In this document: one piece after another, positions 1 to 37,689 of the stretch
How the letters are laid out: each line of letters starts with the position of its first letter
How positions within the stretch are numbered: position 1 is the stretch's first letter
Origin: a virus
IMG/VR virus record: IMGVR_UViG_3300031553_000013
Coordinates: 1 to 37,689 of that record
Length of the DNA stretch: 37,689 nt
Direction: 5' to 3' (one strand)
Translations under genes and position numbers: made by a program
Notes under the pieces: model-generated
What the model was told of the DNA's origin: nothing
Databases searched by the model: none
The model's input: the letters and a program-made list of their open reading frames with translations, nothing else

Positions 1-716
1 TTCAGCTATCTTATGTCGGAGAATTAAAAACCAAAATACAGGAATATCTAAGAGATTTATGGCAATATGGCCGGGAAGAGGTAAAAAGCGAACTGGGTAA
101 GATGAAATTTGTCGATATAGTCCCCGGGTTACCGCCTAAAAAAGCCCTGCAATATTTAAATAATAAATCTTTTTGGATTGCTGGGGTGGTAAGAGATAGT
201 GTCTTAAAAGAAGCAAGGGCAATTTTATATAACGGTTTAAAAGGCGGGGCCACTACCCCAGAGATAATGTTTCAATTGGATGGATTTTTTAAAGAATATA
301 TCGGGACTACTGCAATAGAAATAAAAACCGGGAGAGAATTAACTCCCTGGCACCTTGAAAATGTAGTAAGAACCAATTTTAGCGATGCTTACAATGAGGG
401 GCGCTGGGCCATGATGAACGATCCGGATGTAGGGGATTTTGTACCGGCAGTAGCCTATTCCTCTGTTATGGATGATCGGACTACCGAGATTTGTGAGCGG
501 TTGGATGGTCAGGTATTTGAAAAGGGCGATCCTGATTTAGCCAGGATAAAACCACCTAATCATTATGAGTGCAGGGGAACTCTGGTCCCAGTAACTAAAT
601 ATGAAAAATTTACCCCGATATCCCGGGAAAGGAAAGCGGGGATCATGGCTATAAAACCTAAAAATTTTGTAAATTTAGAAGGAGATGAGTTATATGCCTT
701 ACAAGTATCCGAGTAA
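1..716 (+). CDS. MuF-type head protein, 3' part of the portal-MuF gene (cut by window start)
   Basis: The open frame enters from the first bases of the window (frame of base 3) and ends at 716, so the 5' part is missing only because the map is cut here. The residues match the last 237 residues of the portal-MuF fusion at 35182-37371 almost exactly. The MuF C-terminal signature is present: a D-R-T-T-E-I-C segment, then L-D-G-Q, then H-Y-E-C-R. Mu gp30-like proteins are minor head proteins thought to sit near the portal and act in head morphogenesis. The gene runs into the ChaB-protease gene, overlapping its start by 23 nt. An internal ATG at 102 is not needed. Compared with the distal copy, the protein has only three substitutions (V/I, I/V, R/K). 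Confidence 0.9.
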   Translation, partial: QLSYVGELKTKIQEYLRDLWQYGREEVKSELGKMKFVDIVPGLPPKKALQYLNNKSFWIAGVVRDSVLKEARAILYNGLKGGATTPEIMFQLDGFFKEYIGTTAIEIKTGRELTPWHLENVVRTNFSDAYNEGRWAMMNDPDVGDFVPAVAYSSVMDDRTTEICERLDGQVFEKGDPDLARIKPPNHYECRGTLVPVTKYEKFTPISRERKAGIMAIKPKNFVNLEGDELYALQVSE

Positions 717-1034
717 TATCCCAGAAGGGATAAAAAGTCTACCGGCAGAAGCCCAGAAAACCTGGATTGATATTTATAATAATGCCTGGGAACAGTACAA
801 AGATCGGGCAGAAAAAGAAGGTTTGGCTAATGCCACAGCCTGGGCCGGTCTTAAAAAAGCAGGTTGGAAAAAGGATAAAGAGGGTAACTGGGTTAAAACT
901 GAAACACAAGGGAATCTAAACGCTATGGAATTGGCAATATTGGAAGCTTATTCCCAGACTTATGAATTAAAAGATGTTGAGGTATTTGGTATTGGAACAT
1001 GGAAAGGTAATAAAATCACCGGTGAGGATATTGA
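1..1034. repeat. Terminal direct repeat, left copy (about 96% identical to 36656-37689)
   Basis: Every base from 1 to 1034 aligns without gaps to 36656-37689 at a constant offset of 36,655. I counted about 41 substitutions, nearly all in third codon positions, with eight amino-acid changes over both reading frames. This is what two related phage strains would show, not sequencing error. The simplest reading is a circular or circularly permuted phage genome assembled past its own start from a mixed population. Confidence 0.93.
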
Positions 1035-2169
1035 TAATATTGTAAATGGCACTAATGAAATAATTGATAAATTAAAGCCGAGAGTAAAATTAGGCCATAA
1101 TGACAAGCAGGATCTATTAAGAAAAACAGGGCTCCCGGCTGGCGGTTGGATCACTAAATTAAAAAGAGTAGGGGATAAAATTTTAGTTAACATTAAGGAA
1201 GTGCCTAAGGTTTTATATCAATTAATTAAAAATGGAGCATATAAGAGGATATCCAGTGAGATTTTAGCCAATTATACCGAGCCCAGTACTAAAAAGAAAT
1301 ATGCAAAGGTCCTTTCAGCCATAGCTTTTTTAGGTGCTGATCTACCGGCAGTAACCAATTTAAAAGATATTGCTGCCTTATATGATTTTAATGAGGATGC
1401 CAATTTAATTATATATCAAAAAGCAGAAAAATATAATTGTGAATGTATTAAATGTGGTTATAAAATGACCAGTGATAAGCATTGTAATGAAATAAAATGT
1501 CCCGAATGTGGTGGCCAAATGAGAAGGGTTGAGAGGCCTGGACCGGGGCAATCACATATAGAAAAATCCAAAGAAAGGAAGGTATATATCATGCCAAACG
1601 GAATTAAGATCACTGAAGTAGAAGGAAAGAAATTTGTCGCGGTGGAAGATTTTGAGAAACTGGAAAAGGAAAAAGAGACAGTGGACAAAGAAAAAGAAAC
1701 AGCCGAAGGCTTTAAAGAGAAATTTGAAACCGAAGAGAAAAAAGCCAAAGAAGCAGAAGAAAAACTAGGCAAAATCTCTAAGGAAAAAAGAGACTCTGAA
1801 ATTAAAACCTTTATTGATGACCACTGCTCTGATAAAGACATGCGTTTTCTACCTAAACAGAAAGAAGTTTTGATGGCTCTTGTGGAGTCCACTTCTGACG
1901 AAAAGAAAATCAAATTTACGGTAGACGACAAAGAGACAAAACTTTCACAGCGGGAATTACTGGAAAAATTTATCGAACTTCAACCAAATTTCTCTGATTC
2001 CATTTTTGCTGAATTAAGCAAGGGTGAAGAGGAAGAGGAAAAAGGCAAAGATAAATTAACTCCAGAAGAAAAGAAAGTCCAGAAATATATGGCTGAAAAT
2101 AAAGGCGTAAGCTATAGAGACGCTGTCTTAGCTGTTCTGGATTCTACTGAAGAAAAAAAGAAAAAATAA
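694..2169 (+). CDS. ChaB-domain / Mu I-like prohead protease with zinc ribbon and scaffold tail
   Basis: This is a 491-residue head-maturation protein. The start at 694 is chosen because GGAG at 681-684 lies 9 nt upstream, while the ATG at 685 touches the GGAG. Residues 1-70 look like a complete ChaB domain: MPY start, a P-E-G-I-K-S-L-P segment, N-N-A-W-E-Q-Y-K, then A-W-A-G-L-K-K. Residues about 75-235 resemble Mu gpI/phage I-like proteases, with the G-H-N motif, a G-A-Y-K-R-I-S-S-E-I segment and L-G-A-D-L-P-A-V. A four-cysteine zinc ribbon follows (C-x-C-x2-C-G ... C-P-E-C-G). The remainder is a Lys/Glu-rich coiled coil typical of scaffolds. The order protease-scaffold-decoration-capsid supports the role. 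The ChaB domain is unexpected here and its function is unknown to me. Confidence 0.82.
   Translation: MPYKYPSNIPEGIKSLPAEAQKTWIDIYNNAWEQYKDRAEKEGLANATAWAGLKKAGWKKDKEGNWVKTETQGNLNAMELAILEAYSQTYELKDVEVFGIGTWKGNKITGEDIDNIVNGTNEIIDKLKPRVKLGHNDKQDLLRKTGLPAGGWITKLKRVGDKILVNIKEVPKVLYQLIKNGAYKRISSEILANYTEPSTKKKYAKVLSAIAFLGADLPAVTNLKDIAALYDFNEDANLIIYQKAEKYNCECIKCGYKMTSDKHCNEIKCPECGGQMRRVERPGPGQSHIEKSKERKVYIMPNGIKITEVEGKKFVAVEDFEKLEKEKETVDKEKETAEGFKEKFETEEKKAKEAEEKLGKISKEKRDSEIKTFIDDHCSDKDMRFLPKQKEVLMALVESTSDEKKIKFTVDDKETKLSQRELLEKFIELQPNFSDSIFAELSKGEEEEEKGKDKLTPEEKKVQKYMAENKGVSYRDAVLAVLDSTEEKKKK
1591..2169 (+). CDS. Nested in-frame scaffold protein (internal start of the protease gene)
   Basis: An ATG at 1591 inside the protease gene is preceded by a strong Shine-Dalgarno, AAAGGAAGG at 1574-1582, at good spacing. 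It would give a 192-residue protein holding only the coiled-coil scaffold part. Phages such as lambda (C/Nu3) and Mu (I/Z) make scaffold from an in-frame internal start of the protease gene, so separate production is likely. The product begins with a short globular-looking segment, then Glu/Lys coiled coil to about residue 75, and ends in a charged basic tail. This is inferred from the start signal and family precedent. Confidence 0.72.
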   Translation: MPNGIKITEVEGKKFVAVEDFEKLEKEKETVDKEKETAEGFKEKFETEEKKAKEAEEKLGKISKEKRDSEIKTFIDDHCSDKDMRFLPKQKEVLMALVESTSDEKKIKFTVDDKETKLSQRELLEKFIELQPNFSDSIFAELSKGEEEEEKGKDKLTPEEKKVQKYMAENKGVSYRDAVLAVLDSTEEKKKK

Positions 2170-2203
2170 AAATAAAAATAAAATTGGAAAGAGGTGTTAA
2201 ATA

Positions 2204-2584
2204 ATGTCTCAAGCTGCCGGTGTTTTAGATTTAACTTTTAAAGCTGGTGCAGCCTTAACTGATAATCAATACCATTTTGTAAAATGTGATGGGGCTAGTG
2301 GTGTTGTCGTTTGTGGTGTTGCCAAGGAGCTTTCTACTGGAATTTTACAGAATGCTCCCGCTGACACTAAAGCTGCCAGAGTAAGATTATTAGGTACAAG
2401 TAAATTGGTTATGGGTGGAGCATGCAGTGAAAATGCACTCTTAACTCCTGATGCTAACGGACACGGAGTATTAGCAAATACAGATAAAGATTATGTCGGA
2501 GCAATAGCTCTGGAAGCTTCCGGGGGTGCAGATGAAATAATAGAAGTTTTGATTACTAAATTGCATCTTATTGTTGGTGCTTAA
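2204..2584 (+). CDS. Capsid decoration (cement) protein, DUF2190-like
   Basis: A 126-residue small beta-rich protein with Gly/Ala/Val-rich composition and no cysteine pattern of note beyond three single Cys. The pattern (F-K-A-G-A-A-L, then G-V-A-K-E-L-S-T-G, then a C-terminal V-L-I-T) resembles the DUF2190 family of capsid decoration proteins. It lies between the protease/scaffold and the major capsid gene, the usual place for a cement protein that binds the outside of the capsid lattice. An AGAGGTG Shine-Dalgarno precedes the ATG at 2204. Confidence 0.75.
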   Translation: MSQAAGVLDLTFKAGAALTDNQYHFVKCDGASGVVVCGVAKELSTGILQNAPADTKAARVRLLGTSKLVMGGACSENALLTPDANGHGVLANTDKDYVGAIALEASGGADEIIEVLITKLHLIVGA

Positions 2585-2619
2585 TAAATAATTTATAAAA
2601 GAATCGAGGTGAAAATTAA

Positions 2620-3528
2620 ATGCCAGAACCAGGAAATGTTCATACTGATAAAATTTTAACTAATATCTCGATAATGTACCGTAATGCGGCCTATGTCGGA
2701 ACAGAAATAATGCCGATTGTACCGGTTAAAAAGAAATCGGATATATATTATATATATAATTCTAAGGCTGATCGGTTTAGGATTCCCAAAACTTTGAGGG
2801 CTCCTAGATCCGAGTCAAGAACCGTAGATTGGAAAGTAACCACTGATGGTTATGTCTGTGATGAGCATGCTTTAAATGATTTAATTGATGATATAGAAAG
2901 AGATAATGCCGATAAACCTATAAACCCTGAAGTAGATACCGTAGAATTTTTAACTGATATTATTCAATTAAGTTTGGAGATGAGGATCAAAACTATATTA
3001 GAATCAAGTTTATCTGCCAATGCTCCAAGCGTTGAATGGGGTACTTATGATACCTCTGATCCAATAGCTGATATTGAAACCGGAAAGAATGCTATACATG
3101 CAGTAATTTTCAAAGAGCCAAATGTATTGCTATTAGGAAAGGCTGTTTATGATAAGTTAAAACACCATCCCAAAATTTTGGATCGGATTAAATATGTCCA
3201 AAAAGGAGTAGTTACCGCTGAACTTATGGCCAGTGTATTTGAGGTGGAAAAGGTAATCGTCGGTAAAGCTGGATATAATACCGCCAAAGAAGGTAAGACT
3301 GCGGTTTTATCTTATCTCTGGGGTAAGAATGCCATATTGGCTTATGTAGAACCTAAACCTGGATTAAAAAAATTCTCTTTAGGTTATACCCTCCAATCTA
3401 AAAAATTTCAAACCAGAAGGGCAAGAATAGAAACAAAACATAGTGATTGGTTTGAAGTAGGCGATGTAGAAACCGAAAAAATGATTTGTGCTGCCTGCGG
3501 ATATAGAATATCCCCAGCAATAACTTAA
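2620..3528 (+). CDS. Major capsid protein
   Basis: This 302-residue protein should form the icosahedral shell. It starts with a short N-terminal arm and shows alternating beta segments and a helix-rich middle (about 85-130), as expected for an HK97-fold capsid protein. No long delta domain is visible, which fits a separate scaffold encoded upstream. The position directly after the decoration protein and before the DUF1320 connector gene matches Mu-like head operons. I identify it mainly by position, size and general composition; no single motif is decisive. The start at 2620 has GAGGTG upstream. Confidence 0.8.
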   Translation: MPEPGNVHTDKILTNISIMYRNAAYVGTEIMPIVPVKKKSDIYYIYNSKADRFRIPKTLRAPRSESRTVDWKVTTDGYVCDEHALNDLIDDIERDNADKPINPEVDTVEFLTDIIQLSLEMRIKTILESSLSANAPSVEWGTYDTSDPIADIETGKNAIHAVIFKEPNVLLLGKAVYDKLKHHPKILDRIKYVQKGVVTAELMASVFEVEKVIVGKAGYNTAKEGKTAVLSYLWGKNAILAYVEPKPGLKKFSLGYTLQSKKFQTRRARIETKHSDWFEVGDVETEKMICAACGYRISPAIT

Positions 3529-3586
3529 TAAATAAAATTATGAGGGGGAGAATTATGTTCTCTCCCTCTAATAATAGGAGATTTAA

Positions 3587-4033
3587 ATGGCTTTTTGTGA
3601 AGATACTGATGTTTTAACTAATTTGAATATATCAGCAACCGAAGTACCTTCTGCACTTTTAGCTAAGGCTATTATTAAAGCCGATGCAGAGATAAGAGCA
3701 GCTTTTTCATCTGATCTATTGGCTGCCCTTGACGCTTTAGAGACTACCCCGGCTATTATAAAATCTTTGGCTGAGGATATTGCTTCTTATTTTGTAATGA
3801 GGGGTCTGTATTCAGGAAGATCACCGAGCATAAATGAATGGATCGATAAATATAAAGAGGCAATAAAGGCCCTTGAAAAGATTGCTGAAGGTACTTTGCA
3901 GATCGAGGGTATTACTTTAAAAGTGGGGAATGTTCAATCTTCTACCAAAGATTATAAACGGACTTTCGATGAAAGGGATGAGACTAACTGGGAAACCGAT
4001 TCTAATAAGATAGAGGATTTGGCTAATGACTAA
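3587..4033 (+). CDS. Head-tail connector / gp36-like protein (DUF1320 type)
   Basis: A 148-residue, mostly helical acidic protein. The N-terminus (C-E-D-T-D-V, then a helix with I-I-K-A-D-A-E-I-R-A) and the later I-A-S-Y-F-V-M-R-G-L-Y-S-G-R segment match the pattern of DUF1320 proteins (Mu gp36-like), which are head-completion or connector proteins. It overlaps the next gene by 8 nt, which suggests translational coupling. The ribosome site is AGGAG just before 3587. Confidence 0.75.
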   Translation: MAFCEDTDVLTNLNISATEVPSALLAKAIIKADAEIRAAFSSDLLAALDALETTPAIIKSLAEDIASYFVMRGLYSGRSPSINEWIDKYKEAIKALEKIAEGTLQIEGITLKVGNVQSSTKDYKRTFDERDETNWETDSNKIEDLAND

Positions 4034-4589
4034 CGGAGCATTAATTAGTTATGAGATAAAAAACGATGAGAAGGTAAAGGCTCTATTAAAAAAAGCCGGG
4101 AATAAAGCTAAGGATCTTAGAATCCCTTTGAAGCGGTGCGGGATTTTAATGCTAAGCTCTATCGATAAAAATTTTAGAGCGGAGGGTAGGCCTAAAAGGT
4201 GGGCTCCACTTTCCCCTATGACTATAGCCATGCGGAGAAAAAAAGGAAGGGGAGCGAAAATCCTGCAAGATACCGGAATGGGTAAGGAATCTATTGTTTA
4301 CGAAGTTATATCTAATCAGAAAGTACAGATCGGCACTAATCTTGGTTATATGAAGATACACCAGGAAGGTGGTTCAATTAAGATACCGGCTAGGGATATT
4401 TACCCGGTGAAAGCGAAGGTTTTACATTGGGTTGATCCGGGCACAGGGGAAGATATTTTTGCGATGCACGTTCACCAGAAGGCAAGAACGGCCAAGATAC
4501 CACAAAGGAAATTCTTATTATTCCAGGAAGATGATAAGAAAAATATTGTAAATATCTTCACTGAATATTTAGAGGAAATAACCAGATGA
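4026..4589 (+). CDS. Virion morphogenesis / tail completion protein (Mu gpG-like)
   Basis: A 187-residue basic protein. The central segment R-W-A-P-L-S-P-M-T-I-A, followed by K-I-L-Q-D-T-G and then H-Q-E-G-G, is the recognisable signature of the phage virion morphogenesis family (Mu gpG, P2 gpS). These proteins act at the head-tail joint or in tail completion. The C-terminal part (residues about 115-187) has I-P-A-R and I-P-Q-R-K-F-L segments typical of the family. The gene overlaps both neighbours by a few bases, in line with a tightly coupled operon. Confidence 0.83.
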   Translation: MTNGALISYEIKNDEKVKALLKKAGNKAKDLRIPLKRCGILMLSSIDKNFRAEGRPKRWAPLSPMTIAMRRKKGRGAKILQDTGMGKESIVYEVISNQKVQIGTNLGYMKIHQEGGSIKIPARDIYPVKAKVLHWVDPGTGEDIFAMHVHQKARTAKIPQRKFLLFQEDDKKNIVNIFTEYLEEITR

Positions 4590-5032
4590 AAATAGAGACA
4601 ATTTGGAATAAGGTTAAAACCATTTTAGAAGAAGATGCTATTTTAAGCCCTTATATTAAAGTGGTTTATTCTGGGACCCGGGACGATATTCCGACAAATA
4701 TGTTTCCCTGTATTATTTTGGAGCCTACTAATGCACCGGAAGAGGCAGTAACCATGCCCCACAATACAGAGATAAATTTTACCTTAACCATCTTTGGTTA
4801 TATAAAAATATATGATGTTGATAAGCAGATAGTCGGAGATGCCACCAATAAAGGGATTCTTGATCTAAACTTTGATATTAAAAAAGCCCTGGGCACTTAT
4901 ATTGATCTGGATGAGGAATGTCTATACTTTAGCTTCCCGGATACCAGGTTCGATTTTAGCTCGTATCCGTTCCGGGGGGTAGAGATTGATATGAAAATAA
5001 CTTTAAGGCAGAGCTTTGTTACTAGGGAATAA
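4586..5032 (+). CDS. Tail terminator-like protein
   Basis: A 148-residue acidic protein that starts inside the stop of the previous gene (ATGA overlap). It opens with a helix (I-W-N-K-V-K-T-I-L-E-E-D) followed by strands (I-I-L-E-P; F-T-L-T-I-F-G-Y) and a final beta segment. This is the layout of tail-terminator and minor-tail proteins found between the gpG-like gene and the tail tube gene. I recognise no named family; the function rests on position and shape. Confidence 0.55.
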   Translation: MKIETIWNKVKTILEEDAILSPYIKVVYSGTRDDIPTNMFPCIILEPTNAPEEAVTMPHNTEINFTLTIFGYIKIYDVDKQIVGDATNKGILDLNFDIKKALGTYIDLDEECLYFSFPDTRFDFSSYPFRGVEIDMKITLRQSFVTRE

Positions 5033-5047
5033 AAAGAGGGTGATCTT

Positions 5048-5236
5048 ATGTTATTAAAATATAATCGAAGCAGAGAATTGGAAATAGTCGGATTAGGTAT
5101 TTTCCAGCCTGATCAATTTGTGGTAGTTGGAGATGAAGAGAAGGCAAAAAAATATTTGGACTCTGGCTATTTCGATATAGTTAAAGAGAAAAAGAAAAGA
5201 GCTAAAAAATCTAAAAGGAAAGGAGTTGACAAATAA
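5048..5236 (+). CDS. Small basic protein before the tail tube gene
   Basis: A 62-residue protein with a folded-looking first half (an F-Q-P-D-Q-F-V-V-V-G-D segment and a K-Y-L-D-S-G-Y helix) and a Lys/Arg-rich tail. GAGGGTG at 5036-5042 serves as ribosome site, and its stop codon overlaps the next start. Short proteins at this site in Mu-like phages precede the sheath or tube gene. The role is unknown, and I cannot assign it to a family with confidence. Confidence 0.7.
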   Translation: MLLKYNRSRELEIVGLGIFQPDQFVVVGDEEKAKKYLDSGYFDIVKEKKKRAKKSKRKGVDK

Positions 5237-6723
5237 TGGGACAAGGATCAAGAGGACACATCGGAATTAAAAAAGAGACTACCTGGGGCGAAAAGGTAGC
5301 GGGCGCTAATGATTGCTTTTTGCCGTTTTTATCTGAAACCCTAACCGAAAATATTGAAGAACTTTTATCTGCTGCACAAAGAGGGATACTTGATGAGCCA
5401 AAATCTTACCAGGGAGAAAAATCCTTTGGTGGGGATCTTGTAATCGAGGTTAACCCGCAAACCAGTTTCGGGCATATTCTGCGTAGTGCTTTAAATAAAG
5501 CGGCCACTGCAGAAGCTGCAGGTACTACTCAAACCGAATTAGAAGATTGTGAGGATAAGTGGGATGAACTGGTGGATGGCGGGGTAATATCCGGGGTGGA
5601 TGCAGTTGATTATAAGAAAGGAACAAAATCGGTTAAATTGCAAGTTACCGCTGATGTGGCTGCTGATGATATTTTAGCTACGGAAGTATTGGGTTCAATA
5701 GATATGACATCAGATACTCATGTTAAATTATGGATAAAATCGTCTGTTGCCTGTGAAAATGCTGATGATCTGAAATTGAGACTTAGTAATGTAGCTGAAT
5801 GTGATGGAGAAGAAGGCGTAACCATGAAAACGGTTAATATTGGAACTTTAGTAGCTAATACATGGACAGAGGTAACTCTATCTATTACTAATGATTATCT
5901 TAATGATGTTGATTCTATCGGAATCATAATGCATGGAGATATAGGCGAATGTACTATCCATATTGACGATGTTAGAAGAGTAGTAACCGGAGAAGCTGCC
6001 ACCGCCAAACAGCATATATTTACTCCTAGACAGGCTACCGATTTTCATGCAGATTGCCCGATTAACCCATATACCTTAGAAGTTTACCGGGATCAAGGGA
6101 ATGCTTTCCAATTTTTAGGGGCAATTGTTAATACTATGGCTTTAAATTTCTCTACCACCGATAAGATCTTAAAGGCCACTTTGGGGATCATTGCTAAAAA
6201 TTTAGGCGATGTAGAAAAGACCGGTTTATCACTTGAAACCCAGAAACCATTTGTTTGGGAAGATGCCACGATCACAATAAGTGCAGCCGGTACTGTTCCG
6301 GCAGTAGATGCTATGAATGATCTAGAAAGTTTTAGCTTAACTTGGGACAATAAATGTGTGGCTAAATATTTCTTGAATAATACGGCTATCCCCGGGAAGA
6401 TTATTAGAACTGGTTTTAGGGAAATACCGGTTAGTTTTGTTATTGATTTTGTGAATAGGACTGAATATGATAACTTTCTTGCTGGTACAGAACGATCTTT
6501 CACGATTAAATTTGTAGGGGCAAAAATTGATACTGGACCCCCAGCGTCTTATTATACCATACAGATTGATCTGCCTTCAGTTAGATATTTGGCTTATCCT
6601 ATCAATATAGGCGGGCCGGGAAGGTTAACCTGTGCAGTTACTGCAAAGGCAAAATATTATTCTACTTATCCCCTTTTAGCAACACTGATTAATCTCGAAG
6701 ATACAGGGGAATATGACGACTAG
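5236..6723 (+). CDS. Major tail (tube) protein with inserted jelly-roll domain
   Basis: A 495-residue protein. Residues 1-90 (S-R-G-H-I-G-I-K-K-E start and a T-L-T-E-N-I-E-E-L segment) and about 255-495 look like one split tail tube protein of the type annotated phage tail tube. Between them, residues about 95-250 form an independent beta domain that looks like a carbohydrate-binding jelly roll, with T-K-S-V-K-L-Q, H-V-K-L-W-I-K-S-S, N-T-W-T-E-V-T-L and a final I-H-I-D-D-V-R-R strand. The insert could project from the tail tube surface and bind host or environmental glycans (inference). No sheath gene is visible nearby, so the tail is probably non-contractile, although the head module is Mu-like. 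Confidence 0.72.
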   Translation: MGQGSRGHIGIKKETTWGEKVAGANDCFLPFLSETLTENIEELLSAAQRGILDEPKSYQGEKSFGGDLVIEVNPQTSFGHILRSALNKAATAEAAGTTQTELEDCEDKWDELVDGGVISGVDAVDYKKGTKSVKLQVTADVAADDILATEVLGSIDMTSDTHVKLWIKSSVACENADDLKLRLSNVAECDGEEGVTMKTVNIGTLVANTWTEVTLSITNDYLNDVDSIGIIMHGDIGECTIHIDDVRRVVTGEAATAKQHIFTPRQATDFHADCPINPYTLEVYRDQGNAFQFLGAIVNTMALNFSTTDKILKATLGIIAKNLGDVEKTGLSLETQKPFVWEDATITISAAGTVPAVDAMNDLESFSLTWDNKCVAKYFLNNTAIPGKIIRTGFREIPVSFVIDFVNRTEYDNFLAGTERSFTIKFVGAKIDTGPPASYYTIQIDLPSVRYLAYPINIGGPGRLTCAVTAKAKYYSTYPLLATLINLEDTGEYDD

Positions 6724-6823
6724 GTATAAAGATAAAGGGTAGGACAAAATTTCGTTATGTAGGGTATATAGGGTAGTTTTTAGGGGGTATTTTGAATAAT
6801 TATGTTAAAAGAAAGGAGTAATT

Positions 6824-7126
6824 ATGCCTAAAATTAAAATGCTTGATGATAAGGAATATGAATTAAAATCTTTATCTTCATTAGACCTGAAAAAAATAGA
6901 TGAAATAAAAAAAGAAAATGAGGAGAAAAAGGGCAAGGGTATATCAGATTATGACATGACCTTTAAATTATTCCTTTTTGCCTTTAAGAAATTCAATCCC
7001 GGGATGAAGGACATGAACTTAGATGAGTTTATGGACATATTCCCGCTTGTAGATATGGAGAATAAATCTAATGAAATAATGAAGATAACCGGGTTGGATT
7101 TCAAGAAGGGAATTGGCAAGAAATAA
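6824..7126 (+). CDS. Tail assembly chaperone (upstream product)
   Basis: A 100-residue acidic, helical, Lys/Glu-rich protein lying between the tail tube and tape measure genes, the standard place of the lambda G-type chaperone that coats the tape measure during tail assembly. AAAGGAG precedes the ATG at 6824. A second frame continues past its end, which is the usual signature of this gene pair. I see no distinct motif; the identity rests on position, size and the overlapping frame. Confidence 0.72.
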   Translation: MPKIKMLDDKEYELKSLSSLDLKKIDEIKKENEEKKGKGISDYDMTFKLFLFAFKKFNPGMKDMNLDEFMDIFPLVDMENKSNEIMKITGLDFKKGIGKK

Positions 7127-7266
7127 TTCGAACTTTAGCTATCGCTTATGGCTGGAGTTATACTCAAATATTGCCGATTCCCTTAGTAGAGCTTGGACCT
7201 ATTATGAGAGATGCAAAAATAATATCCGAACAAAAATTAACTTATTTGGGAATAATAAAATTATAA
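7108..7266 (+). CDS. -1 frame extension of the tail chaperone (programmed frameshift product)
   Basis: The -1 frame is open from 7108 to the stop at 7264-7266 and adds about 52 residues ending in Y-L-G-I-I-K-L. It has no start codon near a ribosome site of its own. The overlap contains GGGAATT at 7108-7114, where a P-site glycine codon GGA could slip back to GGG. This resembles the lambda G-T slip site GGGAAAG. The fusion would be about 147 residues, the G-GT type product. The exact slip site is inferred. Confidence 0.6.
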   Translation, partial: GNWQEIIRTLAIAYGWSYTQILPIPLVELGPIMRDAKIISEQKLTYLGIIKL

Positions 7267-7268
7267 TT

Positions 7269-7844
7269 TTATTTCCATAAAACTGTAAGATTAAATTTAC
7301 TAATTTTGGGATTATTAATTACCATAACTGAAAAAGTTGCTTTTTGTTTGGCAGCCAGTGTTGAAGGATCAGCATAACCTGATGTGATAGATATAAGTTT
7401 ATCATATTTATCAAGAGCTTGGATTTTTATTCTAACATCTGTAGCAATAACTTTGCTTGTATTTTGTATGATACCTTCAACATAAATATAGTTGCCAGTT
7501 TTACTTATATAATTAGTCCAATCAATAATTTTTATATCGGCTGTTGGTTCTGGTTTTGATTTTATTTCTGGCTCTGGCTCTGGCTCTGATTCTAGTTCTA
7601 TTTCTGGTTCAGATATTATTTGAGGTTCAGGTGATTTTTGAGATGAATTAGTTCCTTGAACGATGGAAATGATATAGCCAAGCGTCTCATATTTGGAGAT
7701 TAAACTTTCTTGGTTAGTAATACATATATTTTTGCCTTCTTGGTCTTTTACAATATATAAAGTTGCAAAAGAAAAATTAAAGAAAATTAGATTTAGAAAA
7801 AATATTAAGAAAATGATTAATAGGGAAAATTTAAACTTTTTCAT
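7269..7844 (-). CDS. Secreted protein with Pro-Glu repeat and FxLYD-like domain (probable moron)
   Basis: This is the only convincing gene on the minus strand. The 191-residue product starts with a signal peptide (K-K-F-K-F then a long hydrophobic stretch to about residue 27). A short DUF4124-like segment follows (L-Y-I-V-K-D-Q-E-G-K), then an E-P/P-E-P-E-P linker at about 70-100. The C-terminal domain (I-Y-V-E-G-I-I-Q-N-T-S ... A-T-D-V-R-I-K) looks like the FxLYD fold of exported proteins. The start has a strong TAGGAGG site. It sits alone, opposite to the tail operon between chaperone and tape measure, with its own promoter, which fits a lysogenic-conversion or surface-change gene. The function is not known. 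Confidence 0.8.
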   Translation of the reverse strand: MKKFKFSLLIIFLIFFLNLIFFNFSFATLYIVKDQEGKNICITNQESLISKYETLGYIISIVQGTNSSQKSPEPQIISEPEIELESEPEPEPEIKSKPEPTADIKIIDWTNYISKTGNYIYVEGIIQNTSKVIATDVRIKIQALDKYDKLISITSGYADPSTLAAKQKATFSVMVINNPKISKFNLTVLWK

Positions 7845-7871
7845 AATAATATACCTCCTAATTTGGTTATT

Positions 7872-7877
7872 ATTATA
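7872..7877 (-). promoter_or_regulatory. -10 element for the minus-strand moron
   Basis: On the minus strand the sequence reads TGTTATAAT, an extended -10 box, about 28 nt upstream of the moron start codon and just before its TAGGAGG site. A clear -35 box at the right distance is not seen, which is acceptable for an extended -10 promoter. It would let this gene be expressed independently of the tail operon. Confidence 0.5.
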
Positions 7878-7921
7878 ACATGTCCAAAAAAGGAAATAAA
7901 TAGTGTGAGGTGAAATAATAA

Positions 7922-10318
7922 TTGGCAGATATTTGGATCAATATTTTAGGTAATGCCACAAAATTAAAAGGTGCTCTAAGTGGAGCGGGTAAAGATGTAA
8001 CCGCTTTTGGTGAAAAAATAGGCAAAATGGGCAGGACAATGACTATTATGGGCGGGGCGGTTACTGCTGCATTTGGAGCAATAGTTTTTAAGACTACTAA
8101 GCTGGGTGATACTTACGACAAGATGTCTAAGCGGACCAATGTTGCGGTAGAAACTTTGTCGGCTTTAGGTTATGCTGCCAAAATTAGTGGGGCAGATCTT
8201 GATACAGTAGAAAAATCATTACGATATTTGGCTCGTGGTATGGATGATATGTCTATGGGGGTAGGTGAAGCTAAAGATGCCTTTGAATATCTTGACATAG
8301 CAGTTACTAATACTGAAGGCAATTTGCGACCGACTATTGATGTATTAAAGGAAGCAGCCACTAAATTGGCCGGGATGACAGATGAAACCAAGCAAGTTGC
8401 CCTGGCCACCGATATATTCGGGGCTAGATATGGTACTCAATTATTACCTTTACTTAAAGAGGGTGGAAAAGGCATTGAGGATCTTATGAATAAGGCTCGG
8501 GAATTAGGGGTAGTGATGTCCACAGAAGCAGCAGCTAAGGCAGCAGAATTTAATGATCGATTGACCGATTTAAAAGAATCTATCGGGGGCATGGGTAGAG
8601 ATATCGGTAGTGTATTAATTCCGCCATTAATCGATTTGTCTGAAAAAGCATTAAGACTAATTAAGAGAGTTAAGGAATGGTCAGAGGCAAATAAACCATT
8701 AATGGAAATAATTGTAAAATTAAGCGCGACTATAGGGGTTATGGCTGCCGTTGGTGGACCTATTTTAATGGCAGTGGGGGCTCTTATAAAAATGAAAGCG
8801 GCAGTTGTTGCGATGGGGACTGTTTCTGCTGGTCCGGTAGGGATAGCCATAGCAGCTATAGCGGCTTTAGCAGCAGGATATTTAACATTGAAGGAGAATA
8901 TAAAATCAGCCGAAGATTATATGAGCGATTTCCGGGTGAGTCTCCAAAAATTAACTGAATTAGAAGAGTTAGACGCTTTAATTTTAGATTTAACCGAGAG
9001 GATTAAAAAATTAAAAACAGGATTAGAAACAGTAAAACCAGGGGAAGAATATGATGATCTTCTTAATTTTTATGAAACACTAAATAAAAGATTAGAAGAG
9101 GCCAAGAAAAAAAGAGAAGAGTTAACCAGGGTAGAAGAAAAATCATTTGAGGATATTCTGGCAGAAGTTGATAAGATGTCCAAAATCGGAGATATTTTAC
9201 AACCCGCAGAAGAAGCTATTAAAAAAATAGTTGATTCATTCACCCCTTATGAAAAAAAATTACAAGCAATTAATGATAGATATGATGAAGCAAGAGAAAA
9301 AATAAAAGAGTATATAGAAGATGAAGAAGAATTAAAAGTTGCGACAGATAAATTAAACGAAGGAGAAAAAGCAGAAATAGCTTTGCTCGATAGACAGGTA
9401 ACGGCACTTGATAAAGCTGCTGAAGCAAAAAAGAAACTTGCTGATTTAACCAAAAGCCTGACCGACAAAATTTATGAATTTATCCACACTGAAGAAGAAG
9501 TAAAATTAAGGGATATTAACCGGGAATATGATTTATTAATAGAGAATGCTAAAGAAGTATTTAAAGATTATAATGATTTAAGAAAAGCGATGGAAGCAAT
9601 AAATAAAGAACGACAAAGAGAAATTGATGGGCTTAAGGAAGGGATTGAATTAAAAGATAAAACAATAGAAGATAATAAAGATTTGGCAGATAGTTATAAA
9701 GAATTAAAAAAACCAATTGAGGAAGCCACTAAAGTAACTGAAGAACTGGGAATACTCGGGGGAAAAGCATGGGAAAATCTTTCAATTAAAATAGAACATG
9801 CTACTACCACACTTTCTAATTTCTCTAAAGAGGGGGTAGCCACAGCAATTGCCTCTATCAAAATGCACTTCAAGCCTTTACTGGATTCCCTTGTTGATGA
9901 TATAAACAATTTAACCGGGATATGGAAACAAATGGCTGAATCTAATCTCCAATCGTTAAAAAAGTCCATGAATGAACAAATTTCAGTTATTAAATATGGC
10001 TATGAAGAATACAAAAAAATATTGTACGGCATGAGTGGCGGGATAGGCGGAGGAAGCTGGGGAGTTCCTTCATATCAAACTGGTATTCGTTCTGTCCCGG
10101 AAACCGGTTTAGCTTTGGTTCATCAAGGAGAAGAAATAAGACCACCTGGGCAGAGAAGCTATGATCAGAGAAAATATTCTAAAATAGTTAATGTTTATAA
10201 CCCTGTTGTTAGAAATGACGACGATATAGTCAAAATTAAAAAAGTAGTGAAGGATGCACTAAATGAAGATGATAAACAATCTTATAGACAGGGTAAAGAA
10301 ATTTTATTAGGAGCATAA
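7922..10318 (+). CDS. Tail tape measure protein
   Basis: A 798-residue protein, the longest of the tail block, that sets tail length. It starts at TTG 7922 behind GAGGTG. The N-terminal part has the repeated small-residue and helical pattern of tape measure proteins (T-I-M-G-G-A-V-T-A-A-F-G, then K-M-S-K-R-T-N-V-A, and S-A-L-G-Y-A-A). A strongly hydrophobic region lies at about 265-320. Residues about 330-690 are long coiled coil. The C-terminal V-H-Q-G-E-E segment is common at the end of tape measure proteins. It follows the chaperone and precedes the baseplate genes, with the moron inserted just upstream. Confidence 0.92.
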   Translation: MADIWINILGNATKLKGALSGAGKDVTAFGEKIGKMGRTMTIMGGAVTAAFGAIVFKTTKLGDTYDKMSKRTNVAVETLSALGYAAKISGADLDTVEKSLRYLARGMDDMSMGVGEAKDAFEYLDIAVTNTEGNLRPTIDVLKEAATKLAGMTDETKQVALATDIFGARYGTQLLPLLKEGGKGIEDLMNKARELGVVMSTEAAAKAAEFNDRLTDLKESIGGMGRDIGSVLIPPLIDLSEKALRLIKRVKEWSEANKPLMEIIVKLSATIGVMAAVGGPILMAVGALIKMKAAVVAMGTVSAGPVGIAIAAIAALAAGYLTLKENIKSAEDYMSDFRVSLQKLTELEELDALILDLTERIKKLKTGLETVKPGEEYDDLLNFYETLNKRLEEAKKKREELTRVEEKSFEDILAEVDKMSKIGDILQPAEEAIKKIVDSFTPYEKKLQAINDRYDEAREKIKEYIEDEEELKVATDKLNEGEKAEIALLDRQVTALDKAAEAKKKLADLTKSLTDKIYEFIHTEEEVKLRDINREYDLLIENAKEVFKDYNDLRKAMEAINKERQREIDGLKEGIELKDKTIEDNKDLADSYKELKKPIEEATKVTEELGILGGKAWENLSIKIEHATTTLSNFSKEGVATAIASIKMHFKPLLDSLVDDINNLTGIWKQMAESNLQSLKKSMNEQISVIKYGYEEYKKILYGMSGGIGGGSWGVPSYQTGIRSVPETGLALVHQGEEIRPPGQRSYDQRKYSKIVNVYNPVVRNDDDIVKIKKVVKDALNEDDKQSYRQGKEILLGA

Positions 10319-10321
10319 ATT

Positions 10322-10912
10322 ATGGCCGAAGGAACGATTTCAATAGGGTCTACAACCTTAGATACTCCAATAGGATATACCCATGATCCTGATAAATTAG
10401 AGACCTATGAACGTGCCATTAGGGGCAATATGATAATTAATAGGTCTGTCACCGGTGAAGATCAGCCTATTTCTATATATCGTTTTGAAATAGCCGATGT
10501 TATAAATTCAAAATTACTTGCCATAAAAGCAGAAGCGGTCCATATAGGCAATTTGGATTATATTGATTATTTGCAAATAGTCGAAGTTTTATCCGGGGAT
10601 GGATCGATAAAAACCTTTTACACGCAAAGGAGAATGTCCGGAGATACTCCGGTGCCAGTGGTTACCTTAGGCGGAGTTTCTAAAACTGTAACCGTAACTA
10701 ATGATACCAATCCCGGGGCCGGGCATGTATACGCTAAAGCAGATGTTTCAGATAGGGCAAGGTTTATATTCGGAGATACTCCACCGGATGCAGATGACAA
10801 TATCATAATCCAATATGAGCCTAAATATTATGTTCACATTGTAAGTTTTCGATATACCGGGATTATAAAAGATATTGCTCGATATTTATTAGTTTGTGAG
10901 GAATCAAAATGA
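10322..10912 (+). CDS. Tail protein, distal tail/baseplate candidate
   Basis: A 196-residue protein directly after the tape measure gene, 3 nt apart, overlapping the next gene by 4 nt (ATGA). The N-terminus is a beta-rich unit (I-S-I-G-S-T-T-L then Y-E-R-A-I-R-G-N-M). The middle (about 85-150) is a beta domain with G-D-G-S-I-K-T-F-Y and a V-T-N-D-T-N-P-G segment. Its place matches the distal tail protein of siphoviruses. I do not recognise a named family, so the function is inferred from position. Confidence 0.6.
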   Translation: MAEGTISIGSTTLDTPIGYTHDPDKLETYERAIRGNMIINRSVTGEDQPISIYRFEIADVINSKLLAIKAEAVHIGNLDYIDYLQIVEVLSGDGSIKTFYTQRRMSGDTPVPVVTLGGVSKTVTVTNDTNPGAGHVYAKADVSDRARFIFGDTPPDADDNIIIQYEPKYYVHIVSFRYTGIIKDIARYLLVCEESK

Positions 10913-12591
10913 TACATACAATGGATTGTATAGCCAGGGTAAATGCTCAAGATCCTGATTATCCGACTTTTAAGAAAATGGATTGTATTGCACATTGTAA
11001 TGCTAATGAAAATTGGTATGGTCGGATAATGGATTGTACAGCCACAATTACCGATATAATCGTCTCAGCCTGTCGTTCCTGGAACCAGGGGATCAGATTA
11101 GTAATTACCATCGATGATATTGATGTATCTGAAGCCTTAATTGGAAATTTGAATATACAGCATAATAAAAATATGATTAGCACCTTTTCGCTTAATTTGG
11201 GTAAATCAATTTATTCACCGCGAACTAATTCTCATATACATTCAGATAAGGTTATAATAATTACCGCTTATATTAATGGACAAGAGAAAAAGCTATTTAC
11301 CGGCTCATTGGATGAACCGGAAGCTGAAAACACTCCAGCTTTTAGAGTGATATTAACTGGCCGGGATTATGGTAAAAAGCTATTAGATAAGATAACTACC
11401 GTTATTAGCGTACAGGATTTAGCCGATTCAACCAAACGAAATGACCTCATTAAATATCTTGCAGGTCTAGCGGGTGTAATAGATATAGATATCCCCGAAA
11501 TGGCCCCGGTGACTATTGACAATTCATTCCAGGACCAATCAGTCTGGGATATGATCCAAAAAGAAGCAATGGTAGAGCAATATTGGGTCGGGCATAATGA
11601 GGATGGAAAATTAGAATTAAAACTTGATGAGATTAAATCAAATGAAACTTTATATCCTACTCCTGACTGGACTTATGAAGAAGATAGAATAATAGGGCTA
11701 GGTTACAAAGAGGGCAGGGTAGGTATAAATAAAATAATTGTATTGGGAAAAACGACACAAAGAAGGATACCGCATACCACAACCCGAATGACAAATCCAG
11801 GGGTTGATTATACTACCCCGGTATTATTATTTTCTGATTCTTTAAGTTTTACCGAAGGAGAATTAATCGAATATAATGCCAATAATAATTATTCAAAAAC
11901 AATCGGGGATTTTATATTGAAGATACATTCTTATGGTTCTGGTGGTGGCGGTGGGAATATACATATCTATGTGGGTTGTGAAAGACAGGATATCTGGGAA
12001 TCTTATGTCATAACTGCAAAAACCGGAACGATCGGAGGAGATGCAACCCTTATAAAGACCGTTGATTCTATGAGTGCTGGAGGTTCGATAAATTTGAAGG
12101 GAATATGCTGGGTTATATCAAGAGATGGCACTGGTACTAATTTTGAGAATGGTAAAGAAGGAAAGGCCTTTACTTTTGAAATAACTGTTAATGGATACAA
12201 AAATTTAGATTCTGATCCAGCGACCTATGAAACCGATACAACTTATACATTTCGTTCCGATCAGATATCGGCAAAAGTAACCGATCCTAATTCTATTGAA
12301 AAATATGGAGAACGTGATGGCGGATCAGTCGTATATCCATTATTGGAAACAGTAGAGCAATGTGAAGCAGTAGGAAGAAAAATTATAAGAGATAATCATA
12401 GTAAATTAGGACAAACTTATTTTTTAATTCCTTTCAATCCATTAATAAAAAGGGGGCAGACCATTGCTATAATCGGCAAAGATATTGGAATAGATGAGCG
12501 ATATTATGTAGACAATATTAATCTTATTTTTGACATTAACGAAGGAAAAGTTAAAGCTAGAACACAAGTAGGTGGCGTTTTATATGTCTAA
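10909..12591 (+). CDS. Tail hub / baseplate protein
   Basis: A 560-residue protein in the place of the tail hub. After an odd N-terminus it carries a segment T-I-D-D-I-D-V-S followed by S-T-F-S-L-N-L-G, the opening of gp27-like hub domains, and later strand-rich domains. A C-terminal region (E-A-V-G-R-K-I-I-R-D-N then P-L-I-K-R-G-Q-T-I-A-I-I-G) matches the end of many hub proteins. The first 50 residues contain three tandem copies of a unit starting M-D-C-I-A or M-D-C-T-A. Four of its cysteines lie in these units. The glycine-rich stretch near residue 345 may be a flexible linker. Confidence 0.72.
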   Translation: MIHTMDCIARVNAQDPDYPTFKKMDCIAHCNANENWYGRIMDCTATITDIIVSACRSWNQGIRLVITIDDIDVSEALIGNLNIQHNKNMISTFSLNLGKSIYSPRTNSHIHSDKVIIITAYINGQEKKLFTGSLDEPEAENTPAFRVILTGRDYGKKLLDKITTVISVQDLADSTKRNDLIKYLAGLAGVIDIDIPEMAPVTIDNSFQDQSVWDMIQKEAMVEQYWVGHNEDGKLELKLDEIKSNETLYPTPDWTYEEDRIIGLGYKEGRVGINKIIVLGKTTQRRIPHTTTRMTNPGVDYTTPVLLFSDSLSFTEGELIEYNANNNYSKTIGDFILKIHSYGSGGGGGNIHIYVGCERQDIWESYVITAKTGTIGGDATLIKTVDSMSAGGSINLKGICWVISRDGTGTNFENGKEGKAFTFEITVNGYKNLDSDPATYETDTTYTFRSDQISAKVTDPNSIEKYGERDGGSVVYPLLETVEQCEAVGRKIIRDNHSKLGQTYFLIPFNPLIKRGQTIAIIGKDIGIDERYYVDNINLIFDINEGKVKARTQVGGVLYV

Positions 12592-13552
12592 ATTTTATAA
12601 GATAAGATATGTTTTATTAATAATTTTGATAATAGGGGTGTTTGCTATGCCAAATTTTTTTAAAGGTATAACTAGAAATATAATAGATCAGATTAAATAT
12701 AGGGAAACTTATGTCACCGGTGAAATTACTGTCAATAATGGAGATGGCACTTATGATGTAAAAATAAATAATGCAAGTACGGCCTATAAGAACGTAGAAA
12801 CCAGACACTATAATGAAGATTTTTCGGTAGGCCAAATCGTAGATATAGGCTATGAATATGGAAATAAAGAAAGTCCAAAGATTTTGGGTCCTTCTAAAAA
12901 AATACCACAAGAACCGAAACAAGTAGAAGTAGATTATAGCGGTGGATGTGCAGGGGTGCAGATTAAAACAGTAATAATATATGCTGCAGATCCTTCCGGT
13001 TATATAAATGTTAGAGATGAAGTTTATGCCACGGCTCATAATTCTGTTGATGGGGCTGATTGTTTAACTGTGGATGTTGGGACTGATTATCTATGTACAG
13101 GACAAAATAAATTAGATAGCGACCCAGATGGATGTTACGCTATAACAAAAGGATATTTATATTTAGATTTATCAAGCATTCCCGATGACGCAAATATAAT
13201 AAGTGCTGTATTAACTTTAACAATTGGGGATAATTATCTTGTAGATTTTTATATAATAGTTCAAGATGGGCAACCAAATAACCCGCATGATACGCTTGAA
13301 GCTGCTGATTTCAATAGAACAAAATATTCAAATAATGGCGGGCAAGTTGCTGCAGAAGCAGCACCGGCGACTATCGAAATAACTTTAAATTCAAATGGAA
13401 GGGCTTGGTTAAGACCTGGAGAAATGACAAAATTATGCTTACGGAGTTCACTGGATATATCAAGTTCTATACCGGGGCCTAATACAGGGCATTCGGTTTT
13501 AATAGTAAAAAGTTCTACTACCCCTAAATTGACCATAACCTACGAAATATAA
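12584..13552 (+). CDS. Tail spike-like protein: OB-type domain plus adhesion-like jelly roll
   Basis: Two starts are well placed: ATG 12584 (AGGTGG upstream; 322 residues with a hydrophobic N-terminus of about 20 residues) and ATG 12647 (AGGGGTG six nt upstream; 301 residues without it). After this comes a small OB-type domain (Y-V-T-G-E-I-T-V-N-N-G-D-G-T-Y-D-V ... V-G-Q-I-V-D-I-G-Y), as in gpV-like tail spikes. A C-terminal domain of about 190 residues has the pattern Y-L-Y-L-D-L-S-S-I-P then I-I-S-A-V-L-T-L, seen in carbohydrate-binding or adhesin modules. It probably works at the tail tip. Which start is used matters, since the longer form could be exported or membrane-bound. Confidence 0.65.
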   Translation: MSKFYKIRYVLLIILIIGVFAMPNFFKGITRNIIDQIKYRETYVTGEITVNNGDGTYDVKINNASTAYKNVETRHYNEDFSVGQIVDIGYEYGNKESPKILGPSKKIPQEPKQVEVDYSGGCAGVQIKTVIIYAADPSGYINVRDEVYATAHNSVDGADCLTVDVGTDYLCTGQNKLDSDPDGCYAITKGYLYLDLSSIPDDANIISAVLTLTIGDNYLVDFYIIVQDGQPNNPHDTLEAADFNRTKYSNNGGQVAAEAAPATIEITLNSNGRAWLRPGEMTKLCLRSSLDISSSIPGPNTGHSVLIVKSSTTPKLTITYEI

Positions 13553-13565
13553 GGCAGGTGATTAA

Positions 13566-14528
13566 ATGTTACCAAAACCAAGATTTTATGAAAGTACAGA
13601 TACAACGGAATATACTACTCCTTATGATTTTGGGAATTGTGATGCGGGCAGTTACAAGCCTGATTCGGCAGGATTAGAAGTCCATCTCCATAATGATAAA
13701 GATGGGGATGGGTCAGATACTATGACCGATGTAAGAATTTCGGTTAGGGATGCTGATGGTGGAGAAGATGAAATATGGACTAAACAATGCTGGTTTGAAA
13801 TTAAATCTATCGGCACAGGTGGCGGTGGCGGTATTGATGATGATGGTATGACTGCCTTTGTAAAAGTGGGATTGAATCATGAATTATGTTTGGGCCCTAT
13901 TCCTAAAGAACGATATAGAAAATTATTTGTCAGATTGCATACTCCCACTGATGCAGAAGAACAAAATATATCAATCCAATTAAGAGTAAAATATCAGGAT
14001 TCAGAAACTGATTTGACCGAAGTTGTTATATTGCATTTTCAATATGTTAGGGCTGCCGATGACGATTATATACATGCTGCTATAACCGGGACCGGAGCAG
14101 AACAGGAAGTTACTACAGAGATTACCAATCCGGATGTATCAAGAAACGCAAGTATAAAGACTACCAATGTGGCCACTCCTTCGGGGGTCGTAAAATTAGA
14201 AGGGGTTAATAATTTAGGGCAGAGTGCAGAAGAAAGTATAACAATTGTGGCTGGAAGTACGGTTTATGGAAATGTGGCCTGGGCCACGCTTAGTAAAATA
14301 ACCATTCCTGCTGGAGTATCGGCTTCTGACTCTGTTACAGTGGGAATTTCCGACAAAATAGGGCTTATCACCGCTATAGACAATGTAGATAATGTTTTCA
14401 AGAAAAAGGTAAATAATATAGATGGGTCTAATGAAATCTCTGGAAATGTCTCAAAGGTTTATCATACTCTAGATTGTGCCACAATTGAGGCTAATGAAAA
14501 TATAACAATTTGGTATATAGGAAGGTGA
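13566..14528 (+). CDS. Tail-tip / fibre-associated protein
   Basis: A 320-residue beta-rich protein. Residues about 160-320 match a domain often seen in phage tail and surface proteins: I-T-G-T-G-A-E-Q, then I-T-N-P-D-V-S-R-N-A-S, S-G-V-V-K-L-E-G-V-N, I-T-I-P-A-G-V-S and V-G-I-S-D-K-I-G-L. The N-terminal half (about 1-150) is a separate beta domain rich in Asp/Gly that I do not recognise. It lies between the spike-like gene and the fibre, so it likely belongs to the adsorption apparatus. GGCAGGTG precedes the start. Confidence 0.62.
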   Translation: MLPKPRFYESTDTTEYTTPYDFGNCDAGSYKPDSAGLEVHLHNDKDGDGSDTMTDVRISVRDADGGEDEIWTKQCWFEIKSIGTGGGGGIDDDGMTAFVKVGLNHELCLGPIPKERYRKLFVRLHTPTDAEEQNISIQLRVKYQDSETDLTEVVILHFQYVRAADDDYIHAAITGTGAEQEVTTEITNPDVSRNASIKTTNVATPSGVVKLEGVNNLGQSAEESITIVAGSTVYGNVAWATLSKITIPAGVSASDSVTVGISDKIGLITAIDNVDNVFKKKVNNIDGSNEISGNVSKVYHTLDCATIEANENITIWYIGR

Positions 14529-14532
14529 TTAT

Positions 14533-16128
14533 ATGAAAATTAAAGGAATAATAATTCTATCATTACTAATAATATTATTTGCTTCTATAATAGCTTTTGG
14601 AACTAATGTCCTTCTTGCTCCATATTTTGATGATACTTATTTTGAATTATCAGATGATGCCTTGATACTAAAAGTTATCCCACATGAAAAAGGCGGATTA
14701 GAAGCTGATGTAAGTGCTTATGATGGATTGCTTAAAATATCTGGTGGTTCTACTTCAGTGGTTAAAGTTAAACTCAATGCAACTCAAGCTCCGACAGTAA
14801 ATAATGATGTAGATGAAGGATATGCAGTAGGTTCTCGTTGGTGTGATGTTACGAATGATAAAGAATATGTATGTTTAGATAATACTGACGGGGCAGCAGT
14901 TTGGATTGAAGCCACTCAATCGGGTGGAGCTGGAACTTATCTTGAATTGACCGATACCCCTGCCGCTTACGATAACGGTAAATATGCAAAGTCAACCGCT
15001 GATGGTGTAGTCTGGGATGATCCTGCCGGTGCCGGGGAAAATAATACTGCTTCTAATATAGGTTCACAAATAGAGATATATAAGCAAAAAACTGAAGTAG
15101 ATTTAGAGTTTAGGACATTAAAGGCAGGTTCCTCTAAAATTGTTTTAACAACTACTTCAACCGCAACCAAGAAAATATATTGTGATACTATTGGGTCAGC
15201 AACCTTAACCTCTTCCGATGCTAATAGATGGTTCGGACAATACTTCACAACAACTGACTCTTTTACAATGGGTAAAATATCTATATGGATGTATAGAACA
15301 AATTCACCTGGTGACGTTATTTTACATTTTTATGCTGCAGATGGAAATAATGAACCTACTGGTGAAGAATTAACGAATGCAACTACTAATTGTAATTCGA
15401 TTGTTACTTCTGGAGGAGAATGGGTTGATTTTAATGTAACTGATTATAGTTTGGATGCTACAACAAAATATGTGTTTTATATGAGTTGTGCAAATGGTTC
15501 GGAGACAAATAAGGTTCATTGGTTTAATGCTGGTTCGGATGTAACGGCGAATGCTGGATATTTATATACAATGAATGGAGGCGGCAGTTGGACTGATTTT
15601 ACAGAGGATTCGCCCTTCCAGGTTTGGTCATCTGTGATAACTTTAGATTATATAGAATTCGATGTAGACGAGTCTGAAATTAGATTAGATAACTTAAAAG
15701 CAACTGAGGACAATGCTGATTTAGATGCTTCTACCACTGCACATGGACTAATGCCAAAATTGCCTTTTTCAGGAGATTTACTTTCTACTACAACGGTGGC
15801 TTTTAATGCTGATGCAGATACAACTTTATACACTGTTCCTACTGGAAAAAGATGTGTTTTATCCCACGCAATAATTGTAGCGGCAGGAGACGCTGGAGCA
15901 ACTACAACGGTTTCAATCGGTGCAAATGGTTCAGAAACAGATTTCATTCCAGCAAATATATTGTCCAATCTAGATGCTGAATATGATGCTGTTATATTGA
16001 TGCCTATACCAAATACAACTCCGTTAAAGATAAAATCCTATGCAGCAGCTACGATAATTGAAGCACAAGTGGCAAGTCAATCAGGTATGACAGGAAATAC
16101 AATATATCTGTTTGGGATTTTATATTAA
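14533..16128 (+). CDS. Tail fibre protein with signal-peptide-like N-terminus
   Basis: A 531-residue Thr/Ser/Gly/Ala-rich fibre-like protein. Its N-terminal part contains L-T-D-T-P-A-A-Y-D, a short motif common in phage fibres, after a segment Y-A-V-G-S-R-W-C-D-V-T used to trim fibre repeats. Residues about 190-370 look like a jelly-roll insert (W-F-G-Q-Y-F-T-T; V-D-F-N-V-T; K-Y-V-F-Y-M). The C-terminal 110 residues form another beta domain. Unusually, the first about 25 residues (K-I-K-G then a run of Ile/Leu) look like a Sec signal or anchor, and GGAAGGTG marks this start clearly. Either the fibre is exported first or the start is misleading; no other ATG lies close by. Confidence 0.68.
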   Translation: MKIKGIIILSLLIILFASIIAFGTNVLLAPYFDDTYFELSDDALILKVIPHEKGGLEADVSAYDGLLKISGGSTSVVKVKLNATQAPTVNNDVDEGYAVGSRWCDVTNDKEYVCLDNTDGAAVWIEATQSGGAGTYLELTDTPAAYDNGKYAKSTADGVVWDDPAGAGENNTASNIGSQIEIYKQKTEVDLEFRTLKAGSSKIVLTTTSTATKKIYCDTIGSATLTSSDANRWFGQYFTTTDSFTMGKISIWMYRTNSPGDVILHFYAADGNNEPTGEELTNATTNCNSIVTSGGEWVDFNVTDYSLDATTKYVFYMSCANGSETNKVHWFNAGSDVTANAGYLYTMNGGGSWTDFTEDSPFQVWSSVITLDYIEFDVDESEIRLDNLKATEDNADLDASTTAHGLMPKLPFSGDLLSTTTVAFNADADTTLYTVPTGKRCVLSHAIIVAAGDAGATTTVSIGANGSETDFIPANILSNLDAEYDAVILMPIPNTTPLKIKSYAAATIIEAQVASQSGMTGNTIYLFGILY

Positions 16129-16972
16129 AGGAGATGATGCAATTATTTGGATTATAGGAATAATAATTTTAATAGGATTATATTTTCTCTTGAGGAAAAA
16201 GGGCAATGGGATAATTCCTGAACCCGAACCTGAACCTAATAATCCAAAATGGGAAGACTATTATCCGAAAAATTGGTATAAGCCATTAGTGGATTGGAAT
16301 AAGAAAAAATGGATACCCAGTAACCATAATTCAAAAGAATGGGATAATTATGTAATACAGGTTAATCTCTGGAATGAAACTTTAGAAAAATTATCTATCA
16401 AGAAGGGTGAGATAAGCGATAGAAAATTATATTTGATATTGTTTCAAAAAAAAGATAATGGGGAATATTTGTTTAGGTGGAATTCAGATATGCAGATTTG
16501 GGGACAGAAAGATCATTGGGCTCCTCCAGAACTATTTTTGATATTAAAAGATGAAAATGGTAATCCTGACCCTGATGGAAAATACCGAGATGATTGCGAT
16601 ACTTTTTCAAGATTTCATAATCAATATCTTTTTGAATCCTGTAAATATTGGCTGTCTTTATTTTTGGAAATATACTGGAAAAAGAAGGTATTAGTGCAAG
16701 TAGGTGATAAGTTAATAGAAAAATGGAATAGTTATGGTCATGCTATTACAGTGTATAAAAAAGATTCAGAGTCTAACTGGAAATGTTTTAGCAATCAGTC
16801 TTGGGTAGCTTCCCTTAGTGGTGAAGATGAGCTAATGAAAATTGTATATAAATTTGTGCCGATTGATAATCCTCAATTCGCGGATAGATATCAATTAATA
16901 AAAGTGGTGGCCAGACATCCTATAAATGGTGAATTATTATTTGAATTAAAAGGGGATGATCTAGATGTCTGA
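16112..16972 (+). CDS. Membrane-anchored cysteine-protease-like (transglutaminase-like) protein
   Basis: A protein of about 276-286 residues. It begins with one transmembrane helix (W-I-I-G-I-I-I-L-I-G-L-Y-F-L-L) followed by a Pro-Glu repeat, then a soluble domain. In that domain, D-D-C-D-T-F-S (near residue 160), G-H-A-I-T-V-Y (near 210) and a following F-S-N-Q-S-W give a Cys/His/Asn-type triad pattern like the bacterial transglutaminase-like cysteine proteinases. It might cut a host envelope protein or link peptides; the substrate is unknown. The only canonical start is TTG 16112, which lacks a good ribosome site. AGGAG at 16129-16133 instead fits an ATT at 16142. The gene lies between fibre and lysis genes. 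Confidence 0.6.
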   Translation: MGFYIKGDDAIIWIIGIIILIGLYFLLRKKGNGIIPEPEPEPNNPKWEDYYPKNWYKPLVDWNKKKWIPSNHNSKEWDNYVIQVNLWNETLEKLSIKKGEISDRKLYLILFQKKDNGEYLFRWNSDMQIWGQKDHWAPPELFLILKDENGNPDPDGKYRDDCDTFSRFHNQYLFESCKYWLSLFLEIYWKKKVLVQVGDKLIEKWNSYGHAITVYKKDSESNWKCFSNQSWVASLSGEDELMKIVYKFVPIDNPQFADRYQLIKVVARHPINGELLFELKGDDLDV

Positions 16973-17147
16973 TGATTTTATGCTTACTATCGCTTCAGTT
17001 ATTTTATTTATAGTATTATTTTTAGTCCAGTTAGGGCTATTTTGTGCAATTGAAAAAATATTTAATATACAAATACCTCAAAGGTGGTTTATAGCCGGGG
17101 CTATTTCTACTATTGTCTGCTATCTGGAATTTTGGAGATGGCTTTAG
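16965..17147 (+). CDS. Small two-helix membrane protein
   Basis: A 60-residue, almost fully hydrophobic protein with two membrane segments (about 6-28 and 40-58) and a short polar link with I-P-Q-R-W. It overlaps the end of the previous gene by 8 nt and has AAGGGG upstream. Next to the endolysin gene, such a protein could be a holin or antiholin, but I recognise no family. Confidence 0.65.
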   Translation: MSDDFMLTIASVILFIVLFLVQLGLFCAIEKIFNIQIPQRWFIAGAISTIVCYLEFWRWL

Positions 17148-17162
17148 GAAGGAGATAATTTA

Positions 17163-17462
17163 ATGATTTCAGAATTAATACAAAATTATGGCAAATTAGG
17201 AATACAAGGCGTATTAGTAATACTGATGGTTTGGCTAGTCTGGTATTTAATCCGATCTATTATGGGCATGTTTAAAAATGAGTTAAAGGTTCTTCATAAA
17301 GACAGCTTATTAAATGCTAGGCTAAATCGTAAAAGTATAAAAATGCAGAAAACATTAATAGGTCAATTTACCGGTTTAGCCGAATATCTGAATCGTCATT
17401 TTAACGGAAATTTCGATAAAGTAAATTTTAAAAAGAAGGATAAAAAAAATGGACGGAAATAA
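17163..17462 (+). CDS. Single-span membrane protein of the lysis block
   Basis: A 99-residue protein with one N-terminal membrane helix (about 14-34, V-L-V-I-L-M-V-W-L-V-W-Y) and a basic cytoplasmic-type tail ending in K-K-D-K-K-N-G-R-K. Its 3' end overlaps the endolysin gene by 14 nt. Size and topology resemble holin-accessory proteins or XhlA-like proteins. The assignment is inference from context. Confidence 0.62.
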   Translation: MISELIQNYGKLGIQGVLVILMVWLVWYLIRSIMGMFKNELKVLHKDSLLNARLNRKSIKMQKTLIGQFTGLAEYLNRHFNGNFDKVNFKKKDKKNGRK

Positions 17463-17913
17463 CAAATCTCTGGGTGATCTCTCCACTAATTTCTGGAAGA
17501 GTGAATTCCGCTGCCCCTGCAAAAAATGCAGGAGAAAAAAGGTCCGGGTAAATCAATTATTACTTTTCAAATTAGAGATGTTAAGGATCGAATTAGGCAA
17601 TAAACCAATAATTATAAATAGTGGAATCAGGTGCCCGGAAGAAAATAAAAGGATTGGTGGCTTTCCTAACTCTCCACATATAACCGGATTGGCTGCTGAT
17701 GTCAGAGTAAAAGGGATAAAACCTATTGATATAGGATTGGCTGCTGAAAAGATTAAAGGTTTACGAATAGGGGTAGCTAGAACATATTGTCATTTGGATG
17801 TTAGACAACCGAGACCGAGTAAATTCTGGATCTACGAGAATAATATTATATACTCGGCGAAAATAGAAAATGAAAGTCTATTAAAGTTCTATCAAATAAT
17901 AAAAGGAAAGTGA
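17449..17913 (+). CDS. Endolysin, M15-family D-Ala-D-Ala carboxypeptidase type
   Basis: A 154-residue zinc peptidase that should cleave peptide cross-links in the host cell wall at lysis. The M15 zinc ligands are clear: H77 in P-H-I-T-G-L-A-A-D with D84, and H115 in C-H-L-D-V-R. The S-G-I-R-C segment at 58-62 is also typical of the Peptidase_M15_3 group. The N-terminal F-R-C-P-C-K-K-C cysteine group is common in this family. There is no signal peptide, so it needs a holin, in line with the flanking membrane proteins. The family usually has about 110-150 residues, so the length is complete. Confidence 0.88.
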   Translation: MDGNNKSLGDLSTNFWKSEFRCPCKKCRRKKVRVNQLLLFKLEMLRIELGNKPIIINSGIRCPEENKRIGGFPNSPHITGLAADVRVKGIKPIDIGLAAEKIKGLRIGVARTYCHLDVRQPRPSKFWIYENNIIYSAKIENESLLKFYQIIKGK

Positions 17914-17924
17914 GGTGAAAACAG

Positions 17925-18203
17925 ATGACTAAGATATTAGCTTTATTAGGTCTTATAGGTGGAATGGTTCCTATAATCCTAGGGCTGATTACCGCATTCG
18001 AGACCCCGGGTTTTGGGGCCGAGAAGAAGAAAGTTATTTTGGATGCCATAAAGCTATTTTATGATAAAATGGCCGAAGAATATCCTTTGCCAGTAAGCAA
18101 AGAAAAGTTAATAGGTATTGCAAGTGGTTTTATCGATATAGCGGTAGCATTCTTTAATCTGGTCGGTTGGTTCAAACATGGAAACCCTATAAACAGTACC
18201 TAG
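17925..18203 (+). CDS. Holin candidate
   Basis: A 92-residue protein with two hydrophobic segments (about 4-23, and about 65-82 with I-D-I-A-V-A-F-F-N-L-V-G-W) separated by a charged helix. It follows the endolysin gene by 11 nt, with GAGGTG upstream. The shape and the site resemble phage holins of the LL-H type, but the second hydrophobic segment is short. A moderate call based on topology and context. Confidence 0.55.
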   Translation: MTKILALLGLIGGMVPIILGLITAFETPGFGAEKKKVILDAIKLFYDKMAEEYPLPVSKEKLIGIASGFIDIAVAFFNLVGWFKHGNPINST

Positions 18204-18454
18204 GCGATTCCTGGTTAGAAAAAAAGACTATGCCCCATTGGGAGAAGCTATTTAAGGCCTGGGGAATATTTGACGCAGACTACCATAAAAAATATAGGAA
18301 ATATCTTCACTCTGATAGATACAAAACTTATATTAATTTAGTTAGCGAAGATATCCAGGAAAATATTAGGTCAATGAATAAGGCCCAAATCGAAGAATGT
18401 ATGAAAGTGTTTTCCCGGAAAAAAGAATTTGTATGCCCGGACATTCCAAAATAA
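18167..18454 (+). CDS. Last gene of the late operon, unknown
   Basis: A 95-residue charged, aromatic-rich protein (W-K-P-Y-K-Q-Y-L-G-D-S-W then many Lys/Tyr). It begins at TTG 18167, inside the 3' end of the holin candidate, or at ATG 18230 for a shorter form. No good ribosome site is visible, so it would depend on coupling. I recognise no family. A terminator hairpin follows about 50 nt after its stop. Confidence 0.5.
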   Translation: MVQTWKPYKQYLGDSWLEKKTMPHWEKLFKAWGIFDADYHKKYRKYLHSDRYKTYINLVSEDIQENIRSMNKAQIEECMKVFSRKKEFVCPDIPK

Positions 18455-18505
18455 ATATCACTCACCACCAACTAGCAAGTTCTTTTTCATTTAATTACTT
18501 CCTAA

Positions 18506-18530
18506 CCCCGGAGATTCTAGGGCTCCGGGG
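18506..18530 (+). terminator. Late-operon terminator hairpin
   Basis: CCCCGGAG at 18506-18513 pairs with CTCCGGGG at 18523-18530 (8 GC-rich pairs, 9-nt loop), followed by a T-containing stretch. It closes the rightward structural and lysis operon. Confidence 0.7.
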
Positions 18531-18790
18531 GTCAATCTTTAGATTATCAAAAAAACAAACCTTCATATTTCAATTTTGAGGGGGGTGTTTTAACCCTTTA
18601 CATATAATTATAAGCGACCCTTCAAAATTTCTTCATATAGACGATTCTGGAACACTTTCAAAAATCAAGCAAACTCTTTATTTACAAGAGTTATAGCGAT
18701 TTCAAGCAAAAAAAAAGCAAAAAAATCTAATTTTCAGTATATAATTATATGAAAAAAAGTAAATTATTTTAGATTATTTTCAGAAAACAC

Positions 18791-18818
18791 TTGACAAAGT
18801 CTGGATATTGAGTATAAT
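18791..18818 (+). promoter_or_regulatory. Strong sigma-A-type early promoter
   Basis: A perfect -35 TTGACA (18791-18796) and a perfect -10 TATAAT (18813-18818) are separated by 16 bp. It lies about 40 nt before the first early gene and reads rightward. It should drive the early operon from 18859. Confidence 0.85.
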
Positions 18819-18858
18819 ATAATTAGATAGAGGATATAAATAAAGGGGGTTTGAAAGG

Positions 18859-19125
18859 ATGGAAAGGATAGACAGGAACGGGATCTTAGAAAGGTTAAGC
18901 TCTAAATTGATATGCCCGGAGAGGCTCCGGTATAACAAAAAGGAAAAGACTTATATAGTAACCTGGTTAAAAAGCAAATATGATCAGGCAGATTCCAACG
19001 ATTGTGCCTTTGTTATCGAAAAAGTGATCCCGGGAGCCGAAGTGTTATTGATAAAGCAGATAAACAGGAAGGATTTTTATTTGGATCGGGAGATTATAAT
19101 AAAATTTAAAATGGGGGTGTTTTAA
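18859..19125 (+). CDS. First early-operon protein, unknown
   Basis: An 88-residue basic protein with mixed helix/strand pattern (L-I-C-P-E-R-L-R-Y-N then a Y-I-V-T-W-L segment). GAAAGG precedes the ATG and the early promoter is about 40 nt upstream, so it should be among the first proteins made after infection. Early small proteins of phages often act on host functions, but nothing in the sequence shows which one. Confidence 0.72.
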   Translation: MERIDRNGILERLSSKLICPERLRYNKKEKTYIVTWLKSKYDQADSNDCAFVIEKVIPGAEVLLIKQINRKDFYLDREIIIKFKMGVF

Positions 19126-19127
19126 AA

Positions 19128-19286
19128 ATGTATTCAATTATTGCTAAGGTGGAAAATATTAAGCAAGTAGAAGGACGATATAAAAATATTCTAATAGCTG
19201 AAAGGCATAAGAGAAGGCTTGAAAAGAAATATACCGAGACTACTTTTAAAATTGAAAGAATAAATAAAAGGGGGATTAAGAAATGA
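19128..19286 (+). CDS. Small early protein, unknown
   Basis: A 52-residue basic protein, M-Y-S-I-I-A-K-V-E then a Lys/Arg-rich helix, with a GGGGGTG ribosome site. It starts 2 nt after the previous stop and overlaps the next ATG by 4 nt, so it sits inside a coupled operon. No family is recognised. Confidence 0.65.
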   Translation: MYSIIAKVENIKQVEGRYKNILIAERHKRRLEKKYTETTFKIERINKRGIKK

Positions 19287-19711
19287 AACTTATGACTAAA
19301 GAAATTGAAAAGAGAGTGCCAAAATTATATTCACAGGAACACGAAGAAAATCCAAAAATAATAGTTAAGTTCTTTCACCCGCTTAGTAGTTATACCTGGT
19401 ATGTAATGGAAGGTGAAAAATCAGAGGATGGCGATTGGATGTTCTTTGGTTTAGTAAATGGGCAAGAGAAAGAATCAGGATACTTTACTTTAAAACAGCT
19501 CGAGGAAGTAAAAGTAAAAGGCCTGGGTATAGAAAGAGATCTATATTTTGGATATGATCACCGGTTGGATGAGTTTAAAAAACATTCTTATAAGCCCGAT
19601 AAAGAATCTTTTGATCTATTTGTAGAATATACCCTGGCCAATGTCGGGAATAAATTAACTTACGATAATTACTTGGAATTTAAAAAAGAAAGGAGGTTAT
19701 TGAAGAAATGA
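19283..19711 (+). CDS. DUF2958 family protein
   Basis: A 142-residue protein that shows the DUF2958 pattern clearly: M-K-L-M-T-K-E-I-E-K start, P-K-L-Y, I-V-K-F-F-H-P, T-W-Y-V-M-E-G-E, G-D-W-M-F-F-G-L-V, and G-L-G-I-E-R-D-L-Y-F-G. This family is widespread on plasmids, phages and integrative elements, and its biochemical role is not known. The C-terminal about 50 residues are an extra helical tail. It starts at an overlap (ATGA) with the previous gene, and its own stop overlaps the next start. Confidence 0.88.
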   Translation: MKLMTKEIEKRVPKLYSQEHEENPKIIVKFFHPLSSYTWYVMEGEKSEDGDWMFFGLVNGQEKESGYFTLKQLEEVKVKGLGIERDLYFGYDHRLDEFKKHSYKPDKESFDLFVEYTLANVGNKLTYDNYLEFKKERRLLKK

Positions 19712-19845
19712 AAGATACAGAAATTATTAAAGATAAAAAAGTTATTAAGATATTAGAATTGCTCGATAAACTCAAAGATGATAAAAGGGCTTTTATAGTA
19801 GAAATACTACACAATAAATACCATTTGACATATATAGAGAATTAG
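19708..19845 (+). CDS. Small early protein, unknown
   Basis: A 45-residue mostly helical charged protein (K-D-T-E-I-I-K-D then I-L-E-L-L-D-K-L-K-D-D). It has AGGAGG 8-9 nt upstream of ATG 19708, overlapping the DUF2958 stop. It is followed by the leader hairpin at 19867. Function unknown. Confidence 0.65.
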   Translation: MKDTEIIKDKKVIKILELLDKLKDDKRAFIVEILHNKYHLTYIEN

Positions 19846-19866
19846 TTAATAGAACTTAAAAGCAGC

Positions 19867-19904
19867 CACATCCCAGGGGATTTTAAAAAGTCCCCTGGTA
19901 TGTG
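19867..19904 (+). promoter_or_regulatory. Leader hairpin before the SWIM gene
   Basis: CACAT plus CCAGGGGA (19867-19880) pairs with TCCCCTGG plus ATGTG (19891-19904): 8 GC-rich pairs, one mismatch, then 5 more pairs. No T-run follows, so it is not a classical terminator. It may stabilise or process the mRNA upstream of the gene at 19941. Confidence 0.6.
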
Positions 19905-19940
19905 ATTACTTAAAATTATTATAGGGGGGTAATTAATAAG

Positions 19941-20360
19941 ATGGAATGGATCAAAAAATGGAAGGTTAAAAGCGAAAATAGTAATAGGGTTTATATAGTT
20001 TCTTTATCAAACAAAGGTGAGTGGGGATGTTCATGCCCGGCTTGGATATTTAATCGGATAGAATGTAAGCATATTATAAGAGTAAAATTGAACCCCGATC
20101 TTTATGAGATTGAAAAGCCGGTAAAAAAGCCCGAATATATCCTAGCTAATGTTAAAAAACCTATTTATAAAGAAAAAGAAAATAAGCTCTTAATACCGCT
20201 GATCAGGATAGAGCCTTACGATTATAAAATGGAAGCTCTTATATGTTATACTATGACTAAGCATGGTTACTTATGGAAAGAAATAAAAGAAATAAGAAAC
20301 CTGAATCCTGTTTGGACCCTAAAGAAAGTCAATGAAATTGTTAAATATTGTAATGTTTAG
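19941..20360 (+). CDS. SWIM-type zinc-finger protein
   Basis: A 139-residue protein whose N-terminal half holds a SWIM finger: W-G-C-S-C-P-A-W followed 8 residues later by C-K-H (C-x-C-xn-C-x-H), near residues 30-50. SWIM fingers bind DNA or protein. The C-terminal half (about 90-139) is a small helical unit that looks like a helix-turn-helix (E-A-L-I-C-Y-T-M-T-K-H-G-Y-L-W-K-E-I). The two together suggest a DNA-binding early regulator or recombination accessory (inference). A GGGGGG ribosome site lies upstream. Confidence 0.8.
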   Translation: MEWIKKWKVKSENSNRVYIVSLSNKGEWGCSCPAWIFNRIECKHIIRVKLNPDLYEIEKPVKKPEYILANVKKPIYKEKENKLLIPLIRIEPYDYKMEALICYTMTKHGYLWKEIKEIRNLNPVWTLKKVNEIVKYCNV

Positions 20361-20372
20361 AGGTGATATTGG

Positions 20373-20609
20373 ATGAGAGAATTTTATATAACATTATTGA
20401 AAATTGCCTGGGGATCAATACCAAAATTTATTAAAATTGCCGCTTTAATTATTTTTGCAGAGATGGCCTTTATAACAATAACTGCCAATCCTCAAGATAG
20501 ATTTGGTTTAATTGTCGGATTTATGTTTATGTTGCCATTCATTTTATTTGTATTTTTTATGTCAATAATCGAACCTAATAAAAACGGAAGGAGAAATTAT
20601 AATGATTAA
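20373..20609 (+). CDS. Small membrane protein (two helices)
   Basis: A 78-residue protein with two hydrophobic helices (about 20-37 and 47-66) and a polar C-terminal tail rich in Asn/Arg. It has AGAGGTG upstream and overlaps the next gene by 8 nt. Its early placement, away from the lysis block, suggests a role at the host membrane such as superinfection exclusion, but this is a guess. No family recognised. Confidence 0.65.
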   Translation: MREFYITLLKIAWGSIPKFIKIAALIIFAEMAFITITANPQDRFGLIVGFMFMLPFILFVFFMSIIEPNKNGRRNYND

Positions 20610-20808
20610 AAAAGAAATTATCAAGATCAAAGAAGAGGACGATAGAATCACTTTTAGCGCGGGATCTGCCAAAGTGAAAAAGGAAGCCCGGGAACTGGCC
20701 AAAAAATTTAAGCCTATCAAGATCAGTTTATCCGATTTTTGCCAGATAGCATTAAAAGAATTTATGGAAAAGGTTAAAAAAGGCAAGATAGATTCTCTTG
20801 ATTATTAA
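20602..20808 (+). CDS. Small protein, possible ribbon-helix-helix type
   Basis: A 68-residue charged protein. After a strand-like start (K-K-E-I-I-K-I-K-E-E-D-D-R-I-T-F) it has two helices (V-K-K-E-A-R-E-L-A-K-K-F, then L-S-D-F-C-Q-I-A-L-K-E-F). The K-I-S-L-S-D-F segment is reminiscent of ribbon-helix-helix regulators. It ends just before the promoter at 20815. A weak family call. Confidence 0.6.
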   Translation: MIKKEIIKIKEEDDRITFSAGSAKVKKEARELAKKFKPIKISLSDFCQIALKEFMEKVKKGKIDSLDY

Positions 20809-20814
20809 AAATAT

Positions 20815-20843
20815 TTGACAAATAACATTACATTTGGTAAAAT
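20815..20843 (+). promoter_or_regulatory. Sigma-A-type promoter before the HTH gene
   Basis: TTGACA (20815-20820), a 17-bp spacer, and TAAAAT (20838-20843). It lies about 80 nt before the start of the small HTH protein and could serve it and the downstream genes. Confidence 0.78.
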
Positions 20844-20891
20844 ATTTTTAGTAAGGAAGTTAATCTAAAACCCTTATGAGATGGGAGGATA

Positions 20892-20912
20892 AACAATTAT
20901 AAAATAATTGTT
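20892..20912. promoter_or_regulatory. Perfect inverted repeat, candidate operator
   Basis: AACAATTAT (20892-20900) and ATAATTGTT (20904-20912) are exact inverted copies separated by AAA. The site lies between the 20815 promoter and the start of the HTH gene, so the HTH protein may bind it to control itself (inference). Confidence 0.6.
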
Positions 20913-20924
20913 GACGTAAAATGA

Positions 20925-21113
20925 ATGAGGATCGATCTAAGCAGATTAAGAGAACTAAGAGAAAAAGCTGAATTAACTAGAAGGGAGCTTGCAGATATAA
21001 TCGGTTGCCGGGAACATACTATAATCAGGTGGGAATTGGGAACAACCAAAAAACCACTGCCGATATATCAAAAAGCATTAGCCGGTTTTTATGCAGATGC
21101 ATTAATGAAATAA
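20925..21113 (+). CDS. Small Xre/Cro-like HTH DNA-binding protein
   Basis: A 62-residue single-domain helix-turn-helix protein. The pattern L-R-E-L-R-E-K-A-E-L-T-R-R-E-L-A-D-I-I-G followed by T-I-I-R-W-E is a typical Xre/Cro HTH. The frame is closed by a TGA directly before ATG 20925, which fixes the start. The Shine-Dalgarno is weak and the mRNA leader holds a 9-bp inverted repeat, so translation or transcription may be autoregulated. It resembles a Cro-like switch protein, but no partner repressor gene is seen. Confidence 0.83.
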   Translation: MRIDLSRLRELREKAELTRRELADIIGCREHTIIRWELGTTKKPLPIYQKALAGFYADALMK

Positions 21114-21122
21114 AAAATATCT

Positions 21123-21242
21123 TTAAGTGTTTCAAGGTTCTATTTTAGCTATAACTTTACATAAGATATATTACAGGATATAATATTTGATATAACAAAT
21201 GTAAATAAAACCTTGGACACTTAATGGTGTTCGGGGTTTTTT
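21123..21242 (+). promoter_or_regulatory. Attenuator: mutually exclusive hairpins ending in a terminator
   Basis: Segment A (21123-21139) pairs with segment B (21208-21224) over 16 pairs with one bulged T. B also pairs with C (21227-21239) over 13 pairs with a 6-nt loop, followed by six Ts (21237-21242), an intrinsic terminator. A-B and B-C cannot form together, so A works as an antiterminator for transcripts that start upstream. Transcripts starting at the internal promoter lack A and should terminate. Confidence 0.65.
21156..21184 (+). promoter_or_regulatory. Promoter-like sequence inside the attenuator region
   Basis: TTTACA (21156-21161), a 17-bp spacer and TATAAT (21179-21184). Inverted copies TTTACAT (21156-21162) and ATGTAAA (21199-21205) flank it and could be an operator. 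Transcripts starting here would meet the terminator at 21208-21242 within about 50 nt. Confidence 0.6.
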
Positions 21243-21274
21243 ATGTTATATCACTTAGAATCAAAATTAAATAA

Positions 21275-21347
21275 CCAAAATAATCAGACTGGACATTTTA
21301 ACAGGTTCTTCGGTGCTCCTGTTAGTGTCTGGTCTTTTTTGTTTTGG
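21275..21347 (+). terminator. Second strong leader terminator
   Basis: AGACTGGACA (21286-21295) pairs fully with TGTCTGGTCT (21326-21335), followed by a run of Ts. Inside lies a second stem AACAGG/CCTGTT (21300-21305, 21318-21323), and CCAAAA/TTTTGG (21275-21280, 21342-21347) can close the outside. It stands directly after the attenuator and before the structured RNA at 21375. Confidence 0.8.
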
Positions 21348-21374
21348 CTATTTTTATTTTAAGAGAAAAACAAA

Positions 21375-21460
21375 CCAGGCTTCCGCAAGGTTGGGTCAGG
21401 TGTTTTCCCTCAGACCTGAATACTTTGCCACTTGATCCAAGGACCTAAACGGAAGCCTGG
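21375..21460 (+). ncRNA. Structured leader RNA, copy 1 of a two-copy motif
   Basis: P1: CCAGGCTTCCG (21375-21385) with CGGAAGCCTGG (21450-21460). After a CA/AAA internal loop, P2 is AGGTT with GACCT (21388-21392, 21442-21446). A 3-nt AAG bulge (21439-21441) follows, then P3 GGGTC with GATCC (21393-21397, 21434-21438). The apical part contains the 15-nt core GTCAGGTGTTTTCCC (21395-21409), identical in copy 2 at 27448-27539. It ends 5 nt before the GGGGGTG ribosome site of the gene at 21481. No known RNA family was recognised. Confidence 0.8.
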
Positions 21461-21480
21461 TAAAAAGGGGGTGAGAAAAA

Positions 21481-21642
21481 TTGAAAGAAGAAAAGCTAGA
21501 ACAACTAAGAGTAGTTTTTAAACAAATGATAAAAAATTTTTTAAATAGTGATAGGGATGATTTTAATACTGAAGATAATGATATTAAAACTTTAACTAAC
21601 AATATGGTACTTGAAGTAAAAATCCGAATCAATAATAAATAG
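21481..21642 (+). CDS. Small protein downstream of leader RNA 1, unknown
   Basis: A 53-residue acidic helical protein (L-E-Q-L-R-V-V-F-K-Q-M-I-K-N-F-L then an Asp/Asn-rich stretch) starting at TTG 21481 behind GGGGGTG. It is the first gene after an attenuator, a terminator and the structured RNA, so its expression is likely tightly controlled. No family is recognised. Confidence 0.6.
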   Translation: MKEEKLEQLRVVFKQMIKNFLNSDRDDFNTEDNDIKTLTNNMVLEVKIRINNK

Positions 21643-21702
21643 GGGGTGATTTTATATACCAAAATTGGTATGCAAATTAAAAATTTTTAGGAGATATGAA
21701 AG

Positions 21703-22119
21703 ATGAAAATAATGACTAAAAGCAAAGAAATAAAAGAACATATAATAAAAAAATTTGAGGGATTTCCAATAGAAGGAATAATGGAATTTTATGACCATAT
21801 ATTATCATATAATCCAATTAAAAATTATTATTTAGAATATATATGGATACATAAAACTTTTCGGGGAAAGCCAAAAAGGTGGACAAATAGAAAAATATTT
21901 TATGGTTCATTGGGATATCAAACTGAAAAGATACCATATACTGGTGCGGGTGCTGCTGGCTATGATTGTATCGTAGAAAAAGTTTATTTCAATTTATTAT
22001 ATTTCAATATTAACCATAAAAAATCTATACAAAAAAGGGGGTTATATCTACGGGGAATATGTTCTGAAGATAACAGAAGCGGTGGAACTCACACAATATT
22101 TAAAAGATTAAAAATTTAG
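21703..22119 (+). CDS. Hypothetical early protein
   Basis: A 138-residue basic, Tyr/Ile-rich protein (F-E-G-F-P-I-E-G-I-M-E-F-Y then W-I-H-K-T-F-R-G-K-P-K-R-W). A glycine-rich patch T-G-A-G-A-A-G-Y-D lies in the middle. It starts at ATG 21703; the upstream site AGGAG is about 12 nt away. I do not recognise the family, and no catalytic motif stands out. Its AT content is higher than its neighbours (long A/T codons), which may mark recent acquisition. Confidence 0.65.
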   Translation: MKIMTKSKEIKEHIIKKFEGFPIEGIMEFYDHILSYNPIKNYYLEYIWIHKTFRGKPKRWTNRKIFYGSLGYQTEKIPYTGAGAAGYDCIVEKVYFNLLYFNINHKKSIQKRGLYLRGICSEDNRSGGTHTIFKRLKI

Positions 22120-22131
22120 GAGGTATTAGAA

Positions 22132-22686
22132 ATGGTAAGCAAAGAAAAGGATTTTAAGGCTACGGTAAAGGCCAAATTAAGAGAGATTAAAGAATGTAAT
22201 CTTGATATTGCGATTTTAAGAAGGAATCTTGATAATTTTTCCAGCCAGAACTTTATCGAGAGAAATAATAAAAAATATACTATCGAAGATTTAACTAATA
22301 ACATTGAAAAATTAGAGGGTGAACTGGAAAAAGAATTAATCGCTTCAAAAGGAACCAAAATAGATACCCTGGTAGGCTGGGTTAATTTCCGAGATATGCC
22401 GGATAGTTGGACCTACGATATTCCTGCATTAATGGATTTCCTCAAAACCATACCTGAAAAAATTGCTAGGAGATTTATTAAAGTGACTACCACTTTATTG
22501 GAAGGTGAATTAAAGAAGGCCATAATAGCTGACAATCCCGATATATTTGAAAAAAATAAAATTACTGATTTAGGCGCTAAGTTATATTTGATTGGTGAGC
22601 TGGGTGATGAAGATTATCCGGTTGAAGGCGTAGAGATTAAGCGTCAAGATCCAAGATTCCATTATAAAATAAAGTCTAATATTTAA
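22132..22686 (+). CDS. Gam-like host-nuclease inhibitor candidate
   Basis: A 184-residue protein with an N-terminal coiled coil (about 1-70: E-C-N-L-D-I-A-I-L-R-R-N-L-D, then I-E-K-L-E-G-E-L-E-K-E-L). A compact domain follows, opening G-W-V-N-F-R-D-M-P and continuing with an L-M-D-F-L-K-T-I-P-E-K-I-A-R-R-F-I-K helix. The order coiled coil, then G-x-(I/V)-x-(F/W)-R strand, then helix is that of Gam proteins, which bind DNA ends and block host exonucleases. Its neighbours are replication/recombination genes. The similarity is structural in style and weak in sequence, so I hold it only as a candidate. AGGAGG precedes the start. Confidence 0.5.
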   Translation: MVSKEKDFKATVKAKLREIKECNLDIAILRRNLDNFSSQNFIERNNKKYTIEDLTNNIEKLEGELEKELIASKGTKIDTLVGWVNFRDMPDSWTYDIPALMDFLKTIPEKIARRFIKVTTTLLEGELKKAIIADNPDIFEKNKITDLGAKLYLIGELGDEDYPVEGVEIKRQDPRFHYKIKSNI

Positions 22687-22706
22687 TTTAAGGAGGTAAT
22701 TTTTAA

Positions 22707-24218
22707 ATGAATAATGGTACAAGTTTTTTTAAGAAGTTTACAAAAATCAAAGGTGATCATCCAATTAGCAGTATCCGGAGATTAACTTGGAAGGGCAAAA
22801 TTCGGTTGGGGATTCAAGTCCCCACTATAGCGAAGGACAAAAACGGTAAATACAAAAAGGATCAGAACGGTGATTTTATACAGAGGCGGGATAAGTACGG
22901 AGAGTTAGAATTTCACCCGAAAGAAGAACCTTATTTTGTATGCCCTAAAGAAGTTAGAGATATGTTTGGAAAAGAACCCACTGAATTAAAAATAGCTTTT
23001 CCTTTATCCGGTTTGGATCAAAACGGTTTACCGGATATTGGGGGTTTGTTTCCCCAGGCCTATAAATATTATGGTAGTTCCAGGGGGCTCAAATGTATAG
23101 GGGATGGCGAAACTGCAATGAGGGCAAACGAAAAAGGGATTTTTGAAGAAATAGAATGTCCTTGTGATAAGTTTGGCCAAAAGGACGGTTGCAGTAAACG
23201 GGCTAGCCTATTCTTTTTTATACCCGATATATCGATGGGGGGTATATATGTAATTGATTCCGGCTCCTGGAATACTATGGTAGACGTTCAAAGTGGTATT
23301 TATCTAGCTTTGGAATTACTCAAAGATCCTATAACTGACGAATACAATAGTATTACCATGCTTCCCTTTAAGTTAAGGCGAATGCAAAAAGAAACCCAGC
23401 ATGAGGGTAGAAAAGATAAACATTGGCCCTTGACTTGTGAATTGGATTTACCTATAGAGGATATTAAAAAAATAAGGACAGGCAAGACCTTATTCCTGGA
23501 ACAAAAAAAGGTATATCAAATACCGGAAAGAGAGGAAGATATCAGCCCAAAATATGATAGTAAGGAAGGTGGGGCAGTAATCATTCCAAAGAATGAAGAA
23601 GAAGCAAAAAATTTAGCAAAAAAACAATCAAAAGAATTCAAAAAAGAACTTAAGGAAACTGAATCAAAAATAGCAGAGAAAAAAGAAAAATTAGCCAAAG
23701 ATATTGAGGAATCAAAGGACCGGGAAACCCAGCTAAAGAAGGATCGGGAAGAAGGAGAGGGCAAACTCAAATCTTATCAAGAAGCGAAAGCAATACATAA
23801 AGAAGAAGTTAAAGAAGAAACTAAGATCTTACTGGCTATATCGAAACAAGCCCAAAAGGCTGGGATTAATAACTTTGAAAAGCTGGTTAAATTTGCCGTA
23901 GATATGGGAATATTTAAAACCATGCTTAGCGAACGCTTGGCCAGGAAGGTTTTAACTTCTAACAAAGATAAATATAATCAGCTTATGAAAGCCCTGGAAC
24001 CATCTACTGATGATGACAAAGAAAAATTAGATAAAATGTTTGAAAGATTTAATGATGCAGGGTTAGATACCTGGAAAGAGATTGCCTGGTTTGCATGTAA
24101 AGTCGATGTAAAAGAACCGGGAAGTCCAATTGAGGAACTAAAAAGAACCTTACTTAATAATCCGGAAGCGGTAGAAAAAATAATAGAGATGGCGAAAAGC
24201 GAAGAAGAACAGGAGTAA
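22707..24218 (+). CDS. Gp3-like / 'hydrolase or metal-binding' phage protein with coiled-coil tail
   Basis: A 503-residue protein. Residues 1-275 match a phage family variously named Gp3-like, recombination directionality factor or hydrolase/metal-binding protein: R-L-G-I-Q-V-P near the start, F-P-Q-A-Y-K-Y-Y, L-K-C-I-G-D-G-E-T-A, then C-P-C-D...C, I-D-S-G-S-W-N-T-M-V-D-V-Q-S-G and L-P-F-K-L-R-R. The cysteines are probable zinc ligands. Residues about 290-375 are a long Glu/Lys coiled coil, and the last 125 residues form a helical unit not usual in the family. If it is a directionality factor, its recombinase is missing from this genome. A general DNA-replication role is equally possible. AGGAGG lies upstream. 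Confidence 0.7.
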   Translation: MNNGTSFFKKFTKIKGDHPISSIRRLTWKGKIRLGIQVPTIAKDKNGKYKKDQNGDFIQRRDKYGELEFHPKEEPYFVCPKEVRDMFGKEPTELKIAFPLSGLDQNGLPDIGGLFPQAYKYYGSSRGLKCIGDGETAMRANEKGIFEEIECPCDKFGQKDGCSKRASLFFFIPDISMGGIYVIDSGSWNTMVDVQSGIYLALELLKDPITDEYNSITMLPFKLRRMQKETQHEGRKDKHWPLTCELDLPIEDIKKIRTGKTLFLEQKKVYQIPEREEDISPKYDSKEGGAVIIPKNEEEAKNLAKKQSKEFKKELKETESKIAEKKEKLAKDIEESKDRETQLKKDREEGEGKLKSYQEAKAIHKEEVKEETKILLAISKQAQKAGINNFEKLVKFAVDMGIFKTMLSERLARKVLTSNKDKYNQLMKALEPSTDDDKEKLDKMFERFNDAGLDTWKEIAWFACKVDVKEPGSPIEELKRTLLNNPEAVEKIIEMAKSEEEQE

Positions 24219-24236
24219 AGATCTATTAATAAAATA

Positions 24237-24344
24237 ATTGCCTATCCTGTGACGTTCCATATTAGCGTCAGGAAAGGGTCTAAGGACAAGGTAACGGTGT
24301 GGAGTTGGTTGCAGGGTAGGGGTAGCTCTGCCAGGATAGGCAAT
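24237..24344 (+). ncRNA. Structured leader RNA with 13-bp closing stem (second type)
   Basis: ATTGCCTATCCTG (24237-24249) pairs perfectly with CAGGATAGGCAAT (24332-24344). Inside are hairpins TGACG/CGTCA (24250-24254 and 24266-24270) and GCAGGG/CTCTGC (24311-24316 and 24326-24331), with a G-rich middle that may fold further. It therefore looks like a three- or four-way junction. The closing stem ends 6 nt before GGAG at 24351 of the gene at 24364. It shares no sequence with the RNA pair at 21375 and 27448. No family recognised. Confidence 0.72.
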
Positions 24345-24363
24345 AAAAAAGGAGTATAAAATA

Positions 24364-24609
24364 ATGGAAATAGTAGGTAAAGAATTCAAAAAGAAACTGG
24401 TAAATTCTAAGATCGAGGTTACACATTTTGTCAAAGTAAAATGCTCAATGAAAACTGAATTAACAAAACTTATTTGGGGCAAAAGAAAATGTTTTATATG
24501 TGGCGGTAAATTCAAAGATGGAGACAACCCGGTGGCGGCCATTACCAAAAAAGGAATGAATAAAATAATATGCGGGAAATGTTATTCAAAAATTATAGGG
24601 AACAAATAA
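24364..24609 (+). CDS. Small zinc-finger protein
   Basis: An 81-residue basic protein with a C-x2-C ... C-x2-C finger (C-F-I-C-G-G-K-F near residue 45, then C-G-K-C near 70), so probably one zinc ribbon or treble clef. The N-terminal 40 residues are basic and Lys-rich. It follows the structured leader RNA and may bind nucleic acid. No named family is recognised. Confidence 0.7.
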   Translation: MEIVGKEFKKKLVNSKIEVTHFVKVKCSMKTELTKLIWGKRKCFICGGKFKDGDNPVAAITKKGMNKIICGKCYSKIIGNK

Positions 24610-24610
24610 A

Positions 24611-24757
24611 ATGAAAAAAATCAGATATGTGGATATAAGATTCGGCAAACCATTCAATAAAAGTTTTGGCACGCTTCATATCAGAGGAGTATATTTCAAA
24701 TATTTCATATTTAATCTTTACTTTTTTAATGTAATAATTTCTATTTGGTTTAAATAA
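24611..24757 (+). CDS. Small hydrophobic/aromatic protein
   Basis: A 48-residue protein beginning 1 nt after the previous stop: K-K-I-R-Y-V-D-I-R-F-G, then a C-terminal hydrophobic stretch Y-F-K-Y-F-I-F-N-L-Y-F-F-N-V-I-I. It may be a single-span membrane peptide. There is no clear ribosome site except GGGAACAAA in the end of the previous gene, so it may be translated by coupling. Confidence 0.45.
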   Translation: MKKIRYVDIRFGKPFNKSFGTLHIRGVYFKYFIFNLYFFNVIISIWFK

Positions 24758-24783
24758 AAATAAATAAATTCGGTGGATAAAAA

Positions 24784-24966
24784 ATGAAAAAATACAGATT
24801 ACAAGAAGGGGTTGCATGGATATGTTTCAAGTGTGGCAAGAAGATCCTTAATTTAGACGATATGGTTTTTTATGATCATAGACTTTATCACAAAAAATGT
24901 GCTTTAACTTTACTGGAAAAATTAAAGAAAAAAGTAATCGAAAAAATAACTGGGGTTAAAAGATGA
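24784..24966 (+). CDS. Small zinc-finger protein, LIM-like spacing
   Basis: A 60-residue protein with C-F-K-C-G-K-K, then H-R-L-Y-H-K-K-C: the spacing C-x2-C ... H-x3-H-x2-C resembles half a LIM or PARP-type finger. A basic helix ends it (L-L-E-K-L-K-K-K-V-I-E-K). It overlaps the next small gene by 4 nt. A nucleic-acid or protein-binding role is plausible but unproven. Confidence 0.65.
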   Translation: MKKYRLQEGVAWICFKCGKKILNLDDMVFYDHRLYHKKCALTLLEKLKKKVIEKITGVKR

Positions 24967-25091
24967 AAATGCCAATTATTATGTTTCGTAAAACTAAAGA
25001 AGAATTAAGAAAATTAGATAAAGAGAATGACATTAAACTTTTAAGGCTATTGAAATATCTAAGAAAAAGGAAGGGTAAAAATGAAAAATAA
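24963..25091 (+). CDS. Very small basic protein
   Basis: A 42-residue Lys/Arg/Leu-rich helical peptide (T-K-E-E-L-R-K-L-D-K-E-N then L-L-R-L-L-K-Y-L-R-K-R-K). It starts in an ATGA overlap with the previous gene and overlaps the start of the next by 11 nt. Coding is supported by the tight overlaps, not by homology. Confidence 0.5.
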   Translation: MKMPIIMFRKTKEELRKLDKENDIKLLRLLKYLRKRKGKNEK

Positions 25092-25815
25092 AATAGGTTG
25101 GTGTAACCTCACCTGGAATCCGGTGTGGGGCTGTCTTAATAATTGTGAATATTGTTATGCGAGGAAAATGGCAAAGAGATTTGCCAGAAGAATGGTAGAA
25201 ATTGAATATACTCCTAACGATAATCCTTATCTTTATTCTGACTCGGATAGGAAAAAAGCTTTTGATAAATTAAGTAAGGAATTTAAAAAATTTATTCCTA
25301 CATTTCTACATAAGCAATTTTATAAGGAATTCCCCAAAAAACCTCAACGAATATTCGTGGGATCGATGAGCGAAATTTATTATTGGGAAGATGAATGGTT
25401 AAAAAAAGTACTGGAAAAAATAAAATTATATCCCCAGCATATCTTTCAATTTTTGACTAGATATCCGGAGGTTTACGATAGATATATTTTCCCAAAAAAC
25501 TGCTGGCTGGGTGTAACCATAACCAGAGAAAAAGATTTTGAGAGGGGAATCCCTTATCTATTTATTACAAGCTGTAATATAACCTTTGTATCGGTTGAGC
25601 CCATACTTGAATATATTAACCCCGGGCCATTTTCAAATGCAAATATTGACTGGGTAATCCTGGGGGCAGAGACCGGGAACAGAAAAGGGAAGATCATGCC
25701 AAAAAGAGAGTGGATAGAGAATATAGTAAATTATTGTAAATGGAATAATATCCCGGTTTATCTAAAAGATAGTCTAAAGGAAATTTATCCGGAAGAGATA
25801 AAGATGTTTCCTTGA
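25081..25815 (+). CDS. Phage Gp37/Gp68-like (DUF5131) radical-SAM-type protein
   Basis: A 244-residue protein. The N-terminus T-W-N-P-V-W-G-C-L-N-N-C-E-Y-C-Y-A gives a C-x3-C-x2-C cluster (C18, C22, C25) as in radical SAM enzymes. Later motifs F-V-G-S-M-S-E, F-Q-F-L-T-R-Y-P, W-L-G-V-T, F-V-S-V-E-P and V-I-L-G-A-E-T-G are those of the Gp37/Gp68 (DUF5131) family common in phages and elements. The reaction is not known; an iron-sulfur cluster and SAM chemistry are expected. This is one of three such proteins in this genome. It sits just upstream of the replication initiator region. Confidence 0.9.
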   Translation: MKNKIGWCNLTWNPVWGCLNNCEYCYARKMAKRFARRMVEIEYTPNDNPYLYSDSDRKKAFDKLSKEFKKFIPTFLHKQFYKEFPKKPQRIFVGSMSEIYYWEDEWLKKVLEKIKLYPQHIFQFLTRYPEVYDRYIFPKNCWLGVTITREKDFERGIPYLFITSCNITFVSVEPILEYINPGPFSNANIDWVILGAETGNRKGKIMPKREWIENIVNYCKWNNIPVYLKDSLKEIYPEEIKMFP

Positions 25816-25874
25816 AAATAAAACTATAAATAAACTAAAAAAATACTATAAAAAAAGAAGGGAGAACTATAAAT

Positions 25875-26081
25875 ATGACCTATAAAGAATTATTTGCGGT
25901 AACAGACCTATTGAATGATATCAGGGAAGGCCGGGAAATTAAAATTAACAATAATACTAGGGTAGATTTGGCAGAAGTGGAGAATTATTTTAAGAATTTA
26001 ATTGCTGATATTAATAAGAAAAAATTAAAAAGCAAAGAACCAATTATGTATTACAAGTTGGCCATTGAGGTTAATAAATAA
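25875..26081 (+). CDS. Small protein, unknown
   Basis: A 68-residue helical protein (E-L-F-A-V-T-D-L-L-N-D-I-R-E-G-R, then an E-N-Y-F-K-N-L-I-A-D-I helix). It has AGGGAG upstream of ATG 25875. It ends just before the hairpin region at 26113. No family recognised. Confidence 0.62.
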   Translation: MTYKELFAVTDLLNDIREGREIKINNNTRVDLAEVENYFKNLIADINKKKLKSKEPIMYYKLAIEVNK

Positions 26082-26112
26082 AGGGGGTGGTGTCTTTGAT
26101 TGTGGTTTAATG

Positions 26113-26174
26113 TCTCTTCAGGTAAGAGAGTGCTTAAAGTGGCGGGGGCAGGTTTAGGCTATTGGCCTGCCCCC
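26113..26174 (+). promoter_or_regulatory. Two hairpins in the leader of the replication gene
   Basis: TCTCTT/AAGAGA (26113-26118, 26124-26129) and a very stable GGGGGCAGG/CCTGCCCCC (26144-26152, 26166-26174). No T-run follows the second, so it is not a simple terminator. It stands 40 nt before the replication gene and may control its expression or be part of the origin. A stretch of Gs this long is rare in this AT-rich genome. Confidence 0.6.
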
Positions 26175-26214
26175 CGGACAAAAATAATAGAAAAAAAGGA
26201 AATAAGATTGACGA

Positions 26215-27021
26215 ATGATCCCAAAAGATTCTACTCCGATCAAAAATAAAATATTGATAGAAATACTTGCGAAGGGTTTATTAAGCAAAGATGAGATGAG
26301 GATAATATTTTATATTATCCGTTGGTCCTGGGGTTTTAATGGAATAGGAAGAAGGCAGGATTGGACTAAGGAAGTAAATATAAAAAAAATTGCAAAAGAT
26401 ATAAACATGGATAGATCTTATTGTAACCGAATTATATTAAGAATGCTCAAAGAAAATAAAATAAAAATAAAAAATGGCAGTTACCAATTTAATGAACATT
26501 TTGAGGGGTGGGTAAAAATTACCCAGTGGGTAAAAGTTACCCACAAAAAGGGTAAAAATTACCCTAAAAGTGGGTGGAAATTACCCACAAAAAGGGTAAA
26601 AATTACCCAGTTAGGCACACCTAACAATCAAGGAGATAGTATAAAAAATAAGGATGTCAGGGGGGGCGAACATACGTCTAAAGAAACTCTTAAAGATAAT
26701 AAAGAAACTCTTAAAGGGAAAAAAAGTGATTTACGCTTTGAAATTATAAGATACCTGAATAAAATTACCGGGGCACATTACAAGCCCAATACCCCGGATA
26801 CGGTTAAGCACATAAAGGCCAGGCTAAAGGAAGGCTTTACTTTAGAGGATTTTAAATATGTCGTTGATGTTAAATGTGCTGAATGGAAAGGTAAATTTAA
26901 TAAAGAGGGCAAAAATATGGAAGATTTTTTAAGACCGATAACCTTGTTCGGTACAAAATTTGAGAGTTACCTTAATCAGCCTAAACCCGATCCTTTGCAA
27001 AAATATTATAAAAAGGAATAG
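26215..27021 (+). CDS. Replication initiator (lambda O / Phage_rep_O type) with Phg_2220_C-like end
   Basis: A 268-residue origin-binding protein. Residues 1-100 form a winged-helix replication domain of the Phage_rep_O kind (E-M-R-I-I-F-Y-I-I-R-W-S-W-G, then D-R-S-Y-C-N-R-I-I). Residues about 100-145 are a repeated linker encoded by the iterons. Residues about 180-268 match the conserved phage C-terminal domain: I-R-Y-L-N-K-I-T-G, I-K-A-R-L-K-E-G-F-T-L-E-D-F, R-P-I-T-L-F-G-T-K-F-E-S-Y-L-N. No helicase or loader is encoded, so the protein must recruit host helicase. AGGAAATAAG before 26215 acts as ribosome site. Confidence 0.87.
   Translation: MIPKDSTPIKNKILIEILAKGLLSKDEMRIIFYIIRWSWGFNGIGRRQDWTKEVNIKKIAKDINMDRSYCNRIILRMLKENKIKIKNGSYQFNEHFEGWVKITQWVKVTHKKGKNYPKSGWKLPTKRVKITQLGTPNNQGDSIKNKDVRGGEHTSKETLKDNKETLKGKKSDLRFEIIRYLNKITGAHYKPNTPDTVKHIKARLKEGFTLEDFKYVVDVKCAEWKGKFNKEGKNMEDFLRPITLFGTKFESYLNQPKPDPLQKYYKKE
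26510..26608. repeat. Iteron cluster, probable origin of replication
   Basis: Five copies of GGGTAAAAATTACCC or close variants start at 26510, 26528, 26550, 26572 and 26594. Each has inverted GGGTAA/TTACCC arms (copy 4 has GGGTGG). Spacing is 18, 22, 22 and 22 bp, which places the last four on the same face of the DNA helix. They lie inside the initiator gene, as in lambda ori inside gene O. The flanks are AT-rich. Confidence 0.85.
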
Positions 27022-27025
27022 AAAA

Positions 27026-27442
27026 ATGAGAAATATAAATGAAGGATCGATGCAAATTAAAAATGCTCACTTGGGGAATGTGATGCTAAAAAAATTAACA
27101 AGGGGAGAAGTTACCCTAGAAGAGTATCTCATAAAATGTGCTTACTGGGGAATGAAAACCTTAGACGATATGTATTATAAATCTTTACCTAGCAAACCCT
27201 TATGTGTCTTTGAATACGAGCAGTTACCTTATTCTAAAAGAAAGAAATTAACCCAGGAATATTTTACAGATCATCCTGGAATATCAAGATATTATGAAGA
27301 GAAGAACAAAGTTATCAGAGAAAATAAGGAGAGTCTATTGAGATTAAAATGTTTAAAAAAAGATATACCGGAGAGTGATCTAAAAAGTCACGAGAAAATA
27401 GATAAGGCAATAATGGATTTTAAAATAAAAATGGGGGGCTAA
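27026..27442 (+). CDS. Hypothetical protein after the replication gene
   Basis: A 138-residue basic protein read from ATG 27026, which has AAGGAAT upstream and lies 4 nt after the initiator stop. Segments: L-T-R-G-E-V-T-L-E-E-Y-L-I-K-C-A-Y-W-G-M-K-T-L, then a Lys/Glu-rich helical tail. No motif suggests a reaction. Being coupled to the initiator, it could be a helicase-loader or replisome partner, but this is only context. Confidence 0.6.
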   Translation: MRNINEGSMQIKNAHLGNVMLKKLTRGEVTLEEYLIKCAYWGMKTLDDMYYKSLPSKPLCVFEYEQLPYSKRKKLTQEYFTDHPGISRYYEEKNKVIRENKESLLRLKCLKKDIPESDLKSHEKIDKAIMDFKIKMGG

Positions 27443-27447
27443 TAAAA

Positions 27448-27539
27448 TTAAAAGGCCCTTCTGCAAGGTAGAGTCAGGTGTTTTCCCAAAACCCGGACTT
27501 TGGCCCCTGCTCAAGTACCTAAACAGAAGGGCCTTTTAA
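27448..27539 (+). ncRNA. Structured leader RNA, copy 2 of the two-copy motif
   Basis: P1 is a 16-bp helix: TTAAAAGGCCCTTCTG (27448-27463) with CAGAAGGGCCTTTTAA (27524-27539). The CA/AAA loop, P2 AGGTA/TACCT (27466-27470, 27516-27520), AAG bulge (27513-27515) and P3 GAGT/GCTC (27471-27474, 27509-27512) sit exactly as in copy 1. The core GTCAGGTGTTTTCCC (27473-27487) is identical. Helix sequences differ from copy 1 but stay paired. It ends 5 nt before AGGAG of the gene at 27559. Confidence 0.82.
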
Positions 27540-27558
27540 AGAAAGGAGATAAAAGTTA

Positions 27559-27924
27559 ATGAGTATAAATCTTACTAATATAAGAATCAAAGCTGAAAAG
27601 GAAAAAATAATCAAGATGTATAAAGATAATATCCCAATATTGGATATTGCCAAAAAGTATGGAGTAGTCTCAACTTCTCTTTGGCGACATTTAAAAAAGT
27701 GGGGTGTGCCAATAAAACGCAAACCACGTGAGCCACACCATTATAGGGATAGAAAAATTAAGAGAGTTAAGCGAATTTTTAGCCTGGAACTGTTGGCTAA
27801 AATGAAGGAGAATACTAGGATAAACGATAAGCATATAAAATTTTATGGAATAGTTGAAACCGAAAAAGATAAGTTTATGGTCCGGAATATATTAAAAAAA
27901 TCGAAGGCGGTTGCAAATGAATAA
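27559..27924 (+). CDS. HTH DNA-binding protein downstream of leader RNA 2
   Basis: A 121-residue basic protein. Residues about 15-50 form a resolvase/homeodomain-like helix-turn-helix (K-E-K-I-I-K-M-Y, then I-L-D-I-A-K-K-Y-G-V-V-S-T-S-L-W-R-H-L-K-K-W-G). A basic linker (K-R-K-P-R-E-P-H-H-Y-R) and a helical C-terminus follow. It is probably a regulator. AAAGGAG precedes the start and its mRNA leader carries the structured RNA. The gene overlaps the next by 8 nt. Confidence 0.75.
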   Translation: MSINLTNIRIKAEKEKIIKMYKDNIPILDIAKKYGVVSTSLWRHLKKWGVPIKRKPREPHHYRDRKIKRVKRIFSLELLAKMKENTRINDKHIKFYGIVETEKDKFMVRNILKKSKAVANE

Positions 27925-28150
27925 AAATTTGGAGGAATTAAAAAAAGTGAAAGAAGATTATATTAACTGCAATATACCGGGATGTGGAATGGTTGAAGAA
28001 GATGCCACGAATATAGGATTTTTTATGAATCAGACTTTAAAAGTTTTAGAAAATCAGGAAAAACGATTAAAAAAAGTTGAGGCTGAACTGGGGATTTATA
28101 CTAAGGAAGAAATAAAAAATATTAAGATCGGGTTAACCGATCCAGATTAA
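27917..28150 (+). CDS. Small acidic coiled-coil protein
   Basis: A 77-residue protein from ATG 27917. The first part has N-C-N-I-P-G-C-G-M with two close cysteines; the second part is coiled coil (L-E-N-Q-E-K-R-L-K-K-V-E-A-E-L). It overlaps the HTH gene and has AAGGCGG upstream. No family recognised. Confidence 0.58.
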   Translation: MNKNLEELKKVKEDYINCNIPGCGMVEEDATNIGFFMNQTLKVLENQEKRLKKVEAELGIYTKEEIKNIKIGLTDPD

Positions 28151-28169
28151 AAAAGAAAGGAGATTTAAA

Positions 28170-28334
28170 ATGGAAAGTACTGAGCAAATGGTAAAAGAAT
28201 TATTAGAATTGTTTTTATACCAGGACACCGTAAATAGAATGGACTCTAAAGATAAGCTGATAAAGGTTTACCGGGTAAATTCTAATATCGTTAGAGTGGA
28301 TATAAAAACAACGAAGGGGGGAGTTAGGCCATGA
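28170..28334 (+). CDS. Small protein, unknown
   Basis: A 54-residue acidic-to-neutral protein (E-S-T-E-Q-M-V-K-E-L-L-E-L-F-L, then V-Y-R-V-N-S-N-I-V-R-V-D-I). AAAGGAG lies 7-8 nt upstream of ATG 28170, and its stop overlaps the next ATG. Helix followed by two strands. No family recognised, but the start signals are good. Confidence 0.62.
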   Translation: MESTEQMVKELLELFLYQDTVNRMDSKDKLIKVYRVNSNIVRVDIKTTKGGVRP

Positions 28335-28561
28335 AGGCCAAGGTTAATATTAAATCTAATTTTTCTAAAAGTATCGTGGAAAGGGTATTTGATGAATCTG
28401 TATTTATGCTACAGACTAATGAGACCTTGAGAGTTACTGCATTAAGATTTGGTGTTTCTATATCTACCGTTTGGCGGGATATGAGAAAAAGGCTATTAAT
28501 TATAAATCCAGACTATTATAAAAAAATGGATGAGCTTATCAATTCTCATAAAAGAAGGTGA
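28331..28561 (+). CDS. SpoIIID-like HTH regulator
   Basis: A 76-residue protein close in pattern to SpoIIID, the sporulation regulator of Bacillus and Clostridium. Residues about 25-65 carry T-N-E-T-L-R-V-T-A-L-R-F-G-V-S-I-S-T-V-W, then R-L-L-I-I-N-P-D-Y and a basic H-K-R-R end. SpoIIID binds DNA as a monomer through its HTH and basic C-terminus, both seen here. The phage copy may hijack or mimic host regulation, or act only on phage promoters. A GGGGGG ribosome site lies in the previous gene. Confidence 0.78.
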   Translation: MKAKVNIKSNFSKSIVERVFDESVFMLQTNETLRVTALRFGVSISTVWRDMRKRLLIINPDYYKKMDELINSHKRR

Positions 28562-28565
28562 TCAA

Positions 28566-28871
28566 ATGAAAATTTATAAAGGAATAAGATTAGACCCGGC
28601 AAGAGGAACTACTTCTAATGTCATAGTTACCGTTAATAGTGAACCATTAAAACATAGGGTATATCATAGCCCTGATGGCTTTAATTGGGGATATGGAGGC
28701 TCGGGACCCGCTGACCTGGCCAGGAGTATTTTGTGGGATTTTATTGGAGCAGAGCCAACCCCTGGGTTATATCAGGATTTTAAGTTTCAATTTGTATCGG
28801 GTTGGAAAGACGAATGGCAGATCACTTCGGAAGAGATTCAAAATTGGATGGACAAAAGAGGAAGTGATTAA
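28566..28871 (+). CDS. DUF6166-like protein
   Basis: A 101-residue protein from ATG 28566, behind AAGGTG. It shows the pattern of DUF6166 proteins: G-F-N-W-G-Y-G-G-S-G-P-A-D-L-A-R-S-I-L then a W-x-I-T-S-E-E-I-x-x-W-M end. These small proteins are frequent on phages and plasmids and their role is not known. Confidence 0.75.
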   Translation: MKIYKGIRLDPARGTTSNVIVTVNSEPLKHRVYHSPDGFNWGYGGSGPADLARSILWDFIGAEPTPGLYQDFKFQFVSGWKDEWQITSEEIQNWMDKRGSD

Positions 28872-29000
28872 ATGAGCTTTAAATGGGACGGTAAGTTTAA
28901 AAAAGTAGAAGAAGCTAATGATTGGGCCTGGTGGGTACTTTTTGGGGCAGTAATAGTCATGGAAGTTATAGCAATATTAAAAATGTCAGGAAAGATATAA
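28872..29000 (+). CDS. Small single-span membrane protein
   Basis: A 42-residue protein starting directly after the previous stop: a charged N-terminus (F-K-W-D-G-K-F-K-K-V-E-E-A) and a membrane helix (W-A-W-W-V-L-F-G-A-V-I-V-M-E-V-I-A-I-L). It overlaps nothing and ends 2 nt before the TTG start of the radical SAM gene. Coding is supported by the GGAAG ribosome site in the preceding gene. Confidence 0.58.
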   Translation: MSFKWDGKFKKVEEANDWAWWVLFGAVIVMEVIAILKMSGKI

Positions 29001-29002
29001 AG

Positions 29003-29893
29003 TTGAAGATCGGTTTGTTTGACATAGATAGCAAATATCACAATTTAGCTTTAATGAAATTGTCTGCTTATCATAAATCAAAAGGCCATGAAGTAGAATT
29101 TTATCAACCTATTTTAAAATCAAGTTATGATAAGATTTATGTCTCAAAAATATTTACTAAGAGAAATATTAATGAAGGATATATCCCTGAAGATTGTATT
29201 ATAGGTGGATCGGGGTTTGATTTGAAATCAAGGTTACCGGATGAAATAGAACATGTAAAGCCCGATTATGATTTATATAATCTTAATTATTCTCTGGGCT
29301 TTACTACCCGGGGCTGTATAAGGAATTGTAAATTTTGTATAGTGCCGGAGAAGGAAGGAAAAATCAGAGAGCATGCAGAAGTGGAGGAATTTCTAAATCT
29401 TAAATCTAACATAGTGGTTTTGTTAGATAATAATTTTCTGGCCTTACCTTCTCATATTGAGAAATTACAAAAATATATTAATAAAGGCTGGAGAATGGAT
29501 TTTAACCAGGGATTGGATGCCCGGCTTGTAAATAAAGAAAATGCCAAACTGCTGGCCAGGATAAAGTATAAGGAAACAATAAGGTTTGCATGGGATAATA
29601 TTAAAGATGAAACTGAAATAATAAAAGGATTAGATCTTATTATTAAGGCAGGGATCAGGCCAAGAAATATAACTGTATATGCCCTGATCGGTTTTGATAC
29701 TACTTTTAAAGAGGATCTTTATAGAATACAGAGATTAAGAGAAATTAAAGATGAGCAGGGACCGGTCAAGGCCTATGTTATGAATTATAATAATGAATTA
29801 AAAAGCAGAAAATATAAAGATTTTATGAGATGGGTAAACAATCCCTGGATATTCAAATCTTGTGATTGGGAGGAATATAGAAAATGGAAGTAG
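29003..29893 (+). CDS. Radical SAM protein, B12-binding-type architecture
   Basis: A 296-residue protein from TTG 29003, chosen because AGGAAAG lies just upstream; an earlier in-frame TTG would run over the membrane-protein gene. Residues 1-90 form a Rossmann-like part as in B12-binding radical SAM proteins (I-G-L-F-D-I-D-S-K, then I-I-G-G-S-G-F-D). The 4Fe-4S motif is T-R-G-C-I-R-N-C-K-F-C (C105, C109, C112). The barrel continues with D-F-N-Q-G-L-D-A-R and Y-A-L-I-G-F-D-T. The substrate is unknown. It overlaps a PD-(D/E)XK nuclease gene by 10 nt. Methylthiolation-type or methyl-transfer chemistry on nucleic acid is possible but not shown. Confidence 0.85.
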   Translation: MKIGLFDIDSKYHNLALMKLSAYHKSKGHEVEFYQPILKSSYDKIYVSKIFTKRNINEGYIPEDCIIGGSGFDLKSRLPDEIEHVKPDYDLYNLNYSLGFTTRGCIRNCKFCIVPEKEGKIREHAEVEEFLNLKSNIVVLLDNNFLALPSHIEKLQKYINKGWRMDFNQGLDARLVNKENAKLLARIKYKETIRFAWDNIKDETEIIKGLDLIIKAGIRPRNITVYALIGFDTTFKEDLYRIQRLREIKDEQGPVKAYVMNYNNELKSRKYKDFMRWVNNPWIFKSCDWEEYRKWK

Positions 29894-30318
29894 CCAAAGG
29901 CGGTTACCGGGAAGATCTAAAACAATTTTTCAGGTCAAAAATGGAAGCAAATGTAGCTAGATATTATAAATATATTGGTGAATTATATATTTATGAATAT
30001 ATGGAATTTGAATTTAAGAAAATTAAGCGTGGCAGCAGATTTTATAAACCAGATTTCTTTTTGGCAACAGTCAATCGCTGGGTTGAGGTTAAAGGCTGGT
30101 TTAGAAAATCAGATAAAACTAAATTAAGGCGATTTAAGAAATATTATCCGGAAGAATTTGCCAGATTGAAATTCATAATTCCGGACAAATACGCAAGGGA
30201 TAAAGCTAATGGAGAAATGATTAAATTTTTATGCGATGATTTGGGAATTGATTTCGAGGAGATATTAAGCTATAAAGAAATAGAAAAATATAGTAAGCTG
30301 ATTCCTGGGTGGGAATAA
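29884..30318 (+). CDS. PD-(D/E)XK phage nuclease
   Basis: A 144-residue basic protein with the nuclease core visible: E21 in S-K-M-E-A-N-V-A-R-Y, then P-D-F (D57), a 10-residue gap and E-V-K (E68, K70) in W-V-E-V-K-G-W. This is the pattern of small phage endonucleases of the VSR / T7 endonuclease I / holliday-resolving sort. It likely cuts branched or damaged DNA during replication or packaging. It overlaps the radical SAM gene, so the two are translated together. Confidence 0.82.
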   Translation: MEVAKGGYREDLKQFFRSKMEANVARYYKYIGELYIYEYMEFEFKKIKRGSRFYKPDFFLATVNRWVEVKGWFRKSDKTKLRRFKKYYPEEFARLKFIIPDKYARDKANGEMIKFLCDDLGIDFEEILSYKEIEKYSKLIPGWE

Positions 30319-30347
30319 ATTGACTAATCGGGGGCAGGTGAAGTAAA

Positions 30348-30536
30348 ATAAAAAAAGAGCAGATAAGATGTAAGAATTGTAATCGAAGATTATTTGATGG
30401 ATCACCAGGATTTGATATATTTAGCAATAATCCAAAGGAGCAATATATTATATGTCCAAAATGTGGAGCTATGAATTTGGTTAGTGTTAAAATGTTTGAA
30501 AAAGTAATAGTAAAGTTAGTGAGGCTAAAGGAATGA
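30348..30536 (+). CDS. Com-like zinc-finger protein (non-canonical ATA start)
   Basis: A 62-residue protein that matches Mu Com: I-R-C-K-N-C-N-R-R-L-F then Y-I-I-C-P-K-C-G-A-M-N-L, giving C-x2-C ... C-x2-C. Com binds mom mRNA and turns on its translation. No ATG, GTG or TTG exists in this frame before the finger; the upstream TGA is at 30340-30342. AGGTG at 30336-30340 stands 7 nt before ATA 30348, so initiation at ATA is the best guess. The alternative is slippage from a short frame starting at TTG 30320. No mom gene is recognised in this phage. Confidence 0.72.
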   Translation: MKKEQIRCKNCNRRLFDGSPGFDIFSNNPKEQYIICPKCGAMNLVSVKMFEKVIVKLVRLKE

Positions 30537-30594
30537 ATATTAATTGTAACTTCCATTTATTCATATCGTATTATCTAACGGGGGTGAAAAGAAT

Positions 30595-31038
30595 ATGAAA
30601 AAATTAAGCGTATTGATGGTTTTTGTTTTATTGTTTTCAATAACTATACTAGCCGGAGATTTATCAAAAGAAGAAATTATTAATGAACTAAAAAAGATTA
30701 CTATTGTTGCCAATAAAGATGTTAGATTAGAGATGTATGACATTTTAGCTGGAAAACTGGGATTAAAGGTTGCAGATGATAATATTATAAATGAATTTTC
30801 AGGGAGTGGAACGAAAACTACAAGACCATTCGTTATTAAAAATACCTGGGAAATATACTGGGAGTCAAAAGATGGGATACAAATTTCTCTATATGACAAA
30901 GAAGGAAATTTTATTGAAACGGTGGCCAGTCAAATGGAATCAGGGAAAGGAAATTCTTACAATCCCAAAAAAGGAACGTTTTGTCTAAATATTTTTTCAA
31001 TGGGAAGTTGGGAAATTAAAATTATCGCAGTTGAATGA
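30595..31038 (+). CDS. Secreted protein with beta-sandwich domain
   Basis: A 147-residue protein with a clear signal peptide (K-K-L-S then hydrophobic L-M-V-F-V-L-L-F-S-I, cut near residue 20 at L-A-G). A helical linker follows, and then a domain of about 70 residues with T-R-P-F-V-I, W-E-I-Y-W, I-S-L-Y-D-K-E-G-N and G-S-W-E-I-K-I-I-A-V, a pattern seen in small exported beta proteins. It may change the host envelope (moron-like), since it sits between early genes and the packaging block. GGGGGTG lies upstream. No enzyme motif. Confidence 0.72.
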   Translation: MKKLSVLMVFVLLFSITILAGDLSKEEIINELKKITIVANKDVRLEMYDILAGKLGLKVADDNIINEFSGSGTKTTRPFVIKNTWEIYWESKDGIQISLYDKEGNFIETVASQMESGKGNSYNPKKGTFCLNIFSMGSWEIKIIAVE

Positions 31039-31088
31039 TAATAAAAGAAAACTAATTTTAAAAATCAATTTTTTAGGAGGCAAAATTA

Positions 31089-31274
31089 ATGGAAGAAAAC
31101 GTAGAAGAACTTAATTTCTTAAAAGGAGAACTTAAAAAAGTTAATACTCAGATTTCAGAACTTCAATATAAAGCAGGTGTTTTGGAATATCAAGCGAAAT
31201 TATGGGAATTAAAAGAAAAAATTGAGGGAAAGATTAAGGATTGTGAATATAAAATTTCCTTAAACAAAGAATAA
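31089..31274 (+). CDS. Small coiled-coil protein
   Basis: A 61-residue protein that is one long heptad-type helix (V-E-E-L-N-F-L-K-G-E-L-K-K-V-N-T-Q-I-S-E-L, continuing to the end). AGGAGG is 8-9 nt upstream of ATG 31089. It is the last gene before the terminator at 31309. Function unknown. Confidence 0.65.
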   Translation: MEENVEELNFLKGELKKVNTQISELQYKAGVLEYQAKLWELKEKIEGKIKDCEYKISLNKE

Positions 31275-31308
31275 GAAATATAAAAATAAATATTTTGAGA
31301 GCTACTAG

Positions 31309-31359
31309 ATAGCCAGATTAAAAAAGCGGAAATCGCTTTTTAGTCTGGCTATTTTTTTT
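31309..31359 (+). terminator. Strong leader terminator before the ParB-like gene
   Basis: A long hairpin, 31309-31328 with 31334-31352, has 18 pairs with one bulged A and one G-T wobble. Seven Ts follow. It stands only about 20 nt before the ParB-like start, so the whole packaging/head block lies downstream of a terminator. The sequence resembles the element at 35113-35165. Confidence 0.85.
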
Positions 31360-31372
31360 AGGAAGGAAGATC

Positions 31373-32032
31373 ATGAGAAAAGTAAAAGTTGAATATGTAG
31401 ATATAGACAGATTAAAAATGTGGGAAAACAATCCCCGGATAAACGATGAAGCTTCCAAAAAACTGTCAAAATTAATAAAAAATTATGGTTTTATAAATCC
31501 GATAATATGTACTCCTGATGGAGTGATCCGAGCAGGGCACACCAGATATAAGGCTGCAAAATTAAATAAATTAAAGAAAGTCCCGGTTATATTCGTAGAT
31601 TTTAAATCAGAAAAAAAGGCAAGGGGTTTTTCTATATCAGATAATAAATCTTATGAATTTTCAAAGTGGAATATTCCTCTATTAAAAGATGAACTTGAAG
31701 AACTGGATACCGGGGAATTTGATATTGAATTAACCGGTTTTAATGAAGGTGAGATTGAAAATCTAATGACAGAATATCACGTTCCGGTTACCCTGGATGA
31801 TATCGGTAAAAAATTAGAAAGTTATATTAAGGCTGGCCCCCACCGGTGTATTGTAATAAGTTTTGGGAAGTTTGTTTCCCCGGTTAAAAAAGACGGAAGT
31901 ATAAATGAAATGGAATTTCTCCAAAGATCAGAAGAGGTAATGAATTTAGAGGATGAGGAAAGAAGAATAATTGCTTTAGAGGTGGCTAAATTTATTTATG
32001 GAAAGGTTAAAAAGTGGCTAAATTTGCAATAA
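31373..32032 (+). CDS. ParB-like N-terminal domain protein
   Basis: A 219-residue protein. Residues 1-95 match the ParB/Srx fold: V-D-I-D-R-L-K-M-W-E-N-N-P-R, then I-C-T-P-D-G-V-I-R-A-G-H-T-R-Y-K-A-A, then V-P-V-I-F-V-D-F. Phage proteins of this kind often accompany terminases and DNA-modifying enzymes. There is no ParA gene and no ParB HTH, so plasmid-type partition is unlikely. The C-terminal 120 residues are not like known ParB tails (a strand-rich H-R-C-I-V-I-S-F-G-K segment and a helical end). It overlaps the next gene by 19 nt. Confidence 0.82.
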   Translation: MRKVKVEYVDIDRLKMWENNPRINDEASKKLSKLIKNYGFINPIICTPDGVIRAGHTRYKAAKLNKLKKVPVIFVDFKSEKKARGFSISDNKSYEFSKWNIPLLKDELEELDTGEFDIELTGFNEGEIENLMTEYHVPVTLDDIGKKLESYIKAGPHRCIVISFGKFVSPVKKDGSINEMEFLQRSEEVMNLEDEERRIIALEVAKFIYGKVKKWLNLQ

Positions 32033-33228
32033 AAATATACAGGTATGGTAATTATACCCGAGCCTGGTTGAATTATATGTGTAAGATTTATGGGCTTGAA
32101 GTAACTGACGAAAAAGAGGCTGATATAATTTTACTTTCACTTTCAGATCCTACAGAAATAAACTTATTATTCAGTGCTAGAAGGGGTCAAAAACCGATAA
32201 TTTTGGGGGGTGCAGAAGCTTTTCATGAGAAAATGTACTCTAACCTGGTAGATTTAATAAATGTGGGAGAGGGGTTTGAAATCTTTTCAAAATTGAAATT
32301 GATAAAAAATGAGAGTCCTGGGAATATTATCGGAAAACTTAAAGATCTGCCCTATATATATTACAAAGGAAAAAAGGGGAATATCTATCCTTCTACTAAA
32401 ATTAACTGGGATTTGGTGCCGATAGTAAAAACCGGGGTAAGAAGAAGGATCATTTTAGGGGGTAGAGGTTGTAGGAGAAAGTGTAAATTCTGTTATACTT
32501 CCTGGACTACCAAATATCAGAATAACCCCTATCTGCCAAATATTGATAAAAAAGTTATGATTATAACCAATGATAATTTAGGGCCTAGACAGCTTTATCA
32601 AAAGGCTTATGTTAGATCAATTACTGCAGAAGGCTATCTAAAGATGATTGAAGTACAAGCTAAAAATTGTTATTATTATAGATTAGGCCTGGAATCATTT
32701 TCAGAAAAAACCAGAAAATTTTACGGAAAACCTATCTCCGGTGAACAGATCAGGCGAATAATGGAAGTGTCAAGAGAATTTAATCACCGCTTAACCCTGT
32801 TTGTAATTGCCGGATATGAACCCCAGGAGAGCGTAGAAGAATTTTGTAATTGCTTTAAACAGGATACTAAATATAAAAATCCTAAAGTTGAGGTAAAAAT
32901 GACTTACCTTGAACCAACCTTGCATACTCCATTACAAGATTTTGATATAAGGAAAATGTATCACTGGGATAAAAATTATTTAATTAGTATATTAACTTAT
33001 GCTTCCCAGAGATTCAGGATTTGGAGCATGAAGAGGAATTGCGGGGGCGCTTATTGGAGAACCTGTTTACACCGGGCCAGGACCAAGGAAGAGATTGAAG
33101 AAGTTTACCGGTGGAAAGGTAAAATCGGGGAAGAGATATTAGAATTAATTGAGCAAAAAGGATGGCAGCATTTATATAATCAAAACAATTCTACCGGGAT
33201 AAAATTCTGGTATAAGGTGAAGAGATGA
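32014..33228 (+). CDS. Radical SAM protein next to ParB and terminase, B12-binding-like N-terminus
   Basis: A 404-residue protein from GTG 32014 (GGAAAGG upstream). Residues about 1-100 form a B12-binding-like Rossmann unit (A-D-I-I-L-L-S-L-S-D, then P-I-I-L-G-G-A-E-A-F and V-G-E-G), but the D-x-H-x2-G cobalamin motif is not seen. The 4Fe-4S cluster is G-R-G-C-R-R-K-C-K-F-C (C153, C157, C160). Barrel parts follow: N-D-N-L-G-P, R-L-G-L-E-S-F-S-E-K-T and F-V-I-A-G-Y-E. Coupled overlaps with the ParB-like gene and the small terminase gene suggest it acts with DNA packaging or on phage DNA. Substrate unknown. Confidence 0.85.
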   Translation: MAKFAIKIYRYGNYTRAWLNYMCKIYGLEVTDEKEADIILLSLSDPTEINLLFSARRGQKPIILGGAEAFHEKMYSNLVDLINVGEGFEIFSKLKLIKNESPGNIIGKLKDLPYIYYKGKKGNIYPSTKINWDLVPIVKTGVRRRIILGGRGCRRKCKFCYTSWTTKYQNNPYLPNIDKKVMIITNDNLGPRQLYQKAYVRSITAEGYLKMIEVQAKNCYYYRLGLESFSEKTRKFYGKPISGEQIRRIMEVSREFNHRLTLFVIAGYEPQESVEEFCNCFKQDTKYKNPKVEVKMTYLEPTLHTPLQDFDIRKMYHWDKNYLISILTYASQRFRIWSMKRNCGGAYWRTCLHRARTKEEIEEVYRWKGKIGEEILELIEQKGWQHLYNQNNSTGIKFWYKVKR

Positions 33229-33752
33229 GAGAGGAACAAAAACATATTAAAGCCTTTGAATTATTTTATAGTTTAAATGGGGAACCTACTTTAAAAAATG
33301 GCACAAGAGTGGCACAGGAGTGTCATATATCATTAAGAACTTTTTGGAGATGGTATAAAAAGCTAAATTGGAAATATAAAATAGATCAAAGGAATATAGA
33401 GAATTCAAAAGAACTTGCCAAAAAGACGAATGAAACCGTTATAGATATTAAAGCTAATTATAGGGCTGAAATAAAGGCGCAATTCAGTATATTGAAGAAG
33501 ATGCTCAATAAATTAATTGAGCAATTTAAAGATAATAAAGGAATTGAAATAAAAGATGTTACCGGCTTAAAAGACATAATGGGTTGTTATGAAAGACTTA
33601 TTAAAATGGATTTAACTTTAATAGGTGAAGTTTCAGAAAGAGAGGAGATTGAATTAAAACATGCAGAGGAAGATTTCTTTAATGAAATCAATAGCCTTAT
33701 TGCCAGAGAGAAAAAGAGAAAGAGTATTAGAAAAAATAAAAAATCTAAATAA
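33225..33752 (+). CDS. Small terminase subunit candidate
   Basis: A 175-residue basic protein. Residues about 20-55 carry a helix-turn-helix (G-T-R-V-A-Q-E-C-H-I-S-L-R-T-F-W-R-W-Y-K-K), and the rest is a long helical region for oligomer formation (E-I-K-A-Q-F-S-I-L-K-K-M-L), ending in a Lys/Arg tail. Just upstream of and overlapping the large terminase, it fits TerS, which recognises the packaging site. It overlaps the radical SAM gene by 4 nt. Confidence 0.78.
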   Translation: MREEQKHIKAFELFYSLNGEPTLKNGTRVAQECHISLRTFWRWYKKLNWKYKIDQRNIENSKELAKKTNETVIDIKANYRAEIKAQFSILKKMLNKLIEQFKDNKGIEIKDVTGLKDIMGCYERLIKMDLTLIGEVSEREEIELKHAEEDFFNEINSLIAREKKRKSIRKNKKSK

Positions 33753-35004
33753 TGATAAAAAATTAAATTTTTTATATGATTGGAGAATTAGAGCCCGGCC
33801 CAAGCAATTACCACCGAAAGGAAACTGGCTAACTTGGCTAATTAGGACCGGAAGAGGCTGGGGTAAAACCCGGGCAGGTGCTGAATATGTTATAGATCAG
33901 GCTAAAAAGGGAGCTGAACATATAGCTTTAATTGGAGAAACTAAGGCAGATGCTAGAGATATAATGGTAGAATTGGGCCCCGCTTCAATATTAAAAATTT
34001 CAAGACCTGATTTTATGCCTAAATACGAGCCTTCTAAAAGGAGAGTAACCTGGCCTAATGGATGTGTAGGGACTATATATTCAGGAGATGAGCCAGATCA
34101 GGTAAGGGGACCAAGTCATGATATTGCCTGGATAGATGAATTGGCTAAATTTAAGTATCCCCAGCAAGTATGGGATAATCTTATGTTCGGACTTAGGAAT
34201 AGAGAGGATCTTAGGATTTTGGTTACCACTACTCCTAGACCAATACCTATTATCAAAGAATTAAAAGATGATCCTAATACAAAAGATATTACCGGAAGCA
34301 CTTATGAAAATAGAGACAATCTACCTCAAAAATATTTTGATTATGTAATTAGAAAGTATGAAGGCACAAGATTGGGAAGGCAAGAAATTTATGGCCAGAT
34401 ATTAGAAGATAATCCTAATGCCTTATGGACCAGAAAGATAATTGAAAATAACCGCAGAAATAAAGCTCCCAAATTAATCAGAGTAGCAATTGCCATCGAT
34501 CCCCAGGCCACTGACAATATTATGTCCTCTGAAACCGGTATAATCGGGGGCGGTTTAAGCGAAGATAGGCACGTCTGGATCTTAGAAGATGCCACTGTAA
34601 AGGGTAGTCCGGATAAATGGGGGAATGCAGCGGTAACCGTTTATCATAAACTTGAAGCAGGCCGGATAATCGGAGAAGTAAATAATGGTGGTGATATGGT
34701 TGAATATGTTATAAGATCGATTGAAAGCAATCTGCCATATATGGGCGTTAGGGCTTCTCGGGGTAAATATATCAGAGCTGAACCAGTGTCGGCTTTATAT
34801 GAACAGGGGAAAATTCACCACGTGGGGAGTTTCCCGGACCTAGAAGATCAGCTTTGTGAGTGGGTGCCAGGGGATAAATCCCCGGACAGATTAGATGCCC
34901 TAGTCTGGCTGGTGACCTTTTTAATGCCCGATATGTTAAAGGATGATCAGATAGTTGAGGGAAGGAGTGCAGGGAAGAGAGCGACTGCCAATCAGGACTG
35001 GTAA
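33682..35004 (+). CDS. Large terminase (packaging ATPase/nuclease)
   Basis: A 440-residue motor protein that pumps DNA into the prohead and cuts it. Walker A is G-R-G-W-G-K-T (57-63), Walker B I-A-W-I-D-E, and the coupling motif V-T-T-T-P-R-P is present. The nuclease half starts with V-A-I-A-I-D-P-Q (first Asp) and has E-V-N-N-G-G-D and S-P-D-R-L-D-A-L-V-W at its end. This is the Terminase_6-like family. The start at 33682 is chosen because AGAGGAAG at 33665-33672 stands upstream; ATG 33661 has none. It overlaps TerS by 71 nt. Headful-type packaging would fit a permuted map. Confidence 0.92.
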   Translation: MKSIALLPERKRERVLEKIKNLNNDKKLNFLYDWRIRARPKQLPPKGNWLTWLIRTGRGWGKTRAGAEYVIDQAKKGAEHIALIGETKADARDIMVELGPASILKISRPDFMPKYEPSKRRVTWPNGCVGTIYSGDEPDQVRGPSHDIAWIDELAKFKYPQQVWDNLMFGLRNREDLRILVTTTPRPIPIIKELKDDPNTKDITGSTYENRDNLPQKYFDYVIRKYEGTRLGRQEIYGQILEDNPNALWTRKIIENNRRNKAPKLIRVAIAIDPQATDNIMSSETGIIGGGLSEDRHVWILEDATVKGSPDKWGNAAVTVYHKLEAGRIIGEVNNGGDMVEYVIRSIESNLPYMGVRASRGKYIRAEPVSALYEQGKIHHVGSFPDLEDQLCEWVPGDKSPDRLDALVWLVTFLMPDMLKDDQIVEGRSAGKRATANQDW

Positions 35005-35043
35005 TAATGACCCAATAATTTATTTTATGTAAAGTAAAATAAT

Positions 35044-35072
35044 TTGACTTAATATTTTTTTTATGTTATTCT
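35044..35072 (+). promoter_or_regulatory. Promoter-like sequence after the terminase gene
   Basis: TTGACT (35044-35049), a 17-bp spacer and TATTCT (35067-35072), in the only sizeable gap of the head block. A transcript from here would meet the terminator at 35113-35165, giving a small RNA of about 85 nt unless it is read through. Confidence 0.5.
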
Positions 35073-35112
35073 GAAAAAAAATAAATACTTGAATTTTCGT
35101 CAGAGCACCATT

Positions 35113-35165
35113 AGAGAGCCAGAACGAGAAGCCTAAAAACTTCTTGACTGGCTCTCTTTTTTTTA
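35113..35165 (+). terminator. Strong leader terminator before the portal gene
   Basis: AGAGAGCCAG (35113-35122) pairs with CTGGCTCTCT (35148-35157), with an inner AGAAG/CTTCT stem (35127-35131, 35140-35144), followed by eight Ts. It lies between terminase and portal, 17 nt before the portal ATG. Confidence 0.85.
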
Positions 35166-35181
35166 TTTCTAAAGGGGATAT

Positions 35182-37371
35182 ATGGATATAAAAGATATAT
35201 TTCAAAATACCAAAGATACCATAAAGAAATTGCTTAAACCGGAAATGGGCGAGATATCCCACTCTGGAACTGATATCTGGGGTATTGGTGATCTTCCTGT
35301 CTACAATCCCGATGACTTGGTAGAAAAAAAAGGATTGGAAATATATAGAAAAATGCAAAGGCGGGACGGCCAAATTAAGGCTGTCTTTATGTTAAAGAAG
35401 CATGCCCGATTATCTACCCCCTGGAGTATCAGGCCGGAAGATGAGGATGATCAGGAAGCAGTAAAACAGGCTGATTTTATTAAGCATTGTTTTTCAGAAA
35501 TGAAAGGGAACGTAAATAATACCCTGCTTAAAATATGGAATGCCATGAGGGATGGTTTTTCTGTGGCTGAAATAAATTATAAGATCCTTTCTACCGGAGA
35601 ATTTAAAGGGATGATCGGTATTGATAATATCAAGGTCCGGAAAGCTGCAAATTATATGTTTAAATGTGATGAGCATGGCAATATTGAAGAAAAAGGCTTA
35701 ATTGAGGGTTATAATAAACCCTTGCCTGTAAATAAATTTATTCTTTTTGCCTACAACCCCAATGATGACGATGCAGACAGCTTATATGGTGAGTCTGATT
35801 TTAGGGCAGCCTACCGGTATTATTTCTCTAATGATATCGTTCAAAGATTCTGGAATATCTTTTTAGAAAAGTTTGGCCAGCCCACCGTAATAGGTCGTTA
35901 TGAAACCGGAACTACCAAAGAAAAACAGGACGCATATTTAGATATATTAAAGACCATTCAAACTGATACCGCGATAGTAATGCCAAAAGGGTTAGAAGCT
36001 GAACTTTTAGAGGCTCAAAGAAGAGGATCAGCCGGTTATAAGGCAGCCTTTGATACTAATAATAGCATGATTGCCCGGGCTTTACTGGTGGGTACTCTTT
36101 TAATGGATACCGGGGAAAAGGGCTCCTGGGCCTTATCTAAAACTCATTTTGATATTTTTATTTACATACTTGATTATTTAGGAGGTGAAACTGAAGATAC
36201 TATAGTCCGGGAACAGATCATAAAGCGGTTAATAGATTTTAATTTTACCCAACCCAAATATCCCTATTTTAAATTTGAATCACTTATAAAAGATGACCAG
36301 GAAGCAAAGGCTAAGATTGCCAAGATGTTAGTTGATGGTGGCCTGATTAATCCGGAAGAGGAGTGGGTCCGGGAATTCCTTAAGATCCCAGCCAAAGAAG
36401 AAGGGATAATTTTACCTGAACCCAAACCTAAAGGCGGGGGCTTTGCAGAAGATTATCAGGCCGGGCTAAAAAGGCAGACTAATCAATATGAAAAAAAATG
36501 TAATTTTACCCGGATAATAAAAAATCTTGATGAATGGGAAGCAAAGGCTAAAGAGGATCTTGTAAAAATTATAACTAAGCAAAAAGAATCCCTTAAAAAA
36601 GATATTTTAAAAAGAAAGATTATTGAAACTAATTCGGCTTCACAAATTGAAAAGATTCAGCTATCTTATGTCGGAGAATTAAAAACCAAAATACAGGAAT
36701 ATCTAAGAGATTTATGGCAATATGGCCGGGAAGAGGTAAAAAGCGAACTGGGTAAGATGAAATTTGTCGATATAGTCCCCGGTTTACCACCTAAAAAAGC
36801 CCTGCAATATTTGAATAATAAATCTTTTTGGATTGCTGGGGTGATAAGAGATAGTGTCTTAAAAGAAGCAAGGGCAATCTTATATAACGGTTTAAAAGGC
36901 GGGGCCACTACCCCGGAGATAATGTTTCAATTGGATGGATTTTTTAAAGAGTATATCGGGACTACCGCAATAGAGATAAAAACCGGGAGAGAATTAACTC
37001 CCTGGCACCTTGAAAATGTAGTAAGAACCAATTTTAGCGATGCCTATAATGAGGGACGCTGGGCTATGATGAACGATCCTGATGTAGGGGATTTTGTACC
37101 GGCAGTAGCCTATTCCTCTGTTATGGATGATCGGACTACCGAGATTTGTGAACGGTTGGATGGCCAGGTATTTGAAAAAGGCGATCCTGATTTAGCCAGG
37201 GTAAAACCACCTAATCATTATGAGTGCAGGGGAACTCTGGTCCCGGTAACTAAATATGAAAAATTTACTCCTATATCTAAAGAAAGGAAAGCGGGGATTA
37301 TGGCCATAAAGCCTAAAAATTTTGTAAATTTAGAAGGAGATGAGTTATATGCCTTACAAGTATCCGAGTGA
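35182..37371 (+). CDS. Portal (DUF935, Mu gp29-like) fused to MuF head protein (Mu gp30-like)
   Basis: A 729-residue fusion. Residues 1-430 are a DUF935-type portal: K-M-Q-R-R-D-G-Q-I-K-A-V, then S-L-Y-G-E-S-D-F-R-A, F-G-Q-P-T-V-I-G-R-Y, and the E-A-Q-R-R-G-S-A-G-Y segment. The portal is the dodecameric DNA gate at one capsid vertex. Residues about 440-729 are MuF: a basic coiled linker, then the V-P-G-L-P-P-K-K, T-T-E-I-C-E-R-L-D-G and H-Y-E-C-R motifs. Mu encodes these as two genes; here one frame carries both. The last 23 bases overlap the protease start. AAGGGG upstream of ATG 35182. Confidence 0.92.
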   Translation: MDIKDIFQNTKDTIKKLLKPEMGEISHSGTDIWGIGDLPVYNPDDLVEKKGLEIYRKMQRRDGQIKAVFMLKKHARLSTPWSIRPEDEDDQEAVKQADFIKHCFSEMKGNVNNTLLKIWNAMRDGFSVAEINYKILSTGEFKGMIGIDNIKVRKAANYMFKCDEHGNIEEKGLIEGYNKPLPVNKFILFAYNPNDDDADSLYGESDFRAAYRYYFSNDIVQRFWNIFLEKFGQPTVIGRYETGTTKEKQDAYLDILKTIQTDTAIVMPKGLEAELLEAQRRGSAGYKAAFDTNNSMIARALLVGTLLMDTGEKGSWALSKTHFDIFIYILDYLGGETEDTIVREQIIKRLIDFNFTQPKYPYFKFESLIKDDQEAKAKIAKMLVDGGLINPEEEWVREFLKIPAKEEGIILPEPKPKGGGFAEDYQAGLKRQTNQYEKKCNFTRIIKNLDEWEAKAKEDLVKIITKQKESLKKDILKRKIIETNSASQIEKIQLSYVGELKTKIQEYLRDLWQYGREEVKSELGKMKFVDIVPGLPPKKALQYLNNKSFWIAGVIRDSVLKEARAILYNGLKGGATTPEIMFQLDGFFKEYIGTTAIEIKTGRELTPWHLENVVRTNFSDAYNEGRWAMMNDPDVGDFVPAVAYSSVMDDRTTEICERLDGQVFEKGDPDLARVKPPNHYECRGTLVPVTKYEKFTPISKERKAGIMAIKPKNFVNLEGDELYALQVSE

Positions 37372-37689
37372 TATCCCGGAAGGGATAAAAGGTTTACCGG
37401 CGGAAGCCCAGAAAACCTGGATTGATATTTTTAATAATGCCTGGGAACAGTACAAAGATCGGGCAGAAAGAGAAGGTTTGGCTAATGCCACAGCCTGGGC
37501 CGGTCTTAAAAAAGCAGGTTGGAAAAAAGATAAAGAGGGTAACTGGATTAAAACTGAAACACAGGGGAATCTAAACGCTATGGAATTGGCAATATTGGAA
37601 GCTTATTCCCAAACTTACGAATTAAAAGATGTCGAGGTATTTGGTATTGGAACATGGAAAGGTAATAAAATCACCGGTGAGGATATTGA
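36656..37689. repeat. Terminal direct repeat, right copy
   Basis: Collinear with bases 1-1034, about 41 substitutions, no gaps. It carries the end of the portal-MuF gene and the start of the ChaB-protease gene. Confidence 0.93.
37349..37689 (+). CDS. ChaB-domain protease, 5' part (second copy, cut by window end)
   Basis: The frame from ATG 37349 runs off the window after about 113 residues. It equals residues 1-113 of the gene at 694-2169 except for five changes (N/D, S/G, Y/F, K/R, V/I), all in the ChaB part. GGAG at 37336-37339 gives the same start choice. It is the same gene seen again past the circle junction and not a second protease. Confidence 0.9.
   Translation, partial: MPYKYPSDIPEGIKGLPAEAQKTWIDIFNNAWEQYKDRAEREGLANATAWAGLKKAGWKKDKEGNWIKTETQGNLNAMELAILEAYSQTYELKDVEVFGIGTWKGNKITGEDI

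Follow-up and report, generated by a model that had tools for sequence, protein, structure and literature searches.

The locus raises the question of what a structured RNA, occurring twice in one phage genome, does in the transcript that carries it. The window, i.e. the whole stretch of DNA analysed (37,689 nt, an IMG/VR virus record), had been described in a first-pass annotation as holding two elements of the same layout, both ending 5 nt before a Shine-Dalgarno sequence. They were taken for leader RNAs selected for shape, with an invariant 15-nt core and without a known family. Three functions were offered (ligand sensor, protein-binding leader or processing signal) and a covariance-model search was suggested. 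The two copies and their parts are as follows.

21374..21461, + strand: copy A, 72.6 bits with the covariance model
21374-21385/21450-21461: helix P1 of copy A
21386-21387/21447-21449: CA/AAA internal loop of copy A
21388-21392/21442-21446: helix P2 of copy A
From 21393: helix P3 of copy A, with a variable apex
21439-21441: AAG bulge of copy A
27448..27539, + strand: copy B, 91.1 bits with the covariance model
27448-27463/27524-27539: helix P1 of copy B
27464-27465/27521-27523: CA/AAA internal loop of copy B
27466-27470/27516-27520: helix P2 of copy B, which also has P3 and a P4 hairpin, CCAAA...UUUGG
27513-27515: AAG bulge of copy B

Both elements proved to be present with the layout claimed for them. 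P1, the CA/AAA loop, a P2 of 5 bp, the AAG bulge in the 3' strand and P3 are common to the two copies, and the fifth pair of P2 changes from U-G in copy A to A-U in copy B. The folding energies of -42.4 kcal/mol (copy A) and -42.2 kcal/mol (copy B) correspond to z scores of -5.32 and -5.91 against dinucleotide shuffles, none of which was equally stable. Folded in a 371-nt or 261-nt context, both copies stay closed domains, with P1 pair probabilities in the longer transcripts of mostly 0.98-1.0 (0.75-0.97 for the outermost pairs of copy B). The Shine-Dalgarno sequence lies 4-5 nt 3' of the element in both cases, in agreement with the spacing first described, and is mostly unpaired when the longer transcripts are folded.

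Searches with the Gp3-like protein (22707-24218) and with the replication protein (26215-27021) brought in related phages, in which diverged copies of the element are present; pattern scans supplied additional copies. Homologues occur in about 20 related IMG/VR phage records, and 27 distinct copies, each of them a single irregular hairpin, were aligned (alignment A3). The covariance-model search (model R1) returned homologues with paired helices, giving strong matches in 21 of the 26 related records (E<=1) and in three further records. The absence of a known family was borne out by Rfam 15: the window had no match at the gathering cut-off and only poor matches, to unrelated families, at E up to 10, and eight homologous loci had no family match. 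The element represents a new family of structured RNA, presumably cis-acting and about 86-90 nt long, in related Mu-portal-type phages of uncultured sediment bacteria. Searches in other collections gave the following results: (i) 36 pattern matches in GTDB genomes, none with P1 and none with a good covariance-model score; (ii) no new homologue among the matches listed in a further viral pattern scan; (iii) no close relatives by blastn against INPHARED phages and PLSDB plasmids; (iv) no match in a host search with the portal protein, which covered samples of three phyla and had no positive control. The element behaves as a self-contained module that a phage either has or lacks at each of two fixed slots, and each slot keeps to its own class (A-type P1 at the A slot, B-type P1 at the B slot); class and slot counts are based on contigs that are often fragments.

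The helices are clearly kept by selection on RNA shape, a claim that now draws on covariation in 27 copies instead of two. In an alignment of 20 sequences made without structure (A2), 91.4% of the cells of the 28 proposed pairs are standard, and 18 of these pairs have changes in both partners. Covariation scored 0.494, compared with 0.263 for shuffled and at most 0.214 for slid pairings. The 27-copy alignment, which was fitted to the covariance model and hence leans towards its structure, gives 92.4% standard pairs, 18 of 28 changing on both sides, and a score of 0.493 (0.259 shuffled, at most 0.213 slid). These scores are to be read with a shuffle control that leaves relatedness in, the split between class A and class B being the source of many double changes. 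The pairs of P3 vary inside the classes too, and the fifth pair of P2 takes five standard forms (GC, UG, UA, GU, AU). RNAalifold recovered P1, P2 and P3 from the 27-copy alignment. Since G-U cells (61) exceed A-C cells (17), the selected molecule is the + strand RNA; a hairpin acting at the DNA level is disfavoured by the same excess. All copies have one orientation. A U run after P1 is absent in most of them, and a minus-strand terminator was rejected for want of a consistent U run.

The most conserved part of the family is not the one first proposed. The apical 15-mer is indeed identical in copies A and B, with no further exact match within the window, but it diverges freely in other relatives: of the 32 exact matches in IMG/VR, true homologues account for only four contigs, and a pair of these bears copy B itself. 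The apex is the most variable part of the element and is replaced in the relative L259. Common recognition of the apex, or gene conversion, between the A and B copies of one genome was considered and rejected; in a permutation test on six A/B pairs, p was 0.14 with the entire apex and 0.31 when only the first 16 nt were used. The conserved core is G-CA-AGGU / ACCU-AAA-C, that is the internal loop and P2, with an A-rich bulge. Invariant nucleotides clustered in a single internal loop, while the outer helices and the apex vary, give the usual look of a small ribozyme, and a self-cleaving RNA of an undescribed class might cut the mRNA just before the Shine-Dalgarno sequence. Rfam searches at E up to 10 gave no score for any ribozyme family, and neither a pseudoknot nor a multi-branch core was seen, which leaves this explanation very improbable.

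The genomic surroundings of the two copies differ. At the scale of the whole window, positions 1-1034 recur at 36656-37689 with 41 differences in 1034 nt (96.0% identity), a repeat that may reflect circular permutation of the genome or the joining of strain variants. Around the elements the following features were located.

21156..21184, + strand: predicted sigma-70-type promoter TTTACA-17-TATAAT, 11 of 12 consensus matches, upstream of copy A
21207..21246, + strand: terminator-like hairpin 1, 15 pairs followed by a U run, between the predicted promoter and copy A
21269..21356, + strand: nested terminator-like structure, the outer hairpin (with U5 after it) enclosing an inner one (with U6 after it)
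21481..21642, + strand: 53-aa ORF with a TTG start, after copy A
27559..27924, + strand: helix-turn-helix (HTH) protein gene directly after copy B

The promoter-like sequence is similar in the relatives L063, L273 and L150, and hairpin 1 is also found in L063 and L122/L225. The nested structure, with apical ACAGGTT..GCGGT..CCTGT, stands directly 5' of the A slot in 10 relatives. Class A copies thus lie 3' of this structure and 5' of the 53-aa ORF or other small genes; the ORF has homologues of 39-47% identity in eight relatives and had no match in Pfam and PHROGs searches. Class B copies are placed between the replication-gene region and, usually, the HTH gene (PHROG 1303, DNA binding, E 6.3e-7; PHROG 323, E 5.8e-5), homologues of which follow most of them. 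Direct repeats about 22 nt long (AGTGGGTAAAAGTTACCCAC...) occur at 26525-26608 within the replication gene (26215-27021) and may mark an origin. At 28331-28561, past the HTH gene, a short phage protein matches the sporulation regulator SpoIIID (PF12116, 44.9 bits, above cut-off). Copy B starts at most 8 nt past a stop codon, within a gene series and before the next Shine-Dalgarno sequence. In several class B copies the upstream stop is likewise no more than 10 nt away, often 0-8 nt, which places the element in a gene-to-gene junction. The term leader RNA therefore suits copy A, 3' of the predicted promoter and terminator region, but not copy B, which follows a stop codon.

The position of copy A also bears on the possibility that the element is an antiterminator RNA like put of phage HK022, which would load on RNA polymerase for read-through of terminators in a long operon. 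Like putL and putR, the two copies are related and share one phage, and copy A, itself 3' of the predicted promoter and terminators, is followed in the window by about 16 kb of + strand genes. However, those terminators are upstream of copy A rather than downstream, few + strand terminator-like sites follow, copy B stands about 6 kb into the genes, and put consists of two stem-loops whereas the element is one irregular hairpin. An antiterminator is accordingly judged quite unlikely.

Downstream of the element, a Shine-Dalgarno-led start codon was found in 23 of 27 copies (180 nt scanned), 15-44 nt past P1 in 22 of these 23 and only 2 nt past it in L223; in L222 the nearest start is 168 nt downstream. 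The proteins encoded there, compared by eye and only in part by tblastn, have many different N-terminal types. An operator or ligand-sensing leader, whose loop and P2 would bind either a protein (of phage or host) or a small molecule and control translation of the next gene, would explain why sequence conservation is confined to the internal loop, P2 and bulge while the helices vary, as specific recognition predicts. The place of the element just before the Shine-Dalgarno sequence and the frequent HTH gene after class B copies agree with it. On the other side, the downstream genes differ, the element folds as a closed domain that leaves the Shine-Dalgarno sequence mostly free, so that simple occlusion is unlikely, and an alternative terminator or anti-Shine-Dalgarno structure was not seen. 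An aptamer coupled to a terminator or Shine-Dalgarno switch, as in a riboswitch, was not found, the element being closed on itself. A candidate switch of P2 against CAAGGU/ACUUUG was discarded, its complementarity being no higher than in shuffles (p 0.16-0.34, five copies scored). Of the functions first offered, the ligand sensor has no visible expression platform, and a protein-binding leader is conceivable; binding to a protein or ligand is, taken together, rather improbable. It is retained, as is the ribozyme, mainly because the loop sequence is invariant.

The third function offered, a processing signal, fits the anatomy best. By analogy with the RNase III sites of phage T7, with which it has no known sequence match, the element may be a cis-acting mRNA processing or stability signal, and this is the reading we tentatively prefer, at a probability of roughly 0.4. 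The element would act on the very polycistronic phage mRNA that carries it. The conserved internal loop, flanked by two helical arms of about one turn each, would give a host endonuclease (RNase III being the first candidate) a place to dock and cut, or the element might instead block exonucleases. Either a cut or a block would leave the downstream gene with a 5' end that is defined and protected, a few bases ahead of the Shine-Dalgarno sequence of that gene. The dimensions agree with a T7-type RNase III site, namely a P1 of 12-16 bp and about 13 bp of P2 and P3 around the CA/AAA loop, at gene junctions. Several points speak against processing: copy B of L233 has lost the 5' arm of P1, L222 has no close start codon, the element has no sequence link to known processing sites of any kind, and the invariance of the loop and P2 goes beyond the known needs of RNase III.

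The slots give further evidence. Two relatives (L063 and L066) have a cleanly empty A slot, and two others (L053 and L058) a cleanly empty B slot; other slots are used in L259, L266 and L223, and copy B of L225 is diverged, a second decayed copy beside that of L233. In some relatives a different RNA takes or adjoins the A slot, as listed.

L272 16676-16798 (-) and L056 about 1012-1134 (+): cloverleaf-like RNA of 123 nt in the A slot, with a 13-bp closing stem and the T-arm GCCGG-TTCGAAT-CCGGC
L233 9893-10018 (-), and in L223 upstream of its copy: related-looking closed-stem RNA of about 90-126 nt, adjoining the A element directly upstream, with ends CCTGCC(C/T)TGTGGC...CTGTCAGGGCAGG

ARAGORN did not call the cloverleaf-like RNA of L272 and L056 as a tRNA, and no Rfam match was found near the closed-stem RNA of L233. 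A T-arm-like sequence beside copy A of L222 was rejected as the same module, its fold being weak (-21.5 kcal/mol) and without closure.

Empty and filled slots may instead point to a dispensable insertion. A MITE- or REP-like hairpin repeat, possibly selfish and kept only since it is nearly harmless at gene junctions, would account for the clean presence or absence at two slots, the decayed copies, the use of other slots and the AAGG-like repeats at the element edges. Yet there are only one or two copies per phage, the slot-specific classes argue for long residence over active transposition, and the strong covariation, invariant core and single orientation need selection on RNA. We regard such a repeat, too, as improbable. 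A general cut or protection role, as proposed in the processing reading, would account for the varied downstream genes, the loss of the element and a tRNA-like RNA taking or sharing its slot. The junction position, the single orientation, the free Shine-Dalgarno sequence, the varied genes and the loss or replacement fit such a general site better than a gene-specific switch. A tRNA-like RNA is a typical substrate of RNase P and RNase Z. In a bolder and unlikely extension, the hairpin family and the cloverleaf would be exchangeable modules at one pre-Shine-Dalgarno junction, acting as alternative makers of mRNA ends, the hairpin either cutting itself or having in its internal loop an undescribed, sequence-specific motif by which a host nuclease recognises it.

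Phage biology gains a well-supported structured RNA family, and the 27 aligned copies, the covariance model and the naturally empty sites open its function to simple comparative tests. Should the processing reading be true, phages of uncultured sediment bacteria would, as T7 does, place sites for cutting or protecting RNA between their cistrons, here with a conserved loop motif, and the place of the hairpin would be one where tRNA-like modules can serve as well.

Among known RNAs, the bacterial Y RNA that binds Ro60 is a stem with an asymmetric loop, a short conserved helix and a bulge. The element resembles it in this plan and in the tRNA-like modules nearby in some relatives; in contrast, it has no Rfam Y RNA match, and a TROVE/Ro60 gene is absent from 20 related phage records. 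The putL and putR sites of HK022 are about 70 nt long and similar in sequence, putR lying about 270 nt from its start (PMC9378689). The element recalls these sites in that one phage has two similar copies, copy A being early in the transcript; unlike the tandem stem-loops of put, the element is a single hairpin, with one copy inside the operon and the terminators upstream. The R1.1 RNase III site of T7 is a 60-nt hairpin with an asymmetric internal loop of 4/5 nt between genes 1.0 and 1.1 (PMC6121014), said to drive maturation and protection of T7 mRNA (PMC8708148). By analogy, R1.1 is the closest functional model of the element. Although the element differs in an invariant loop and P2 across relatives, in a larger apex, in having no known sequence match and in a cleavage that is only predicted here, both are hairpins whose helical arms flank an asymmetric internal loop, and both stand between genes in an early phage transcript.
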